Assembly: GCA_014360905.1 (NCBI GenBank)
Contig: JACIWW010000015.1
Coordinates: forward strand, 1-64,000
DNA: 64,000 nucleotides
Origin: Chloroflexota bacterium
Lineage (GTDB): Bacteria; Chloroflexota; Anaerolineae; UBA2200
Direction of reading: 5' to 3'
The position numbers were made by a program, and so were the translations under genes. Shown here in pieces: positions 1-64,000 of this stretch. The notes under the pieces were generated by a model. It saw nothing but the letters and a program-made list of their open reading frames with translations. It did not search any database and had not been told where the DNA came from. The first letter of the stretch is position 1. Each line of letters begins with the position of its first letter.

Positions 1-55
1 TGATGCGTAGATACTTGTAGCGCTCATCAATGGTCATTTTCTCTTCGTTAGGCAT
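1..55 (-). CDS. N-terminal fragment of a possible transposase/integrase (runs off the left edge)
   Basis: An ATG at 55 on the minus strand follows a GGAGGG ribosome site with a 3-base spacer. The visible 18 residues read MPNEEKMTIDERYKYLRI. The 'MTIDERxKYLR' opening resembles the start of integrase-type transposases in which an N-terminal HTH region precedes a DDE domain; that recognition is from memory of the family and only 18 residues are visible. The rest lies outside the window, so neither completeness nor function can be judged. Confidence 0.45.
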   Translation of the reverse strand, partial: MPNEEKMTIDERYKYLRI

Positions 56-130
56 AGTCCCTCCGGTGATATTATCATTTGAAAGAACTATACCTCTTTA
101 GTGACATTTTAGATAAAAGAACACGGAGTT

Positions 131-159
131 TTGAAAATCGTGCTGTATGAATGTAGAAT
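131..159 (+). promoter_or_regulatory. Sigma-70-like promoter for the corrinoid protein gene
   Basis: TTGAAA (131-136) and TAGAAT (154-159) are separated by exactly 17 bases. The start codon at 222 lies about 55 bases after the predicted transcription start. Confidence 0.5.
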
Positions 160-221
160 AATTTGATGTGGGGTTATCCCAACGACATAGAACAATTCAT
201 GGATGCGAAAGGAGTCGCTGC

Positions 222-854
222 ATGACACTGAAGGAAGAAATCTACGAGAATGTCATTTTGGGACAAGCAGAAAAAGTCAAAGCATTGACTGCTCAGGCGA
301 TGGAGGAAGGGTTCTCTGCCAGCGAGCTGCTCAATGAAGTACTGATCCCCGCCATGACAGAAGTGGGGCAACGCTTCGAACGGCAGGAGTTCTTCGTGCC
401 CGAGATGTTGGTTGCTGCCCGTGCCATGAAAACGGGAGTGGAAGTATTGCGCCCTTACCTGGTGGATGCAGGGGTAAAGCCCATTGGCACGGTCGTCATT
501 GGCACGGTGGCCGGGGACTTGCACGACATTGGCAAGAACCTGGTCATCATGATGCTGGAAGGGACCGGCTTCCGCGTCGTTGATTTGGGCGTGGATGTGC
601 CGGTAGAAAAATTTGTACAGGCAGTGCATGAGAATAAACCGCAGATCGTGGGCATGTCGGCGCTGCTCACCACGACGATGATGGCGATGAAGGCAACGAT
701 CGAGGCGCTGCGCAGAGCCGGTCTGCGGGAGCAGGTGAAAGTGATGATCGGTGGTGCGCCGGTGACGCAGCGTTTTGCCGATGAAATCGGCGCCGACCTC
801 TACGCACCCGATGCCAGTTCGGCGGCGCGCAAGGCCAAAGAAGCCATTGCTTGA
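222..854 (+). CDS. Corrinoid (B12-binding) protein of a methyltransferase system
   Basis: This 210-residue protein has the two-domain build of MtbC/MttC/MtmC-type corrinoid proteins: an N-terminal helical 'cap' domain (about residues 1-85) and a Rossmann-like cobalamin-binding domain (about 88-210). The B12 signature D-x-H-x-x-G is present in GDLHDIGKNLV, with the later GG in the MIGGAP segment. Such proteins shuttle a methyl group between a substrate methyltransferase and a tetrahydrofolate or CoM methylase. The ATG at 222 is preferred over an upstream in-frame start because GAAAGGAG lies just before it and the family starts here. No partner methyltransferase is next to it; partners could lie beyond the left edge or elsewhere. 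The substrate cannot be inferred. Confidence 0.9.
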   Translation: MTLKEEIYENVILGQAEKVKALTAQAMEEGFSASELLNEVLIPAMTEVGQRFERQEFFVPEMLVAARAMKTGVEVLRPYLVDAGVKPIGTVVIGTVAGDLHDIGKNLVIMMLEGTGFRVVDLGVDVPVEKFVQAVHENKPQIVGMSALLTTTMMAMKATIEALRRAGLREQVKVMIGGAPVTQRFADEIGADLYAPDASSAARKAKEAIA

Positions 855-1027
855 CAGTGAGCGTAGTAAAAGAAGGGCTAGTTTGTAGTGAGCGCTTCAG
901 CGCTAGCTCCCGTGTCATTCTTAGGAACGCAGCAACGAAGAATCTCGATTTAGCCAGGAAATTGATTCCCTGGCTATAGCTCCAGTCAAGCAGAGATTCC
1001 CACGCCGCTCACTCCCCTCACGCTCCA

Positions 1028-1045
1028 GGCGGACTATTGTCCGCC
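1028..1045. repeat. GGCGGAC palindromic repeat, copy 1
   Basis: The sequence is GGCGGACTATTGTCCGCC: 7-base arms GGCGGAC/GTCCGCC around a 4-base centre. Three more copies with the same arms lie at 22342, 22494 and 22559, 21 kb away, so this is a dispersed REP-like element rather than a chance hairpin. Confidence 0.8.
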
Positions 1046-1056
1046 GTCTTTTAGGA

Positions 1057-1095
1057 CCTAGACCTGACAGGTCTCTCAAACCCGTCAGGTCTAGG
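1057..1095. repeat. Long-arm hairpin repeat, possible bidirectional terminator
   Basis: Arms CCTAGACCTGAC (1057-1068) and GTCAGGTCTAGG (1084-1095) are perfectly complementary over 12 bases and the right arm is followed by TTTTC. It sits between the convergent corrinoid and M20 genes, so it may end transcription in one or both directions. Its layout is like the palindrome at 38785-38818. Confidence 0.65.
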
Positions 1096-1148
1096 TTTTC
1101 TCATCTCCGCGTGTTCTGCGCTAAAAAGGGAAAAGGCTGCTACTTGCT

Positions 1149-2474
1149 CTAACTGCAAAAGCGCCGCACCACATCGTAGAGCACCTTGGTGCCAAACTCC
1201 ACATTCGCCAGCGAGATGCGCTCGTTACGTGCATGGGCCATTTCCATGACGGCCCAGCCAGGTTCCTGCTTCGTCGGCGAAAAGCCATAGACCTTGACGC
1301 CCTTTTCCGCCAGGAAGCGACCGTCGGTAGCGCCCGGCACCAGGAATGGCGCCAGGGTGCAGCCAGGATCGTATTCGTGCAAAACCTGCTGGAACAGGTC
1401 GAAGAGCGGACTGGCTGGGTCGCTCTCGTAGGGTTGGGAACGCCCGAGAATTTCCACTTCGATTTCATCCCCGATATAGGGACGTATCTCCCGCAGCAAG
1501 TCCTCGGGCTTTTGACCCGGTATCAGGCGCCCATCCACGGTGCCTGTCGCTTCGCTGGGGATGACATTGGCTTTTTGCCCTGCTTGCAACATGGTGGGTG
1601 AGACGGTGTTGTGCAGCGTAGCCCGCAAGACGGCAGCGATCTCGCTCTGCTTTTCCGCTTGCTTCAGGATAGCCCCTTCGAAAAAGGGATTGAGCACGAG
1701 AGGCAGGAGGAACGAAGCAGGGAATTTTTGCATCGCTGCCAGATGATGCACCAGGCGTTCCACCGTAACCGTGCGATGCATGGGCAGGCGTGCCTGTGCT
1801 AAACGCGCCACCGCTGCGCATAACTTGGCAACGGCATTGTTGGCACGAGGTAAGGAGCCATGCCCTGGTGTACCGCGTGCGGTCAGTTTCATCCAGCACA
1901 CGCCCTTCTCCCCTGTCTGGCAGACATAGAAACTGCGCTCGGCAATCCGCACCCCAAAGCCACCCCCTTCGTTGATGGCATACTGGCACTCCACTAGCTC
2001 CGGATGGTTCTGCACCAGCCAGGCCATGCCCTGTGTGCCGCCCATTTCCTCATCCGCGGTCGCGGCCAGAACCACATCGCGCTGCAGGGGCACCTTCTCG
2101 CGCGCAAGCGTGACCAACACGGCCAGTTCCATCGCTGTGAGCTGTTTCGTGTCCACTGCGCCGCGCCCCCAGATATAGCCATCCACCACTTCTGCCGCAA
2201 AGGGTGGGTGATCCCATTCCTTGGCATCGGCAGGCACCACATCCAGGTGGGACATCAGTAGCAATGCTCCGTCAGACCTGCTCCCACGCAGACGAGCCAC
2301 GACATTGCCGCGTCCAGGAGCCGACTCGAGCACCACTGGTTCCAGCCCTTCTTGGCGTAGAACATCCGCAATGTACTGTGCGGCAGGTAACTCATTCCCA
2401 GGTGGGTTGGTCGTATCGAAGCGGATCAGATCGCGCAGGAATTGAACTGCCAGATCAGCAATAGGTATGGGCAT
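1149..2474 (-). CDS. M20 family metallopeptidase (ArgE/DapE/CPG2-like)
   Basis: This 441-residue protein has the di-zinc hydrolase layout of the M20 family (acetylornithine deacetylase, succinyl-diaminopimelate desuccinylase, carboxypeptidase G2). Metal ligands are visible in order: His in LLMSHLDVVPA (about 75), the bridging Asp in WGRGAVDTKQ (about 107), the Glu pair in ATADEEMGG (about 141), and a Glu in AINEGGG. A dimerisation domain follows (about 190-310, beginning near the TARGTPGHGS segment). The 'cytosolic, metal-dependent amide hydrolase' role is well supported; the substrate is not. The gene is on its own strand between two unrelated loci. Confidence 0.9.
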   Translation of the reverse strand: MPIPIADLAVQFLRDLIRFDTTNPPGNELPAAQYIADVLRQEGLEPVVLESAPGRGNVVARLRGSRSDGALLLMSHLDVVPADAKEWDHPPFAAEVVDGYIWGRGAVDTKQLTAMELAVLVTLAREKVPLQRDVVLAATADEEMGGTQGMAWLVQNHPELVECQYAINEGGGFGVRIAERSFYVCQTGEKGVCWMKLTARGTPGHGSLPRANNAVAKLCAAVARLAQARLPMHRTVTVERLVHHLAAMQKFPASFLLPLVLNPFFEGAILKQAEKQSEIAAVLRATLHNTVSPTMLQAGQKANVIPSEATGTVDGRLIPGQKPEDLLREIRPYIGDEIEVEILGRSQPYESDPASPLFDLFQQVLHEYDPGCTLAPFLVPGATDGRFLAEKGVKVYGFSPTKQEPGWAVMEMAHARNERISLANVEFGTKVLYDVVRRFCS

Positions 2475-2537
2475 GGGATACTCCTTTCACGGATGTAAGC
2501 ATATAGATGAAAAGCGAATAAGTGAGGGGTATATTCC

Positions 2538-2849
2538 TCATTCTGGTAATAACAGACTTTCGAAGTCGAGGCGACGCTCGCGTTTGATGCGTCGCCGGGC
2601 GATGCGCTCCCACAGGCCTGCCACTTGCTCCTTGGTCAGGTCGGGGTAATGCTTGTCCAGATAAGCATCGAGTTCCTGACGATGCTTCCAAGCCCAATCC
2701 ATCCAGTTCAGTATTGTTGTCGTGGATACACCCACGGTGCTTGCGACCTGTGTAGCGTGCTGGCCCTGTGCCAGCAATGCGAGAGCGGGAGCGATGGATG
2801 CTACGCTGCGCTTTCGTTTACGGGGTTCTTTTTTTGTCGCGAGGGACAT
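2538..2849 (-). CDS. Small helix-turn-helix protein of unknown role
   Basis: The chosen ATG at 2849 follows GGAGGGG with a 5-base spacer, giving a 103-residue protein; a longer reading from 2894 lacks a good ribosome site. A basic N-terminus (KKEPRKRKRS) is followed by a homeodomain-like helix-turn-helix (about residues 20-50; HATQVASTVGVSTTTILNWMDWA) and a charged helical C-terminus. Such HTH modules occur in resolvase-like and terminase-small-subunit-like proteins, so this may be a remnant of a mobile element, but nothing adjacent confirms it. It ends about 60 bases downstream of the M20 gene start and could be transcribed together with it. Confidence 0.65.
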   Translation of the reverse strand: MSLATKKEPRKRKRSVASIAPALALLAQGQHATQVASTVGVSTTTILNWMDWAWKHRQELDAYLDKHYPDLTKEQVAGLWERIARRRIKRERRLDFESLLLPE

Positions 2850-3045
2850 GGTTACCCCTCCCATCTGTATCGGATGAGTCATAAGCAGTATCAAGTCATC
2901 CCAATGGGCTTTTTTCTAACCTACATAGTAAATATTTTACACAATATTATCTCATTTGCAAAACTGACGAGCAGGTTTACCGAAGGGCACCACCGGTTCT
3001 CTCAGCGCCAAGCGTGCGGAGGGTTATCAACAAATGAGGAACGAA

Positions 3046-3066
3046 TTGCGCACTCCGAGTGCGCAA
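3046..3066. promoter_or_regulatory. Perfect 9-bp-arm inverted repeat
   Basis: TTGCGCACT and AGTGCGCAA flank a 3-base centre (CCG). It lies between the end of the anti-sigma gene and the HTH gene start, both on the minus strand. No T-tract follows on either strand, so an operator or dispersed palindrome is more likely than a terminator. Confidence 0.45.
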
Positions 3067-3124
3067 CGTGCTCTGCATTGAAAACTACGATCTTTGGCTC
3101 TGTGGTGCCCGTTGTTGAATGGAT

Positions 3125-4816
3125 TCAGCGATCTGCTCTGGGGCCAATGCCTGTAGGCGTCGTGGGCTCTGGCTTGGGGGTTGCCTCGGCGAATTCTATT
3201 GCCTCAGGTGTTATCGTTGCTCCCGGTGAGGCAGTTGGTTGTGGCGATGGTGTGGGCGGCGCTGTAGCTGTCGGAATAGGTGTGCGGCGTGGCGGTATGA
3301 TGGCTGTAGATGGTGTAACCATCGGAGCGGGCGTGCGGTGTGGCAGTATGGTGGCTATGGGCAGTGGTGTGCGGATAGGCGGCACGGTAACTGCCGGTGA
3401 GGGCCTCGAACCGGGCTCGATTGTCCTTGACGGCGGGGATGTTCGCGTGGGATACAGACCCAACCCAGGCCTAGGCGACGGAGGCACTGTTCCCCGTGGC
3501 TCTACTTCTTCGATCTCCATCTGCAAGGCCACGAGCGGATGTCCAGCAATGGCTAAAGCGATGCCTATGACCTGCCGACCCACTGCTGGCGTTCCTGTAA
3601 TCTCCGCTCTGGGTGTGACTAGCACACTCTGTCCGCTGATAGTCCACAGCCCCAGCAGATTGTGCGGGAAGCTTTCGATGATGCCACGGAAGTGCACTTG
3701 GCTGGACCATGGTGACACCGTTAGCGTGGGCGTGATAGATGAACTTGCAGCAGGGCTTGGTCTCTGATGGCTGGGCTCGGGATAGGCCACTCTGCCTGCG
3801 TGTGGCATGGTAGGTGTTTGTGGGATGCCCTCCAGTTGTGATACGGTGGGCTCTGGCGTGGGCGTCGCGGAAGGTGCCCATCCGTGGGCAGTCAGCGATG
3901 GCTGCGGAGATGGCACTGCGATTGCAGTAGGCTCTGGCGTCGGCAGAGGCGTCAATGTCGGCAGATAGACCAGCGGTGCATTGGCCGGCACGATAGCGAC
4001 CTCGCGCTCGGCCAGCACAGTTGTCGTCATCGCGCTGATCACCTGCACGCTGCCTTGCAACACCGCTACGTGAGTTTCCTCCCGGCTCTGCACCGCGACT
4101 ACAAAGCGCGTCCCGCGCACGGCTACCCGCGCTGTCGGTGCCTGTACTTCAAAGAGGCATCGTGAGCTGCGCAACGAAGCCACATTGTAATCCACTGATC
4201 CGGAGGTTTGTTGCAACACAATCTGATACGTCGTGCCAAGTAGTCCTGAGCGTAGAGAGGAAAAGGCCAGCTCGCTCCCCGCTTGCATCTCCAGTGCACT
4301 GCCATCGAACAGGATGAGCAAAGCTACACCGTCCACGACGCGCACCGCGTCCCCTTCGCACAAGGCTCCACCAGCGCCTATCTCTTGCCATTGTGCCTCG
4401 CCCATGTGCCGCGCCTGCGTGGACCCTACCACCGTGGTCAGCATCGCTGCATGGGCGAAGAGCGTGGGTACCTGCGTGAGGTAGAGCACCACACTGACCA
4501 GCAGCACGAGCGTCAGAGCAAAAGCGAAAGCCAGGCGTGGCACGCGAATGGTAGGCCATACCCTGGAGGTCCTCGCAGCGGCAATTGCCTTAGCTTTTGT
4601 GTGGTACAGCGCTTTCACCCGTGCCACGGCTTCCGCAGGAGGTTCGACCGTATCGTCACTGCGCGCGGCATGGATGACCCGCTGCAGCCAGGCCAGGTCG
4701 CGCCGGCAGGCAGGGCAGCCCGCTAAGTGCTTTTCCAGCCTCTGGCGCCTTTCTGGGTCCAGGCGGTTGTCCACCCAATCTACTAGGTTCGTGAAGTGTA
4801 CTTCATGGTATCTCAT
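3125..4816 (-). CDS. Membrane anti-sigma factor with zinc finger and FecR-like domain
   Basis: The ATG at 4816 overlaps the sigma-factor stop by the bases ATGA, a classic translational-coupling start; the longer in-frame reading to 4867 is rejected. The 563-residue protein begins with a zf-HC2-type anti-sigma domain (HLAGCPACRRD, H-x3-C-x2-C, about residues 30-45), has one membrane segment (LAFAFALTLVLLVSVVLYL, about 107-126), then a FecR-like extracytoplasmic domain (about 150-265), a Thr/Pro-rich linker, a beta-rich DUF5666-like segment (about 370-430) and a long PT-rich C-terminal tail. By family knowledge the cytoplasmic zinc-finger part holds the sigma factor inactive and the outer domain senses an envelope signal. 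The signal is unknown. Confidence 0.85.
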   Translation of the reverse strand: MRYHEVHFTNLVDWVDNRLDPERRQRLEKHLAGCPACRRDLAWLQRVIHAARSDDTVEPPAEAVARVKALYHTKAKAIAAARTSRVWPTIRVPRLAFAFALTLVLLVSVVLYLTQVPTLFAHAAMLTTVVGSTQARHMGEAQWQEIGAGGALCEGDAVRVVDGVALLILFDGSALEMQAGSELAFSSLRSGLLGTTYQIVLQQTSGSVDYNVASLRSSRCLFEVQAPTARVAVRGTRFVVAVQSREETHVAVLQGSVQVISAMTTTVLAEREVAIVPANAPLVYLPTLTPLPTPEPTAIAVPSPQPSLTAHGWAPSATPTPEPTVSQLEGIPQTPTMPHAGRVAYPEPSHQRPSPAASSSITPTLTVSPWSSQVHFRGIIESFPHNLLGLWTISGQSVLVTPRAEITGTPAVGRQVIGIALAIAGHPLVALQMEIEEVEPRGTVPPSPRPGLGLYPTRTSPPSRTIEPGSRPSPAVTVPPIRTPLPIATILPHRTPAPMVTPSTAIIPPRRTPIPTATAPPTPSPQPTASPGATITPEAIEFAEATPKPEPTTPTGIGPRADR

Positions 4817-5397
4817 GCTTTGTCCATTCCCATCGCCTGCAGGATTTTGCGCATCTTCTGCAGGCATCGTGCGCGTGTCGGACCAATGCTGCCCAAGGGT
4901 AGCCTCATGCGCTGGCTGATCTGCTCATAGGAAGGCTCCGTTGGATCGTAGTAGAGCAGTTGGAGCAATTCCTTGCATCGTCCCCCCAGTCGTTCCAGCG
5001 CTTCACGCACCAAGGCTTGGTCCACCCATGTGCTTTCATCGGGGTGCCCACTCAGGAGCCACTCCTCAGTGGGTGGGTTCGGTTGCGCATCGCCCTGCCG
5101 CGCCACGCTCTGTGGCAACTCTCGGCTGCGCTTGCGCAGCACGTTCCAAGAGGTGCGCTTGGTTGTGGTGATGAGCCATGCTGCCAGCCCCTGTGGTGCG
5201 CGCAGGTTAGGTAGGCTCTCCACCAACACTGTGAACACGGTCTGGAAGACGTCGGCCGCATCCTCCTCTCCCAGTCCGGCGCGTAGAGCAAGGGAGTAGA
5301 CCAAGCGCTTGTAGCGATCCACGAGCGTATCCCATGCCCAAGCCTGTCCGTTCAAGCACGCCGTAATCAGTTGCGCATCGGTGTATTCCGTCGGCAA
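4813..5397 (-). CDS. ECF-type RNA polymerase sigma factor
   Basis: This 194-residue protein has sigma-70 region 2 (about residues 25-95, with the DAADVFQTVFTVLVE helix that binds core polymerase and the -10 element) and region 4 (about 125-185, with the HTH ending LPLGSIGPTRARCLQKM). The start is TTG at 5397, with GAGGG placed about 9 bases before it. It is the first gene of a two-gene unit with its anti-sigma factor, whose start overlaps its stop. ECF pairs normally regulate their own promoter; I could not identify a convincing ECF-type -35/-10 pair upstream. Confidence 0.9.
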   Translation of the reverse strand: MPTEYTDAQLITACLNGQAWAWDTLVDRYKRLVYSLALRAGLGEEDAADVFQTVFTVLVESLPNLRAPQGLAAWLITTTKRTSWNVLRKRSRELPQSVARQGDAQPNPPTEEWLLSGHPDESTWVDQALVREALERLGGRCKELLQLLYYDPTEPSYEQISQRMRLPLGSIGPTRARCLQKMRKILQAMGMDKA

Positions 5398-5507
5398 AGC
5401 ATTCCCTCAGCAAGACCCCATCCATGTAAGAAGAGGATGAGGGAAGTCAAAAAATACAGTTAGCAGGTTGAATTCTCCAATCTTATGACGATAGGGGGAG
5501 TGAAAAA

Positions 5508-5549
5508 TGATGAGCGATGAGTAATGAGTGATGAGTGATGAGTGAGGAC
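5508..5549. repeat. Tandem heptamer repeat (TGATGAG)n
   Basis: Six tandem 7-base units with consensus TGATGAG run from 5508 to 5549. The same unit returns in two opposed clusters at 8641-8682 and 8714-8742. Heptamer repeats of this kind resemble the short tandemly repeated repetitive sequences known from some cyanobacteria. The surrounding 5398-5704 region holds no gene. Confidence 0.8.
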
Positions 5550-5704
5550 TGGGGGAGTACCGAGGAACGCTTGGTCATGCGGAGCAAGTCCACCCTCCTT
5601 ATCATGCTAAACAAAGTGAAGTATCTCATGTAACTGGAGCAGATTCTTCGCTGCGCTCAGAATGACACTAGAGGCTGTTTTTTCAACACTCTCAACATGC
5701 AGAC

Positions 5705-5733
5705 TTGACAAAAACGGCGATTTGTGCTATACT
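5705..5733 (+). promoter_or_regulatory. Consensus sigma-70 promoter of the padR cluster
   Basis: TTGACA (5705-5710) and TATACT (5728-5733) are spaced by 17 bases. The transcription start is expected near 5740, inside the palindrome that follows, and 40 bases before the padR start codon. Confidence 0.85.
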
Positions 5734-5734
5734 T

Positions 5735-5750
5735 ATCTATGTACATAGAT
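5735..5750. promoter_or_regulatory. Perfect palindromic operator, probably for PadR
   Basis: ATCTATGTACATAGAT is a perfect 16-base palindrome immediately after the -10 box, and a further half-site GATCTATGTAT (5750-5760) follows. PadR-family repressors are known to bind dyads with ATGT/ACAT cores. Its place over the transcription start argues for autorepression of padR and the downstream genes. Confidence 0.75.
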
Positions 5751-5780
5751 GATCTATGTATCATAGGAAGGGATTGCGAC

Positions 5781-6119
5781 ATGACACGAGAAAGCGATCT
5801 GCGCAAAGGCAGTGTCCAGCTCCTGATCCTGACTCTGCTGCAAGAGCAACCGATGTACGGCTACCAGCTCAGCAAGGAACTACAACGCCGTAGCAAGGGC
5901 TATTTTTCCTTCAAGGAAGGCACCCTCTACCCAGCGCTGCACCGCATGGAGCAGGAGGGGCTCATCCATGGCCAGTGGCAGGTAGTGGAGGAGGGGCCAT
6001 CGCGCAAGTACTATCATCTGACCGAGAAAGGGTGTGAGGAGTTGGCTCGTGCGCAACGCGAGTGGGCCACCTTCGCCGCACATATGCTGTCCGTGCTGGG
6101 CGAGCCAGGCGGCAAGTGA
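5781..6119 (+). CDS. PadR family transcriptional repressor
   Basis: The ATG at 5781 follows GGAAGGG with an 8-base spacer; the 5724 reading begins upstream of the predicted transcription start and overlaps the operator, so it is rejected. The 112-residue protein is a typical PadR winged helix: LLILTLLQEQPMYGYQLSKEL (helices 1-2), the FKEGTLYPALHRMEQEGLI recognition helix and wing, and the YYHLTEKG motif at about residues 75-85, then a short dimerisation helix. By family knowledge it is a ligand-responsive repressor. Its stop overlaps the next gene's GTG. Confidence 0.92.
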   Translation: MTRESDLRKGSVQLLILTLLQEQPMYGYQLSKELQRRSKGYFSFKEGTLYPALHRMEQEGLIHGQWQVVEEGPSRKYYHLTEKGCEELARAQREWATFAAHMLSVLGEPGGK

Positions 6120-6379
6120 GCACGGGAGCAGAGGAGAGTGAGGAGGATGAACGTGAAGCGGTGTCTGTTTTTGGGCTTTTGTTGCTGATGGCGATGGGTT
6201 GTGTTCTCGCTGTGCTGTACGCCTATGGCCGTGGGCAACGGCAAATGCTGCAGAGCCAGGCCGCATATCCTAGCCCCGAGGAGGGTATGCTTGCCTTCGT
6301 CGCTAACTGCTATACTGCTTTGCAGAAGGTGGAGCTTGTACGCGCTGAACAAGCTTTGCCCTGGTTGGATAACCTCTGA
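6116..6379 (+). CDS. Small single-pass membrane protein coupled to padR
   Basis: A GTG at 6116 overlaps the padR stop codon (GTGA), giving an 87-residue product. After an acidic head (about residues 4-12, EESEEDERE) there is one hydrophobic segment (VFGLLLLMAMGCVLAVLYAYG, about 15-36) and a short soluble tail. The family is not recognised. In other PadR loci the second gene is often a small membrane sensor or transporter subunit, but that is analogy only. A longer reading from 6062 would lie mostly inside padR and is unlikely. Confidence 0.6.
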   Translation: MSTGAEESEEDEREAVSVFGLLLLMAMGCVLAVLYAYGRGQRQMLQSQAAYPSPEEGMLAFVANCYTALQKVELVRAEQALPWLDNL

Positions 6380-6607
6380 TTTGTCGATGCCAGAGTGTGG
6401 GCGGAACGCCGCAGCGGTGGCCGCGCCGTGAGGACAGAGGGGGGACAACCCGGGTTGCTTCTTCTTGCGCACGGAGCGGGGCTGGGTGCTGGTTCCTGAG
6501 AGCAGGTGTCCGGAACTGCTCGCCATCGCCCTCTGTCTATTTGCTTAGACCTTACCTTTTACATATTACGTTTTACTCATTACTTTTTACATCACATCGG
6601 AGGTTCC

Positions 6608-7096
6608 TTGTCCAATCCAGATGTAGAGCGTCTGCTAACTCAAATCCGAGCGCAGATGGAATTGGATAGCGAAACCGAACACGAGGTGTTGAGCGAGATC
6701 CGCGCCCATCTGGAAGAAGCGCTAGCCGAAGCACGTGCCCAGGGACTGGATGAGTCCGCAGCGCTAGCGCATGTCATGTCTCGTTTTGGGTCGGTGGAGG
6801 AAGTGGGTCGCGCATTGCAGGATGCCCATGCCGGCTTGGGCACGGCGGATGGCGTCATCGCTGCTGGGTTGCCGGTACTGTGCGCGCTTATCCTGCGTTG
6901 GCTGGTGTTCGCTCCTGATGGCACCGCCTTGGGCTGGCCGCAATTGCTCAACCGCCCTTCCTTCTGGGTGCTGGCTCTGCTCATGTTGCTCATCCCGCTG
7001 CTCAAGTTTGGACGCTGGCGCTACGCCATCGCGGGCTGGGTTATCTTCTGGGGTCTGACCGTCATCTTTGTCACCTGGCCTGCCCTGCGCTGGTGA
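6608..7096 (+). CDS. HAAS-domain membrane protein
   Basis: The start is TTG at 6608 (LSNPDVERLL), because GGAGG sits 4 bases before it and upstream in-frame codons encode low-complexity junk. The 162-residue protein has an N-terminal alpha-helical HAAS-like domain (about residues 3-75; helices ending in HLEEALAEARAQG and FGSVEEVGRALQDAH) and three membrane segments in the second half. HAAS domains are commonly encoded beside PadR repressors and are thought to act as signalling or permease-prefix modules. This matches the context: padR and its operator lie 0.8 kb upstream on the same strand. Confidence 0.75.
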   Translation: MSNPDVERLLTQIRAQMELDSETEHEVLSEIRAHLEEALAEARAQGLDESAALAHVMSRFGSVEEVGRALQDAHAGLGTADGVIAAGLPVLCALILRWLVFAPDGTALGWPQLLNRPSFWVLALLMLLIPLLKFGRWRYAIAGWVIFWGLTVIFVTWPALRW

Positions 7097-7192
7097 GGCG
7101 GAATACGGGAAGAACAGAAAGCGTAAAACGTAAAGGGAAAACGTAAGAGGGAACACGCAATACTCATCACGAACCAAGGAGGCAACCAACGC

Positions 7193-7882
7193 ATGAAAGA
7201 CCTTGCGGTCATCGAAACGATCTTGCGCAACCGCTACCACTTTTTCATCGAGATCCGCGATGGAGTGGGGCTGGGCGCCAAGATGCGCGCTATGCTTGTT
7301 TCCAGCATTATCTTCCTGGCGCTGTATGGCGCAGTGCTGGGCTCGACGCACAGCCTGTGGCAAGCACTGAGCTCGGCAGTCAAGATGCCCATCCTGTTCC
7401 TGGCTACGCTAGTCGTCTGCTCGCCGACGCTCTACTTCTTCAACGTGCTCTTTGGCTCCAACCAGAGTCTGACGCAGAATGTCTCGCTCATCCTAACCGC
7501 CATCACCGTCACTGCTGTGCTGCTGCTCAGTTTCACGCCCATTGTCCTCTTCTTCCTGCTGACCACCAGTGGCTATCAGTTCTTCAAGCTGCTCAATGTC
7601 GGCATCTGCGCCATCAGCGGGTGGATGGGCGTCATGTTCCTCAGCCAGGGCATGCGCATCGTCTCTGCAGCGGGCAAAGAGGGCGCCAGTGCGCGGCGCA
7701 ATGTGGTGCGTTTGTGGATACTGCTCTACGGCTTTGTCGGCAGCCAGATGGCCTGGACGCTGCGCCCCTTCATCGGCGCACCGAGCATGAAATTCGAGCT
7801 GTTCCGTCAATTGGGCGGCAACTTTTACGCCAACATCTTTGCCAGCATAGGCGAATTGCTCGGCTTTTTCATTGTGCGATAG
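7193..7882 (+). CDS. Polytopic membrane protein, YIP1-like, unknown function
   Basis: AAGGAGG precedes the ATG. The 229-residue protein has about five or six membrane segments (starting near 34-52, 65-85, 98-125, 130-150, 172-190 and 210-228) with few charged residues between them, resembling YIP1-type or 'actin-binding WH2-like' annotated bacterial membrane proteins of the same size. No catalytic motif is visible. It lies only 9 bases before the next gene and 96 bases after the HAAS gene, so all probably belong to the PadR-controlled cluster. Confidence 0.65.
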   Translation: MKDLAVIETILRNRYHFFIEIRDGVGLGAKMRAMLVSSIIFLALYGAVLGSTHSLWQALSSAVKMPILFLATLVVCSPTLYFFNVLFGSNQSLTQNVSLILTAITVTAVLLLSFTPIVLFFLLTTSGYQFFKLLNVGICAISGWMGVMFLSQGMRIVSAAGKEGASARRNVVRLWILLYGFVGSQMAWTLRPFIGAPSMKFELFRQLGGNFYANIFASIGELLGFFIVR

Positions 7883-7891
7883 GAGGGAGAG

Positions 7892-8629
7892 ATGCCTACC
7901 AAGACTCCTGACCAGAAATCCATCACTGCTGCACAGGTCCTGGATTGGCTGCTGGATGCCTTGCTCGAACGCCTGGCCGCGCGGGAGCGTGAGGGCGAAA
8001 AATTTTCCACCCCAACCTCTGCTCCTAGTCCTGCTTCCCAGTTCAAAGCGCCTGCACCACAGCCGTGCCAATGCGAACCAGAACCCGGCGAGGAAAGCTG
8101 GGAGCCGCCACCACGCCAGCCCTCCATGCATTTGGAGTGGGTATTGTCCCGATTCCTTATCCTGATTGTAGTGCTCGTCGTCCTGGTCAATATACCGCTG
8201 AACCGCTATGGCGTCAGTTTGGCGCGTATCCTGCCCGATTCCGCTGCGCTCATCATCCGCAATGGCTTAGTGCTGAAGGGCAGTGGTCCTGAAATTTACA
8301 TTCTGGAAGACAACAAACTGCGCTGGATCAGCAGCCTAGATGCTTTCGAGCATCTGGGGTTGGTCTGGGGCGATGTGCATGTTGTGGAGGACAGTTTTCT
8401 GGAGCAATTCGAGAAGGGGCGTCCTATCCATGTGCTGCTCAAATGCCCGGACAGTCCACACATCTACCGGCTGGAGAACCAGCAAAAGCGTTGGATCAAG
8501 GACATTGAGACCTTTGTCGCCGAGGGACATGTCTGGGAGGATGTGCGTTTTGTTACGTGTGAGTACCTGCGCAGCATCCCCGACGGCCCGACCATTCCCG
8601 AGGCTGCCGGCCCTCCGCCACAACCATAG
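7892..8629 (+). CDS. Membrane-anchored protein with two 'KRWI' repeats
   Basis: GGAGGGAGAG lies right before the ATG at 7892. The 245-residue protein has a low-complexity Pro/Ala-rich head, one membrane segment (FLILIVVLVVLVNI, about 89-103), and two copies of a roughly 45-residue outer module: 'IYILEDNKLRWISSLDAFEHLGLVWGD' type at about 133 and 'IYRLENQQKRWIKDIETFVAEGHVWED' type at about 188. This aromatic repeat (Y-x-L-E-x-x-x-x-R-W-I, F, W-x-D) is seen in many exported bacterial proteins and has no assigned function that I know. It probably faces outside the membrane. Probably co-transcribed with the preceding gene. Confidence 0.65.
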   Translation: MPTKTPDQKSITAAQVLDWLLDALLERLAAREREGEKFSTPTSAPSPASQFKAPAPQPCQCEPEPGEESWEPPPRQPSMHLEWVLSRFLILIVVLVVLVNIPLNRYGVSLARILPDSAALIIRNGLVLKGSGPEIYILEDNKLRWISSLDAFEHLGLVWGDVHVVEDSFLEQFEKGRPIHVLLKCPDSPHIYRLENQQKRWIKDIETFVAEGHVWEDVRFVTCEYLRSIPDGPTIPEAAGPPPQP

Positions 8630-8640
8630 AGAACAACAAG

Positions 8641-8742
8641 TGACGAGTGATGAGTGAGGAGTGACGAGTGAGGAGTGACGAGTGCCACGCAACACGAAAC
8701 ACGCACCACCCCCACTCATCACTCATCACTCATTACTCATAC
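8641..8742. repeat. Opposed clusters of TGANGAG heptamers
   Basis: Six direct heptamers (TGACGAG, TGATGAG, TGAGGAG and variants) occupy 8641-8682, and four inverted units (CTCATCA type) occupy 8714-8742. The two clusters could pair into a long imperfect hairpin just after the preceding gene's stop at 8629. The same unit occurs at 5508-5549. Confidence 0.75.
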
Positions 8743-8764
8743 TCCCCACTCTTCCCTCCCCCAT

Positions 8765-8793
8765 TTGCCTAACTTGTCCCTATGTGCTATCAT
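8765..8793 (+). promoter_or_regulatory. Promoter for the HAD-like gene
   Basis: TTGCCT (8765-8770) and an extended -10, TGC-TATCAT (8788-8793), are spaced by 17 bases. The start codon at 8825 lies about 25 bases after the predicted transcription start. Confidence 0.55.
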
Positions 8794-8824
8794 TTGACGT
8801 ACATTCTGAGCGAGGAGTCTGCCC

Positions 8825-9769
8825 TTGAGAGCGGTATTCATCAAACGGGATTTATTGCTGGAGCCCCCTTCTGCGCAGGCAACTGGCCAGGTTAAACTTC
8901 GTCCTGGCGTAGTCGAAGGACTGGCAGCACTAGCAGCGAAGGACTTGTTTCTCATCATCTTGGATACGGCGTCATGTGCACTTGCGCCCGAGGCTGTGCC
9001 TGTGGCGAACGCCACAGTGACACAGCCCATGCTGGAGGCAATCCGTGCCCGGGGTGGACGCGTGGATGCACTGCTCGAATGCCCGCATCGCCCAGATGCC
9101 CAGTGTGGCTGCTGGGGCACATATCCCGGCTTTCTCTACGCTGCGGCTGCGCAGCTTGACCTACGGCTGGAGGAGTGCTACCTACTCTGTGATGAGGCTA
9201 ATGACGTACTCCTGGCCTACAGGGTGGGTTGCCGACCCATGCTGATCCTCGATAGCCGCACTATTGGCGACCTCTATGACGGCCATCAACCAGAGCCACG
9301 TGATTTCCCCATTGCCCGCGATTTTGCTATGGCGGTGCAATACATCTTGTGCGAGGAGGATGCAAACGAGCAATGGGGCCATCCGCGTCAGCCTACCCCC
9401 ATCTCGAAATTGGAGGGGCTGGCGCCCACGGCTGAGGCACCCGAGCTCATGCCTACTCTTAGGCTGCTGTCGCCAGTGCCTGGATTGAGGGGGGCATTGC
9501 TGTTCAACATACCTCAGTTAAGCCGCAGTGCGCGGCAATGGCTGCTGATCTTTATCCTTGGCGGCGTATGGCTCAGCCTGGGCATTGCCTATATCCTTAC
9601 TCATCTCTACCGTGTGCAGCCATTTCCTGCCTTTGTCTGGTATCTGACCCTTCAATTCATTCCGCGGCCGGTGCGTGGCCTGTTGTTCATTGCCACTGGG
9701 GCGGCTGTCATATGGATATCGCTGCGCGCATTCCTGCGCCTCTTTCCCAGCAATGGACAGCGGAAATGA
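8825..9769 (+). CDS. Degenerate HAD-fold protein (GmhB/HisB-like) with C-terminal membrane segments
   Basis: TTG start preceded by GAGGAG with suitable spacing. The 314-residue protein's N-terminal half (about 1-165) follows the histidinol-phosphatase/heptose-bisphosphatase subgroup of HAD enzymes: it keeps the zinc loop C86-x-H88-x5-C94-x-C96 and a motif-IV-like CDEAND (122-127). The catalytic nucleophile of motif I appears lost, since the expected D-x-D is FIKRD (Lys7 in place of Asp), and the Lys of motif III is not visible in GTYPGFL. Two membrane segments (about 236-258 and 280-302) end the protein. A non-catalytic scaffold or sensor role is inferred, not shown. Confidence 0.6.
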   Translation: MRAVFIKRDLLLEPPSAQATGQVKLRPGVVEGLAALAAKDLFLIILDTASCALAPEAVPVANATVTQPMLEAIRARGGRVDALLECPHRPDAQCGCWGTYPGFLYAAAAQLDLRLEECYLLCDEANDVLLAYRVGCRPMLILDSRTIGDLYDGHQPEPRDFPIARDFAMAVQYILCEEDANEQWGHPRQPTPISKLEGLAPTAEAPELMPTLRLLSPVPGLRGALLFNIPQLSRSARQWLLIFILGGVWLSLGIAYILTHLYRVQPFPAFVWYLTLQFIPRPVRGLLFIATGAAVIWISLRAFLRLFPSNGQRK

Positions 9770-9817
9770 TGGGAACGTGTATCTGGCTGCAATTATCGCG
9801 CATAGAAAGGATCATCC

Positions 9818-10333
9818 ATGAACATGCAAGTGCTGGTTGCTTATGCCTCCCGGCATGGAGCGACGGCAGAGATCGCTGAGAAGATCGGAGAAGTGCTTTC
9901 TGAAGCTGGTTTTCCTACCACGGTGTTGCCAGCAAATCAGGTAACCGACCTGAACCCGTACCAGGCAGTAGTGCTGGGCAGTGCTGTGTACATGGGTCAG
10001 TGGCTCAAGGAGGCGGCGGATTTCCTACGGAACAACCAAGATGAGCTGGCCAAGCGTATGGTGTGGCTCTTTTCCAGCGGACCCACTGGCCCTGCTCCTG
10101 TGGCACAGTTGTTGAAAACATGGCGCTTCCCCAAGTCATTATGGGCTGTAGCAGAGCGCATCCGTCCCCGTGATATCGTCGTGTTCCATGGCATGCTCGA
10201 TATCGACAAGCTCACTGTGCCGGAGAAAGTGGTTATCCGAGCAATCAAGGTTCACGTAGGCGACTACCGCGATTGGGACCTCATTGCCGTCTGGGCGGAT
10301 GGCATCGCAGACGCGTTGAAGGCGGCTTCTTAG
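9818..10333 (+). CDS. Flavodoxin domain protein (protoporphyrinogen oxidase-like)
   Basis: The 171-residue protein is a flavodoxin-fold (Flavodoxin_5) protein: an FMN phosphate-binding loop with YASRHGATAEIA at residues 9-20, and the VVLGSAVYMGQWLKEAADFL segment at about 51-70 that characterises HemG-like members. HemG enzymes are flavin-dependent protoporphyrinogen IX dehydrogenases; many relatives are general electron carriers. No other haem gene is near, so the substrate is uncertain. AAGGA lies about 8 bases before the ATG. It lies 48 bases after the HAD-like gene and could share its transcript. Confidence 0.8.
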   Translation: MNMQVLVAYASRHGATAEIAEKIGEVLSEAGFPTTVLPANQVTDLNPYQAVVLGSAVYMGQWLKEAADFLRNNQDELAKRMVWLFSSGPTGPAPVAQLLKTWRFPKSLWAVAERIRPRDIVVFHGMLDIDKLTVPEKVVIRAIKVHVGDYRDWDLIAVWADGIADALKAAS

Positions 10334-10606
10334 CGGCTTGTTCTTTTCAACGCAGAGTAAGCTGAGAACGCAGAGGAAAGAACTCGTTTGCTCGCTCTGT
10401 AGCTGAACTGACGCCCCGTAGCCAAGAGCACGTGTCACTCCTTACGCATTACGGACCACGCATTATATTTATATTGCCTCGATTTCCCTGGCCTGGCAAG
10501 CAGAGCCTGTAACGAAGCAAAGCGCACAAAATGGGGTATTTTGTAGCTAGGCCCAAACTGGATAAACTTGAACAAGTGCGAACGATCATCTTAATTTGAG
10601 ACTTTC

Positions 10607-11923
10607 GTGACAGACGAGATCGAATACGCTGCAGAGGATGATGCTTTTCGGGTAGAAATTGAGCGGAACCTTCGCTGGAATTTCGTGGTGAATGTGCTGG
10701 ATGGCGCCCTTTTCTGGCTCGGGCTCAGCTTTGCCGCGCCTAGCACTATTTTGCCTCTGTACGTGAGCCATTTGACAAATAACCGCATCCTTATTGGATT
10801 GGTTGCGGCGATCGTAAGCTCTGGCTGGTATTTGCCGCAGTTATTCACGGTCAAATATGTGGAGCGTCTGCCGGTCAAGAAGAAACTGGTGATCAACGTT
10901 GGTTTCTTTACGGAGCGGTTGCCTTTTATACTGATGGCTGCCTCGGTCTTTCTGTTTGCGGGGCATGCACCAACTCTAGCGCTGCTGTTCTTCTTCGCTA
11001 CTTTGATTTGGCGTAATATAGGTGCTGGCGCTGTGGCAATTGCCTGGCAGGATATGGTGGCCAAGGTAATTCCCGTCCACTACCGTGGGCGGCTGCTGGG
11101 CATTGCGAACTTTGCTGGTACGGCCATGGGATTGGTTGGTGCGAGCCTTGCCGCAGCTATCCTGGGCCGTTATCCCTTTCCCGTCAATTTTGGTATCTGC
11201 ATGTCCCTGACAGCCCTGTTTATTTTGGCTTCGTGGGTTGCTCTATCCCTGACGCGCGAACCGCCTTTGAGATCGAATAAGCCAACCGTGCCCTTGAGCG
11301 AATATGGACATCGCCTGCCAGTCGTAGTGCGGAAGGATCGCAACTTTGCCACCTACCTGTTCAGCAGGATTATGGCAGTGCTTGGCTATATGGGCAACGG
11401 TTTTGTGACCGTCTATGCAGTACGGCAGTGGAACTTGACCGATAGCCAGGCTGGTCTGTATACCACGGTGTTCATGGCAGGGCAGGCAGCCGCGAACTTA
11501 TTCGCGGGTGCGCTGGCTGACCGCTATGGACACAAATTGGTATTGGAAATCGGCCAGGGATTGTCGGCACTTGCGATGTTGATCGCCGTGCTCGCACCTT
11601 CTCCAATGTGGATGTACGCAGTCTTTGCCGTGATTGGTTCGGTTGTCGCTGCTGATATCCTCTCCAGCATCATGATCCCAATGGAGTTCGCTGTCCCCGA
11701 TGAACGGCCAATGTACATTGGCCTGGCTAACACGATCCCTGGCTTGTTCTCAGCCATCGCGCCACTGTTTGGCGGTTGGATTGCCTCACGCGGAAGCTAT
11801 CAGACGCTATTCCTTACTGCAACTGTGTTCAGTTCATTGTCCTGGGCTATGCTGCACTGGCTAGTGAAAGAGCCGAGGAATGCTGCTTATGGCCAACCTG
11901 ATAGCACGGGAATAACAGTGTAG
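10607..11923 (+). CDS. MFS transporter
   Basis: The start is GTG at 10607 with only a weak ribosome site; a weak promoter-like pair (TTGAAC 10568, TTAATT 10591, 17-base spacing) precedes it. The 438-residue protein has an approximately 20-40 residue soluble head, then 12 hydrophobic segments in two bundles of six, separated by a cytoplasmic loop around residue 215-240. The 'GALADRYGHKL' loop between segments 8 and 9 is the MFS motif-A variant (G-x-x-x-D-R-x-G). The substrate cannot be told. The 273 bases before it (10334-10606) show no gene. Confidence 0.88.
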   Translation: MTDEIEYAAEDDAFRVEIERNLRWNFVVNVLDGALFWLGLSFAAPSTILPLYVSHLTNNRILIGLVAAIVSSGWYLPQLFTVKYVERLPVKKKLVINVGFFTERLPFILMAASVFLFAGHAPTLALLFFFATLIWRNIGAGAVAIAWQDMVAKVIPVHYRGRLLGIANFAGTAMGLVGASLAAAILGRYPFPVNFGICMSLTALFILASWVALSLTREPPLRSNKPTVPLSEYGHRLPVVVRKDRNFATYLFSRIMAVLGYMGNGFVTVYAVRQWNLTDSQAGLYTTVFMAGQAAANLFAGALADRYGHKLVLEIGQGLSALAMLIAVLAPSPMWMYAVFAVIGSVVAADILSSIMIPMEFAVPDERPMYIGLANTIPGLFSAIAPLFGGWIASRGSYQTLFLTATVFSSLSWAMLHWLVKEPRNAAYGQPDSTGITV

Positions 11924-11971
11924 CTCAGCAGGCTGTTGCGACGAGAGCGCGTGGCTACCGCTACTAGTGCC

Positions 11972-12577
11972 TCAGTCCCTGTCCCTTTGGTGTTGGCCAC
12001 AGTTCTCTGCCAGCATGTTACAGAACAGCGCTCCCTGCTCGATGGCATCATCTAGAGCACGGTGCGTGTGCGACAATTCCGCAATCCATTGGCGTGGCAT
12101 ATGTGCTTTGATGCTCTGGTAGTAGGGCTTTTTCAACATGGCCATCGCGTACGTTTTGATGTCCAACGCTGAGTGGCCAAAGGGGCTCTCGCCAGTAAAG
12201 CGGATGAGGTACCAGTAGACAAACATGAAATCGTAGACGGCAGGATAGGCGACAAACACGGGCTTGCCAGGCAAGGTTTTGACCCATTCGAGGTACCTCT
12301 TCATGGCTGCCTCAGGCTTCTCAAGGTTCTCACGCGCTGCTCTCCAGGCCTCTGGATGCTCTCTCCACCACTCCATTGTCTGTGGATGAGCGGATGCTCC
12401 GGGCAAGGTTTCGAGGTTCGCAGAGAATGTGCCCAGCAGCGTCTTGTCGGCCAGGTACGCGGCTGAGGCGAAACTGAGCATGGAATAAGGGCCAGGGATG
12501 GGACCATCCGCCTCGACATCGGTGCTGACAAATACCTCATCGGAACACAAAGGGTTCATCCTTTCTGTGGCTTGCAT
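11972..12577 (-). CDS. DEDDh 3'-5' exonuclease-like protein
   Basis: The ATG at 12577 has AGGGGG with an 8-base spacer; the upstream ATG at 12583 is too close to it and the longer reading to 12700 has no support. The 201-residue protein starts with [10 protein letters not shown], the DxE motif I (about 17-19), and ends with [13 protein letters not shown], the H-x4-D motif of the DEDDh family (about 175-185). A middle Asp (YDFMFVYW) fits motif II. Such proteins trim RNA or DNA 3' ends. The 'ADG' after motif I and the overall length resemble small exoribonuclease-like members whose targets are not fixed. Confidence 0.75.
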
Positions 12578-12757
12578 GTACATAACCCCCTGAAGAAATG
12601 TTATCCAACTGACTCTTTTCGTGAGGCAACGGAACGATGGGGCAAGTTTTTGCGTCTTGATAAACAAACGCTCTACTTGTATGTTTTCAGGAGGTAGCAA
12701 AGTGAAAGATGATGCAATCTACTACCGCATCCACGATCCACAATCAGGAGGGACACC

Positions 12758-12892
12758 ATGGACACGAATCATCTTTGGCTACCCATTGTATTGTTGATCG
12801 TTGCCCTTTGGCTGCCAGCGTGTGAGCACAAGCCCGAGGACAATGACCCCATCATTCTGGATGCACCCCAGCCTGGTGGGGCAGAAGAGTAA
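12758..12892 (+). CDS. 44-residue putative lipoprotein
   Basis: CAGGAGGG is placed 5 bases before an ATG at 12758. The 44 residues start MDTNHLWLPIVLL, show a hydrophobic stretch (about 6-20) ending in the lipobox LPAC (Cys22), and finish with a short acidic tail (EHKPEDNDP...GGAEE). This is too small to give a family. It overlaps no other gene: the neighbours end at 12577 and 12911 on the opposite strand. The strong ribosome site and lipobox make a real small gene likely. Confidence 0.6.
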   Translation: MDTNHLWLPIVLLIVALWLPACEHKPEDNDPIILDAPQPGGAEE

Positions 12893-12910
12893 ATAGCAGA
12901 GCGAAGGAGG

Positions 12911-13861
12911 TTATCCCCGCTTCGCTTTTAGCACATCCTCCACCGCTGCCACGATGTGCCTGGCGGTGAGACCAAACTCCTCGAACAGTTCCTCTGGTGT
13001 GCCAGACTCGCCAAAGCGGTCTTGTATACCAATGAAGCGCATGGGCACGGGGCAGGTCTGCACCACTACCTCGGCTACGGCGCTGCCAAAGCCCCCCATG
13101 ACCTGATGCTCTTCGACCGTGACGATAGCCCCGGTTTCTCGCGCAGCCTTTGCAATGGTCTCCCGGTCTATTGGCTTGACCGTGTGCATGTTGGCTAGGC
13201 GTGCAGAAATGCCTTTCTCTCTCAGCGTGTGTACTGCTTTCATGCACTCCCAGAGAACAGGGCCGTTGTTTATGATGGTTACATCCGTGCCATCGTTGAT
13301 GAGATTCGCCTTGCCCATGATGAATGGGTCATCCAGCTTGGTAACAACGGGCACTGGCTCACGCCCAAAGCGCACGTACACAGGGCCGACGTGTTTGCAG
13401 GCCCAGATAACAGCTTTCTTTGTCTCATAGTAATCGGCTGGCACGATAACGGTCATGTTCGGGAGGACACGCATGGTGGCCACATCCTCCAGGGCTTGAT
13501 GCGTTGCTCCATCCGGCCCTACGGAAATGCCTCCGTGTGCCCCGCCAATTTTTACATTTAGGTTGCTGTAGCAAGTGGTGGTACGGATCTGGTCCCAGGC
13601 TCGTCCAGCCACGAACACGCCATAGGTGCTGACCCAGGGGATCTTGCCCGCCAGTGCAAACCCCGCCGCAGCATTGAGCATGTTCTGCTCTGCAATCCCA
13701 AAGTCGAAGAAACGATCGGGATATTTCTGTGCAAACCAGAGCGCGCGTGTTGAGTCGGTCAGATCAGCGCCCAGCACGACGATACGCTCGTCCTGGGCAC
13801 CCATTTCAACTAACGCATCTCCGTATCCATCACGAGTCGCTTTCCATTTGATTTCGGACAT
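12911..13861 (-). CDS. Transketolase, C-terminal half
   Basis: This 316-residue subunit carries the pyrimidine-binding domain (about 5-165) and the transketolase C-terminal domain (about 185-305). The FDFGIAEQNMLNAAAGFALAG segment (about 52-72) holds the TPP-activating Glu that pairs with the N-half. TAAGGAG sits just before the ATG. It is encoded 10 bases downstream of the N-terminal half. Together they form a split transketolase, as is common in archaea and in several bacterial phyla, interconverting C5/C4 and C3 sugars in the pentose phosphate pathway. Confidence 0.95.
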   Translation of the reverse strand: MSEIKWKATRDGYGDALVEMGAQDERIVVLGADLTDSTRALWFAQKYPDRFFDFGIAEQNMLNAAAGFALAGKIPWVSTYGVFVAGRAWDQIRTTTCYSNLNVKIGGAHGGISVGPDGATHQALEDVATMRVLPNMTVIVPADYYETKKAVIWACKHVGPVYVRFGREPVPVVTKLDDPFIMGKANLINDGTDVTIINNGPVLWECMKAVHTLREKGISARLANMHTVKPIDRETIAKAARETGAIVTVEEHQVMGGFGSAVAEVVVQTCPVPMRFIGIQDRFGESGTPEELFEEFGLTARHIVAAVEDVLKAKRG

Positions 13862-13871
13862 CGTTAACTCC

Positions 13872-14714
13872 TTAGAAGTCGAAGTATTCAGCCGGGCAGG
13901 CCAGTTCTTTCAGTGCCTCACGGCATTGATCTTGCTTCGGGGCTTTGCCATGCCACTCAGCCATGTTTTCCATCCAGGACACGCCTTTGCCTTTGACCGT
14001 CTTGGCGATGATCACCGTTGGTTGGCCCTTCACTTGCTTCGCTTGATCAAGGGCTTCCATGCACTGGGCCATGTCGTGACCATCTATCTCGATGACATGC
14101 CAGCGGAACGCGCGCCATTTGTCGGCCAATGGCTGCAGTCCCATCACATCCTCGACCCAGCCGTCAATCTGCAAGCCATTGTTGTCCAGGATAACGCACA
14201 GGTTATCCAACTTGTAGTGCCCAGCAGACATGATAGCTTCCCAAGTGGAGCCTTCCTGATTTTCTCCATCGCCCATGATGCAGTAGACGCGGTTGGGCTT
14301 GCCATCCATGCGCAGCCCTAACGCCAATCCAACAGCGATGGACAGCCCCTGCCCGAGGGAACCTGTACCCACTTCGATGCCCGGGCACTCTACGTTTGGG
14401 TGCCCTTGCAAGCGACTGCCAAATTTGCGGAAAGTTCTTAGTTCTTCTCTAGGGATGTATCCCGATTCTGCCAACAAGGAGAAGATGAGCGGAGACACAT
14501 GGCCCTTGGAGAAGATCACCCGATCGCGCCCTTCCCACTGGCAAGCCTTGGGGTCATGCTTGAGGGCGTAGAAATACAGTGCCACGCAGATGTCAGTAGC
14601 CGATAGCGAACCGCCTGGATGTCCAGACTGTGCATGTGCAAGCGCCCAGATAATGTCGCAGCGTATGCGATGGGCTATTCTTTTCAGTTCCTCAACCTTT
14701 GCCTGATCTACCAT
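13872..14714 (-). CDS. Transketolase, N-terminal half
   Basis: The ATG at 14714 follows AAAGGAAG with a 5-base spacer and the protein begins VDQAKVEELKRIAHRIR; a longer TTG reading to 14768 is not needed. The 280-residue subunit has the TPP diphosphate-binding motif (MGDGENQEGSTWEAIM, about 147-162; GDG...) and the HAQSGHPGGSLSATD loop (about 27-41). It is first in a two-gene unit with its C-terminal partner. It follows the hutI gene on the same strand with a gap of about 78 bases. Confidence 0.95.
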   Translation of the reverse strand: MVDQAKVEELKRIAHRIRCDIIWALAHAQSGHPGGSLSATDICVALYFYALKHDPKACQWEGRDRVIFSKGHVSPLIFSLLAESGYIPREELRTFRKFGSRLQGHPNVECPGIEVGTGSLGQGLSIAVGLALGLRMDGKPNRVYCIMGDGENQEGSTWEAIMSAGHYKLDNLCVILDNNGLQIDGWVEDVMGLQPLADKWRAFRWHVIEIDGHDMAQCMEALDQAKQVKGQPTVIIAKTVKGKGVSWMENMAEWHGKAPKQDQCREALKELACPAEYFDF

Positions 14715-14792
14715 GCTCTTCCTTTCATTCATGCTCATGATGTTGTGTAGCGGGGACTTTGCGGACAACTAGCAAAGTCCCCGCGATAGCTT

Positions 14793-16076
14793 CTAGAAGC
14801 GTGAAAAGACCACCTTGCCACCTTTGATGACCGTTTGCACGAGGTTAGTGCCAAAGCGGTAAGCCAGATGCCGGTAGTCGTCAACCTCCAAGATAATCAA
14901 ATCAGCCGTAAACCCTTGCTGCAAACGCCCCAAATCTGCACCACGGCCAATCGCATGGGCCGCATTGACCGTGCTGGCTACGATGGCCTCCGCTGGAGTC
15001 ATTTTCATGAAGCGACAGGCCAAAGCTATGATAAAGGCCATGGATTCACAATAGCAGGTGCCGGGGTTCAAGTCCGTCCCCAGCGCCACAGGCAGTCCTG
15101 CAGCGATCATGGCTCGCGCGTCTGCATATTCGTGCTGGCCCAAGCCAAAGGGTGTACCTGGCAACAGCACCGCGATCACTCCTGCTTCAGCCAGAGCCGC
15201 CACCTCTTCTGCTGGCGTACGCAGCAGGTGGTCTGCCGATACAGCGCCCAAGTCCGCTGCTAGACGCGCTGCACCCAGGTGGGCAAATTCATCAGCATGT
15301 ACTTTCAATGGCATGCCCAGGGTTTTGGCTGCATTCAGGATGCGTTGCGTCTGATGCAAATCAAAAGCCCCTTCGTCACAGAAGACGTCACAAAACAGCG
15401 CATGATGTTGGCTACTGCCCGTCATGGACTGATGCTTTGTGTACACGGCAGGCAACATCTCGTTCACAACAACATTGACATAGGCTTCAGCCTGGTCTTG
15501 GTATTCCTCTGGCAGCGCATGGGCACCCAGAAAAGTGGGCACCAATTCCACTGGTTGGGAGGAGTTCAGGTGATGGATAACCTCCAGACACTTGATTTCA
15601 TCGGCAGTGGTCAAACCATAGCCGGTCTTGACTTCGGCGGTGGTTGTCCCATGGGCCAGCATCCGCGCCAGGCGAGGCTGCGCTTCCTCCATGAGCTGCG
15701 TCACCGAAGCGGAGCGTGTGGCGCGCACTGTGCTCATGATCCCGCCTCCTGTTGCCATGATCTCAAGGTACGTAGCACCAGCAATGCGACGCTCGAACTC
15801 GTCGTGCCGAGAGCCGGCAAAGACCAGATGCGTATGGGCATCTATGAAACCTGGCAAGATCACCCGCCCGGTTGCGTCCACTTCGCAAGCGGCATGGTAT
15901 CTGTTGTGCACTTCGGAGGTAGTACCTGTGGCAACAATACGCCCATTGGCAATAGCGATAGCGCCATCGGCGATGAGACCTAGCTCGCTCATTGCCTCGC
16001 CAGAACGGGGCCCATTGCCAGCCAACGTCAGCAACTGGTTGGCGCCATACACGATAAGGTCAACCTTTATTGCCAC
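14793..16076 (-). CDS. hutI: Imidazolonepropionase
   Basis: The 427-residue protein has the amidohydrolase layout and HutI-specific segments: the HTHLVFAGSRHDEFERR metal and substrate motif (about 80-97), KTGYGLTTADE, HADEFAHLGAARLA (about 266-279), a DHLL motif and the GTDLNPGTCYCESM segment (about 337-350). It opens the imidazolone ring in histidine degradation to give N-formimino-glutamate. The start is GTG at 16076, preceded by GGGGGA about 6 bases upstream. No other hut gene is nearby, so it stands apart from a classical hut operon in this window. Confidence 0.92.
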   Translation of the reverse strand: MAIKVDLIVYGANQLLTLAGNGPRSGEAMSELGLIADGAIAIANGRIVATGTTSEVHNRYHAACEVDATGRVILPGFIDAHTHLVFAGSRHDEFERRIAGATYLEIMATGGGIMSTVRATRSASVTQLMEEAQPRLARMLAHGTTTAEVKTGYGLTTADEIKCLEVIHHLNSSQPVELVPTFLGAHALPEEYQDQAEAYVNVVVNEMLPAVYTKHQSMTGSSQHHALFCDVFCDEGAFDLHQTQRILNAAKTLGMPLKVHADEFAHLGAARLAADLGAVSADHLLRTPAEEVAALAEAGVIAVLLPGTPFGLGQHEYADARAMIAAGLPVALGTDLNPGTCYCESMAFIIALACRFMKMTPAEAIVASTVNAAHAIGRGADLGRLQQGFTADLIILEVDDYRHLAYRFGTNLVQTVIKGGKVVFSRF

Positions 16077-16205
16077 ACCACTTCCCCCATTGAAGTCACT
16101 ACGAATTACAGGTATAGTCTAACTGAATTCGCCTTTTTAGTCAACCCTGCATCTTAAAGGTTCGTAGTGCGCAGTTTGCTGCGCCTCTCTGGATTGGCCA
16201 CCAGT

Positions 16206-16703
16206 TTAGCGCGAGCTGGCTACCCAAGGCAAATACTGCAGGTATATTCTCTGTGGCGTAGGCGCTGGGATCACGGTAAAGGTCCTGGATTCGCGCGTGC
16301 TCCAGCAAGGGTCGGCGTGGATTTCCGCTTGCACTGTATAGGTGCCTGGGGAGAGGGTGCCCAACGTATGAGTAACTGTCCAGGTAGTGATGACTGTCAG
16401 GCATATGAGGGGATGGAGGCGTGACATATCCATAACGTAAAAGTCGAAGTAAATGTCATAGTCACACATCCAGTGCACGTAGGTCACCACGGGGCAGGAA
16501 CTGCCCCACAGCCCAGAGGTAATGACCAGGATTTCATCGTTTGACGTAGGGTTGGGAGGATAGATGGTAATGGTTCCAGTTGGGCTAGTGCAATTCTCCG
16601 TACAAATTGTAACGGAGAAATTCTCTTGCTGTGGATGGATGATTATGGGGATGGTGCAGAATAGCGCTGCTGCCAGAAAAAGCTGATCAAAAGTATTCGG
16701 TTC
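16206..16703 (-). pseudogene. Frameshifted exported protein with a VYLP-like tail
   Basis: An ATG at 16703 with GGAG 8 bases upstream opens a signal-peptide-like start (MNRILLISFF), but the reading frame breaks at a run of five T (minus strand; 16677-16681) and stops at once. If the run is read as six T, one continuous frame of about 166 codons results, with the signal peptide followed by a beta-rich secreted domain and a C-terminal IYLQYLPWVASSR. The tail resembles the I/V-Y-L-P ending seen on many exported Chloroflexota proteins. A homopolymer sequencing error and a real mutation are both possible. Function unknown. Confidence 0.6.
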
Positions 16704-16767
16704 ATCTCGCTTGCTCCTTCATCCTATCCAGAGAGCAATCGAAGAGAGACACGTTGCTGGCCGCTCT

Positions 16768-17616
16768 TTAGTTTTCTTCCCCTGTTATCCTCTTGAAAGC
16801 TCGGAACAGACACGTCGTTACCGTTCCAGGATGGCCAGTGCCCACCGTTCGTCCATCAATCCGGGTGATGGGCAAGACTTCCGAGGTCGTACTGGTGAGA
16901 AAGACTTCTTGGGCCTGGTACAACTGCTCTACCGTGAACAGATCTTCGCGGACAGACAATCCAAGATCAGCAGCAAGTCGTAACACTACCTGACGGGTGA
17001 TGCCTGCAAGGATATGGTGGTTAGCGGGGTGGGTAGCCAGTACGCCGTTGAATACGGCAAAGATATTAGTGCTTGACCCCTCGGTAACGATGCCATCACG
17101 GACCAGGATAGCCTCAAATGCTCCTTGCTCCCGCGCCTGTGTCTTGGCCATGACATTGGGCAGCAGCATGATGCTCTTGATGTCGCAACGCTGCCAACGC
17201 AGGTCGGGAACGGTGATGGCACTCACGCCACTTGTGCGTCCATCCGGCGGCAAGGCATGAAGGGTCTGCGGCATCACTAGCACGGTAGGATGCGATTCAG
17301 CCGGGAAGGCGTGAGTGCGGGGATGCGCTGCGCCGCGGGTACATTCGATGTAGATGTTGGTATCCAGCAGGTTGTTCTCGACCAGTAGGCGCTCGATAAT
17401 GGCGGGCAGGTTGGCTACTGGCTGGGGCAGGGGCAGGCGCGCTCCCTGAGCGCTGCGTTGCAAGCGTTGTAGGTGCGCTTCGAGATGGAATGGCTGTCCA
17501 CGGTAGACACGTACTACCTCGTAGACGCCATCGGCGAAGAGGAAACCGCGGTCTTCAATGGACACAGTTGCCTTTTCCACTGGCAAGTACTCACCATTCA
17601 GATAGACGATGGACAT
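16768..17616 (-). CDS. dat: D-alanine (D-amino acid) aminotransferase
   Basis: This 282-residue PLP enzyme is a class IV (fold type IV) aminotransferase. Visible marks are VSIEDRGFLFADGVYEVVRVYRGQPF (residues 18-43), the cofactor Lys in CDIKSIMLLPNVMAK (about 145), the EAILVRDGIVTEGSSTNIF segment (about 167-185), and LTSTTSEVLPI near the end. The R-V-Y-R context and length match D-alanine aminotransferase of the Bacillus type rather than the branched-chain enzyme. It makes D-glutamate or D-alanine for peptidoglycan, consistent with an alr gene elsewhere in this window. Single gene with its own promoter. Confidence 0.88.
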   Translation of the reverse strand: MSIVYLNGEYLPVEKATVSIEDRGFLFADGVYEVVRVYRGQPFHLEAHLQRLQRSAQGARLPLPQPVANLPAIIERLLVENNLLDTNIYIECTRGAAHPRTHAFPAESHPTVLVMPQTLHALPPDGRTSGVSAITVPDLRWQRCDIKSIMLLPNVMAKTQAREQGAFEAILVRDGIVTEGSSTNIFAVFNGVLATHPANHHILAGITRQVVLRLAADLGLSVREDLFTVEQLYQAQEVFLTSTTSEVLPITRIDGRTVGTGHPGTVTTCLFRAFKRITGEEN

Positions 17617-17649
17617 GATTCACTCCTCATTGATTCCCTTACACAGTCT

Positions 17650-17678
17650 AGTATAGCACGTTCTCGTCTATACGCCAA
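17650..17678 (-). promoter_or_regulatory. Promoter of the dat gene
   Basis: On the minus strand, TTGGCG (17678-17673) and TATACT (17655-17650) are spaced by 17 bases, about 35 bases before the dat start. Confidence 0.55.
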
Positions 17679-17710
17679 AGGCGCGTCTGGTTGCGAGTGT
17701 CATGCTGCGT

Positions 17711-17738
17711 TTGACAGGGAGCTATTTTTGGCTATAAT
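17711..17738 (+). promoter_or_regulatory. Consensus promoter of tRNA-Lys
   Basis: TTGACA (17711-17716) and TATAAT (17733-17738) are spaced by 16 bases. The expected start lies a few bases before the mature tRNA 5' end at 17748, so the precursor has almost no leader. Confidence 0.85.
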
Positions 17739-17747
17739 GAGTGCCGT

Positions 17748-17821
<74 letters not shown>

Positions 17822-17832
17822 TCAGGTAAGGA

Positions 17833-17864
17833 CCCAGGTTTCTATGCAGAAACCTGGGCTTTTC
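17833..17864 (+). terminator. Intrinsic terminator of tRNA-Lys
   Basis: An 11-bp stem (CCCAGGTTTCT/AGAAACCTGGG) with loop ATGC is followed by CTTTT. It starts 12 bases after the tRNA. Confidence 0.85.
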
Positions 17865-17899
17865 GCAAATTGTTACCTTACTGATACCTTGTAGTAACC

Positions 17900-17925
17900 T
17901 TGACGTTACATTGATATGCTATAAT
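17900..17925 (+). promoter_or_regulatory. Extended -10 promoter of a putative ncRNA
   Basis: TGC-TATAAT (17917-17925) is a perfect extended -10. A TTGACG at 17900-17905 stands only 14 bases away, too close for an ideal -35, but an extended -10 can work without it. Confidence 0.6.
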
Positions 17926-17931
17926 AACATT

Positions 17932-18088
17932 GTAAAAGCCTGACCATGTGCCCCTACCTGGTCCATAATGGTTGAGCACAGATGCGATGTGGCATATCCG
18001 CAGGTAGTGGATTATGCACGGCGAATTTGCGTGTTGCTCATTTTTCATGTTGTCCAAAACTCGGCTTCTGACCAGAAGCCGAGTTTTG
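17932..18088 (+). ncRNA. Putative structured small RNA with own promoter and terminator
   Basis: A stretch of about 157 nt lies between an extended -10 promoter and a strong intrinsic terminator, with no credible open frame inside. It can fold: outer stem GACCATG (17942-17948) with CATG-TT-GTC (18046-18054), then GTGC with GCAC and CTACCTG (17954-17960) with CAGGTAG (18001-18007), plus the inner CCATAATGG. The lipoprotein gene downstream has its own promoter at 18153, so this is not that gene's leader. The family is not recognised; a 6S-like RNA is possible because of the long rod shape with a bubble, but no conserved 6S, SRP, RNase P or tmRNA motif is visible. Confidence 0.6.
18057..18088 (+). 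terminator. Strong intrinsic terminator ending the ncRNA
   Basis: CTCGGCTTCT/AGAAGCCGAG (10 bp plus an A-T extension) with loop GACC is followed by TTTT. Confidence 0.88.
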
Positions 18089-18143
18089 TATTCTCCGCAA
18101 GTGGTCTCCAGCAATTTGGCAAAAGGCGAAGACGATCTATTCC

Positions 18144-18181
18144 TGGCAAAACTTGCCATGCAATAGTCCCTGTGTTATAAT
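18144..18181 (+). promoter_or_regulatory. Promoter of the lipoprotein gene with an overlapping inverted repeat
   Basis: TTGCCA (18153-18158) and TATAAT (18176-18181) are spaced by 17 bases. An inverted repeat TGGCAA-AAC-TTGCCA (18144-18158) covers the -35 box and could be a repressor site. Confidence 0.65.
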
Positions 18182-18250
18182 CCGTGTCGCAATGAAGAAT
18201 CCGCAAGGCATAGCCGGGTGTAGGGGAGGTGATGTCTGGAAGGAGATGTC

Positions 18251-18910
18251 ATGAATTCACGATCTATACTGGCCTGCCTTTTAGCCATCCTTGTGCTCAT
18301 GAGCGCTTGTTCCCCGCTTGTCATGCCTACCCCAACTCCTGTTCCTATACCTCCTGCTATGCCTTCACCTACAGTGCCGGCTACTACCACTGCAGCGAAA
18401 CCCGTTCTCACACCTTCCGTATGTCCTCTGGGTTATGCGCTGTACTCTGACCATGTGATGGGGTTTTTCGCTTGCTATCCCGATGGGTGGCTCATCGCAA
18501 AGAAGGAAGATCCAGACGCGCAATTGATCATGGTCAGTTTCAACGCACCTGCTGGCACAAAGGATGCGGGGCTTCGTTTCATCTCTGTGAGTACATCTCC
18601 CGCTATCACAGACTACAGCGACGAGGACTTCTTACGCGAAATAACTCACTGGCTAACGCAAGAATACTACGAGCAATTTCTGATCTACCCGCAGACTGTC
18701 CTGATTGACGACCGCAAAGCAGTGGAAGCCGTCTATAGCGCAAGGGTAGTTTTGGGCAGGGAAGTGGTGGAGGTCACACGCTGGATAAGTGCTTTCCAGT
18801 CATATGGTCAGCGTTGGTTCATCGAGGTCGCGGGTCGAGCGGAATATCGCAACGAACTAGAGCAGATACATGCTCAATTTTTGGCTCATCTTCGTGTGTT
18901 CCCGCCATGA
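18251..18910 (+). CDS. Lipoprotein of unknown function
   Basis: GAAGGAG precedes the ATG. The 219-residue product opens with a hydrophobic segment ending in the lipobox LMSAC (Cys20), then a Pro/Thr-rich linker (about 24-55) and a beta-alpha domain with paired Cys (CPLG at about 58, FACYPDGW at about 73). Such CYPxxW-type starts occur in exported 'PsbP-like' or 'stress-induced' domains, but I cannot assign it. It would sit on the outer face of the cytoplasmic membrane. Single gene; own promoter and possible operator. Confidence 0.75.
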   Translation: MNSRSILACLLAILVLMSACSPLVMPTPTPVPIPPAMPSPTVPATTTAAKPVLTPSVCPLGYALYSDHVMGFFACYPDGWLIAKKEDPDAQLIMVSFNAPAGTKDAGLRFISVSTSPAITDYSDEDFLREITHWLTQEYYEQFLIYPQTVLIDDRKAVEAVYSARVVLGREVVEVTRWISAFQSYGQRWFIEVAGRAEYRNELEQIHAQFLAHLRVFPP

Positions 18911-19039
18911 CAACTTAAACGAGGCACGTGATAGTCGGAGAGTGATTGCTGTAGCTGTGTGAGGCATGTGGCAGTGCGGGGTGTTATTTCTAATCGAAGC
19001 AGCGGTTGCTCACTATAAATGTTAAAGGAGGGAAAGGCA

Positions 19040-20773
19040 ATGGTGCGAATCAGTGGTGCAGAGACTCTGGTGCGTTGTTTGATCGAAGAAGGCGTGCAGC
19101 GCGTGTTTGGCATCCCAGGCGATCAATGTAACCCCATCACGGATGCTATCTACCGCCTGGGGCGTGATTCCGGAATCAAATTCATCACCACGCGCCATGA
19201 GCAGGCAGCAGCGCACATGGCCGATGCCTGGGCACGGGTCACTGGGCAACCAGGAGTGTGCCTGGGCACGGTGGGGCCAGGGGTTGCTGACCTGGTTCCA
19301 GGCGTATACGCCGCGTGGGCTGACTCCATCCCCATGATCGTCCTCGGCGCGCAGAATCAGACTTGGCGCTGCTACCCAGAACATGGCTCGATGCAGGCAT
19401 TGGATCAGATCTCGTTGATGACACCCATTACCAAATGGCGGGCGTTAGTCAACGATGTGCGGCGGATGCCCCAGTTGGTGCAATGGGCTTTTCGCGCGGC
19501 ATTGTCCGGTCGTCCAGGACCAGTTTACTTAGATCTGCCTTCCAATGTGCTCTGCGACAAACTGGACACGGACGAGTATCCTATCCTGTCTCCTCGGCGC
19601 TACCGTGCTGACACGCCGCCGGTGGCGGATGCGCGGCTCATCGAGCAGGCAGCGGAGATGCTGGTCAATGCGGAGTGGCCGCTCCTCCATGCTGGAGGGG
19701 GAGTGCTACGCGCTGGCGCTTGGCCGGAGTTCGTGGAGTTGGCGGAGTACCTCTCCGCAGTGGTGACCACCAGCGTAGGCGCACGGGGAGTGATCCCGGA
19801 AGACCATCGGCTGTGTCTCATTCCTTCCAGTTTTGGCGCACTGGGGGCACAGGCCACCGCAGATGTTGTACTACTGGTAGGTGGTCGCATGGGCGATTTG
19901 GATTTCTGGGGGCGTCCACCAGCCTGGGGTGAGCCTGGGGCACAACGCTGGATCCAGATTGACATCGAGCCGCAGAACATTGCACTCAACCGTCCAGTTG
20001 ACCTGGCCTTGGCCGGGGATGCGAAATCCACTCTGCGAGCGTTGTTGGAGGCGGTCAAGGCACGCACAGGTCCAAAGGCAGAGAATCCCCAGTTCAGAGA
20101 TGCCCGTGAGGGTCAAGAAGCCTGGTTCCACCAATGGGAAGAGGGTGCACATTCCGATGCTGCACCGATTCACCCCTTGCGCCTGATGCGCGAAGTGCGC
20201 GAATTCTTCCCCCGCCATGCTATCTGCGCTGTAGATGGTGGCACTACCGCAGTATGGGCGTTTTACATGAACCGGGTCTATGAGCCTCGCTCCTTCCTAT
20301 GGGCTGCCGACTCAGGTCATCTGGGCGCTGGAGTGCCCTACGCTGTGGCTGCTAAGCTGGCTCGTCCAGACATCCCGGTTTACTGCATCACGGGCGATGG
20401 TTCCTTTGGCTTCAATGCCTTGGAGATGGAAACCGCGCGGCGGGAGAATGCCCCTATCATAGTCATCATTGCCAACGACCGGGCATGGGGGATGATCAAG
20501 GGTGGGCAGAAGCTGGTCTATGATGAGCGGTACATTGGCGTAGATTTCAGCGATGCGCGCTATGACAAACTGGCGCAAGCGTTAGGCTGTTATGGGGAGC
20601 GGGTTACAGAGCCAGCCCAGATCAAGCCGGCTCTGCAGCGTGCAGTGGATTCCGGACTCCCGGCGGTGCTGGATGTGATCGTGGATGTAGAGGCGCATTT
20701 GGTACCGCCTGATTTGGAAGTGCTGGATGGCTTATGGATGGAAGGTGTAGAGCCGCCACGTCCGGAGGAGTAA
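19040..20773 (+). CDS. Thiamine diphosphate-dependent enzyme (acetolactate synthase-like)
   Basis: The ATG at 19040 follows AGGAGG with an 8-base spacer; an upstream ATG at 19019 lies before that site. The 577-residue enzyme has the three domains of the ALS/pyruvate oxidase family: pyrimidine-binding (about 5-165; catalytic Glu in TRHEQAAAHMADAWA), a middle FAD/ADP-type domain (about 190-330) and a PP-binding domain (about 375-550; ITGDGSFGFNALEM...AND motif). It condenses or decarboxylates 2-oxo acids. Whether it is a true acetolactate synthase (no regulatory subunit is adjacent) or another TPP lyase is unclear. First of three genes in an operon. Confidence 0.88.
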   Translation: MVRISGAETLVRCLIEEGVQRVFGIPGDQCNPITDAIYRLGRDSGIKFITTRHEQAAAHMADAWARVTGQPGVCLGTVGPGVADLVPGVYAAWADSIPMIVLGAQNQTWRCYPEHGSMQALDQISLMTPITKWRALVNDVRRMPQLVQWAFRAALSGRPGPVYLDLPSNVLCDKLDTDEYPILSPRRYRADTPPVADARLIEQAAEMLVNAEWPLLHAGGGVLRAGAWPEFVELAEYLSAVVTTSVGARGVIPEDHRLCLIPSSFGALGAQATADVVLLVGGRMGDLDFWGRPPAWGEPGAQRWIQIDIEPQNIALNRPVDLALAGDAKSTLRALLEAVKARTGPKAENPQFRDAREGQEAWFHQWEEGAHSDAAPIHPLRLMREVREFFPRHAICAVDGGTTAVWAFYMNRVYEPRSFLWAADSGHLGAGVPYAVAAKLARPDIPVYCITGDGSFGFNALEMETARRENAPIIVIIANDRAWGMIKGGQKLVYDERYIGVDFSDARYDKLAQALGCYGERVTEPAQIKPALQRAVDSGLPAVLDVIVDVEAHLVPPDLEVLDGLWMEGVEPPRPEE

Positions 20774-20776
20774 ACG

Positions 20777-21802
20777 ATGAAAGCAGCGGTTTTTCGTAGT
20801 GCTGGTCAAATTGACGTAGCGGAAGTGCCTACGCCAGAGCCTGGGCCGGGCGAAGTGCTGGTGCGCGTACATTACTGCGGCATTTGTGGCACTGACCTGG
20901 AAGCGTATCAAACCGGGATGTACGAGCCAGGTCTCATCATGGGACACGAGTTCACCGGAGAGATTGTTGCCCTGGGCGAAGGAGTGCATGGCTGGGCAGT
21001 GGGGGACTTTGTCACTGCGGATGATGCTCTGCCTTGTGGTCGTTGCTGGTTTTGCCGTCAGGGACGTCCGGCACTCTGTCAAGAACTGCTGGCTCCTGGT
21101 ATTACCCTGGATGGTGGCTTTGCTGAATATGTGCGCTTGCCCGTTACGTTGCTACATCGCCTGCCTAAGAGTGTAAGTACCCGCCAGGGAGCGCTTGTAG
21201 AGCCGTTGGCTGTCGCGCTGAATGGAGTGCGTTCCTCTGCGCTGCGACCTGGGGACTGGGTATTGGTGTTCGGGGCGGGCACGATCGGACTCTTTACTTT
21301 GCAGTGCGCGCTTCTGGCTGGAGCACGGCAGGTTCTGGTGGTCGAGGTCAACGAAAAGCGAGCGACTGTGGCTCGTGAGCTGGGTGCAACAGCCGTCCTT
21401 CATCCACAGCGGGATAACTTAGCTGTGGAAGTGCCCGCGCGCACCGATGGATTGGGGCCAAACATTGTGTATGTCTGCACCGGTGCGGCATCCGCTTTCG
21501 AGCATGCGCTTGGTTTGGTGCGGCGGGGAGGACAGGTGTTTGTCCTTGGCCTGTGCCCAGAGCCAGTGCCGACCGATTTCATGAGCCTAGTGTTGAGCGA
21601 GCTGGATGTGCGGGGCGGTTACCTAGGACATGGTGCCTTCCCAGCAGCTCTGGACTATGTGGCGCAAGGGCGGGTAAAAGTGGAGCCGCTCATCACGCAC
21701 GAGATTGCGCTTGAGGATGTGGTGGAGAAAGGCTTTGAACGCATGTTGCAGCCAGATACGGAGGCGATTAAGGTGCTGGTAAGAGTGGGGCAGAAAGCGT
21801 GA
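20777..21802 (+). CDS. Zinc-dependent medium-chain alcohol dehydrogenase
   Basis: The 341-residue protein is an MDR-type zinc dehydrogenase: catalytic CGICGTDLEAY (residues 35-45), GHEFTGEIV, the structural zinc loop CGRCWFCRQGRPALC (C-x2-C-x2-C-x7-C, about 92-106), and the NAD(P) binding motif VFGAGTIGLFTLQ (about 166-178). It oxidises a secondary or polyol-type alcohol; threonine, sorbitol and butanediol dehydrogenases share this build. It starts 3 bases after the TPP enzyme stop, so the two are probably translated together and may act in one pathway. Confidence 0.9.
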   Translation: MKAAVFRSAGQIDVAEVPTPEPGPGEVLVRVHYCGICGTDLEAYQTGMYEPGLIMGHEFTGEIVALGEGVHGWAVGDFVTADDALPCGRCWFCRQGRPALCQELLAPGITLDGGFAEYVRLPVTLLHRLPKSVSTRQGALVEPLAVALNGVRSSALRPGDWVLVFGAGTIGLFTLQCALLAGARQVLVVEVNEKRATVARELGATAVLHPQRDNLAVEVPARTDGLGPNIVYVCTGAASAFEHALGLVRRGGQVFVLGLCPEPVPTDFMSLVLSELDVRGGYLGHGAFPAALDYVAQGRVKVEPLITHEIALEDVVEKGFERMLQPDTEAIKVLVRVGQKA

Positions 21803-21847
21803 AGAAAGAAAACGAAAAACGGGAGGCGAGCGATAGGAGGAGAAGCA

Positions 21848-22288
21848 ATGAAGCTGGGCAGTCTGGAATATATACAGGAAGTGATGAAGCGCAGCAATGC
21901 GGATGAAAAGTACCGCGCCCTGGCTAAAGGGCAGTTCGAAACCTATACTTTGGTGCTAGAAGCTGAACCTGATAAGGGTGTTAAAGAGCCGATCATTGTG
22001 GGCTTTGAGTGTCGTGATGGGGAGTTCGTGGACATCTGGCAGGGCACCAAGCCCACGTTATTTACCCTTTCTGCGCCTTATGGGACATGGGTGGACATCC
22101 TGCGCGGCAAACTGGGAGCAACCAAAGCCATCACCATGCGCAAGCTCAAAGTACAAGGTCCCTTCCTGCAATTGCTCAAAGGGGGAGACCGTGTATTGTA
22201 TTGGGTGGAGATCTTGCGCACCATTCCCACTGAGTTCGACGGAGACTACGCCCAATACAATATCGCGGGGAAAAGCGCCGGCGATTGA
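21848..22288 (+). CDS. SCP-2 sterol-transfer family protein
   Basis: AGGAGGAG sits before the ATG. The 146-residue protein shows an SCP2-like fold: a helix-rich start, then beta strands with the DGEFVDIWQGTKPTLF segment (about 57-72), and a C-terminal MRKLKVQGPFLQLLK (about 98-112), the K-x-x-x-G-x-x motif typical of bacterial SCP2 proteins. Such domains bind lipids or hydrophobic ligands. It is the third gene of the TPP enzyme/dehydrogenase operon, which suggests a hydrophobic or acyl substrate, but that is only an inference. Confidence 0.7.
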   Translation: MKLGSLEYIQEVMKRSNADEKYRALAKGQFETYTLVLEAEPDKGVKEPIIVGFECRDGEFVDIWQGTKPTLFTLSAPYGTWVDILRGKLGATKAITMRKLKVQGPFLQLLKGGDRVLYWVEILRTIPTEFDGDYAQYNIAGKSAGD

Positions 22289-22341
22289 TTCCCTAGCCAT
22301 TCTGCGCTCCGGCGTGCTCGGCGGTAAATGGCGATGACGAC

Positions 22342-22359
22342 GGCGGACTGTGGTCCGCC
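22342..22359. repeat. GGCGGAC palindromic repeat, copy 2
   Basis: GGCGGACTGTGGTCCGCC; same arms as at 1028, centre differs. Confidence 0.8.
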
Positions 22360-22493
22360 TGAAGCACAGAGGTCAGTGCTTTGCGTGGACAACCATGCTA
22401 GGCGTGCACAGCAGTCCACGCCGCGTGACGGCGGTGCGAAGAACGATTTGATAAATCCCCACGTTCTCGGCGCGCTCGGCGGTGAATAATGAC

Positions 22494-22511
22494 GGCGGAC
22501 TGTTGTCCGCC
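22494..22511. repeat. GGCGGAC palindromic repeat, copy 3
   Basis: GGCGGACTGTTGTCCGCC, preceded by a copy of the CTCGGCGGTGAAT flank also found before copy 2. Confidence 0.8.
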
Positions 22512-22558
22512 GTGAGCGTGGTGGGTGGGAACTCGGCAGTGAATGGTCAATGGATAGC

Positions 22559-22576
22559 GGCGGACTATGGTCCGCC
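22559..22576. repeat. GGCGGAC palindromic repeat, copy 4
   Basis: GGCGGACTATGGTCCGCC, with a diverged copy of the same flank (ACTCGGCAGTGAAT) upstream. Confidence 0.8.
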
Positions 22577-22590
22577 TTAGCATGGGGAAG

Positions 22591-22623
22591 CAGGGACCCG
22601 CTTCGCGCAGAAGCGGGTCCCTG
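22591..22623. terminator. 14-bp-arm hairpin between convergent genes
   Basis: CAGGGACCCGCTTC pairs perfectly with GAAGCGGGTCCCTG around GCGCA. No T-tract follows on either strand, so it may be an RNA-stabilising or Rho-independent-like end for the encapsulin transcript (ends at 22650) rather than a canonical terminator. Confidence 0.5.
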
Positions 22624-22649
22624 AATTGTATGCCCTTTCTCAGGTGTAG

Positions 22650-23462
22650 CTAAGCTTCCAGCACACAGATAGACTTGGGCTGGCGAACGCGCAGGGCCAC
22701 GCTTTCGGATATGGAGAACTCCAGATCTCCGTCACTGGGGCCAATGAAGCCAATGCTCATGTCCTGCCCGATAACGATGGAAGCGTATTGCAACCCAGAG
22801 GCCAGCAAAACGCCGCCATCTTTGAGGATGGGGGCTTTGAAGATGCCCGCTGTGATCATCGTCTCTACGTGTTCCAGCTCTGTTTGGTTGCCCTGGGGAT
22901 AACGGCGGAATAGCAAGTTGTAGCGGCTTGGTGCCAGGGCCAGACTGTATGGGCCATGAGAGCCACTGCTATCCAACGCCGTCAAAGCCTTGATCACATC
23001 CTCAGCAGCATCCCCTGGTTTCTCCCAAGCAGACAATTTGACCTTGTTGTGTCCCGGGACATTGAGCAAGCCGGGCAAACGCAACTTGGCCATGCCGTTG
23101 AAAACGAGATCATCTTCCAACCTGGCACAGGCAATGGCCGCTTCGGCGACTTTGCTCAAATCCAGGGTTACTCCATCCCGCTCATAGTTAGCGAGGTCAC
23201 GCGTCCCGAGCACAAAGGTAGTGCGAATCAAAGGTACAGGGATAACCGCGCTAGCGACCACTTCTGGGGTGTCGGCAGCGGCTGTAACAACTGCATCCTC
23301 CAGAGGGATAGTCTTTAGTCCCAATCCATAGGGGCCCTCAATGTACAGCAGGCGGCGTCCAACAAGCTGGCTTTTTGCTGCCTCGATCATGGCTGCGTCA
23401 AGTTTTTCCCATATTGCGGCGCTAATAGGGGCATCCTCTCGACCTAGATACTTGTTTGCCAT
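22650..23462 (-). CDS. Encapsulin nanocompartment shell protein (family 1)
   Basis: The 270-residue protein has the family-1 encapsulin start (DAPISAAIWEKLDAAMIEAAKSQLVGRRLLYIEGPYG, residues 10-46; here cited by position), the central E-loop/P-domain region, and the SDGDLEFSISESVALRVRQPKSICVLE end (about 243-269). Copies self-assemble into an HK97-fold icosahedral shell that encloses cargo proteins. The preceding gene, 32 bases upstream, encodes a ferritin-like cargo with a matching C-terminal loading peptide. AGGAGG lies 9 bases before the start. Together they would form an iron-storage or oxidative-stress compartment. Confidence 0.92.
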   Translation of the reverse strand: MANKYLGREDAPISAAIWEKLDAAMIEAAKSQLVGRRLLYIEGPYGLGLKTIPLEDAVVTAAADTPEVVASAVIPVPLIRTTFVLGTRDLANYERDGVTLDLSKVAEAAIACARLEDDLVFNGMAKLRLPGLLNVPGHNKVKLSAWEKPGDAAEDVIKALTALDSSGSHGPYSLALAPSRYNLLFRRYPQGNQTELEHVETMITAGIFKAPILKDGGVLLASGLQYASIVIGQDMSIGFIGPSDGDLEFSISESVALRVRQPKSICVLEA

Positions 23463-23494
23463 CTTTCTGTTCCTCCTTGTTCGTTGCGACTATG

Positions 23495-23872
23495 CTATGG
23501 CTTCAAGGAGCCAATAGTGGGCGCATCGCCAGTCGGAGCTGTCCTATTGCTCTCTGCTGGGACCGCTTTTGCCCCCAGCTTGGCAGCCACAGCATCTACT
23601 TCGGCTTTGCCCTCGGCCAATAGTGTCTCTTCATCAGCCAGCAGCAGGGTGAGCAGTCGTTGCAGTTCACCGACATGCACGCGTTCTTCGTTGGCGATAT
23701 CCAGCAGCACTTCTTTGACCAACTCATTATCGGTTGCTTGAGCGTGTGCCTGATAGAGGTGGATAGCCTCTAATTCGCCGGCGATGTCAATGCGGATAGC
23801 TCTGATCAATTCTTCGAAATTCAACTTGCGATCTGGCACATTGCCAACAAATGGGTTAGGGAAATCTGGCAT
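23495..23872 (-). CDS. Encapsulated ferritin-like cargo protein
   Basis: The ATG at 23872 follows AAAGGAGGAG; the longer reading to 23944 has no ribosome site and overlaps the promoter. The 125-residue protein is an alpha-helical EncFtn/rubrerythrin-like domain (about 15-85) with iron-ligand candidates E33/E35, E62/E63 and H66 in LEAIHLY and NEERVH motifs. A disordered Ala/Glu/Pro-rich linker follows, and the C-terminus APTIGSLKP matches the hydrophobic -IGSL- cargo-loading peptide that docks ferritin-like proteins to the inside of encapsulin. By family knowledge it is a ferroxidase that must be encapsulated to store iron. Confidence 0.9.
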   Translation of the reverse strand: MPDFPNPFVGNVPDRKLNFEELIRAIRIDIAGELEAIHLYQAHAQATDNELVKEVLLDIANEERVHVGELQRLLTLLLADEETLLAEGKAEVDAVAAKLGAKAVPAESNRTAPTGDAPTIGSLKP

Positions 23873-23915
23873 TTTGCTCCTCCTTTGGAAAATGCTTTGG
23901 TTAAACTCCGCGCAA

Positions 23916-23944
23916 ATTATACATCGAAACCCATGAAGGTGCAA
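23916..23944 (-). promoter_or_regulatory. Promoter of the encapsulin operon
   Basis: On the minus strand, TTGCAC (23944-23939) and TATAAT (23921-23916) are spaced by 17 bases. The predicted start at about 23909 leaves a leader of roughly 37 bases before the cargo gene. Confidence 0.7.
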
Positions 23945-24106
23945 CTAACGCGGCGGGCAGGGTTTGAGTTCAACCTGGGGAGCGAGTTATTGCGTCTCGG
24001 CCGTCAACGAATTCATGGCGCAACACGGTCATTTATCCGCGCCCCTATTCGTTGCTGGCTGTCCTGCACATCGTGAACCATAGTTGCTGTGAGCATGCGC
24101 AACCCA

Positions 24107-26233
24107 TTACTCGACATAAAAAGCATAGAATGAGATAGCCCCATCGGGATAGTAGCGAGGTAGCGCCACGCCACGAGGGAAGAAAGCGCGTAGTGTAGCC
24201 AGCGCTTGCTGGTCATTGGGATGCACGATGAACAGAGCCGGGCCCTGAATGGTAGATAGAGGGGGCTGCTGAGGGTCAAGCACCGTCACCCATGGGCTCC
24301 AGTTGCGATCTTTTAGGCGTAGATTAACGCGCAGTGCGCTGCCATCGAACCAGAACTCCCAAATTTTGATGTAAACGGACTGCAGGTCGCCATAGTGCTC
24401 TATCTCACGTGCGATTTCCCTGGCATTGGAATAATTAGCTCTATCTGGAGCAGTTCTGACAAAGTCCTGGAAGTAGAAGTGGTTGGCTTCGCGCGTTTCA
24501 TAGATCAGCAACCAGGCTGTAATGCCAATCAATACCAGAGACCAGAGGTTCACCCAATGCGGTCGCCAGGTCCAAGCAAAGCATTTGGTTGGCGATTCTA
24601 TACTCAGAGAGATCTTGCTTTCTGCACTGGCAGGCGTGCTTTCTTCGCTGCGCTGTGTCTGGGCTGCATCCGTTTTGCCCAACAACCCAGCTTGTTGCAT
24701 CAGCCGAGCCATAAGAGGTAAAGGCAAAGCCGCCAGGAGCACCGCTGGCGGCAGTACCCCTGACATGCGCAAACTGCTGGGAGTATCCCTGGGCAGCATA
24801 CCCAAGGCAGCAGGCAGGATCAGGATGAACCAAGCGGCGAGCAGGATGTAATTGTAGCCATGTCGCCAGCGCCAGAGTGCATATCCCAGTCCGAGGACCA
24901 TGAACATGCCACTGACAAAGCCCATGTGCCGGGCTCCTGGAACATTCCAACGCGAGGTGCCATCGCCCAAGTAGTTCAGGCCAAGGATGCTTCGCCAGTA
25001 GTAAGTGGGCAATCCACGATCGAACTCTGCCTGCTCTCGCTTCAGTCTGAGTGTCACCAACTCACGCACGAAGTACTCCCTGGGTCTCTCGATAGCGAAG
25101 CGGGCTACAGGGGCAAGGACAACAAGCGCCACCGCTACCATCACTAGAAGTTGCGGCCATAGCGACGGCATTGCCTTCCTACGCCGGCTGAGAAGGTATA
25201 GGACGAGGGCAACCACCACGAATAGTGGAGATGCTTTGAAGGGCGTGTAGGTGTAAAAACCTAATCCCAGGACCATGCCAGCCAAGGCAAAGTCCCCAAA
25301 TTGCCTGAGGCGCAAGACGCGTATAAGCGTGTAGAGCAGAAGAGTGCAGAACAAAGGCGTAAATACCGCTGGGTACGCCGAGCGGCTTAACGCGATGTGC
25401 CAGCGGTTGATCGCCAGCAGGAACGCAGCCAACAGCGCGACCTGCTTATCGAAGAGCTCCTGACCCAAGCCGTATAGTGCCACGATAGTAGCCATGCCTA
25501 CCAGCGCTGAGGTAAAGTGCAACGTGAATTGGCTCAGTCCGATGATACGGGCGCACAAAGCGGTGCAGTAAAAGATCAAGGATTCTCTTTCAGGGAAATA
25601 GATGCGATATTTGCCCTCGAGGATGTCCAGAGTGTCATAGTAGTGGTAGATCAAGTCGGGCCCAAGATCTGCTGGGATTTCGTTCAAGCGGTGAAAGCGG
25701 AACCACGCACCCACCGCTAAGATTATTACCAGCAGTAGCCAATGGGCGGGAACCCATGTACCCTTCTCACGCCACCAGGCTTTGAGATGTTGTCTAAAGG
25801 AGTTACCAGGCAAAATCAAGCGCAGATAACACATAGCCGTAAATAACCCGCCCAGCCAGAGCACTAGACCTAATGGGCGAAATTCGTTATTGCCGAAGTC
25901 CAGGCATCCCAATAGAGCTGTGCCCAGCGCTATGGCCAAGGTAGCGTACGATGGAGATGCAACCTCAATAGCTTCATCTTCGCGGCTTTTCGCTTCCAGA
26001 GCGATGTGGTGCGTAAGAAGCACGAAGATGGTGGCTGCGACAGCATAGCCCAATACACCTTGAGCAGTGCCCCGCTGGCGGTCCAGACTCCGTTGTGCAG
26101 CCACAGCTATAGCCAGACAGAGAAAGGCGATGAGTGCGATTTGCACTGGACGCAGTCGCCAGAAACCCTGCCAAAATTGCAGGCTAGTGGGATGCATACT
26201 ATCGTTGTGGGATGCGTTCGGAAGGCTGTGCAT
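24107..26233 (-). CDS. GT39-like polytopic membrane protein (copy B)
   Basis: The start at 26233 has GAGGG about 9 bases upstream; a longer reading to 26299 lacks one and would overlap the upstream gene. The 708-residue protein has about 11-13 membrane segments followed by a soluble C-terminal domain (about 600-708). It has the build of dolichyl-phosphate-mannose mannosyltransferase-like (GT39/ArnT-type) proteins. It is a close paralogue of the gene upstream: both share GCLDFG-x-x-FRPLGLVLW and LLAAFLLAINRWHIALSRS segments. Substrate unknown; a role in cell-envelope glycosylation is inferred. Classical acidic motif residues of GT39 are hard to assign. Confidence 0.7.
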   Translation of the reverse strand: MHSLPNASHNDSMHPTSLQFWQGFWRLRPVQIALIAFLCLAIAVAAQRSLDRQRGTAQGVLGYAVAATIFVLLTHHIALEAKSREDEAIEVASPSYATLAIALGTALLGCLDFGNNEFRPLGLVLWLGGLFTAMCYLRLILPGNSFRQHLKAWWREKGTWVPAHWLLLVIILAVGAWFRFHRLNEIPADLGPDLIYHYYDTLDILEGKYRIYFPERESLIFYCTALCARIIGLSQFTLHFTSALVGMATIVALYGLGQELFDKQVALLAAFLLAINRWHIALSRSAYPAVFTPLFCTLLLYTLIRVLRLRQFGDFALAGMVLGLGFYTYTPFKASPLFVVVALVLYLLSRRRKAMPSLWPQLLVMVAVALVVLAPVARFAIERPREYFVRELVTLRLKREQAEFDRGLPTYYWRSILGLNYLGDGTSRWNVPGARHMGFVSGMFMVLGLGYALWRWRHGYNYILLAAWFILILPAALGMLPRDTPSSLRMSGVLPPAVLLAALPLPLMARLMQQAGLLGKTDAAQTQRSEESTPASAESKISLSIESPTKCFAWTWRPHWVNLWSLVLIGITAWLLIYETREANHFYFQDFVRTAPDRANYSNAREIAREIEHYGDLQSVYIKIWEFWFDGSALRVNLRLKDRNWSPWVTVLDPQQPPLSTIQGPALFIVHPNDQQALATLRAFFPRGVALPRYYPDGAISFYAFYVE

Positions 26234-26258
26234 ATCACCCTCGTTCACTGTTCTTCTC

Positions 26259-28358
26259 TCAGCGCTCGCAATAGATGACATTGAAGGCTGGTTCACCATT
26301 GGGATAATAGTGTGGAATAATCACGGTACGTGGGAAGGACATTTGCAACGTTGCCAGCGCGTCATGGTCAGCCGGGTTTAGGATAAAAAGTGCTGTCCCT
26401 TCGATAGTAGATAGAGGAGGTTGATGGGGAACCAGGGCTTTTACGAAGGGGTCCCAACTTCGATCAGTTCCGACATGCAATTGCAGTACGGTGCTGTCAA
26501 ACCAATTTGGCCAGGGTTTGATATAGGTGGAGCGCAAATCGCCATAGTGTGCTATTTCACTTGCAATCGCTTTTGCTAGAGAATAATTGGACATATCTGG
26601 TAAGCGCACGATGTAATCCTGGAAGTAGAAGCGGTTGACCTCTTTGGTTTCGAAAGCGAGCAGCAGAATCGCTCCCAAGATCAGGATGCAGCGTGCTATG
26701 TTGTCCCAACGCCACTGGCATATCCATGTGTGCTGTCTTTGCCCTGTGGTCAGTGTCAGTGCGAATTCCCACTTGCTTTTCGTGGCATCTCGTTCTGCAG
26801 GAGCGAGAGATGGCGTACTGAGCGGCTGACCAACGGCTTGCGCTTGCTGAATCCGTTTGCCAATGAGAGGCAAGGGCAAGGCTGCCAGGATAATCGCAGG
26901 CCCAATGACTCCAGACATGCGCAGGACGCTCGGGTACTCGTTGGGCAACATACTCAAAGCTGAAGGCAGGATGAGGACAAACCAGGACGCGATCAGGAAG
27001 GTATTGCATCCCTGCCGCCAGCGCCACAACGTGTATGCCAACCCGAATACCATGAAAGTACCACTCACGAACCCCATTAGACGTGCAAAGGGGACATTGA
27101 AACGAGGATCGCCATCGCCCATGTAGTTAAAGCCGAGCATGCAGCGCCAGTAATAAGCAAGGAATCCCTGGCTCTGTTTCTTCTGTGCTTGGATCGCCTG
27201 TAGTTGGTATCGTTCGCGCGCCAGATATTTGTCGGGGTTCTCCAAGGCGTAACGTGCCAAAGGAGCGGCAACTACCGCGGCAACCAAGACAAGAACCGCA
27301 AGGCCAGGGAGAAGCATGCGAAACTCTGACCAACCTCTGGCTAGAAACCACAGCACAAGGCCAGCGGTAATGGCCATAGGCACGAAGAGAAAGGAACGGT
27401 AACTATAAACACCTGTCCCTAAAGCAATGCCAGCCCAGCCAAAGTCCAGAGGCCTTCGTTTATGCAGCGCACGGACGAGCGTGTATAGGGTCAGGATCGT
27501 GAAGAGAGGCATGGTAATAGCGCGGAAGCCGGTGCGGCTAAGAACGATGTGCCAGCGGTTAATAGCCAGCAGGAAAGCGGCCAGCAGTCCCACTTGTCGG
27601 TTAAAAGCTTCTTGCGCCAGACAGAAAGCTGCTACGATTGTCAGCGTGCCAATCAATGCGGAAGTTACATGCAGCGTCAATTTGCTCAAGCCCATGATGC
27701 GTCCGACAAAGGCCACGGTGTAGAAGAACAGTCCCTCTCGACCTAGACGTGCTGGGAAGAAAATTTGATAGGAGCCGCGGGCAATGCTCAGCGTATCGAA
27801 GAATTTCTCAGCCAGGTCAAAGCCCATCTCCGCAGGGATCTTGCTAATGAGTCGCAAGCGGAACCACGCCCCTACCAGTACGATTGCAGCAATGATGAAC
27901 CAATGGGCCGGAAGCCACAGCCTCTTCTGTTTGCGCCACAGATTGATACGCTCGCCCAAAGCGTTGTCCGGGGAGATCAGCCATAGGTAGAGAAGGGTCA
28001 ACAGCAAGCCACCTATCCAGAGGACAAGTCCCAGCGGCCGGAAGCGATTGCCACCGAAATCCAGGCAGCCCAATAGGCTTATGGCTAGGGTTATGGCCAC
28101 AGCCGATAGAGACATGGATAAGGAGCGGGGACTTTCCTCTCTGCTTTCTGCGGCCTCAAGTGCAGTGTGACGTGAAAGCAGGGCGAAAACAAAAGCCGCT
28201 AATCCGAGCATTGCCAGGGGGAGTATTTTGGACTTGTGCTGGTCTAGAGCGCGTTGCGCCATGAAGGCTAGCCATAGGCAAACAAAGGCGCCAAAAAGCG
28301 TCTGAAAGGCTGTTCGTTTTGACCACATTCCTCGCAACTGCAGCAATCTCTGTGGCAT
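26259..28358 (-). CDS. GT39-like polytopic membrane protein (copy A)
   Basis: AAGG lies 6 bases before the ATG at 28358. The 699-residue protein has the same layout as its neighbour: many membrane segments to about residue 470, a Ser/Ala-rich cytoplasmic stretch, then a last membrane segment and an extracytoplasmic domain ending in the TIEGTALFILNPADHDALA and FPRTVIIPHYY segments. The neighbour repeats these (SSTIQGPALFIVHP..., FPRGVALPRYY), so they are a recent tandem duplication, separated by 25 bases. Probably a glycosyltransferase using a lipid-linked sugar; not proven by any motif seen here. Confidence 0.7.
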   Translation of the reverse strand: MPQRLLQLRGMWSKRTAFQTLFGAFVCLWLAFMAQRALDQHKSKILPLAMLGLAAFVFALLSRHTALEAAESREESPRSLSMSLSAVAITLAISLLGCLDFGGNRFRPLGLVLWIGGLLLTLLYLWLISPDNALGERINLWRKQKRLWLPAHWFIIAAIVLVGAWFRLRLISKIPAEMGFDLAEKFFDTLSIARGSYQIFFPARLGREGLFFYTVAFVGRIMGLSKLTLHVTSALIGTLTIVAAFCLAQEAFNRQVGLLAAFLLAINRWHIVLSRTGFRAITMPLFTILTLYTLVRALHKRRPLDFGWAGIALGTGVYSYRSFLFVPMAITAGLVLWFLARGWSEFRMLLPGLAVLVLVAAVVAAPLARYALENPDKYLARERYQLQAIQAQKKQSQGFLAYYWRCMLGFNYMGDGDPRFNVPFARLMGFVSGTFMVFGLAYTLWRWRQGCNTFLIASWFVLILPSALSMLPNEYPSVLRMSGVIGPAIILAALPLPLIGKRIQQAQAVGQPLSTPSLAPAERDATKSKWEFALTLTTGQRQHTWICQWRWDNIARCILILGAILLLAFETKEVNRFYFQDYIVRLPDMSNYSLAKAIASEIAHYGDLRSTYIKPWPNWFDSTVLQLHVGTDRSWDPFVKALVPHQPPLSTIEGTALFILNPADHDALATLQMSFPRTVIIPHYYPNGEPAFNVIYCER

Positions 28359-28481
28359 CTACGCCTTTCTTTGTGGGGCATTTATTGCTAATTCTATCTC
28401 ATGCAGAGATCATAGTCAAAAAGCAATGTGCCCCATTTTGTGAAGCCGTAGCAGGCGTTGATCATAGCACTGAAGCACTTG

Positions 28482-31250
28482 CTACAAACCAGGTGTGACC
28501 TCTGGCGTTGCAGATGGGGCAGATTGGATTGCTGGTATGAGCGTTTCGGTCGGTAGTTCCAATATGGGCGTCGGTGTGGCGGGCTCGGGAATGGTTGCAG
28601 TGGGGATAGATGTGGCTGTATCAGGAATGGTCGGTGTTACGGTTGGCGTGGGGCTAGCTGTAGATGTTGGTGTGCTTGTCGGTGTGATCGTAGCCGTTGG
28701 CGTATTCGTCGGTGTTGCTGTAGCAGTCGGTGTGGGGTTGGCAACGGTGACTCGCACCGCCGGCGAGGCGGCGTGATTCCCGTGGCGGTCATAAACCACT
28801 ACACGCAGGGAATAGAGGCCATTGCGCAATTCTCGGGTGTCCCATGCCGCTAACACACTATCCTCTAAGAGGATGTTCTGACGCGCAATTATCCCCCATC
28901 CGATGGGATTTTCACCAATGCCGTATTGCACCTCGTAGTGATCCATGTCATCTATCCGTGCGCTGCCGTAAACAGGGACAATGCCCTCGACGATGCTGCT
29001 ATCTCGTGGCTCCATGATTTCCGCACGTGGTGGCCGTGTGTGCACAGTGCAAGTCTCAGCAGGTGGCTGAGGCTTGCCTTGGGACTCAGCCCAGGCGCGG
29101 TATTCAGGTGGGTAGACTTCAAAATACTGTGTGTGCACGACGTTCACTGGACAGAACGGACTAGCACGCTGACCGCTTACTGTGCATAGACGCACATCCA
29201 CATGTATGTCGCATGGCTCTTTTGGCGCTGTGCCGGCGAGGAAGATTTCCTTGCGTGCGGAGGGGCATTTGTCCGTGTGCAGCTTGCCCGACACGGGACA
29301 GATTTCGGCGGTTTCCATCCCCTCAGGCATGACAAAATCGTGGACAGGGGTATCGCGCAGGACCTCTTCCATGAAGTCGTGCCAGATAGGTGCGGCTCCA
29401 CGCGAGCCGTAAACGCCCTTCATTGGCTTTTGGTTGCTGTTTCCCACCCATACACCAGTGACCAGGTCTGGCGTGTAGCCTATGGTCCATGCATCACGGT
29501 AATCGTCGGTTGTGCCCGTCTTCACTGCGGCTGGCCGGGAGAGTTCGAGGGGATTGTTACGACCAAATGTGGGTATTCGCGCTTCCTTATCTGACAAAAT
29601 GCTGGTGATTAAGTAGGCATGGCGCGGATCCAGGATTTGTGCCCCTGCTTCCTCGGAAGCCTGGACGATAAGACGTCCGGCACTGTCTTCGATGCGCAGG
29701 ATAGGCGTAGGCAGAACACGCTGCCCGCCGTTGGCAAAAACGGCGTAAGCACTGGTCAGTTCTAGCAAGGTAATATCGCCGCCACCGAGAGTTAGGGACA
29801 GGCCATAGTCAGCCCTGTTCAGAGAGGTAATGCCCAGACGGTGCGCCATCTCCAGCATGCCTGGCAGGGTCACGAATTGCAAGGTCTTGACCGCCGGGAT
29901 ATTGAGCGAGCGGGCAAGGGCATCTCGTACCAGCACTGGGCCGTGTTCCTTCTTGTCGTGGTTATGGGGCACATAGGGCGGGTTGGCTCCGTCTGGGAAC
30001 TCGGTTTTGATATCCATAATGAAGGTAGCCGCCGTCCAGCCACGCTCAAAAGCGGCGGCATAGGTAACAGGTTTGATCGCTGACCCAGGTTGGCGCAGCC
30101 GCAGAGTGACGTTCACCTGCCCATCAATTTCCTCATTGTAGAAGTCAGCGCTTCCGACCATAGCCAGTATCTGACCGTTGCGCGGGTTCAAGGCGAGCAG
30201 TGCCGCGTTGGTTGCCTCCAATTCGGCCAGTGAGGCGATGTGATTGCGGATGATGCGCTCAGCTGCCTCTTGCATCTTCATATCCAAGGTAGTGTATACG
30301 CGCAACCCACCGCGATAGAGCATTTGCGTGCCAAATTGCGCTTCCAGTTGTTCGCGTACGTAGACAACAAAGTGGGGCGCTTTCATTTCAATGCGCTGCG
30401 GAGCAAAGTGCAATTCCTCGAGCTTTGCTTTCCTCGCCTCTTCCGCACTCAAGTAGCCTCGTTTTACCATGAGATCCAACACAATGCCCTGCCGAACCTT
30501 AGCGGCAGCCAAATTGGTATAGGGATCGTAGATAGCCGGGCCTTGCGGGATGCCAACGAGCAAGGCAGCCTCGGCCAGGGTTAGTTTCTCCACTGGCTTG
30601 TTGAAATAGACCTCCGCGGCAGTGCCAATGCCGTAGGCCATGTTTCCGTAATAAACCTGGTTCAGATACAGCTCCAGGATTTCGTCCTTGGTATAGCGAC
30701 GGGTGATCTCGGCAGCCAGGATCGCTTCTTTGATCTTGCGCCTGAGGGTAACTTCAGGTGAGAGGAAAGTATTCTTGACCAATTGCTGTGTAATCGTGCT
30801 GGCCCCTGAGACAATGTCCCGTTCGCGCAGGTTCTGCCAAAGAGCACGGGCGATGCTCAGTGGATTAAACCCGGGGTTGGCATAGAAGGTGGGATCTTCG
30901 GTTGCGATCGTAGCCTGGCGCACATACAAGGGGATACGTGAGAGGGGCACGACAGTGCGGCGTCCACCGCTTGGGTCAAATACCTCGTACAGCAGCACCC
31001 CGTTGCGGTCATAGATCTTGGTGCTGGCAAAGGTGTTGGCACGGATGCTCAATTCCTCTGGCGAGGGCAACTGCGCCGCGACGTAGGCATAGACACCTGT
31101 GGCCAGCAGAGCAGTTACACACAGCAGCAACCCAGCCACAAGGAGGATCACGAGCATCCCCTGGACAAAGGCTCTGCGCCAATCTTCGCCAGGATAGGCT
31201 AGCCATAGCCTGGATTTGTTATCCCTGATATCAGGATTGTGATACTTCAT
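28482..31250 (-). CDS. Class A penicillin-binding protein (PBP1A type)
   Basis: This 922-residue protein has an N-terminal membrane anchor (about 32-52), a GT51 transglycosylase domain (about 85-260; ATEDPTFY with the catalytic Glu, GASTITQQL), and a penicillin-binding transpeptidase domain with SAIK (S-x-x-K, about 395), SLN (S-x-N, about 455) and KTGT (about 560). A beta-sandwich region and a long Thr/Pro-rich tail follow (about 845-922). It polymerises and cross-links peptidoglycan outside the membrane. The tail is of the kind seen on exported proteins of this genome. No strong ribosome site precedes the ATG. A consensus promoter lies about 90 bases upstream. Confidence 0.95.
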   Translation of the reverse strand: MKYHNPDIRDNKSRLWLAYPGEDWRRAFVQGMLVILLVAGLLLCVTALLATGVYAYVAAQLPSPEELSIRANTFASTKIYDRNGVLLYEVFDPSGGRRTVVPLSRIPLYVRQATIATEDPTFYANPGFNPLSIARALWQNLRERDIVSGASTITQQLVKNTFLSPEVTLRRKIKEAILAAEITRRYTKDEILELYLNQVYYGNMAYGIGTAAEVYFNKPVEKLTLAEAALLVGIPQGPAIYDPYTNLAAAKVRQGIVLDLMVKRGYLSAEEARKAKLEELHFAPQRIEMKAPHFVVYVREQLEAQFGTQMLYRGGLRVYTTLDMKMQEAAERIIRNHIASLAELEATNAALLALNPRNGQILAMVGSADFYNEEIDGQVNVTLRLRQPGSAIKPVTYAAAFERGWTAATFIMDIKTEFPDGANPPYVPHNHDKKEHGPVLVRDALARSLNIPAVKTLQFVTLPGMLEMAHRLGITSLNRADYGLSLTLGGGDITLLELTSAYAVFANGGQRVLPTPILRIEDSAGRLIVQASEEAGAQILDPRHAYLITSILSDKEARIPTFGRNNPLELSRPAAVKTGTTDDYRDAWTIGYTPDLVTGVWVGNSNQKPMKGVYGSRGAAPIWHDFMEEVLRDTPVHDFVMPEGMETAEICPVSGKLHTDKCPSARKEIFLAGTAPKEPCDIHVDVRLCTVSGQRASPFCPVNVVHTQYFEVYPPEYRAWAESQGKPQPPAETCTVHTRPPRAEIMEPRDSSIVEGIVPVYGSARIDDMDHYEVQYGIGENPIGWGIIARQNILLEDSVLAAWDTRELRNGLYSLRVVVYDRHGNHAASPAVRVTVANPTPTATATPTNTPTATITPTSTPTSTASPTPTVTPTIPDTATSIPTATIPEPATPTPILELPTETLIPAIQSAPSATPEVTPGL

Positions 31251-31341
31251 TAGCCGACAGTAGACTCCACGAGTTGTAGAATCACGCTATAGACGCTCAT
31301 AGAGCAGTGCGAGTTCCTTGCACTTGCTGCCCCACAAACGC

Positions 31342-31370
31342 ATTATACCTGCGGCTGAGTATGGTGACAA
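31342..31370 (-). promoter_or_regulatory. Promoter of the PBP1A gene
   Basis: On the minus strand, TTGTCA (31370-31365) and TATAAT (31347-31342) are spaced by 17 bases. This lies inside the 301-base divergent region 31251-31551, which otherwise shows only the nitroreductase promoter. Confidence 0.75.
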
Positions 31371-31449
31371 AAGCGCTTGGCGGGGTGCGTAGCCTGAGGT
31401 AAAGAGCCGGGATTACCAACTCGCGTCCAAAGTTTGCCATGTAGGCAAC

Positions 31450-31478
31450 TTGCGTGGAAACCAAGTCCGTGTTACAAT
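31450..31478 (+). promoter_or_regulatory. Promoter of the nitroreductase gene
   Basis: TTGCGT (31450-31455) and TACAAT (31473-31478) are spaced by 17 bases. Confidence 0.6.
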
Positions 31479-31551
31479 TTTCGTGTTGCAATGCAAAGGC
31501 CCTGACCGCTTCGGCTGGGGTTGTTATATATCTCTACGGAGGACGAACAAC

Positions 31552-32055
31552 ATGGATGCGATGGAAACCATCCTGACCAGACGCAGCATCCGCAAATACA
31601 CTGCGCAGCCTGTACCCGATGAGGTGGTCAAGGAACTGCTGCAGGCGGCGATGGCTGCACCTTCGGCTCGTAATCAACAAGACTGGTACTTTGTCGTCGT
31701 GCGCAATCGCCAAGTGCTGGATGAATTGGGCAAGGCCCACCCCTATGCTCCTGTCAAGGGTGCCCCGCTGGCCATTCTGGTCTGTGGGGACTTGCAGCGC
31801 GAGTTGAGCAAGGGTTTCTGGGTTCAAGATTGTGCCGCCGCGACGCAAAATTTGCTGCTTGCTGCACATGCCAAGGGACTGGGGGCAGTCTGGTGCGGTT
31901 GTTATCCCCGGGAAGAGCGCGTCATGGCTTTGCGCCGGGTTTTAGGTCTGCCAGAACACTTGGTGCCATTAGCGTTGGTAGTTCTGGGCTATCCAGCGGA
32001 GAAGAAGGGCCGCGAGGACCGCTATGACCCGGCGAAGGTGCGAATGATTGATTAG
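31552..32055 (+). CDS. Nitroreductase family protein
   Basis: The ATG at 31552 follows GGAGG with a 9-base spacer, giving 167 residues; the longer reading lacks support and lies within the promoter. The FMN-binding signature is at the start (RRSIRKYTAQPVPDE, about 9-23; AAPSARNQQDWYFVVV, about 35-50), with GLGAVWCGCYPREERV (about 115-130) as the second FMN contact. Proteins of this size reduce quinones, nitro groups or flavins with NAD(P)H. The substrate is unknown. It is followed 70 bases later by the permease genes on the same strand. Confidence 0.88.
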   Translation: MDAMETILTRRSIRKYTAQPVPDEVVKELLQAAMAAPSARNQQDWYFVVVRNRQVLDELGKAHPYAPVKGAPLAILVCGDLQRELSKGFWVQDCAAATQNLLLAAHAKGLGAVWCGCYPREERVMALRRVLGLPEHLVPLALVVLGYPAEKKGREDRYDPAKVRMID

Positions 32056-32125
32056 AGAATAGCCCTCTGGCTTCAGGCTTTCCGCATCTCTCGACCTTGT
32101 TCACGAAAGGACGAAACGCTGCCGC

Positions 32126-33061
32126 ATGCTATCTAAACTGCTCCGTTTGTTGCGCGACCGCAATTTCTTGCTCGTCTCCTCGCTTGTTTTGGGGTTTGCG
32201 TTGGGCAGGACGGCACACCTGACGCAAGGCTTCACACTGCCGGCGTTGGCAGTGGCGATGGCCGTTTCCGTGACGGAGGTGCAACTGCACGATTTCCGTC
32301 CGCTGGCCAAGGTAGCAAGAATGACGCTGATTGGCATCGTGCTGACCTATCTGCTCAATGGTGCACTGCTGCTTGTGCTAGCGCGTCTGCTGACGCTCGA
32401 GGCTGATGTATGGGCAGGCATCGTGCTCCTAGCCGCTACGCCTACAGGTGTAGCTGTGATCCCCTTCAGCTATTTGCTGGGCGGTGATATCCCCTTCGCA
32501 CTTGTTGGTTCAGTAGGGATCTACCTGGCGGCAGTGCTGCTTATGCCGTTGATCGTAACTGCATTCCTTGGTCCTACCGCGGTAAGCCCGATGCGCTTGA
32601 TCACTATCCTTTTCCAATTGCTGGTGCTGCCGCTTGCCGCCTCACGGCTGATCGTGGCTAGCCCGCTCAAAGAACCTATCAAGCGCTGGCGCGGTAGCAT
32701 TGTCAACTGGGCTTTTGCCCTGGTCATCTTTACGGTTATCGGCCTCAATCGCGACCGCATCCTACAGCAACCGCAGGTACTGTTGCTATTGCTCTTGATT
32801 GGCGTCTGTACCAACTTTGGCTTGGGTTTTGTGCTGGAATGGGTGCTGCAGCGGCTGGGTTTTAACCGTGCCTGGCGTGTAACCAGCATCATCATGGGCA
32901 CAATCAAGAACACCAGCCTAACTGCTGCCACTGCGCTGGCGTTGTTCAGTGAGTCTGTGTCTCTGCCGGCTGCTGTGGTCAGCGTGACCAATGTGCTCTA
33001 TTTGGTGTGGCTGGGGATGTGGTGGGGCGAGAGGGCGGAAGATATGAAACGGAAAGTGTAA
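32126..33061 (+). CDS. BASS-type (bile acid/sodium symporter-like) permease, copy 1
   Basis: The 311-residue protein has about 10 membrane segments with internal duplication typical of the BASS/SBF superfamily. Conserved helix-break segments appear as LAATPTGVAVIPFSYLLGG (about 92-110) and GTIKNTSLTAATALALF (about 258-274), the latter matching the substrate-binding N-T-S-L/T-x-A crossover of the fold. It probably transports a carboxylate, arsenite-like or sulfur metabolite; nothing around it fixes the substrate. A near-identical-size paralogue follows 47 bases downstream. Confidence 0.75.
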   Translation: MLSKLLRLLRDRNFLLVSSLVLGFALGRTAHLTQGFTLPALAVAMAVSVTEVQLHDFRPLAKVARMTLIGIVLTYLLNGALLLVLARLLTLEADVWAGIVLLAATPTGVAVIPFSYLLGGDIPFALVGSVGIYLAAVLLMPLIVTAFLGPTAVSPMRLITILFQLLVLPLAASRLIVASPLKEPIKRWRGSIVNWAFALVIFTVIGLNRDRILQQPQVLLLLLLIGVCTNFGLGFVLEWVLQRLGFNRAWRVTSIIMGTIKNTSLTAATALALFSESVSLPAAVVSVTNVLYLVWLGMWWGERAEDMKRKV

Positions 33062-33107
33062 GGACGAGGATGAGGCACATGACGTGCAGATGGTGGGGGA
33101 ATCCATC

Positions 33108-34046
33108 GTGACCAAGCCTAACAAACTGCTGGATTTGCTGCAAAACGCCAACTCTATCTCGGTGATGGCTCTTGGCATTGTCCTTGGGTTGCTCTTGGGC
33201 GGAAAGGCGAGGTGGATAGAGCCACTCAGCTTGCCAGCGCTGACTGTAGCCATGTCAGTCTCTATGACTGGAATTGTGGCTAGTGACTTTCGCTCCTGGC
33301 GCAAGGTAGCCTACGCCACCGTGCTGTCCATTATCTTGACCTTCTTTATTCAGGGAGGGCTGATATTGGTATTGGCCCGACCTCTGGTAAGAGATGTAGA
33401 GCTATGGTTGGGCTTTGTCTTATTGGCCGCTACACCACCTGGCATTGCCGTCGTTCCTTTCAGTTATGTCTTGGAAGGCGATGCAGTTCTTGCGCTGGTC
33501 GGTTACGTTGCAACCTATTTGGCCGCCATTGTGATCATGCCTATGACGGCTGTTTTTCTGGGTGGATCTGTCTTGATTCAACCCATGAGGCTACTGACCA
33601 TCCTGGTTCAATTAGTTTTGATCCCCTTGGGTGTCTCGCGTTTGATCACTATTAGCCCGCTCAAGATATCTATCGAGCGTTGGAGCAGCACAATCGTCAA
33701 CTGGGCTTTTGCCTTGGTCATTTTCACCGCGGTTGGGCTAAACCGAGATGGATTACTGCAACAATCCCAGATGCTGCTACTGATTGCTTTGATTGGGCTA
33801 GCCAGTAGTTTGGGGCTGGGTCTTGTGCTTGAATGGATCTTGGAAAAATTGCAGGTCAATCGTGCTGTGTGCCTAAGCAGCGTGTTGATAGGCACGATCA
33901 AAAACACCAGCCTGACCGCTGCTACTGTCCTGAGCCTGTTTGCCGAACGAGTTGCCCTCCCTGCTGCAGTGATAACCGTGACCAATGCGCTCTATTTGAT
34001 ATGGCTCGGGATCTGGTGGGGAGGACAAAGAAGGCGAAAAACATAA
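33108..34046 (+). CDS. BASS-type permease, copy 2
   Basis: GTG start at 33108, with GGGGGA placed 6-7 bases before it; this gives 312 residues, the same length as copy 1 and the same N-terminal K-L-L-x-L-L alignment. The upstream GTG at 33084 would add a tail the paralogue lacks. The protein repeats the LAATPPGIAVVPFSYVLEG and GTIKNTSLTAATVLSLF segments of copy 1. The pair may form a heteromer or serve two related substrates. It converges on alr; the intervening 34047-34162 stretch shows a weak hairpin and no gene. Confidence 0.75.
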   Translation: MTKPNKLLDLLQNANSISVMALGIVLGLLLGGKARWIEPLSLPALTVAMSVSMTGIVASDFRSWRKVAYATVLSIILTFFIQGGLILVLARPLVRDVELWLGFVLLAATPPGIAVVPFSYVLEGDAVLALVGYVATYLAAIVIMPMTAVFLGGSVLIQPMRLLTILVQLVLIPLGVSRLITISPLKISIERWSSTIVNWAFALVIFTAVGLNRDGLLQQSQMLLLIALIGLASSLGLGLVLEWILEKLQVNRAVCLSSVLIGTIKNTSLTAATVLSLFAERVALPAAVITVTNALYLIWLGIWWGGQRRRKT

Positions 34047-34162
34047 AGCATAGTGTGGGGAAGAAAGCGGGATTGTAAAAGACATTCTTTGCCGCGTGTT
34101 TTATGTCCTATGTTCGATTTCGTTGGTATTTCGCGTTGTAAATCTCCGAAGTCTCACATAGA

Positions 34163-35317
34163 CTACGGAGTCTTGTTATCTCCTGCCAGATATACCCGTG
34201 GTACCCGAGGCAGAATAGCCGTGACAGTTTCGTAATTGTTGGTGCCCACCCAAGCGCCAATCTCCTCGGCGTTGATCTCCTCTTCTCCCTGACGTCCCAA
34301 TACGACCACTTCGTTACCCTGTTGCACATCTGGGATGTTGCTCACATCCACCATGAACTGGTCCATGCATACCCGACCAATGATGGGGGCGCGCTGGCCA
34401 TGGATGAGCACCATGCCCTGGTTGGATAGGCCACGACGGTAGCCATCGCCATAGCCAATGGGCACTAGTGCCACGGTAGTGGGTCTCGACGTGACATAAG
34501 TGCGGTTGTAGCTGATGCTGGAGCCAGCGGGAAGGATGCGGACACGAGCCACGCGTGCCTTGATCGTCATGGCCGGGCGCAGGGGAACAACCATTTTCAC
34601 CTCAGCAGAGGGACGTAGTCCATAAATGGCAATGCCGCAGCGCACCATGTCCAGGTGTGTTTCTGGCAAGGTCAACGTAGCGGCGCTATTGGCCACGTGC
34701 TTGAGAGGGATGTGAATGCCCGCTTCCTCTAGTTGGCGCAGAACCTGGTTGTATACTGCGCATTGATGGTAGGTATAGGATTGATCGGTTTCATCAGCGG
34801 AGGCAAAATGCGTCCAAAGCCCTTCCAAGAATAGATTGGGCACAGCCAACAATGCGCGGCTGAAATCGAGCACCTCATGGGGCAAGAGGCCAAAGCGTCC
34901 GAGTCCAGTGTCCACTTTCACATGCACTGGCAGCGGTGCTGCATTCTGCTCAGCGATGGCTGCGGAAAGAGCGTGCGCCAGTTCGAGGGTATTCACCGTA
35001 GGAGTGAGGCGATGCCGGACGATTTCGTTGGCCTGGCCCAGTGTGGCATAGCCCATTACCAGGATAGGAGCAGCAACTCCGCCTCTTCGTAGCTGTACTC
35101 CTTCGCCTACGCGGGCAACGGCCAGTCGTGTCGCGCCATTCTTAAGCGCTACTAGGCCAACAGGCAACGCACCATGGCCATAGGCATTGGCTTTGACCAC
35201 CGCCACCAATTCGGTGCGCTCTCCCACGTACTGTTTCAACTGACGTGTGTTGTGGGCAATGGCATCCAGATCGATTTCAGCCCAGGTAGGCTCGTTGCAT
35301 GTCATCGGTGAAGCCAT
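34163..35317 (-). CDS. alr: Alanine racemase
   Basis: The 384-residue PLP enzyme has the cofactor Lys in AVVKANAYGHGA (about 39-47), the KVDTGLGRFG segment, the HVANSAATL loop, and the second active-site Tyr in SSISYNRTYVTS (about 263), plus GYGDGYRRGLSNQG (about 283-296) and RVCMDQFMVDVS. It interconverts L- and D-alanine for the cell wall, in line with the dat and PBP1A genes in this window. It follows the liv operon on the same strand with a gap of 61 bases. Confidence 0.95.
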   Translation of the reverse strand: MASPMTCNEPTWAEIDLDAIAHNTRQLKQYVGERTELVAVVKANAYGHGALPVGLVALKNGATRLAVARVGEGVQLRRGGVAAPILVMGYATLGQANEIVRHRLTPTVNTLELAHALSAAIAEQNAAPLPVHVKVDTGLGRFGLLPHEVLDFSRALLAVPNLFLEGLWTHFASADETDQSYTYHQCAVYNQVLRQLEEAGIHIPLKHVANSAATLTLPETHLDMVRCGIAIYGLRPSAEVKMVVPLRPAMTIKARVARVRILPAGSSISYNRTYVTSRPTTVALVPIGYGDGYRRGLSNQGMVLIHGQRAPIIGRVCMDQFMVDVSNIPDVQQGNEVVVLGRQGEEEINAEEIGAWVGTNNYETVTAILPRVPRVYLAGDNKTP

Positions 35318-35378
35318 CTTGGCTCCTGATATGCGTGATTGGTTCTACTGTGGCTTGTCCTTGGCATTGTCTATTTGA

Positions 35379-36101
35379 CTATCCGCCCAGGTAGGCTTCC
35401 TTTACCTTGGGATTGCGCACTAGTTCTTCTGTTGGGCCTTGCACAGTGATCGTACCAGTCTCTAGAACATAGCCGCGATTGGCTACTTGCAGAGCCATGT
35501 GGGCATTTTGTTCGACCAGCAGAATGGTTGTGCCTGAACGGTTGATCTCCTGCAGGACGCGGAAGATCTCCTGCACTAGTATGGGCGCTAGACCCATCGA
35601 AGGTTCATCCAGGAGCATCAGCCGACCACGGGTCATTAGCGCTCGGCCCACGGCCAGCATCTGCTGTTCACCGCCAGAAAGTGTTCCGGCGATCTGGTTC
35701 TTGCGTTCTTCCAGGCGCGGGAAAAGGCCAAACACGCGCCGGTAATCTTTGGCGATTTGCTCCTTGTCTTTTCGCGCGTAAGTGGCTAACCTGAGGTTCT
35801 CCATAACGGTCAGGTTTCCGAAGATGCCACGCCCTTCGGGTGCATGGGAAATGCCCAACTCAACGATGCGGTGAGGAGGATAAGCCCGCAAGTTATGACC
35901 GTTGAAGATAATGCTTCCGCTCTCCAATGGAATCAGACCGGAGATAGCACGCAGGGTAGTGGACTTGCCGGCGCCGTTGGCTCCGATGAGGGTCACGATC
36001 TCACCGGGATATACCTCAAAGGAAATGCCACGCAAAGCCTTGATATTCCCATAGGAGACGAACAGGTCCTGCACGGACAGCAGAGGCGTGTTGTTGGTCA
36101 T
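35379..36101 (-). CDS. livF: Branched-chain amino acid ABC transporter, ATPase LivF
   Basis: The 240-residue ABC ATPase has Walker A GANGAGKSTT (about 38-47), the signature LSGGEQQMLAVGRAL (about 140-154) and Walker B LMLLDEPSMGLAP. The C-terminal VLETGTITVQGPTEEL end and length are typical of LivF. Its ATG overlaps the LivG stop (ATGA). It pairs with LivG to drive uptake through LivH/LivM. Confidence 0.94.
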   Translation of the reverse strand: MTNNTPLLSVQDLFVSYGNIKALRGISFEVYPGEIVTLIGANGAGKSTTLRAISGLIPLESGSIIFNGHNLRAYPPHRIVELGISHAPEGRGIFGNLTVMENLRLATYARKDKEQIAKDYRRVFGLFPRLEERKNQIAGTLSGGEQQMLAVGRALMTRGRLMLLDEPSMGLAPILVQEIFRVLQEINRSGTTILLVEQNAHMALQVANRGYVLETGTITVQGPTEELVRNPKVKEAYLGG

Positions 36102-36868
36102 CGTTCTACCCCCTTTCCGAGATACGCTTCCAGCACGCGGGGGTTGTTTTGGATTTCTTTTGGGCTTCCCTCAGCGATGGTCTCGCCAAAGTCCAGTACC
36201 AGGATGCGTTCGCAAATGCCCATCACCACTCTCATTTGGTGTTCTATCAGGATGATAGTCAAGTCAAACTGCTGGCGAATCCACTGGATGAGTTCCATCA
36301 GACGCTTGATCTCACCAGGGTTCATCCCTGCGGCTGGCTCATCCAGCAAGAGCAACCTGGGTCTGGTCGCCAATGCCCTGGCCATCTCTAGACGGCGTTG
36401 TTCTCCATAGGGCAAGTTTTTCGCCTGAGCCTGGGCATAACCACGCAAGTTGAAAATGTCCAAGAGGTGCAATGCCTCCTGACGTATTCTCCGTTCCTCT
36501 TCGTCAAAGTTCCTGCTATGGAGAAATGACGACAACGGGCCGTAGCGAACTTGAGAGTGACAGGCAATGCGCACGTTATCCAATACGCTTAGTTCTTTGA
36601 ACAGGCGAATGGTTTGAAAAGTGCGCGCGATGCCTTTGCTGATGATTTGGTGGGGATGCAACCCCACTAAGTTGTGCCCATTGAAAAATATTTGACCTTC
36701 CATCGGTCGGTAGACGCCGGTGATGAGGTTGAAAACAGTGGTTTTGCCAGCCCCATTAGGGCCAATGATGCCCACCAGTTCGCCAGGCTCTAAATCGAGA
36801 TTGAAATTGGAGACGGCTTTCAAGCCACCGAAATAATGGCTGAGCCCCTTAACCTGTAGCAGTGGCAT
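36098..36868 (-). CDS. livG: Branched-chain amino acid ABC transporter, ATPase LivG
   Basis: The 256-residue ABC ATPase has Walker A GPNGAGKTTVFNL (about 36-48), a LivG-type signature NLPYGEQRRLEMARAL, and Walker B LLLLDEPAAGMNPGE (about 164-178); the 'GMNP' is the LivG hallmark after Walker B. The start overlaps the end of livM by 20 bases, so translation is coupled. Part of livKHMGF. Confidence 0.94.
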   Translation of the reverse strand: MPLLQVKGLSHYFGGLKAVSNFNLDLEPGELVGIIGPNGAGKTTVFNLITGVYRPMEGQIFFNGHNLVGLHPHQIISKGIARTFQTIRLFKELSVLDNVRIACHSQVRYGPLSSFLHSRNFDEEERRIRQEALHLLDIFNLRGYAQAQAKNLPYGEQRRLEMARALATRPRLLLLDEPAAGMNPGEIKRLMELIQWIRQQFDLTIILIEHQMRVVMGICERILVLDFGETIAEGSPKEIQNNPRVLEAYLGKGVER

Positions 36869-37832
36869 CTGCCGGCACCTCCTCTGCGGGAGCTAACCAA
36901 CGCGTCTCCCGCAAACCATAGATACCTCGTGGACGTGTGATCATCAGGATAACCAGCAAAAATGGTCCAACAACCCAGCGCCAGACGCCCAACGGTCGCA
37001 GTAGCTCCAACAGCACCGTGTAGATCGTGGCTCCCAATATGGAGCCAGTGATACTCCCAATGCCGCCCAGATATACCATCACGAGCATGTCGGTGGACTT
37101 GAGAATAGTGAAGCTCCTGGGGTTAATGAACTGCAACACATGAGCGAACAAGCCGCCGGCAATTCCAGCGAAGAAAGAAGAAACCACAAATGCCAATACT
37201 TTGGTCTGCCGCGTGTTTACACTGACTAACTCGGCAGCCACTTCATCTTCGCGGATAGATAGGATAGCCCGCCCATAATTGGAGAAAACAAAATTGCGGA
37301 TGACGTATATGGTGATCAACACCCAGATGTACACCCAGGCAACGTTAGTCAATTTGCTCATGCCCATGAAGCCACGGGGACCACCGATTGCATCAATGTT
37401 CTCCAATACGCTCTTGATGATCATGTTGAAAGCCAAGGTAACAATGGCTAGGTAATCCCCTCGTGTTTTGAAAGAGGGCAAGGCTACAATGAGTCCGGCC
37501 AGGGCAGCGCCCAAGCCGCCAAGGATCAGTACTAATGGGAAGATGAACGGCCCCCATGACCTTGGAAAGACCAGCACGGTCAGTAGGGAAGAAATGTAAG
37601 CGCCGATGGCCATAAAGCCAGCATGCCCTACTGAAAATTCTCCCATATAGCCGTTCACGAGGTTCAGGCTGATGGTGAGGATGATGTTGATCCCCACATA
37701 CATAATCACCTGCTGCAGATACAGGTTCAAGATGCCAAGCTGCGGGAGCAGAATGGCTAGTAGGAGGATCAATAGCAGGACAAATGCAGTTAACAAGGGT
37801 CGGCGGGACGGGATAGCAAGACGTTTCATCAT
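36849..37832 (-). CDS. livM: Branched-chain amino acid ABC transporter, permease LivM
   Basis: The 327-residue permease has about 8-9 membrane segments and the LivM-type cytoplasmic coupling segment SIREDEVAAELVSVNTRQTKVLAF (about 198-220), which contacts the ATPase. AGAGG precedes the start. It lies 13 bases after livH. Confidence 0.93.
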   Translation of the reverse strand: MMKRLAIPSRRPLLTAFVLLLILLLAILLPQLGILNLYLQQVIMYVGINIILTISLNLVNGYMGEFSVGHAGFMAIGAYISSLLTVLVFPRSWGPFIFPLVLILGGLGAALAGLIVALPSFKTRGDYLAIVTLAFNMIIKSVLENIDAIGGPRGFMGMSKLTNVAWVYIWVLITIYVIRNFVFSNYGRAILSIREDEVAAELVSVNTRQTKVLAFVVSSFFAGIAGGLFAHVLQFINPRSFTILKSTDMLVMVYLGGIGSITGSILGATIYTVLLELLRPLGVWRWVVGPFLLVILMITRPRGIYGLRETRWLAPAEEVPADATATG

Positions 37833-37844
37833 GATCTTGGCCCT

Positions 37845-38750
37845 CTATACTTTTTGTTGTACCACAGGCATGCCCAAGATGCCTGTGGGTTTGAACACCA
37901 GGAGGATCAGGAGCAGGGCAAAAGCCACAAAATCGCGATAGGTGGAGGGGAGGAAAGCAGCCACAAAGATCTCCACAAAACCCAGGATATAACCGCCTAC
38001 CATTGCCCCACGGATGTTGCCAATACCCCCCACCACAGCGGAGATAAAGGCCCACCAGCCAATGCGAATGCCCATATAAGGATCTATCATATAAGCGATG
38101 CCATAGAGGATTCCGCCAACCGCGGCCATGGAGGACCCCAGAGCGAAGGTAATGGAGATGATACGGTCCACGGGCACCCCCATCAATGGCACCACTGTCT
38201 TGTCAAAGGAGATGGCGCGCATTGCCATGCCGGTCATCGTTTTGCGCACGATGGTATCCAGGATAAACATCACAATAGCGGAGATAATCAGGATCACAAT
38301 CTGAATGGTGGAGATGGCTACCCCACCGATGCTGAAGTTGACTACTGGGATCACCTGAGGCAGGATACGGGGCTCTGGGCCGATAGTGGCCAAGGTCGTG
38401 TTTTCCAGGACAAGGCCGATTCCCAGCGCGGTGATCACCGCCGAGATACGCGGTGCCTGGCGCAGTGGTTTGTAGGCAACCCGCTCAATGAACACAGCCA
38501 AAAATGCAGTGCCCAGCATGGCCACAAGCAGGGTTAGCACAAAGATGATGACCCCGGGCAAATGCAGGAGGCGTCCCAGCAAGAAGGAGGCGCTGAAAAA
38601 GCCAATGTAGGTGCTCACCATAAAAATATCGCCGTGGGCGAAGTTGATCATGCGCAGGATGCCGTAAACCATCGTGTAGCCCAAGGCAATAAGCGCGTAT
38701 ACGCTACCCAACTGCAGAGCATTCAGAATTTGCTGGACAATGAATTGCAC
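37845..38750 (-). CDS. livH: Branched-chain amino acid ABC transporter, permease LivH
   Basis: The 301-residue permease has about 8 membrane segments and the LivH coupling segment MAMRAISFDKTVVPLMGVPVDRI (about 186-208); the start LQLGSVYALIALGYTMVYGILRMINFAHGD is a LivH marker (about 15-44). It is the first permease after livK. Confidence 0.93.
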   Translation of the reverse strand: MQFIVQQILNALQLGSVYALIALGYTMVYGILRMINFAHGDIFMVSTYIGFFSASFLLGRLLHLPGVIIFVLTLLVAMLGTAFLAVFIERVAYKPLRQAPRISAVITALGIGLVLENTTLATIGPEPRILPQVIPVVNFSIGGVAISTIQIVILIISAIVMFILDTIVRKTMTGMAMRAISFDKTVVPLMGVPVDRIISITFALGSSMAAVGGILYGIAYMIDPYMGIRIGWWAFISAVVGGIGNIRGAMVGGYILGFVEIFVAAFLPSTYRDFVAFALLLILLVFKPTGILGMPVVQQKV

Positions 38751-38784
38751 TTGAGATTCCCTCTTTTCGATAGATTTCTTAGGT

Positions 38785-38818
38785 CAGACCCTAAGGGTTT
38801 GAAAACCCTTAGGGTCTG
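38785..38818. repeat. 16-bp-arm palindrome between livK and livH
   Basis: CAGACCCTAAGGGTTT and AAACCCTTAGGGTCTG form a perfect inverted repeat separated by two bases. It lies in the 84-base gap after the livK stop, where a stable stem can protect the abundant binding-protein mRNA end or lower downstream expression. The style resembles the hairpin at 1057-1095. Confidence 0.75.
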
Positions 38819-38834
38819 TAGCGCGCAGAATCGA

Positions 38835-39977
38835 TCACGGTGCAGCAGATGTATAGTAGGTAAACTTGCCACCCTTGATCTGGATGATGACCGCGCTCTT
38901 GATCGGGTCGCCGGTGCCCTTGAACTGCATTGTGCCAGTCACACCCTCATATCTGGTAATGCTGGCCAAAGCATCACGTACAGCCTGGCGATCGATCTTT
39001 CCTGCCGTTTGAATGGCCTGGAAGGCCAGACCAAATGCATCATAGGTCAGAGCCGCAACATCATCCGGTGTTTTGCCATAGGTCTTTTCATAGTTCTGGA
39101 TGAATTTCTGCGCCTTGGGCGTGGCAATGTCTGGCGCGTAGTGGGTGGTAAAGAACAACCCTTCGCAATCTGCACCGCAGAGGTCAATGAGCTCCAAGTT
39201 GCCCCAGCTATCGCTGCCGAAGATAGTCCCTGTGTAGCCCAGCTTGTGTGCTTGCTGCACCTGTAGTGGCACTTCGCTGTAGTAGTTGGGCAGGAAGAGG
39301 ACATCGGCACCGGAGGCCTTGATCTTGGTGAGTTGGGCAGAGAAATCTTTGTCACCAGTGGTATAGGTTTCGAAGGCCACTACTTTCTTGCCTGCTTCCT
39401 CAAAAGTTTTCTTAAAGATCTCGGCAATGCCCTTGTTGTACTCGCTGGCCACATCGTAAAGGACAGCAGCAGTATTGGCCTTTAGGTCATTGATGGCGAA
39501 TTTCGCGGCGACCACGCCTTGGAAGTCATCAATGAAGCAGGCGCGGAAGACATATTTCTTGCCGGCGGTGGTCTTCGGGTTTGTAGACCAGGGGCTGATC
39601 ATCGGCAATTTGGCATCTTCGCAAACGGTAGAGGCTGGGATAGCGTTGCGGCTGGCATTGGCACCGATATGGACCAGTACCCCAGCAGTGTTGAGCTTCT
39701 GAGCTACGGCAGCCGCTGATTCAGCCTTGTCCTCGTTGTCCTCGACCTGCAGTACAATCTTGTACTTCTTGCCCCCAACTTCCAACCCACCTGCATCATT
39801 CACTTCCTTTACGGCCATTTCCGCTGCATTCTTGCACGAAGCACCGACCACAGGAATGCCACCGGTGAGCTCAGCATTCACACCGATCTTGATCTCCGCT
39901 GGGGCTGCAGGCTTACATGCCGTGAATGACACAAGCAGAACCAGGACCAGCAGCATCGTCAAAACTTTCCGATCCAT
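38835..39977 (-). CDS. livK: Branched-chain amino acid ABC transporter, substrate-binding lipoprotein
   Basis: The ATG at 39977 follows AGGGGG with a suitable gap; the reading to 40049 is longer but unneeded. The 380-residue protein starts with a signal peptide ending in the lipobox FTAC (Cys21), then a periplasmic-binding-protein type I fold: IKIGVNAELTGGIPVVG (about 28-44), DNEDKAESAAAVAQKL, and YDAFGLAFQAIQTAG near the end. It captures branched-chain or other amphipathic amino acids outside the membrane for LivHMGF. First gene of the operon, with a leader of about 400 nt. Confidence 0.93.
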   Translation of the reverse strand: MDRKVLTMLLVLVLLVSFTACKPAAPAEIKIGVNAELTGGIPVVGASCKNAAEMAVKEVNDAGGLEVGGKKYKIVLQVEDNEDKAESAAAVAQKLNTAGVLVHIGANASRNAIPASTVCEDAKLPMISPWSTNPKTTAGKKYVFRACFIDDFQGVVAAKFAINDLKANTAAVLYDVASEYNKGIAEIFKKTFEEAGKKVVAFETYTTGDKDFSAQLTKIKASGADVLFLPNYYSEVPLQVQQAHKLGYTGTIFGSDSWGNLELIDLCGADCEGLFFTTHYAPDIATPKAQKFIQNYEKTYGKTPDDVAALTYDAFGLAFQAIQTAGKIDRQAVRDALASITRYEGVTGTMQFKGTGDPIKSAVIIQIKGGKFTYYTSAAP

Positions 39978-40114
39978 AGAATTTCCCCCTTTTCCTTGAG
40001 AATAGGCATCGCTAGCCAACCGTACAAACCGAGTCAGCTCTGTTTTCACCCCCTTTCTTCATAGAAGGGCGTTGCTCTATTGCCATGCGCGATGTGTTTC
40101 CACCCAATATGCAA

Positions 40115-40163
40115 AAACCCTAGTGAACGTTAGCCTGCAGACAGGACTAAATCACTAGGGTTT
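40115..40163 (-). terminator. Hairpin with T-run in the livK leader, proximal
   Basis: Arms AAACCCTAGTGA/TCACTAGGGTTT (12 bp), with an inner TTAG-CCTG/CAGG-CTAA stem, followed on the minus strand by TT then GC (five T in all with the arm). It could be an intrinsic terminator within the leader. Confidence 0.55.
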
Positions 40164-40223
40164 CGCAAGCTCCCCAGCAAAACAATTCAGATAATTTGCT
40201 CCCGATCGCCATTGATTCGTGGT

Positions 40224-40256
40224 AAAAACGCATCCTTTCAATACCTTATTGGATGC
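40224..40256 (-). terminator. Hairpin with T-run in the livK leader, distal
   Basis: On the minus strand, GCATC-CAATA-AGG-TATTG-AAAG-GATGC is followed by GTTTTT. A second terminator-like element 130 nt after the predicted transcription start. Confidence 0.55.
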
Positions 40257-40400
40257 TATCCTTCTCTATTGCCCGGTTTCTAGTAAGTTACAAAACCAGG
40301 TGCACTTTTATAGAGTGCTGATCATGCTACACCACGTTAACAGGGCAAGTAAACTTGTCAAAGGCTCAGATCAACTTGTATTGCTGCTCAACGTATAACT

Positions 40401-40429
40401 ATTATAGCATTAAAACTATATTCTGTCAA
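40401..40429 (-). promoter_or_regulatory. Consensus promoter of the liv operon
   Basis: On the minus strand, TTGACA (40429-40424) and TGC-TATAAT (-10 at 40406-40401) are spaced by 17 bases: a perfect match to consensus with an extended -10. Confidence 0.85.
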
Positions 40430-40539
40430 AAGAAAGAGACTGGCCTTCTGGTGACTTAGAGCAAGGCAAGAAAAGGCTATTTGGCACTTGCTTCAAAATC
40501 GCTAGCCAAAATCTGAGCGTTTCGCATACTTTGGTTGAT

Positions 40540-40568
40540 TTGGCTATTCTATAAGATTGTAGTATGAT
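40540..40568 (+). promoter_or_regulatory. Likely rpsB operon promoter
   Basis: TTGGCT (40540-40545) and TATGAT (40563-40568) are spaced by 17 bases, 128 bases before rpsB. Other -10-like boxes (TATAAG 40550, TATAGT 40569) lie nearby, so the exact start is uncertain. Confidence 0.4.
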
Positions 40569-40607
40569 TATAGTGCGGATATCAAATCTATCAAACACGT
40601 TCTCGGA

Positions 40608-40650
40608 CCGAAATGGCGTGCCAGTTGATCAATGACTGGTTCCATTTTGG
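40608..40650 (+). promoter_or_regulatory. rpsB leader hairpin
   Basis: A 9-bp stem (CCGAAATGG/CCATTTTGG, one G-U) encloses CCAGT/ACTGG. It lies 46 bases before the rpsB start and is a candidate for S2 autoregulation, as known for rpsB leaders in other bacteria. No family match can be made here. Confidence 0.5.
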
Positions 40651-40695
40651 GATGAAGAGGACGGAAGAACAAAACGAAAGGGAGGATGAAGTACA

Positions 40696-41598
40696 GTGGC
40701 AATTGTAACGATGAAGGAACTTTTGGAAGCGGGGGTGCACTTTGGGCATCGCAGCCGCCGTTGGCATCCCAAGATGCGCTCCTATATTTTCACCGAGCGT
40801 AACGGCATTCACATCATTGATCTGCAGCAAACTATCCGGCTGCTCGAAGAGGCGTACAATTTCATCCGCGATACAGCCGCGGAAGGTGAGACCATTCTCT
40901 TTGTCGGCACCAAGAAACAGGCGCAGGAAAGCCTAGAGGCAGAAGCCAAGAGATGTGGCATGCCCTATGTGACCGAGCGCTGGCTGGGCGGAACGCTCAC
41001 CAACTTCCGCACTATTCGCCAGCGCGCAAATTACTTGCTCGAACTGGAGAAGCAGAAGGAACTGGGGCAGTTTGCTGCTTTGTCCAAAAAAGAGGCGCTG
41101 TGGAAAGAGCGCGAACTCCTCAAGCTGCAAAAGCGCCTTGGAGGCATTAAAAACATGTATTATTTGCCTAGTGCCCTCTTCGTGGTCGATATAGCCAGAG
41201 AGGCAATTGCTGTCAAAGAGGCCAATATTCTGGGCATTCCCGTTGTCGCCATGGTGGATACCAATTGTGATCCGGACCCCATTGATTACATCATACCAGC
41301 AAACGATGATGCTATTCGTGCGATCAAGCTCATCGCTGGGAAGATTGCCGATGCGATCATCGAAGGGCAACAAATGCGTGGTGTCATCATGGCCGAGGAA
41401 GGAATAGAAGTTCCCGTACCGGGTGAGACCCAAGCCGCGCCGGTTCCGGAAGCAGCCGTGTTGGCTGAGGAAGGTATTGTTGCACAGGAGGAACTAGTGG
41501 AAGAAGCAATGGGCGAGCTGCCTGAAGAGCTGGCGCTCGATGAAGTGCCAGAAGCCGAGATTGAGACGTTTTCTGATGAAGAAGACGAACGAAAATAG
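40696..41598 (+). CDS. rpsB: 30S ribosomal protein S2
   Basis: The GTG at 40696 follows GGGAGG about 10 bases upstream. The 300-residue protein begins [26 protein letters not shown] (about 2-27), the rpsB signature, and contains [13 protein letters not shown] and [44 protein letters not shown]2 binds the 30S head-platform. It is longer than usual (about 230-260) because of an acidic Glu/Ala/Pro C-terminal tail (about 238-300). First gene of rpsB-tsf-pyrH-frr-uppS-cdsA. Confidence 0.97.
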
Positions 41599-41630
41599 AT
41601 TGTAGCAAACCATCACAGGAGAAACATAGA

Positions 41631-42224
41631 ATGAAGGTTACATCTGAAATGATCAAAGAACTGCGCGAGCTCACTGGTGCTGGAGTGCTCGATTGCAAGA
41701 AAGCGCTGGAATCTGCCAATGGTGACATGGCCCGGGCACAGGAAATCTTGCGTGAGAAAGGTTTGACCATCGCCGCTAAGAAGGCTGAACGCGAGGCCAA
41801 GGAAGGGCTAGTGGAATCCTATGTGCATATGGGCAAGATCGGTGCCTTGGTTGAATTGAATTGTGAGACCGATTTTGTGGCTCGTTTACCTGAGTTCAAG
41901 CAACTTGCGCATGATCTAGCGATGCAAGTTGTAGCCACTCGACCACGGTATCTAAAGCCGGAGGACATACCGCCTGAAGTAGTAGAGGATGAAAAAGGTC
42001 GTTATCGCGCCCTGATGGCTGACCAAAATAAGCCAGCACATGTGCTGGACAAAATTATCGAGAATAAACTGCAAAAGTTCTATGCAGAGGTTTGTCTCCT
42101 GGACCAACCTTTCATCAAGGATGAAAACAGAACTGTGCGGGATGTAATCAGTGAGAAGATCGCGGCAACAGGTGAGAATATCGTGCTGCGCCGGTTCGTT
42201 CGCCTGGAATTAGGCGAACCATAA
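41631..42224 (+). CDS. tsf: Elongation factor Ts
   Basis: The 197-residue protein has the UBA-like N-terminus (TSEMIKELRELTGAGVLDCKKALE, about 3-26) and the core NCETDFVARLPEFKQLAHDLAMQV (about 79-102). This is the short EF-Ts type, as in Thermus, lacking one half of the duplicated core of E. coli EF-Ts. It reloads EF-Tu with GTP. It follows rpsB by 32 bases; AGGAGA precedes the ATG. Confidence 0.97.
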   Translation: MKVTSEMIKELRELTGAGVLDCKKALESANGDMARAQEILREKGLTIAAKKAEREAKEGLVESYVHMGKIGALVELNCETDFVARLPEFKQLAHDLAMQVVATRPRYLKPEDIPPEVVEDEKGRYRALMADQNKPAHVLDKIIENKLQKFYAEVCLLDQPFIKDENRTVRDVISEKIAATGENIVLRRFVRLELGEP

Positions 42225-42245
42225 CAATTTCGGGACGGGCTAGCG

Positions 42246-42962
42246 GTGGCAAAACCCAAATACAACCGTATTTTGCTCAAAGTAAATGGTGAAGCACTCG
42301 CAGGAGAAGCAGGCTGGGGCATTGATGTACCCACTGTGGAGAGCATCGCGGCACAAATTCAACGAGTTCACAACCTCGAAGTTCAGGTTGCCATCGTCAT
42401 CGGAGCAGGCAACATCTGGCGGGGCATCAACGGACTGGCACGGGGTATGGAGCGCGCGACTGCTGATTACATGGGCATGGTCGCCACGGTGATTAATGCT
42501 CTGGCGCTACAGGATGCCTTGGAGAGAGGCGGAGTGGCTACGCGTGTGCAGACAGCAATCGAAATGCGCGCAGTGGCTGAGCCTTATATCCGACGTCGGG
42601 CGATCAGGCACCTGGAAAAAGGGCGAGTGGTCATATTCGGTGCAGGCACTGGCAACCCGTACTTCACCACGGATACTGCTGCCGCACTGCGGGCTATGGA
42701 AATTGAAGCAGATGTGCTGCTCAAGGCGACGAAGGTGGACGGCGTCTACGATGACGATCCCATGATTAACCCTAAAGCGCATCGTTTTGCTTCGCTAACC
42801 TATATTGACGCACTCAACATAGGTGTCAAGGTAATCGATAGCACTGCTTTATCCCTGTGCATGGACAACGATTTGCCTATTATCGTCTTCAAATTGGCCG
42901 AGGCCAATAGCATTGAGCGGGTGGTCTGTGGGGAACCAATTGGGACGATTATCAGTCGTTAA
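42246..42962 (+). CDS. pyrH: UMP kinase
   Basis: Starts with GTG. The 238-residue protein is an amino-acid-kinase fold enzyme: [18 protein letters not shown] (about 3-20), [10 protein letters not shown] (about 56-65), [20 protein letters not shown] (about 137-156) and the [13 protein letters not shown] segment. It phosphorylates UMP to UDP. The expected KxSGE is here KVNGE, a small change to a conserved motif. Third gene of the operon. Confidence 0.96.
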
Positions 42963-42974
42963 CCAGGAGGGACG

Positions 42975-43532
42975 ATGGTTTCTGACGTATTGAAAGAAGC
43001 AGAAGTTAGGATGAGCAAGGCAGTGGAGGTACTGCGCGAGGATTTGATGGCCATCCGGACCGGGCGTGCTTCGCCTGCCTTGGTGGAGCGCCTGCGCGTG
43101 GATTACTATGGCACTCCTACTCCACTCAATCAAATAGCTGCCATCTCTGCGCCAGAACCGAGGCTCCTGGTTATTCGACCTTGGGATCCAAGCAGCATTG
43201 GGGAGATCGAGAAGGCGATACTCAAATCAGACCTTGGGCTGACGCCGAACAACGATGGTATGGTGATCCGTTTGCCTATCCCGCGCCTTACCGAAGAGCG
43301 CAGGAAGGAATTGAGCAAGGTCGTAGGTCGCCGTGTGGAAGAAGGGCATATTGCCATACGCAACATCAGGCGGGACATACAAGAGGACTTGCGTGAGTTG
43401 CAAAAGGAAAAACTCATTACAGAAGATGAGTTTTTCGAGGCCCGCGAGAAGCTGCAGGAAATCCATGACAAATACGTTGCGCTGATGGATGAGATTGGGA
43501 AAGCGAAGCAGCAAGAAATACTGGAGATTTAA
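42975..43532 (+). CDS. frr: Ribosome recycling factor
   Basis: AGGAGGG precedes the ATG. The 185-residue protein has the RRF layout: long helices flanking a small beta domain, with [28 protein letters not shown] (about 31-58) and [15 protein letters not shown]-type helix. It splits post-termination ribosomes with EF-G. Fourth gene of the operon. Confidence 0.97.
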
Positions 43533-43539
43533 GTTTTAG

Positions 43540-44280
43540 ATGAGCAGTAACGCAGGACAAGGGACAGTTCCTCGAGTCCAGTTATCGGTAATCCCTCAAC
43601 ACGTAGCCATCATTATGGATGGCAATGGCCGTTGGGCGCAACAGCGAGGCTTGCCGCGTTTGGCCGGCCATCGGGCAGGAACCGAAAACGTGCGGCGCAT
43701 TCTGCGTGCATCCGTTGAATACGGCATCAAGATATTGACGCTTTATGCCTTTTCAACTGAGAATTGGAGCAGACCGCGCGACGAAGTGGAAGGGCTGCTA
43801 ACTTTGCTTTCGCAGGTGATAGACCGCGAATTGGAAGAGTTGCGCAAGAACGGCGTACAGTTGCGTCATCTAGGTGCACTGGAAGGGTTGCCGGATCATT
43901 TGCAAAACAGAATCCGCGAGGCGATAGCAGCAACGTCCTCCGGTGAGCGCATCATCGTGAATGTAGCACTGAACTATGGTGGACGCAGGGAAATCGTCGA
44001 AGCAGTGCAGCGCATGATGAGGGATGGTGTAGCCGTAGATCAGGTGACCGAACAGGCTCTTGCAGGTTATCTATATACTGCGGGTCTGCCGGACCCTGAC
44101 CTGATCATCCGCACTGCGGGCGAGATGCGTCTGAGCAATTTTCTCATCTGGCAGGCAGCTTACGCCGAGTTCTATTCGACCCCAACGTATTGGCCTGATT
44201 TTGGTCCTGAGGAACTGTATCAGGCATTGCTGGCTTATGGTCAGCGGGTTAGAAAATTCGGCGGCCTGCCTGCTCAGTGA
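43540..44280 (+). CDS. uppS: Isoprenyl transferase (undecaprenyl diphosphate synthase type)
   Basis: The 246-residue protein has the cis-prenyltransferase motifs [20 protein letters not shown] (about 20-39), [14 protein letters not shown] (about 66-79) and the C-terminal [29 protein letters not shown] (about 185-213). The usual GHR pattern is present (GHRAG). It makes the C55 lipid carrier for peptidoglycan. It starts 7 bases after frr with no strong ribosome site of its own, so coupling is likely. Confidence 0.95.
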
Positions 44281-44358
44281 TGAGCCAATCTCAATAGCAC
44301 ATCGATCCCTAGTGCAATATATCATGGGGCTTGTGAAGGCTCCGGGAGAATCTGCAAC

Positions 44359-45150
44359 GTGCTCAAGCAACGCATTCTTAGTGCCATTGTCCTCATTCCA
44401 ATAGTTCTGGCTCTATCCTACGCAGGGGGCTCGTACTTTGCTGCATTGGTGGCCGTAGCAGCGCTACGAGCTGGCTATGAGTTCTATCACATCATGTACA
44501 AAGGGGGCTATCAGCCATCCTATGCTGTGGGATTGTTTGTCATCGCAATCCTCTTGTTGAATGCTTACTACCCACAGTGGCAGGTATGGCAATGGGGATT
44601 GGCGACTGCGGTCATGCTGCCAATGGTGTGGCAGATTCTCAAAGGAAGTATAAAAGATTTCTTGCCCAGTTGGGCACTTACCTTGGCTGGTGCATTATAT
44701 GTAGGTGGACTTTTCGCACATCTCATTGCCTTGCGTAACCTCTCCAATGGGCTGGGATGGTTGCTGCTGACCTTTGCCATCACGTGGGTCTGTGACACAG
44801 CGGCTTACTTCGCTGGGCGGTTTTGGGGAAAGCGTGGTTTCTTTACTCAAATCAGCCCTCATAAGACTCAGGAGGGGGCAATGGCTGGGTTCCTCGCTGG
44901 GATTGTGACAGCGCTTGTATCCGGGCGTTGGATGGGATTGCTGGGGTGGCAGAGCCTTCTCTTGGGAATCTTGTTGGTTCTAGGCGCTACCTTTGGCGAC
45001 CTGGCAGAGTCTCTGATAAAGCGTCAGGTGGGTGTCAAGGATTCGAGTTCTCTCATTCCGGGTCATGGAGGCATGTTGGATCGTGTAGATAGTTTGTTGT
45101 TCAATGGCGTCATCATGTATTATTTTGTGTTGTGGATAGTCTACAGGTGA
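44359..45150 (+). CDS. cdsA: Phosphatidate cytidylyltransferase
   Basis: The GTG at 44359 has GGGAG about 10 bases upstream. The 263-residue membrane protein has about 8 membrane segments and the CdsA signature S-L-I-K-R-Q-V-G-V-K-D-S-S-S-L-I-P-G-H-G-G (about 220-240; here shown spaced). It makes CDP-diacylglycerol for phospholipid synthesis. The order frr-uppS-cdsA is conserved; dxr and rseP, often next, are absent here. Confidence 0.94.
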   Translation: MLKQRILSAIVLIPIVLALSYAGGSYFAALVAVAALRAGYEFYHIMYKGGYQPSYAVGLFVIAILLLNAYYPQWQVWQWGLATAVMLPMVWQILKGSIKDFLPSWALTLAGALYVGGLFAHLIALRNLSNGLGWLLLTFAITWVCDTAAYFAGRFWGKRGFFTQISPHKTQEGAMAGFLAGIVTALVSGRWMGLLGWQSLLLGILLVLGATFGDLAESLIKRQVGVKDSSSLIPGHGGMLDRVDSLLFNGVIMYYFVLWIVYR

Positions 45151-45235
45151 ATTGCCGCATTGGTTTACCCAATCAAGATTATAGAATCAATCCCTTCATT
45201 CTCATCTTGATCCGTGCTCTCGATGGGGTTGGATC

Positions 45236-47167
45236 ATGGTAGGGTACTGGATAACATCCGTATTATCACTGGGCAATCAGATTCTCGCTTCGGCAAACGT
45301 CATTATTGGCTTTTCGCTCTTGGCCTACATTATCACGAATAACTTCCGCAGTCCAGTTGCCCGAGCTTTCTCCGCCTTACTGGCCTTTATCATTATCGTA
45401 TATGTGGGCGATATCCTCGTATTCAACGTGATTTCCGAACCGCTGACGCTGCTTTGGTTACGTTTTCAGTGGTTGGGCATTGCTTTTGTGCCGGCAGCTT
45501 GTTTCCATTTCTCCGATGCCTTGTTGCGAACGACTAACTCTACCTCATCCTTGCGGCGAATAGCGGTGACGGCAAGCTATGCGCTCGGATTGGTGTCGCT
45601 TGTTCTGGCTATAGCGACTGACCTGATCGTAGAAGATGGGGTCACTTCTCGTGAGATTTCGCACTTGGCTCCAGGACCTTACTTTGGAGCATTCACGCTT
45701 TATTTCTTCGTCACCGTCTTTGCGGCTGTGGTCAATGTCTTTCGTGCGCGGCAACGGTGTTTGACCTCTACTTCGCGGCGGCGCATGACCTATTTATCAA
45801 TAGCGATTATCGCTCCTGGCTTTGGGGTTTTCCCTTATCTGCTCGTGCCGACCATGGCGCGGACCCTGTCTTCTAACCTTGTGTTAGGGCTTTCTATTAT
45901 TGGCAATCTAGGCATTGCTTTGATGACTGTGGTCAGTGCATACACAGTAGCCTATCAGGGTGTGTTCATGCCCGATCGCGTGATCAAGCACAACTTGATT
46001 CACTATCTTCTGCGTGGGCCGTTGGTCGGCTCGGTGGTAATTTTCTTGATGCTGGTTATTCCCAGAGTCGAGGCTATATTGGGCTTACCGCGTGATACGG
46101 TGCTTATCTTCGCAGTGATTGCGAGCATCGTGCTCTTGCAAGTGATGGTTAACCTGGCCAAGCCGTACATAGATCGCTTGATCTACCGCAAGGATCGCGA
46201 TGAAGTGGCTTGGATAGAACAGTTGGACACCCATCTCCTGACGACCACGGACCTTGAACAGTTGCTGGAGAACGTGTTAATTGCTTTGTGTGATCTGCTC
46301 AGGGTGCACAGTGGTTTTGTGGTTGCGATGCAAGAAGGCGCACTTGAGTTACAAGTGTTCTGTGGACCCCGTGAAGCAGCCGCTCGATTCCTGAAAGAGT
46401 GTGACTGGCATAATCTCCTACCTCTATTTGCGGCCAGTTCCAGCCGACGGGGCGAGCTACGCAACGAGGATTTCATACAGCGTAATGGCTATTGGCTTTT
46501 ACCATTGCGCAGCAAGGATAGAGAATCTACACTGGGCATCCTGGGGGTAGAGGCGCATAATCGCGCACCTGCCCTAACGTTGGAGGCATTAGCCACGGTG
46601 GCCAACTTTGTTAGCCAGGCTGAACTAGCTCTGGAAGACATGCACTTACAGCAGGATGTCTTTACGGCGCTGCAGCAGATCGTGCCAGAGATCGAAGAGA
46701 TTCAACGTTGGCGCAGTGCGCCATTTTACCCTGCCCCTGCTCGACTGGAGCGATTGGAGAGCAATCCAGTCTATGCGCCTGATTTCCCCAGAGTAGTGAG
46801 AGATGCACTGAGGCATTATTGGGGTGGACCAGGTTTGGTGGACAGTCCGCTGATGCGCACACGGCTTGTGCGTCAGGCCCTGCAGGAGAACGATGGCATA
46901 CCCGTTCGTGCACTGCGCGCAGTGTTGGGAGCGGCAATTGAACGTTTGAGGCCATCAGGGGAGCGTAGCTTGACTGCCAGCGAATGGGTGGTCTACAATA
47001 TTCTAGAGATGAAATTCATTCAGGGGCGGCCCATTCGCGAGATTGCCGAGCGCATGGCCATCAGTGAGTCAGATTTTTACCGCAAGCAGCGCATAGCGAT
47101 TGAGCAACTGGCGAAAATATTGGTGGCTATGGAACTGGAAAAAGCGACGAACAGCGACGGCATGTAA
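45236..47167 (+). CDS. Membrane-bound GAF regulator with a C-terminal sigma-4-like HTH
   Basis: The 643-residue protein has an N-terminal bundle of about 8 membrane segments (about 10-305) like the 7TM sensor region of some histidine kinases, a helix linker, and a GAF-like domain (about 325-460). There is no histidine-kinase H-box or ATPase motif. Instead the last part (about 595-632) reads GRPIREIAERMAISESDFYRKQRIAIEQLAKIL, a sigma-70-region-4-like HTH. Thus it could be a one-component, membrane-held DNA-binding sensor. It stands alone after the cdsA operon. The regulatory role is inference. Confidence 0.65.
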   Translation: MVGYWITSVLSLGNQILASANVIIGFSLLAYIITNNFRSPVARAFSALLAFIIIVYVGDILVFNVISEPLTLLWLRFQWLGIAFVPAACFHFSDALLRTTNSTSSLRRIAVTASYALGLVSLVLAIATDLIVEDGVTSREISHLAPGPYFGAFTLYFFVTVFAAVVNVFRARQRCLTSTSRRRMTYLSIAIIAPGFGVFPYLLVPTMARTLSSNLVLGLSIIGNLGIALMTVVSAYTVAYQGVFMPDRVIKHNLIHYLLRGPLVGSVVIFLMLVIPRVEAILGLPRDTVLIFAVIASIVLLQVMVNLAKPYIDRLIYRKDRDEVAWIEQLDTHLLTTTDLEQLLENVLIALCDLLRVHSGFVVAMQEGALELQVFCGPREAAARFLKECDWHNLLPLFAASSSRRGELRNEDFIQRNGYWLLPLRSKDRESTLGILGVEAHNRAPALTLEALATVANFVSQAELALEDMHLQQDVFTALQQIVPEIEEIQRWRSAPFYPAPARLERLESNPVYAPDFPRVVRDALRHYWGGPGLVDSPLMRTRLVRQALQENDGIPVRALRAVLGAAIERLRPSGERSLTASEWVVYNILEMKFIQGRPIREIAERMAISESDFYRKQRIAIEQLAKILVAMELEKATNSDGM

Positions 47168-47318
47168 GTCGGGCCTTGGTTTTGATTTGTCATCTTTGCA
47201 CGAAAGGTAGTATAATTTTTACTGTTAGTTCTCGGGGAGACCAGTGGTCCTGCTGTCGCCTGTACCATGGTCATGTTGTCCCTTAGAGCGGCAATAAACT
47301 ATGTAAGGAGGAAAACCG

Positions 47319-47579
47319 ATGGCTTTCAAGATCACTGAGGATTGCATTTCTTGTGCGGCTTGCGAGTCGGAATGCCCTAACGAGGCAATCAGCGAGGGCG
47401 AGGAATATTTTGTGATTGATCCGAACAAGTGCACCGAGTGCGTGGGCTTCTACAATACGCAGCAGTGTGCGTCTGTATGTCCCGTGGATGCTTGCGTGCC
47501 GGATCCGGATCACCAGGAGACAAAGGAACAGTTGTTAGCGAAGTTCAAGAAGCTCCACCCTGATAAGGAACCGAAGTAA
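47319..47579 (+). CDS. 4Fe-4S ferredoxin (YfhL type)
   Basis: TAAGGAGG precedes the ATG. The 86-residue protein has two cluster motifs: [12 protein letters not shown] (residues 8-19, C-x2-C-x2-C-x3-C) and [22 protein letters not shown] (about 38-59; reading as C-x2-C-x8-C-x3-C with the typical YfhL insertion). It transfers electrons in the cytosol. Terminator-like hairpin follows 38 bases after the stop. Confidence 0.94.
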
Positions 47580-47616
47580 GCCGGGGTAGCAGAACTTCAT
47601 TATATGAGCAGTCGAG

Positions 47617-47655
47617 GAACCGGGTTTGTAGCACAAACCCGGTTCTTGGTTTTGA
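47617..47655 (+). terminator. Terminator-like hairpin after the ferredoxin gene
   Basis: A 13-bp perfect stem GAACCGGGTTTGT/ACAAACCCGGTTC with loop AGC (47617-47645) is followed by TTGGTTTT. Confidence 0.75.
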
Positions 47656-47668
47656 GGAGATGGCGTTC

Positions 47669-49324
47669 GTGTCTTCATTCTCCGACTTTGTGCAATTGGG
47701 GGAGCAATTAGAGGCGACTCGCGCACGCAAAGTCATGACCGCGCTAGTGGCGCAATATCTGCGTTCGGTAGCAGAGGACAAGATTGCCCTAGCAGCCCGC
47801 ATGATCATTGGACGCGTCTTTCCTGAGCAGGCAGGCCGGCCACTGAATCTGAGCGGTGCGGCTGTGATGCGTGTGGTCAATGAGGTGGTGAAAACCACTG
47901 CTGAGCAGCACCAGAAGATTGCCAGCGAAGCAGTAGATTTCGGACAGAGCGTACAGATGATGTTGGAAAGAGGCGCCCGTTTGCACGCACAGGGGCCTGC
48001 TCTTGCTCTGCGAGAGGTCTGGCAGGCATTCCAGGATATTGCAGCAATCAGCGGGCCACGGTCACGGCAATACAAGGATGAGAGATTCCGAGCGCTTTTG
48101 CAACGAGCTACTCCGTTGGAGGCAAAGTACCTCGTCAAGCTAGCAGTGGGTGAAATGCGGCATGGCGTAAGCGAGGGCTTGCTTCTAGACAGCATTGCTC
48201 TCGCTGCTAGTGTGCCGTTGGAGCTAGTGCAGAGAGCCAATATGCTGATCGGCGATGTCGGGGCTGTAGCGGATATCGCTTTGCGCCTGGGTCATGCCGG
48301 ATTAGAGCGCAGCAGCGTGAAGCTAGGACAACCCATCAAACCCATGCTAGCTCAGACTGCTGCTTCTATCGCTGAAGCCTTTGACCTACTCGGTGGTGAG
48401 TTGGCTTTGGAGTGCAAACTGGATGGTGCCCGTGTGCAGATACACAAAGAGGGCCAACGGGTGTGGCTTTTCTCGCGCAATCTGTCTGATTTGACCAGCA
48501 GTTTACCTGAGGTCTGTGAGCTGATCAGGCAAGAGATCACAGCACAGGAGGCGATTCTGGAAGGGGAGGTGATTGCTGTTGGTGCCGATGGCCGACCGCT
48601 GCCTTTCCAGCATTTGATGCGGCGACTAGGTCGGGTGCACGACATTGTGACCATGCAACAAGAGGTACCGGTGCAGCTCTACTTGTTCGATGCGTTGTAC
48701 GCTGATGGGGAAATATTGCTCGATCATAGGTATCGAGAACGCATAGAGGTGTTGCAGAGAGTGCATGGAACGATTCCTCTAGTGAAAAGGCTAGTGACTT
48801 CTTCTGTAGCCGATGGTGAGGCTTTCCTAGAAGCAGCTCGGGCGGCAGGCTATGAGGGCCTCATGGTCAAAAACCTAAACAGTCCCTATACTCCTGGTGT
48901 CCGTGGCCGTCACTGGCTCAAAATTAAACCAGCGGTGACGCTGGACTTGATTATTGTGGCTGCCGATTGGGGGTACGGACGGCGCCACGGTTGGCTATCC
49001 AACTACCATTTGGCAGCACGGGACGAGGAGAGCGGCGAGTTACTGGAGGTAGGAAAGACATTTAAGGGACTGACCGATGAGGAGTTCCAACAGATGACCG
49101 AAAGGCTGTTGGCACTGAAGGTTTGCGAGGCGCACGGAACGGTATTTGTCCGCCCAGAGGTAGTGGTGGAGGTCGCTTTTAACAATATCCAGGCAAGTCC
49201 ACATTACCGATCAGGCCTGGCTTTGCGCTTTGCACGTATTGTCCGTTTCCGGTCAGACAAGTCAGCCGCTGAAGCAGATACGATACAAACTATGCGTCGC
49301 TTGCAGGCGGCTGGCTATTTCTGA
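47669..49324 (+). CDS. ATP-dependent DNA ligase (archaeal/LigB-type)
   Basis: A GTG at 47669 follows GAGGAG with a 9-base gap, better than the ATG at 47660 that abuts the same site; this gives 551 residues. Domains in order: N-terminal DNA-binding domain (about 1-190), nucleotidyltransferase core with the adenylation Lys in ALECKLDGARVQIH (about 245-258), YLFDALYADGE (motif III, about 330), EGLMVKNLNSPYTP (motif IV, about 392) and HWLKIKP (motif V), then the OB domain. It seals nicks with ATP. This type is typical of archaea and some Chloroflexota. Whether it replaces or adds to NAD-dependent LigA is unknown. Confidence 0.93.
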   Translation: MSSFSDFVQLGEQLEATRARKVMTALVAQYLRSVAEDKIALAARMIIGRVFPEQAGRPLNLSGAAVMRVVNEVVKTTAEQHQKIASEAVDFGQSVQMMLERGARLHAQGPALALREVWQAFQDIAAISGPRSRQYKDERFRALLQRATPLEAKYLVKLAVGEMRHGVSEGLLLDSIALAASVPLELVQRANMLIGDVGAVADIALRLGHAGLERSSVKLGQPIKPMLAQTAASIAEAFDLLGGELALECKLDGARVQIHKEGQRVWLFSRNLSDLTSSLPEVCELIRQEITAQEAILEGEVIAVGADGRPLPFQHLMRRLGRVHDIVTMQQEVPVQLYLFDALYADGEILLDHRYRERIEVLQRVHGTIPLVKRLVTSSVADGEAFLEAARAAGYEGLMVKNLNSPYTPGVRGRHWLKIKPAVTLDLIIVAADWGYGRRHGWLSNYHLAARDEESGELLEVGKTFKGLTDEEFQQMTERLLALKVCEAHGTVFVRPEVVVEVAFNNIQASPHYRSGLALRFARIVRFRSDKSAAEADTIQTMRRLQAAGYF

Positions 49325-49884
49325 TCCCAAGATGGCTCGCTTGATCTGTGTAGGTATAGCAGAGCGAGGGCCACGTTCGCGACCCATCCCAGCACTTTGA
49401 ATTCGCCCTTAACCAACGCTTCTTCCACTTCTGAAGAGTCAAGTAAGAGCAGCTCTTGCTCCTCCAAATCATCCGATTGGGGCTTTGTCACATAATGGGC
49501 ATCACGTGCAAGGTAAAAGTGTCCAGTTGCGATACCACGATTGGCACCCATCCTATAGCTACCGAGATGAATCCATTGCGAAGCCTCATAGCCCATTTCT
49601 TCGCGTAGTTCCCGCTTTGCTGTTTCTAGTGGATCCTCTCCTGGCTCGATGTAGCCTCCTACTGGTGCCAACGATGTGCCTTCCACCGCGTACTTCGTCT
49701 GGCGGAAACAGAGCCATTTCCCCTCTGTCGTCACAGCAATGACATTGATGAAGTCGGGCGTGATGATCCACGGCCAGTCGGAGATAATGCGCCCATCTGC
49801 CAATTCCACCGTGTGGCTTTCTACGGTCAAGTACTTACTATGCTGGAAGACAATACGCCGTTCCAGGGTTTTCCAGGATTTCAT
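49315..49884 (-). CDS. NUDIX hydrolase (ADP-ribose pyrophosphatase-like)
   Basis: The 189-residue protein has the NUDIX box as G-x5-E-x7-RELREEMGY at about residues 77-100, with GGYIEPGE just before. The Asp/Glu-rich loop and length suggest ADP-ribose or other nucleoside diphosphate sugars as substrate. Its last 10 bases overlap the end of the ligase gene on the other strand (convergent). Last of a four-gene minus-strand run. Confidence 0.88.
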   Translation of the reverse strand: MKSWKTLERRIVFQHSKYLTVESHTVELADGRIISDWPWIITPDFINVIAVTTEGKWLCFRQTKYAVEGTSLAPVGGYIEPGEDPLETAKRELREEMGYEASQWIHLGSYRMGANRGIATGHFYLARDAHYVTKPQSDDLEEQELLLLDSSEVEEALVKGEFKVLGWVANVALALLYLHRSSEPSWDQK

Positions 49885-49897
49885 TGCTATCCGTCTC

Positions 49898-50611
49898 CTA
49901 ACCAGTTTTGCGAGGCAGGTTGTTGTCAGAAGAGGAGTTTTTGTGGGTCATCTGACTCCATTCTGCCAGGTATTGCTTTACTTCATCGTCGCTCAGATCG
50001 TACCAATGCTCGTATGTGGATGCAACAGCAAAAGGCAGATGCTCTGGGTGGACATAAAGAGCGATGAGCGCCTCTACGTGGGGTTTCAGCAGCTTCACCG
50101 CAGTCCCAGACGCCGTCGGGACGGCGACGATCACTGCTTTCGGCTGTTTCTTTCTAACCGATTGCACCGCAGCAAGCATGGTCGAACCAGTTGCCAGGCC
50201 ATCATCAACTAGGATGACTTCTTTGCCTGCGAGGTCAACAGGGGCTCTATCTCCTCGAAACTCTCTCATGCGATGTTCCACTTCTCTTCTGGCCTTCTCC
50301 GTCTGCGCTTCGACTACCGTTCTAGGGAGATGCGCAGAATGCGGTCCGAGATACACCGTGCCGTCAGATACTACGGCTCCAAACCCCGCCTCGGTTGTCC
50401 AGGGGAACTGGATTTTGCGCGCAATCATCAGGTCCAGTGGAGCGCCTAACGCCTTGGCTATCTGGGCGCCAACTGGCACTCCACCCGCAGGGATGGCCAG
50501 GATCAGCGGATCGCTCAGCTTCAACTCCAGCAGTTTCTGCGCCAATTTCTTGCCCGCTTCCACTCGGTCTCGAAAGAGCACTGGTGGGTAATCACTCTGT
50601 GACACGAACAT
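49898..50611 (-). CDS. Phosphoribosyltransferase family protein
   Basis: The ATG at 50611 follows AAAGG; the longer reading to 50698 overlaps the upstream plsC gene. The 237-residue protein has the PRPP-binding loop VILVDDGLATGSTM (about 132-145) and the IPAGGVPVGAQIA start (about 37-49). This short type resembles predicted phosphoribosyltransferases of unknown base specificity rather than classic purine or pyrimidine enzymes. It sits 13 bases upstream of the NUDIX gene and may share a transcript. Confidence 0.85.
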   Translation of the reverse strand: MFVSQSDYPPVLFRDRVEAGKKLAQKLLELKLSDPLILAIPAGGVPVGAQIAKALGAPLDLMIARKIQFPWTTEAGFGAVVSDGTVYLGPHSAHLPRTVVEAQTEKARREVEHRMREFRGDRAPVDLAGKEVILVDDGLATGSTMLAAVQSVRKKQPKAVIVAVPTASGTAVKLLKPHVEALIALYVHPEHLPFAVASTYEHWYDLSDDEVKQYLAEWSQMTHKNSSSDNNLPRKTG

Positions 50612-50666
50612 TTTGCTTACCTTTGTGAGTGTTTGCCCAAGGAATGCATGGCTCTCTTGAGATTGA

Positions 50667-51392
50667 TTATGGCATGGTCGTTGTATCGGCAAGCGCACGG
50701 CGGAGATTGCTCTCCGAGCCTGGCGGAAAGCGCAGATACGTCTCTGTGGCTGCCGACAAATCGGAATAATAGCCTCGATAGGCGGGAGGCAACAGGGCTG
50801 CCAACTGATACATCACCTCATCGGTTATTTGCCAGCGTACTTCTCGCGTTATTTTCACTTCATTGGCCTGTATGTAGAATGGCTGGCCGACCACGATGTG
50901 AAAATCAGTGCGCTGTAAGCGAGACAGATTCCGGTAAAAGTTTTCACCACCGTAGTAGACGACGGGCAGCAGTGGCGCGCCTGTGCGCAAGGCCAACATG
51001 ACCGCACCGGGACGTCCGCGTTGTAACCGTCCGTGTCTGCTGCGCGTTCCCTCTGGTGCTATGGCCAGGATGTGCCCTGCTTCCAATTCGGCTAGTGCGC
51101 GGCGAAAGGCAACCGTATCGGCTTCGCCTCGGTGCAGAGGAATGGCATCGAAAAGGGTGAATAGAAAGCCTAGAATGGGGTTATCCCACGTTTCGATTTT
51201 GGCGAAGGCAGTCACTCGTCGCGGCTGCAGGTAGACGAAAAGCAAGGGGACGTCCAGGAAGTTGACGTGGTTGGCCACTAGGATGAGCGGCCCATGTGCC
51301 GGCACTTTTTTCAGTTGCTCAGCATCTACCCGGCAGAGGATATTGATCAATCCCCTCAGGACCAAGAGCACGATCTTCTGGACCAACGTCAT
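50667..51392 (-). CDS. plsC: 1-acylglycerol-3-phosphate acyltransferase (PlsC)
   Basis: The ATG at 51392 overlaps the upstream lipid kinase stop by ATGA, so 241 residues. PlsC motifs: N-H-x4-D in VANHVNFLDVPLL (about 47-59), FLFTLFDAIPLHRG (motif II, about 83-96) and APEGTRSRHG (motif III, about 118-127), with an N-terminal membrane segment. It makes phosphatidic acid. It follows the diacylglycerol kinase gene, so both act on phosphatidate synthesis. Confidence 0.9.
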   Translation of the reverse strand: MTLVQKIVLLVLRGLINILCRVDAEQLKKVPAHGPLILVANHVNFLDVPLLFVYLQPRRVTAFAKIETWDNPILGFLFTLFDAIPLHRGEADTVAFRRALAELEAGHILAIAPEGTRSRHGRLQRGRPGAVMLALRTGAPLLPVVYYGGENFYRNLSRLQRTDFHIVVGQPFYIQANEVKITREVRWQITDEVMYQLAALLPPAYRGYYSDLSAATETYLRFPPGSESNLRRALADTTTMP

Positions 51393-52327
51393 GAAGTTGC
51401 CTCCGCCACTTGGCAAATTATTTCGATCTGGCGCGGCAAAAGCTCCACAGCCAGGCGTTTTCCCTCGGTGCACAATGTCTCGCCATCAGCGTGCGCAGGA
51501 AGGACACCCTCAAGAGCAGTAACCACAATGCGGTTGGTTCGCGCTGTCTTGATCTCGGGCTGGGAGGACTGCGTCCCTTTCATGAACTGGGGGATCAGCG
51601 CAAAGATCCGTGGGCGGCTCGTTTGCGCTGCGATGCAAAGGTCGAGCAATCCATCGTCAATCTGTGCTTGCGGAGCCATCATGAAAGCGCCACCCATGCG
51701 GCGCCCATTCATGATAGAAATCATCAGCGATAGCTGTGTGATGTCCTCTTCATTGTACTCGATTTGCACTTGCGGAGCGCGGTAGTACAGGAAGATGGTT
51801 TTCAGGGCAGCGACCAGGTAGTTCGGGAAGCCAGTTAGGTATTTCATTTTTACCGCTTCGAAGCCGACCACAGCATCGAATCCAATACCCACGCCGTTGC
51901 CGAAATAGCGACCCTGGGGGTATAGCCCTCCTTCGACCCGACCGACGTCAATCAGCCGCCGATAGCCCTGTTGGAGCACTTTACAGCCGGCTTCCACCCC
52001 TGCTGGCACGCCCACTCCAAAGCCAAAGTCGTTGCCCCTTCCGACGCTGATATAGCCCATGGTGGCTGTGCCTAACCCGGCTTGTTTGGCCAGCATTAGA
52101 CCATTCAGTACTTCGTTTGCCGTGCCGTCGCCACCCACCGCGACAACCACCTCGTAACCGTCGGCAACGGCTTGTTGTGCCAGTTCCGCCGCGTGCCAGG
52201 GGCGCTCGGTGCGGATGAGGTCAAAGTCCAGACCGTAACCTTTCAGTAGTTGCTTGATAAGCGGGATAGCTCTCTCTCCGGCACCTCGGCCGGCGATGGG
52301 GTTCACGATGACCTTGTATTGATACAT
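51389..52327 (-). CDS. Diacylglycerol/sphinganine kinase-type lipid kinase
   Basis: The ATG at 52327 (MYQYKVIVNPIAGRG) is the natural family start; the longer reading to 52504 lacks one and would overlap the next gene's promoter. GGAGG lies about 11 bases upstream. The 312-residue protein has the YegS/BmrU motifs: NPIAGRG (about 9-15), VVAVGGDGTANEVLNG (about 57-72) and MGYISVGRGNDFG (about 86-98), with a C-terminal beta domain. It phosphorylates diacylglycerol or a related lipid. First of a minus-strand run DGK-plsC-PRT-NUDIX. Confidence 0.9.
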   Translation of the reverse strand: MYQYKVIVNPIAGRGAGERAIPLIKQLLKGYGLDFDLIRTERPWHAAELAQQAVADGYEVVVAVGGDGTANEVLNGLMLAKQAGLGTATMGYISVGRGNDFGFGVGVPAGVEAGCKVLQQGYRRLIDVGRVEGGLYPQGRYFGNGVGIGFDAVVGFEAVKMKYLTGFPNYLVAALKTIFLYYRAPQVQIEYNEEDITQLSLMISIMNGRRMGGAFMMAPQAQIDDGLLDLCIAAQTSRPRIFALIPQFMKGTQSSQPEIKTARTNRIVVTALEGVLPAHADGETLCTEGKRLAVELLPRQIEIICQVAEATS

Positions 52328-52425
52328 GATAATAAAACCTCCAGTGATAAGGTTGATGGAAGAAATTTTATCCCACATGCCTGATTTATGCAAGGTAACC
52401 AACCAGGTTTGGCAGGGAGCTGCTT

Positions 52426-52455
52426 TTGACAGAACCGAATAATCTAAGGTATACT
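52426..52455 (+). promoter_or_regulatory. Promoter of the GAF gene
   Basis: TTGACA (52426-52431) and TATACT (52450-52455) are spaced by 18 bases, about 40 bases before the GAF start at 52503. Confidence 0.75.
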
Positions 52456-52502
52456 TGCATAGAAGAGCACCTCTATGGTCAGGAGTCATGTAAGGCGTAG
52501 CC

Positions 52503-53030
52503 ATGCGAAGTGGCAGTTGCAGAACACAAGGGCGTACAAAGGCTATGGATCAAGTTGAGGAGCAAAAAGAGAAGAGAGAACTCTTGGCTTTCCGCAATTT
52601 CACCAGAGGCATTGCCCACAGTGCAGATTTTTCGATACTGCTCAAAGCGATCTTGGAGAGTCTGCACGACATTTTCGAGCAATCTGATGCTATAGTACTG
52701 TTCCTCCATCGGCAAGTACCTAACCAACTAGTGGCGGAGTGCGCCATTGGCTATGACATGGATCCCGCTTATCGAATCAAGTTGCAGGTTGATGAGGGCA
52801 TTGCGGGCGAAGTCTTTTCCTCTGGTCAGGCTAGGCTATATGCTACGCCAGAGGCGGTAGCCGAGGCAATGGCAGACATGAGCACACAGAATCGTGCTTA
52901 CCTCAGTCAAGCAATGCTCGACTGTGATTGTCCCAAGAGCGTTCTTGCCTTTCCTCTGTTTTCTGGCAATGAAACAATGGGCGTTGTCATGTTGGTTGGC
53001 CCTGAACGCAAATTGCATCATGTTGCATGA
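52503..53030 (+). CDS. GAF-domain protein
   Basis: The 175-residue protein is a lone GAF domain (about 28-168) after a short helical head with a basic start. The GAF core is marked by [26 protein letters not shown] (about 42-67), [19 protein letters not shown] and [22 protein letters not shown] (about 143-164). GAF domains bind small ligands. The ATG at 52503 has AAGG 8 bases before it; a later ATG at 52545 is possible. The last residues overlap the next fragment. Confidence 0.7.
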
Positions 53031-53205
53031 ACAACTCCTCACGGCTGTTTGGGGGCCTGAATACCGCAACGATATCGACTACCTCAGGGCTTATATCCGA
53101 TACCTGCGTCGCAAGATTGAGCCAGATCCAGCCAACCCTAGATACATTCTCACCACACCTGGCGTAGGCTATATGCTCGCTTGTCCTACTGAACAATCCA
53201 ACTAG
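53023..53205 (+). pseudogene. Truncated winged-helix (KdpE/OmpR-like) remnant
   Basis: In another frame from the GAF gene's end, about 60 codons read [32 protein letters not shown] and [13 protein letters not shown]: the C-terminal half of an OmpR-family DNA-binding domain of KdpE type. The receiver domain and the first half of the winged helix are missing, so it is a remnant, apparently joined to the GAF gene by a deletion. Not likely to be functional alone. Confidence 0.7.
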
Positions 53206-53243
53206 CCTGTTCCCTTCCGACAACCTATATTCTGGATTAAAGG

Positions 53244-53279
53244 CGAGACTTGCCAATGCTGGCAAGCCTCGTCTTTTTT
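53244..53279 (+). terminator. Intrinsic terminator after the GAF/winged-helix locus
   Basis: CGAGACTTGCCA/TGGCAAGCCTCG (12 bp, one mismatch) with loop ATGC is followed by TCTTTTTT. Confidence 0.85.
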
Positions 53280-53455
53280 ATGAATTTTTTATTTTTGGAA
53301 TCATGTTTTTATGCGAATCTCATGGCTTTTATGCTATTGTTGAGGTGGAATAGTGTGAAGCGCGATTGGTCAAGAGCCAGTGCTCATAGTTTGTTGCACA
53401 TGGGGTTGAGGTCATGATATTGCGATTCGCTCTACCAGTGTAGGAGGAGAACAGC

Positions 53456-54883
53456 GTGGGAGATTTGATTGCAACGGAGTTTATAGAAACAACTCATAAA
53501 CCGGTGTCTGGTGTCGTTTCAACGCCAGAGAAGACTAAACAGCTTCGTCCTGAAGGAAAGCAGGCGAGGCACGGACCAGAAGTGAACCCGTTCACTTTGG
53601 CGCAGAGGCAATTTGACGAAGTAGCCGACCTACTTGCTCTCTCGCACGAAGCGCGGGAGATATTGCGTTGGCCACTGATGGAAATTCACTTTCGCATCCC
53701 AGTGCGTCTGGACGATGGTTCGTTGCGTGTCTTTGATGGCTTTCGTGTGCAACACAACTGGGCCCGCGGTCCGGCCAAGGGTGGCATCCGCTTTCACCCA
53801 GCTGAAAATATAGACACTGTACGTGCCCTTGCGATGTGGATGACTTGGAAGTGCGCGGTAGCCGATATCCCCTTGGGCGGAGGCAAAGGAGGGGTCGTGG
53901 TTGATCCGACTATGTTATCAACAAACGAGTTGGAGAGGTTGTGCCGTGGTTGGGTTTGCCAGGTATGGAAAAACATAGGCAGCAATTGGGATGTCCCTGC
54001 TCCGGATGTTGGTACTACTCCTCAAATGATGGCCTGGATGATGGATGAGTATTCCAGACTAGTGGGCGGATATGCCCCTGGTGTTGTGACTGGCAAACCA
54101 CTGAGTGTTGGAGGAAGTGAAGGACGAACTGGCGCCACTGGTTTTGGCGTGACCATAGCTGTGCGAGAAGCACTCAAACACTTGGGCATTGATCCAACAG
54201 GCTGTACAGTATCCATCCAAGGTTTTGGCAATGTCAGCCAGCATACTGCTGTTGGTTTGATTGAGATGTTGGGGTGCAAGGTCATTGCGGTCTCATGCTG
54301 GTCACCCAGGGATAGACAGGCTTACACTTTCACGAAGCAAAGCGGCATAGATCCATGGTTTCTCAAGTCCATTACGGATAAGTATGGCACTATTGACATT
54401 GAAAAAGCGCAGAATGCTGGCTATCTCGTTGAAGACGGCGATGCCTGGCTATCGCAAGAGGTAGATGTGCTTATCCCTGCGGCGATTGAAGGAGTCATCA
54501 CAGGCGAGACCGTGCATAAGATTAGCAACAGAGTCAAGGTATTGGCTGAAGCAGCCAATGGGCCAACCACTTCTGAGGCTGATGAGGTACTGGCGAAAAG
54601 CAAGATCTTTGTTATCCCAGATATTCTATGTAATGCGGGTGGTGTGATTTGCTCCTACTTCGAAAGTGTGCAGAACACGACGAACTACTATTGGGATGCA
54701 AAAGAGGTCAATGCCGGGCTCGAGCAGAAAATGACGAGAGCTGTTCAAAGCGTTTTAGAGATGGCTCAGATCAGAGGTGTATACATGCGCCATGCAGCTT
54801 ATATGATCGCGGTTGATCGTGTGGTCAAGGCGATGGAATCACGCGGTTGGTTACATGCATCATCTAAATCACAAAATCTTTAG
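53456..54883 (+). CDS. gdhA: Glu/Leu/Phe/Val dehydrogenase (glutamate dehydrogenase)
   Basis: The GTG at 53456 follows AGGAGGAG. After a 40-residue head the 475-residue protein has the dimerisation-substrate domain with PAKGGIRFHP (about 105-114; the active-site Lys follows in WKCAVADIPLGGGKGGVVVDP at 131-152) and the NAD(P) domain (about 225-400; VSIQGFGNVSQH at 251-262). It interconverts glutamate and 2-oxoglutarate with ammonia. The head is longer than usual and may be extra. A small gene follows 12 bases later. Confidence 0.95.
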   Translation: MGDLIATEFIETTHKPVSGVVSTPEKTKQLRPEGKQARHGPEVNPFTLAQRQFDEVADLLALSHEAREILRWPLMEIHFRIPVRLDDGSLRVFDGFRVQHNWARGPAKGGIRFHPAENIDTVRALAMWMTWKCAVADIPLGGGKGGVVVDPTMLSTNELERLCRGWVCQVWKNIGSNWDVPAPDVGTTPQMMAWMMDEYSRLVGGYAPGVVTGKPLSVGGSEGRTGATGFGVTIAVREALKHLGIDPTGCTVSIQGFGNVSQHTAVGLIEMLGCKVIAVSCWSPRDRQAYTFTKQSGIDPWFLKSITDKYGTIDIEKAQNAGYLVEDGDAWLSQEVDVLIPAAIEGVITGETVHKISNRVKVLAEAANGPTTSEADEVLAKSKIFVIPDILCNAGGVICSYFESVQNTTNYYWDAKEVNAGLEQKMTRAVQSVLEMAQIRGVYMRHAAYMIAVDRVVKAMESRGWLHASSKSQNL

Positions 54884-54895
54884 GAGGTATGGAAA

Positions 54896-55434
54896 ATGTC
54901 AACAGAAATCACAGAGAAAATTGCGCTCATATCCGACGATGTTGGTATGGCAAGTATGATGGAATATGCACTAGATTTCAGTGCGCAGAAAACAGGGTAC
55001 AAGAATCAGGAGCAGGTTCTCGAAGCACTGCGCGGCGGAGATTGCTCTGTCTGTGAGTACTTGCGTTACGGCCTGGCTCAAAAGATAGCAGAATACCTAG
55101 GTTCAGCAGATCAGACTGTGAAGGCAGTTTACGTGTACGAGCCCGAATATGCGACCGCGTGGACGGGGCAGTGCCCGACAAGGGCAGCCTCTCGAAGGGC
55201 ATCAGCATGATCGCCTGGGTCACTCGAAAAAGTGCTGCTTTGTCATCGCTTATCAGCCTGATTGGTTCCCATTTGGCACAAGGATTCACACAATTCAGTT
55301 GCCCGCATGCCAATGCATTGTGCTCTAAGCTCGATGTGCACATTGTGGATGATGATGAGGTGTTGATGCGGACAGGCTATGGTGCGTTGCTCACTTCTTT
55401 TTACGTGCGTCCCATAGAGGTTTGGCGTAGATAA
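54896..55434 (+). pseudogene. Frameshifted conserved-looking hypothetical gene after gdhA
   Basis: AGGAGG precedes an ATG at 54896. The first frame gives 104 codons ending in nonsense (WTGQCPTRAASRRASA), but a second frame from about 55159 continues sensibly (VDGAVPDKGSLSKGISM... to IEVWRR, end 55434). Joining them at about 55155-55159 (one base missing in GCGACCGC-GTG) gives roughly 178 residues. The gene follows gdhA by 12 bases and so is likely co-transcribed. Function unknown. A sequencing error and a true inactivating deletion are both possible. Confidence 0.6.
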
Positions 55435-55435
55435 A

Positions 55436-55475
55436 GGGAATGGGCATCCTATCAGGATGCCTATTCCCTGTTTTC
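55436..55475 (+). terminator. Intrinsic terminator of the gdhA operon
   Basis: A 15-bp stem (GGGAATGGGCATCCT/AGGATGCCTATTCCC, one G-U) with loop ATC is followed by TGTTTTC. Confidence 0.88.
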
Positions 55476-55552
55476 GGCATGACTTGACCGCAAAATATCT
55501 CGCTACTGCATGCCAATGCGTTCAAGTAAGCCGGTTATTGATGTATGCTCGA

Positions 55553-56524
55553 TCACAAATACGCTGGAAGTTCATCGCGGATGCGTGCCGCGCGCATTGC
55601 CCTGTGCACCGCTTTGATCATCGCTGGTTTGACTCCAGCCTGCCTGGCAATATCCTCGTCGGACAGGCCCTGCTCTATCCCCCAGAGTACCGCATCCAGT
55701 TGCTCGTAAGTTAGACCGATGAGCGCTTCGTTCGGTAGTCCGGCGGCTAAATCGCCTGAGGATGCCTTGTTCACAATTTGCAGTGGCACGCCTAGGTAAC
55801 GTGCTAGTTCACGCACTTGCGTTTTGTACAGGTGGCGCAGCAAGGCAATATCGTTCGCTCCATCGCCATATTTATCGTAGAAACCTATGCTCCATTCCGA
55901 TTTATCGGTTGTGCCTACTACCAAGCAGTCGTTCAGAAAGGCATGGTAGTAGAGAAGGATCATGCGCAGGCGGACTTTAGAGATGGCAAAGGCATAGACA
56001 TGAGCAACAGGTCGCCAGAGCAGTTTGTGCGCAAGTCGCTCCCAGCAATTGGGATGGGAATGATAGAGCAGTGCCAGCCCCTGGCTGAACGCCGATGGCT
56101 GCCGCGTGAGACGAGCCAACCACCGTAAACCCAACTCGAGAACACGCCGATTGGCAGCCATTTCCTTTGAGATCAACCCGTAGACGCCCATTTGGGTCAG
56201 GATGGGCGTCAGGTCAATGCGGGTCGTATCCAGCCCTAGTGTTTGTGCAACGAGTTCGGCATCCCGTATGTTCTGTGGGTCTGAATCTCGTTCGGGCAAA
56301 ATGAGCGCCAGGACCCTTTTCTTGCCCAGAGCACGTACGCACAGATAAGCGCAGACCGTTGAATCGAGCCCTCCGCTCAGTCCCAGGACCACACCGCGTT
56401 TGTTCAGCCGCGTAACCTCCGCTTGTACGAATTGCTCCAATTCGCGCACCGTACTGACGGGATCAAAGCGCAATCCCTTGCGTATCTGGACTGCTGCGGA
56501 CACTGCGGATATCTCATCCTCCAT
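55553..56524 (-). CDS. nadE: NAD+ synthase
   Basis: The 323-residue protein has the PP-loop SGGLDSTVCAYL (about 50-61), a NadE hallmark, and the TTDKSEWSIGFYDKYGDGANDIALL segment (about 205-229). It is the short ammonia-dependent type without a glutaminase domain, with an inserted region (about 130-190). The ATG at 56524 overlaps the last base of the upstream stop (a GTG at 56527 is alternative), so it is coupled to the P-type ATPase gene. It makes NAD+ from deamido-NAD. Its place in a metal-efflux operon is unusual. Confidence 0.93.
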   Translation of the reverse strand: MEDEISAVSAAVQIRKGLRFDPVSTVRELEQFVQAEVTRLNKRGVVLGLSGGLDSTVCAYLCVRALGKKRVLALILPERDSDPQNIRDAELVAQTLGLDTTRIDLTPILTQMGVYGLISKEMAANRRVLELGLRWLARLTRQPSAFSQGLALLYHSHPNCWERLAHKLLWRPVAHVYAFAISKVRLRMILLYYHAFLNDCLVVGTTDKSEWSIGFYDKYGDGANDIALLRHLYKTQVRELARYLGVPLQIVNKASSGDLAAGLPNEALIGLTYEQLDAVLWGIEQGLSDEDIARQAGVKPAMIKAVHRAMRAARIRDELPAYL

Positions 56525-58869
56525 CACGAATCGCGCAACAGGCGCATGCCGTTGAAAATAACAATGAGGGACGTACCCATGTCAGCAAAAACAGCCATCC
56601 AGAGAGTGGCCAAGCCCGCTAGGGCCAATGCCAGAAAGAGTCCTTTGATGACTAGGGACAGGGCAATGTTTTGCTGGATATTCTGCACGGTGCGTCGTCC
56701 TAGACGGATCAGATAAGGGATGTGACACAGATCGTCGGACATGAGCACGATGTCCGCGGTCTCCAATGCAGCGTCGCTGCCAGCGGCGCCCATGGCAATG
56801 CCAACGGTCGCGCGCGCCATCGCCGGCGCGTCGTTCACTCCATCGCCCACCATGGCCACAGTGCCGTATTCCGCCAGCAGGCTTTCCACGGCGCGCACTT
56901 TGTCCTGCGGCAGCAGATTGGCTTGGACATGGCTGATGCCGGTTGTTTTGGCTATGGCCTGCGCGGTTCGTTCGTTGTCGCCACTGAGCAGTACGGTTTG
57001 TCCGATACCCAAGTCGTGCAATGCCTGCACCACACCTGGGCTGGCTTCCCGCACTCGGTCGGCTATGGCGATAATACCCAGTACATTCTCCTCGCTTCCC
57101 ACCAGGATTGTGGTCTTGCCTTCCGCTTCCAGTTGTGCGATGCGCTGGCAGATTTGCTCCACATGGGGCACGCGTTCGCAGAACAGAGGGTGGTTGCCTA
57201 CGTAGTGAATTCGCCCATTGATACGCGCCTGACCGCCCAAGCCGGTCAGTTCTTGATAATCCCTCACGGGCATTAGCTCGAGACCACGATGCTGGGCTTC
57301 TTTGTAGATGGCTTGCGCGACCGGGTGTTGGGAGTGTGCCTCGATGGAGGCAGCCAAGGCGAGGACCTCATCGGCTGTGTGAAGGTTGATAGACTCCACA
57401 TCCGTAACAGCGGCTTTTCCCTCAGTTAAGGTCCCTGTCTTGTCAAAGGCCACAGCCCGAATGTGCCCAATCGCTTCCAGGTACATGCCTCCCTTGATCA
57501 AAACGCCGTGACGGGCAGCATTGGAAATCGCTGAAACAATGGCCACGGGCGTGGAGATAACCAATGCGCAGGGGCAGGAGATGACCAGCAACACTAAGGC
57601 GCGGTAGAACCAGAGGGAAAACGGCGCACGGAAAGCCAGCGGGGGTACGATGGCGATAGCCGCGGCCAGTGTGATAACCGCCGGGGTATAGTACTTGGCA
57701 AAAGTGTCCACAAAACGTTGCGCTGGCGCCCGCTGCGTCTGTGCCTCTTGCACCATGCGCACAATACGGGCCAAGGTGTTGTCAGAAGCAAGCCTTGTTA
57801 CGCGTATCAACAGGGCTCCACTGCCGTTGATGCTTCCTGCATATGCCGGTGTGCCAGGTTGAGCATCTACGGGGGTGGATTCGCCAGTGATGGGCGCCTG
57901 GTTCAGCGTGGAAACTCCACTTTCGATGATGCCATCCATCGCTACTCTCTCGCCGGGCTTGACTTCGATGAGGTCGCCAACTTGCAGTTGCTCCACAGGA
58001 ACGCGGTCAGCGTGATCACCATGCACCCGGGTGGCTTCTTTTGGCGATAGTTCCACCAGCCTACGGATGGCTTGTCGCGCTCGATCCATGGTCAGCGTTT
58101 CCAATGCGTTGCCCAGGGAAAACAGGAACATGGCGGTGGCTCCTTCCGCCCATTCGCCAATGGCCATGGCACCGATGGCAGCGATGGACATTAACGCGTT
58201 CATGTCCAGGCTGCGTGTGGTGCGCAGTGCCGCCCAGCCACTCTTGGCGACATGATACCCACCGCAGAGTATGGCCAGAAAATAGGTTATCTTTACGGGC
58301 GATTCGGTCGCGCCCATGATACGCAACAGGAAGGCTACTGCCCAGAAGAAGCCTGAAGCAATCGTGAGCATCAGGCGCTGCTGTTGAACCAGGTAGGAGC
58401 GCCAACTGTGCTTTGGCGTCTTCATCTGTCCAACTGTGGGTGAACGCAATCGCGCCGCATACCCCAGATCTGCTGCCTGCCTGATGACCATCTCCGGCAA
58501 GTCCTGACCAGCAATGCCTCGCACGCGCATCTGCGCTGTGGCAAAATTCACCTGTGCCTCGATCACATGGGGCAAAGCGGCGACAGCCCGTTCAAGTTTG
58601 GCAGCGCAGTCGGCGCAGTCCAACTCATCAAGTTCAAAGACGAGTTCGTCGCCCAAAGCGACGTCGTAGCCTAGTTCTTTGATCCTCGCGATGATCTGCG
58701 CTGGATTTGTTTGCTGCGTATTGAACTGTACTGCCAGGCTGGCTGCGGCAAAGTTCAGTTCCGCTGCTTGCACACCCTCCAGTTGGGCTACCCCGTCTTC
58801 CAGAGTGCGTGCACAGTCTATGCAGTCCAGCCCGGTGATGGGTAAAGTGATTTGTTGCATGGTTGTCAT
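56524..58869 (-). CDS. zntA: Heavy-metal P-type ATPase (Zn/Cd/Pb type)
   Basis: The 781-residue P1B-ATPase has two N-terminal HMA domains with GLDCIDCA and ELDCADCA metal sites (about 13-20, 84-91), then about 8 membrane segments with SCPCALV (CPC, about 435), the phosphorylation loop DKTGTLTEG (about 475), HSQHPVAQAI (HP motif), and GDGVNDAPAM (about 680). The D-C-x-x-C sites and CPC suggest Zn2+/Cd2+/Pb2+ export. Second gene after an ArsR-type repressor with a fitting operator. Confidence 0.92.
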   Translation of the reverse strand: MTTMQQITLPITGLDCIDCARTLEDGVAQLEGVQAAELNFAAASLAVQFNTQQTNPAQIIARIKELGYDVALGDELVFELDELDCADCAAKLERAVAALPHVIEAQVNFATAQMRVRGIAGQDLPEMVIRQAADLGYAARLRSPTVGQMKTPKHSWRSYLVQQQRLMLTIASGFFWAVAFLLRIMGATESPVKITYFLAILCGGYHVAKSGWAALRTTRSLDMNALMSIAAIGAMAIGEWAEGATAMFLFSLGNALETLTMDRARQAIRRLVELSPKEATRVHGDHADRVPVEQLQVGDLIEVKPGERVAMDGIIESGVSTLNQAPITGESTPVDAQPGTPAYAGSINGSGALLIRVTRLASDNTLARIVRMVQEAQTQRAPAQRFVDTFAKYYTPAVITLAAAIAIVPPLAFRAPFSLWFYRALVLLVISCPCALVISTPVAIVSAISNAARHGVLIKGGMYLEAIGHIRAVAFDKTGTLTEGKAAVTDVESINLHTADEVLALAASIEAHSQHPVAQAIYKEAQHRGLELMPVRDYQELTGLGGQARINGRIHYVGNHPLFCERVPHVEQICQRIAQLEAEGKTTILVGSEENVLGIIAIADRVREASPGVVQALHDLGIGQTVLLSGDNERTAQAIAKTTGISHVQANLLPQDKVRAVESLLAEYGTVAMVGDGVNDAPAMARATVGIAMGAAGSDAALETADIVLMSDDLCHIPYLIRLGRRTVQNIQQNIALSLVIKGLFLALALAGLATLWMAVFADMGTSLIVIFNGMRLLRDS

Positions 58870-58927
58870 TTGTTCGCCTCATACTCAGTGTGTTGCCGTC
58901 TTCCAACAGTCAGTTCACTGAACGCCA

Positions 58928-59287
58928 CTAACCATGCCGCACATGGTCCAATCCCTGTTGGAAGAGGGTCGAGATATGTTCGTCGTCCAGGGTATAGTAG
59001 GCCAACTGCCCAGCCTTGCGCCGCTTGACCAGCCGCAGTTGGCGCAGGATGCGCAGTTGGTGCGAGATCGCTGACTGACTTATGCCTAGCGTAGCGGCTA
59101 GGTCGTAGACGCATAGCTCGCCTGTGGCGAGGGCGGAGATAATGCGCACGCGGGTAGGGTCGCTGAGGGTTTGGAAAAAGTTGGCCAGTTGGGCAGCGGT
59201 CCCCTCATCCACCAGTTGTGCCTGCGCCCGACGAACCCCTTCTGCATCGGTGTATTCGATTTCGCAACGGTCTATTTCTGACTCCAT
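58928..59287 (-). CDS. ArsR/SmtB-type metal-sensing repressor
   Basis: The 119-residue protein is a winged helix: LSDPTRVRIISALATGELCVYDLAATLGISQSAISHQL (about 41-78; described by position), and a C-terminal helix DDEHISTLFQQGLDHVRHG (about 100-118) whose D, H and H residues fit the alpha-5 metal site of SmtB/CzrA-type zinc sensors. A Cys in ELCVYD may add an alpha-3 site as in CadC. It represses until metal binds. It lies upstream of the zntA gene, with a SmtB-type operator in front. Confidence 0.9.
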   Translation of the reverse strand: MESEIDRCEIEYTDAEGVRRAQAQLVDEGTAAQLANFFQTLSDPTRVRIISALATGELCVYDLAATLGISQSAISHQLRILRQLRLVKRRKAGQLAYYTLDDEHISTLFQQGLDHVRHG

Positions 59288-59315
59288 ATTTTTGCTACCC
59301 GAAGGATTATGTGAA

Positions 59316-59337
59316 TATATGAGCAGTTATTCATATA
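59316..59337. promoter_or_regulatory. SmtB/ArsR-type operator
   Basis: TATATGA-N8-TCATATA has perfect 7-base arms and the inner TGAGCAGTTATTCA is close to known smt/czr operators. It overlaps the -10 box of the arsR promoter. Confidence 0.8.
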
Positions 59338-59363
59338 ATAGCACAAGAATTTGTTTTTGTCAA
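59335..59363 (-). promoter_or_regulatory. Consensus promoter of arsR-zntA-nadE
   Basis: On the minus strand, TTGACA (59363-59358) and TATTAT (59340-59335) are spaced by 17 bases; the operator begins within the -10, so a bound repressor would block polymerase. Confidence 0.82.
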
Positions 59364-59417
59364 AGATCAGAGGTTTTATTGTGCCAGTACCCGGTCGAAC
59401 CAGGTTTCTGACAGCGC

Positions 59418-60440
59418 TCAGATGCTGTGCAGCACTTCAAGCGCTTTCAGTGTCACCCACTTGCTGGGCTGTCCTTTCTTCTCCAGAGTAGCCTGCATTG
59501 GGCTAGGAGCTCTCTCCAGTATCCATCTGCCATCGCCTCGCCGCTTCTCACGCAGGACCGCCAGTGCATCCTCCGTGCGCTCATCGCTCACCCCTAGCCT
59601 TGTTAGCACCCACAGTCCGCGCAGTATGCTGTATCCCCAGAACCAGGGGAAAGTCAACTCTAGCCATTTGGGATTGATTACTTGCCAACCATGGTGGTCA
59701 GAGCGGTACAGATGGTGCATGAGCAGAAACTCTGCTCCCCGCGCCAATGTTTGCTGCACCTGAGATGAGCGCCTGTCAGGAGGTATCTCTGCCAATCCCT
59801 CCAGGGCGCAAATCGTGCCATGAAAGCAAGAGTGTCTATCGCGTACGTGTGCCTTCCAATATGGACATAGCCAGCCGCCATCGCCATACTGAATGCTCAC
59901 CAACCAATCCACTGCCCGCCATAGGCGTGGTTCGTCACAATAGCCCAGGCGAAAGAGGGTGGCAACCATGTTTCCGGTGAGGCAGGAGAGGGTCATTTGG
60001 TGTACTAGGTCGGCCACCAAGGTTTGCGGTTCATGGGGCTGCTTGCCGTGCCCTTGCCTGCGCTGCGTGACATAACGATACTCACGCCATGCGCCCTCTT
60101 CGCCAAATTCTGCAAAGCCACCCTCAGGTTGTTGAAAGCAGAAGATATACTCCACTGCTCGTTGCACGTGTTTCTCTGTCCTGTGCAGACCCAGGTTGCC
60201 TAGGAGCATCAGTGTCCAGTAGGTGGATTTGTACTTGGGCAGGTAAGGCGAGATGGGATCGCCCCAATAACCGCCAGGGGCTTGTCGGGTGAAAACATGC
60301 ATCGCGAGTGGGGAACTAGCGATAGCGGAGCGGGTCATCTGCACTTCAGTGTCATCTTCGGGGTGTGCCAGCAGGTAGCGCAGCGTGAGATAGCGTACCG
60401 ACGGATTATCAGGCTCGAGAAGCCAGGGAATAACGTCCAT
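59418..60440 (-). CDS. Terpenoid-cyclase/prenyltransferase-fold protein
   Basis: The 340-residue protein is an alpha/alpha-toroid with repeated QW-like signatures: FQQPEGGF (about 103-110), IQYGDGGW (about 182-189), and RRGDGRW near the end. Such folds occur in squalene-hopene cyclases, but the DxDD catalytic motif is not seen, so it may be a non-cyclase relative. Predicted on a leaderless transcript: a consensus promoter ends only 6 bases before the ATG. Function unknown; it ends about 130 bases from the arsR promoter region. Confidence 0.7.
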   Translation of the reverse strand: MDVIPWLLEPDNPSVRYLTLRYLLAHPEDDTEVQMTRSAIASSPLAMHVFTRQAPGGYWGDPISPYLPKYKSTYWTLMLLGNLGLHRTEKHVQRAVEYIFCFQQPEGGFAEFGEEGAWREYRYVTQRRQGHGKQPHEPQTLVADLVHQMTLSCLTGNMVATLFRLGYCDEPRLWRAVDWLVSIQYGDGGWLCPYWKAHVRDRHSCFHGTICALEGLAEIPPDRRSSQVQQTLARGAEFLLMHHLYRSDHHGWQVINPKWLELTFPWFWGYSILRGLWVLTRLGVSDERTEDALAVLREKRRGDGRWILERAPSPMQATLEKKGQPSKWVTLKALEVLHSI

Positions 60441-60446
60441 AGGGTA

Positions 60447-60474
60447 AGTATAGGCAAGTCGGCAGCCCTGTCAA
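60447..60474 (-). promoter_or_regulatory. Promoter giving a leaderless transcript
   Basis: On the minus strand, TTGACA (60474-60469) and TATACT (60452-60447) are spaced by 16 bases; the ATG begins 6 bases after the -10, about where transcription should start. Confidence 0.75.
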
Positions 60475-60539
60475 TTTCCCCGATGATAAACGCCCAAAAT
60501 GCGCAAACGCAGCAATGTGGTAGGTGGTCGCTTTGTTAT

Positions 60540-60568
60540 TTGACGGGGCATGGGAAAGGTGGTAGAAT
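60540..60568 (+). promoter_or_regulatory. Promoter of the YIP1 gene
   Basis: TTGACG (60540-60545) and TAGAAT (60563-60568) are spaced by 17 bases, about 23 bases before the predicted leader end at 60598. Confidence 0.7.
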
Positions 60569-60597
60569 CGGTTAAACAACTTCAAAGGGGGGCGAGA

Positions 60598-61143
60598 ATG
60601 GTCGAGCGCATTATCCGTATCATCAGGTTGGATTTTCCCGTGTTCAAGGAGATCGAATCCGATCCAAACGCGACTACCGAAGCAGCGATTGTGGTTGCCG
60701 TGTCTTCGGTGCTGTCCGCTATTGGCTCCGCAGTTGGCTCCCATCGACCAGTGCTGGTCTTTTTCTCAGGGGTGATCGGTGGCATTCTAGGCTGGATCGT
60801 GTGGTCTTGTGTCTCCCATTTCATCGGGCAGGCCATGTTCAAGAGCAAGGGCACAGTGGAGAACATGCTGCGCGTGATTGGTTATGCTAACGCGCCGCGG
60901 TTGCTGGGTATCTTTGGCTTCATTCCATGCCTGAGAGCGCTGGCGTCACTGATTGGTGCCATTCTGGCTCTCATTGCCGGCATCATGGCCATCCGTGAAG
61001 GGTTGGATTTGGAGCTGGGGCAGGCCATCATCGTAGCGGTCGTGGGTTGGGTTGCGTTGTTCATTATCTCTATCATCATCGGCGCCATCTTTGGCGTTGG
61101 GGCAGCAGGGGTAGGGCTTGTGAGCGGGGCAGTTACCCGCTAA
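60598..61143 (+). CDS. YIP1-family membrane protein
   Basis: The ATG at 60598 follows GGGGGGCG; an upstream ATG at 60550 lies within the promoter. The 181-residue protein has about five membrane segments and an amphipathic start (RIIRIIRLDFPVFKEIE), typical of YIP1-domain proteins of unknown function. The segment with YANAPRLLGIFGFIPCL (about 97-113) is conserved in the family. It is 23 bases upstream of the putative selenoprotein and may share its transcript. Confidence 0.8.
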   Translation: MVERIIRIIRLDFPVFKEIESDPNATTEAAIVVAVSSVLSAIGSAVGSHRPVLVFFSGVIGGILGWIVWSCVSHFIGQAMFKSKGTVENMLRVIGYANAPRLLGIFGFIPCLRALASLIGAILALIAGIMAIREGLDLELGQAIIVAVVGWVALFIISIIIGAIFGVGAAGVGLVSGAVTR

Positions 61144-61166
61144 TTCACGATAAAGCATCGTACTGA

Positions 61167-61661
61167 ATGGAGTTATCGTCTAGGCCCACCATCGAAACCG
61201 AACTAGCCATTCGCGCGGGCGATTTAATGCGCCAAGGCTATCACTGAGCTGAGGCGGTTATGCTCGCCGTGGGCGGGTATCTGCTGGGAGAAATTCCCCC
61301 TCCTGTAGTCAAGATGGCCAGCACACTCGCTGGTGGTCTGGGTGGCACGCGTCAGGAATTGTGTGGTGCATTGAACGCGGGGGTGATGATCATTGGGGCG
61401 CTGTACGGGCGTACCCGTCCGGGAGAGGATGAGGCGGTAGCGCGTGAGTTGGCAGCGCGCTTCCGCGAGCGTTTCCTGACAACATTTGGTACGACCCAAT
61501 GCGCTCCGATACGTGCGCGGTTTGAGACGACTGGCAAATCTGGCTTCTGTGCACCAGTAGCCGAGCAGGCGGTGCTGCTTTTATGTACCGTGCTATCCGA
61601 GCAAGGCATCGTACTTTCATCCCCTGACACCTTCCCCAGCATCGATTGGGCGTGCGAATAA
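61167..61661 (+). CDS. C_GCAxxG_C_C family redox protein, probable selenoprotein (in-frame TGA)
   Basis: The 164-codon frame from ATG 61167 runs through an in-frame TGA at 61245-61247 (codon 27) and ends at a TAA. Upstream of the TGA the text reads AIRAGDLMRQGYH, and downstream AEAVMLAVGGYL, which is the family start 'GY-x-C-A-E-A-V' with the TGA exactly where the first conserved Cys belongs. The remaining conserved Cys are present: LCGALNAG (CGAxxG, about 73), TTQCAPI and SGFCAPV. A hairpin starting 14 bases after the TGA fits a SECIS. Family members are putative redox proteins. A shorter start at 61260 would avoid the TGA but lose the first Cys. Weak ribosome site before 61167. Confidence 0.65.
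61262..61278 (+). promoter_or_regulatory. SECIS-like hairpin
   Basis: GCTCGCC (61262-61268) pairs with GGCGGGT (61272-61278) with two G-U pairs, leaving a GTG loop whose first G is 22 nt after the TGA. Bacterial SECIS elements have such a stem and a G-U at the start of the loop at about this distance. Confidence 0.5.
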
Positions 61662-61668
61662 GGGTAGG

Positions 61669-62370
61669 TCAGTGGGCGTCCCTAACGCCTTGCTTTCTTC
61701 TAATAATGATTTGGCGCAACAGACGCCATGCCGTCAGCGGAGCAATGGAGGCCACCGTCAACGCGGGAACAAGGTACGGGGTCTTGGTTGTGTAGTGTAG
61801 CCGGGCACGCTGCAGGTTCGCCAGGAATTCTTGCGGCGTCTGAAAGTTGTCCATCTCTGTCCAGGCACGCCCAATTTCACAGGCAAAATGCCCATCGGAG
61901 CCGGCAGCTACAGGCAATCCATATCGTGCCGCCAACTCGCGAGCGCGTTGGTCATCGGCAGCGAAAGGGGCTCGTGCGTTATAGCCTTCGAGCACATCAA
62001 TCTGCTCGATGATCTCGTAGAGCTTGCGCTCCTCGATTTTCCCTGGCACGCCCCGTGCCAAGGGATGGGGGATAAAAACCAGTCCCTTTTGCTCACGGAT
62101 GCGCGCGATGGTTTCCTCTGCACTGAGATGGGGCGGGATGTGTTCCTCAATGAACAAGGCGGCGATGCCTCCGTGCATCGTGCCGATCTCTTCTCCCACA
62201 ATAACCTTGAATGGCGCCCATTCTCTTAGGCGAAGAGCGCCTTCGATTTCGTCATGGTCGAGGATGGCTACGCCATCCAGCCCTTTGCGTCGTACAACGG
62301 CAGATAGTTTCTCCAGTGAGAGGGCGCAGTCATAAGAGTAGCAGGTGTGGACGTGGAGGTCGAGGCGCAT
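61669..62370 (-). CDS. PHP-domain phosphoesterase
   Basis: The 233-residue protein has the PHP metal motifs HVHTCYSYDCALS (about 6-18), AILDHDEIEGA (about 35-45), FIPHPLARG (about 98-106) and GSDGHFACEIG (about 158-168). Such proteins hydrolyse phosphate esters, often with three metal ions. Substrate unknown. It follows the GT4 gene by 19 bases on the same strand. Confidence 0.9.
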   Translation of the reverse strand: MRLDLHVHTCYSYDCALSLEKLSAVVRRKGLDGVAILDHDEIEGALRLREWAPFKVIVGEEIGTMHGGIAALFIEEHIPPHLSAEETIARIREQKGLVFIPHPLARGVPGKIEERKLYEIIEQIDVLEGYNARAPFAADDQRARELAARYGLPVAAGSDGHFACEIGRAWTEMDNFQTPQEFLANLQRARLHYTTKTPYLVPALTVASIAPLTAWRLLRQIIIRRKQGVRDAH

Positions 62371-62389
62371 AGACAGTGGCTCAGTTTCT

Positions 62390-63583
62390 CTACCAGGCTA
62401 CCTTAGCACGTTCCGCAATGACGCGCTCATAGACGCGGATAGTTTGTTGCGCGATGCGCTGCCAATTGTACTCTTCCCGCACCACGCGGTAGGCATTTTC
62501 CGCACGCTGTGCAGCCCAATCGGGACGGGACAGGGTGTGGTTGATGCCCCAGGCCAGCGATTCGGGATTATCCGGATAAACGGTGATGCCTGTCTCAGCA
62601 TGTTTCACCACCTCTTGCAAGCCACCGACCAAGGAGACCACCACCGGCACTTTGGCCGCCATGGCTTCGAGAGCAACGATCCCGAATGGTTCGTACAGAC
62701 TCGGAAAGACGGCGCAAGAAGCTACTTTGTACAGGCGATCGCGGTCCTCATCGGGGATAAAGCCGGTGAACAGCACCTTGTCGCCAACGCCAAGGTCCCA
62801 AGCCCGGGCGCGTAGTGCAGGAATGAGGTCGCCTGTACCGGCAATGACGAACTTGGCGGCAGGGTTTTCGGCCAGCACGCGAGGCACGGCTTCGATCAAG
62901 ATGTGTACCCCTTTTTCGTGGACGATGCGCCCCACGTAGAAGACAATTTTCTCCTCCGGCAATGCGTACATGCTGCGGAAGCGAGACAAGTCCGCCCTTT
63001 CCAGGTGTTGGAAGCGATCTACCCTTACGCCGTTGGGAATAACGTCTATCTTGTCCGCTGGCGCCTTGAAGTAGTTGATCACTTCAGTGGCCATGTATTG
63101 GGAGCAGCAAATGATGCGCCAAGATTCGTAAGTCAGCCACCATTCCACGCTGTGGATAGCCCTTTGCATATCTGTAACCAGGTTGCCTCGCGCCCGTCCC
63201 TGTTCCGTAGCGTGGATAGTGCTGAGCAAGGGGATGCGAAAATTGCGTTTCAAGGCAGTGGCACTGAAGGCGGTCAGCCACTCATGGTTGTGAATCAGGT
63301 CAATGCCTTTTTCCTGGCAAAGAGCGCCACCTACTTGTTCCAGACGAATGTTGGTCTGCCACGCACTGGTGTAGAAATCGGGCATGGGCACGTCAGGCGG
63401 ATCCACGCGGTACACTGTAAGCCCATCAACCTCTTCCTTTGGTTCGCCACCAGCCCAACGCGGGGTGACTAAGTGTACTTCTACTCCTTCTTGGATTAGT
63501 GCAGGCACGAGTTCGGCTACATGGCGACCCAAGCCCCCCACAATATGCGGCGGGTACTCCCAGGATAGCATCAAGATGCGCAT
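62390..63583 (-). CDS. GT4 family glycosyltransferase
   Basis: The ATG at 63583 follows AAGGAG with a 9-base gap; the longer reading to 63643 is not needed. The 397-residue protein starts MRILMLSWEYPPHIVGGLGRHV, a glycogen-synthase-like GT4 start (the K/R-x-G-G-L loop), and has EPFGIVALEAMAAKVPVV (about 300-317), the E-x7-E motif. It transfers a sugar from a nucleotide diphosphate donor; targets may be glycogen, trehalose or envelope glycans. It is upstream of the PHP gene in one run. Confidence 0.9.
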   Translation of the reverse strand: MRILMLSWEYPPHIVGGLGRHVAELVPALIQEGVEVHLVTPRWAGGEPKEEVDGLTVYRVDPPDVPMPDFYTSAWQTNIRLEQVGGALCQEKGIDLIHNHEWLTAFSATALKRNFRIPLLSTIHATEQGRARGNLVTDMQRAIHSVEWWLTYESWRIICCSQYMATEVINYFKAPADKIDVIPNGVRVDRFQHLERADLSRFRSMYALPEEKIVFYVGRIVHEKGVHILIEAVPRVLAENPAAKFVIAGTGDLIPALRARAWDLGVGDKVLFTGFIPDEDRDRLYKVASCAVFPSLYEPFGIVALEAMAAKVPVVVSLVGGLQEVVKHAETGITVYPDNPESLAWGINHTLSRPDWAAQRAENAYRVVREEYNWQRIAQQTIRVYERVIAERAKVAW

Positions 63584-63741
63584 GCAGCGGGCTCCTTCCT
63601 CATAAGTAAATGGCACGAAGCGGGACACAGGACTTTTGCGCACTTCGTAGCTCTTGGCATCAATGCCAACCGCTCAAATTGGCAACTGCACACCAAAGGA
63701 TTATACTGTAGCATAGCAAGCAGTCCAAAAGGAGGGAAAGC

Positions 63742-64000
63742 ATGGAGAAGATCGCCGAAGCCATTCGCAAAGCATTGATGGAAGGAGAATTGCCTTGCGC
63801 ATCTGCTTTTGCTATCGCACAGCGTTTGAGCGTGGAGCCATTGCAGGTGGGGCAGACGGCGGATGAACTGGGCGTGCGGCTGTCCAAATGTCAATTGGGC
63901 CTCTTCGGATACGGTTCCAAGGCAGAGGGCAAGCATCGCCGCGTCAGACCAATGCCTGACGTGCCACCGCAACTCGCTGCGGCGATCAGAGCCGCGTTAG
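63742..64000 (+). CDS. Small Cys-containing protein, truncated at the right edge
   Basis: AGGAGG precedes the ATG at 63742; the frame is open to the end of the window (86 codons). It reads MEKIAEAIRKALMEGELPCASAF..., with LSVEPLQVGQTADELGVRL and a conserved-looking SKCQLGLFGYG (about 49-59). The LPC...SxCQLGLF pattern recurs in small proteins of anaerobic bacteria, often with HTH-like helices, but I cannot name the family. The C-terminus is missing. Confidence 0.75.
   Translation, partial: MEKIAEAIRKALMEGELPCASAFAIAQRLSVEPLQVGQTADELGVRLSKCQLGLFGYGSKAEGKHRRVRPMPDVPPQLAAAIRAAL

Follow-up and report, generated by a model that had tools for sequence, protein, structure and literature searches.

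The gene at 61167-61661 of the window, by which we mean the whole stretch of 64,000 nucleotides analysed here, very probably encodes a selenoprotein, a small helical protein of redox or electron transfer whose selenocysteine at position 27 (Sec27) would be inserted under the direction of a SECIS hairpin (Table 1). Insertion of Sec at the UGA of codon 27 itself seems almost certain to us, judging from the selenium genes of the genome, the conservation of the UGA and the covarying hairpin. The frame reads MELSSRPTIETELAIRAGDLMRQGYH-U-AEAVMLAVGG... and closes in TAA. Its one internal stop is the TGA of codon 27 (RQGYH-U-AEAVMLAV), which coincides with the first invariant Cys column of PF09719, a family with four such columns. 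The initial annotation had rightly placed an in-frame TGA at the site of the first conserved Cys, and it had described the other conserved Cys as intact; Cys66, Cys112 and Cys128 are all there.

In the mechanism that we propose, SelB would bring Sec-tRNA-Sec to the ribosome at this UGA, the hairpin, lying in the coding region just 3' of the codon, would direct the insertion, and Sec would stand where the first of four conserved Cys is otherwise found. The product would be an all-helical domain with its four Cys/Sec positions at helix N termini, and its role would most likely be in redox reactions or electron transfer, and Sec27 would serve as its reactive or tuning residue.

Table 1. Features of the selenoprotein gene and its immediate neighbours, with positions in the window
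Feature	Position	Strand	Basis
C_GCAxxG_C_C (PF09719) gene, predicted selenoprotein of 164 aa with Sec27	61167..61661	+	profile matches, coding signal
UGA codon, predicted to be read as selenocysteine (Sec27)	61245..61247	+	column of first invariant Cys, recurrence in homologues
Putative bacterial SECIS hairpin (arms 61260-61268 and 61272-61280, loop GUG 61269-61271)	61260..61280	+	folding, covariation, published constraints
Conserved Cys66 (CGALxxG motif; here CGALNAG)	61362..61364	+	invariant in 48 homologues and split-Soret cytochromes c
Conserved Cys112	61500..61502	+	invariant in 48 homologues and split-Soret cytochromes c
Conserved Cys128	61548..61550	+	invariant in 48 homologues and split-Soret cytochromes c
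Yip1-domain membrane protein, upstream neighbour (23 nt gap)	60550..61143	+	PF04893, E 1.9e-12
PHP-domain protein, downstream neighbour on the opposite strand	61669..62370	-	PF02811/PF13263

The PF09719 domain and split-Soret cytochrome c

The gene product matched PF09719 (E 2.5e-19, 69.9 bits against a cut-off of 27) and TIGR01909, the 'C-GCAxxG-C-C family (seleno)protein' (58.8 against 47.4), and has in common with both the domain, the four Cys positions and the CGAxxG motif. PF09719 has been listed among predicted selenoproteins, in forms 1 and 2 (PMC9312934, PMC13188914). Because TIGR01909 already bears '(seleno)protein' in its name and PF09719 stands in these two reviews, the gene adds a member to a selenoprotein family that was already known, and its novelty is modest. 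In a literature search limited to open papers, Chloroflexota were mentioned in neither of the two. What is new here is that the PF09719 family is rich in Sec across Anaerolineae and that it includes split-Soret cytochrome c, in which the four Cys are conserved. The N-terminal part of the HUGP/GUXX-star fusion selenoprotein (NF045501) matched residues 15-113 (E 3.5e-9), but the cut-off of that family was missed by far (36.5 against 325) and its fused second domain is absent from our gene product. With the DVU_1555 family C-GCAxxG-C-C protein (NF045669) the domain is shared over the whole length (E 7.5e-14), although this cut-off was missed too (51.6 against 103), and the Desulfovibrio-type relatives that we read have Cys.

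When 48 homologues were aligned and Sec was counted as Cys, the invariant columns were position 27, Gly57, Cys66, Gly67, Cys112 and Cys128, and the homologues without TGA at the Sec27 column carried TGT or TGC instead. Sec was confined to the first of the four Cys positions in all sequences read in this analysis. This suggests that the first position is special, whether the four belong to a metal site or to a thiol-selenol site.

The AlphaFold2 model is all-helical (pLDDT 92.5, pTM 0.88), and residues 27, 66, 112 and 128 are each placed at the N terminus of a helix or immediately before it. A Foldseek search of the model against the PDB gave no match at E <= 0.001, and phmmer with the single protein against the PDB gave nothing credible. 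In the VIA structural comparison, 1h21, a split-Soret cytochrome c, stood out with a Z of 13.2 (133 residues, 2.6 A), the next match having 6.0; a Z of about 13 can be reached by chance for helical models, and the sequence matches of 1h21 provide independent support. Structural matches to MmgE/PrpD (Z 5-6) were set aside as common helical arrangements. The best PDB match of the family profile was 1h21 (E 0.02). The PF09719 cut-off is exceeded by a piece of 1h21, and P0002 (L144) and P0003 (L145), both full-length split-Soret cytochromes, match PF09719 with 50.5 and 48.7 bits. All four Cys align between the PF09719 protein and the split-Soret cytochromes c, the first aligned Cys of the latter sitting in a CC pair, either member of which may be the counterpart.

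Split-Soret cytochrome c is familiar chiefly for its haem, yet it includes a PF09719 domain in which none of the four Cys is missing. It (PDB 1h21; NF047622) has the fold over those 133 residues and the four Cys in common with our gene product, at about 15% identity, but it alone possesses a C-terminal haem-binding part and an N-terminal leader, and it has Cys rather than Sec. Because the haem-binding motif CxxCH was not found in the 164-aa protein, the gene product is no cytochrome and only the domain is shared.

A redox function of some kind is quite probable for this protein. We tentatively predict a metal or Fe-S site on the four Cys/Sec positions, and because split-Soret cytochrome c shares the domain and the four Cys, we regard such a site as about as likely as selenenylsulfide or disulfide exchange. 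The selenoprotein could just as well be a plain thiol-selenol oxidoreductase, which would form a selenenylsulfide with another Cys and hold no metal. Selenoproteins of known function are mostly redox proteins and predicted ones mostly resemble thiol-based oxidoreductases (PMC9312934), which agrees with this plain chemistry, as do the Pfam name 'putative redox-active' for PF09719 and the restriction of Sec to the first of four positions, which suits a single attacking residue. It is countered by split-Soret cytochrome c, as the one solved relative (1h21) has 'a novel iron centre' in its title and lacks none of the four Cys. In the literature mentioning split-Soret cytochrome c, the iron centre appeared only through the title of a reference. 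Abreu et al. in 2003 reportedly detected an iron-sulfur centre by EPR, possibly [2Fe-2S], and tentatively assigned it to Cys of split-Soret cytochrome c. By homology to 1h21 and in the light of that work, the four positions may be linked to an Fe-S centre, and Sec27 may lie at or adjoin the iron-sulfur site. It is unlikely that Sec27 is itself a ligand of such a centre, with Cys and Sec ligands of a split-Soret-related cluster swapped across Anaerolineae in at least six exchanges.

The coding signal around the UGA

Compared with the orthologue in a genome of the same genus (G002), the 20 codons 5' of the TGA differ 2, 4 and 10 times at codon positions 1, 2 and 3, and the 80 codons 3' of it 9, 7 and 37 times; upstream of ATG 61167 the third-position bias against this orthologue vanishes (9, 10, 11). 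Because the bias is found on both sides of the TGA and is gone before the ATG, the coding signal runs through the TGA. We infer that ATG 61167 is the start, as the first start codon after an in-frame TGA; a clear ribosome-binding site was not found for it. With the standard code, mechanical ORF calling gives an ORF of 133 aa, and codon 27 could be an ordinary stop followed by this shorter protein, translated from ATG 61260 and without Sec. However, the segment 5' of the TGA not only evolves as coding sequence but is conserved among members with Sec and members with Cys alike, no residue other than these two occurs in the TGA column, and initiation at ATG 61260 would fall inside an arm of the SECIS hairpin and lose an invariant residue, all of which makes the shorter protein very improbable.

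The Yip1 and PHP neighbours are both kept beside the gene in G002 and in two further genomes of the order, G004 and G005. At 56524-59287 lies a P-type metal ATPase, whose N terminus has two DCxxC motifs, adjoining an ArsR-type regulator; in G002, and in G005 at least in part, the two are retained beside the same neighbours.

The hairpin and the selenium machinery

The hairpin begins 12 nt past the UGA and forms 9 of 9 pairs, with an MFE of -11.9 kcal/mol and a z of -2.5 against synonymous recoding, and it can be extended to 14 bp with a 2-nt bulge. The published bSECIS model describes a loop of 3-9 nt with G in the first two positions, a stem of 4-16 bp, a UGA-to-loop distance of 16-37 nt and an MFE <= -7.5 (PMC13188914). 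The hairpin satisfies these constraints with its loop GUG (G first), its 9 bp, a loop that begins 21 nt past the UGA and its MFE of -11.9, and the bacterial SECIS placement claimed in the initial annotation is thereby borne out. A hairpin of 7 bp at 22 nt downstream had been described there; its existence and the GU at the start of its loop held, and its size and spacing, which were close, are corrected here to 9 bp and 21 nt.

For the stability test, each sequence was recoded synonymously 300 times. The 42 Sec members had a mean z of -1.96 and formed 7.8 of the 9 pairs where 6.1 were expected, whereas the 8 Cys members had a mean z of +0.35 and formed 4.6 pairs where 4.4 were expected; by this measure, a SECIS-type hairpin appears to be selected only in the TGA members. 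Among 35 distinct Sec sequences, 92.1% of the hairpin cells pair and four pairs are changed on both sides, and the covariation score was higher than in 500 of 500 column shuffles and all slid versions; the count left out six divergent Sec members (L059-L063, L098), most of which have another hairpin register. At one pair, C-G has given way to A-U in five distinct sequences and to G-C in another. Because this change also alters amino acids (e.g. L..E to I..D), codon choice alone is an insufficient explanation for it. A looser bSECIS scan was not specific, being passed by 47 of 49 Sec and 11 of 25 Cys members, and a tree-corrected paired bSECIS test was not significant, with too few pairs. Compared with the looser scan, the register-specific hairpin test is the informative one.

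The source genome, an assembly of 2.83 Mb in 49 contigs that is 96% complete, contains a tRNA-Sec with anticodon tca, selB (347.6 bits), selA (583.8 bits) and selD (377 bits), so the four genes for which a search had initially been advised are all present. The selD gene has its own in-frame TGA near the N terminus (MTTAAG-U-AAKRGP), which indicates at least two likely selenoproteins in this genome. In this gene (L018, G000:C38:244-1179, minus strand) the TGA apparently stands at the place of the SelD catalytic Cys/Sec (AAG-U-AAK). Sec use appears to be the rule in Anaerolineae, selB being found in 314 of 396 genomes of a class-wide sample, and because selB is so common in the class its presence alone adds little support. 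Some bacteria read UGA as Trp or Gly, and a recoded or suppressor tRNA might translate codon 27 as Trp, Gly or Cys instead of Sec. This is extremely improbable in a genome with tRNA-Sec, selA, selB and selD, for a frame whose only internal TGA sits at a Cys column, and with a SECIS-type hairpin that appears selected in TGA members only.

Recurrence of the UGA and Sec/Cys exchange

Across 40 genomes of the class Anaerolineae (Chloroflexota), 42 homologues have TGA at the codon-27 column. These loci came from hits with stops and from hits aligned to the profile only from the residue after the expected Cys onwards; that a match starting at profile position 4 conceals a TGA at position 3 had been predicted, and it proved true for all 16 loci fetched. 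In 37 of the 40 Sec genomes selB was found at E <= 1e-60, and selA was present in the remaining three (G250, G030, G089). A pseudogene or a sequencing error deserves practically no credence: TGA is one base away from TGT and TGC, but its recurrence at the matching codon in 40 genomes, in independent assemblies, refutes both and excludes the misread Cys codon considered in the initial annotation, and the frame is otherwise undisrupted and the hairpin covaries. The proposal that Sec replaces Cys is supported by the sel genes, the Cys homologues, the bSECIS hairpin and the recurrent TGA.

The named relatives are Chloroflexota, mostly Anaerolineae. Sec members were also found in one Candidatus Zipacnadia MAG and two Clostridiales, and Cys members belong to Desulfovibrio relatives, KSB1, Zixiibacteriota and Pelolinea. 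The Sec member of Candidatus Zipacnadia (Armatimonadota; L107:4001-4402) is nested among Chloroflexota sequences, by either gene transfer or a misbinned contig. G002 also has a second, divergent Sec paralogue (L029:1375-1860; GFH-U-SETVMRAV) with a hairpin of its own.

Within the order, the place of codon 27 is occupied by TGA in same-genus G002 and in same-family G003 and G006, and by Cys in G004 and G005. The gene order Yip1, selenoprotein gene, PHP and glycosyltransferase is common to G002 (Sec) and to G004 and G005 (Cys), and the alignment with Cys homologues that had been suggested at the outset therefore finds Cys at this site also in orthologues in conserved synteny. On a tree built with the codon-27 site masked, 8 Sec/Cys changes are needed and at least 6 are forced by well supported branches, so that there were at least 6 and probably 8. 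The pair that includes the window's gene is sister to the Cys pair of G004 and G005, inside an otherwise-Sec group, and parsimony, on a tree whose root is not fixed, suggests that Cys replaced Sec in G004 and G005.

Annotation under the standard code shortens the protein to the ORF from ATG 61260 and drops its key residue, and similar misannotation is expected in dozens of Anaerolineae genomes. For the uncharacterised PF09719 family, the relation to split-Soret cytochrome c offers a testable biochemical hypothesis, namely a metal centre at the four Cys. The frequent exchange of Sec and Cys at a fixed site, in a conserved gene order, makes this family a good natural experiment on selenium use.
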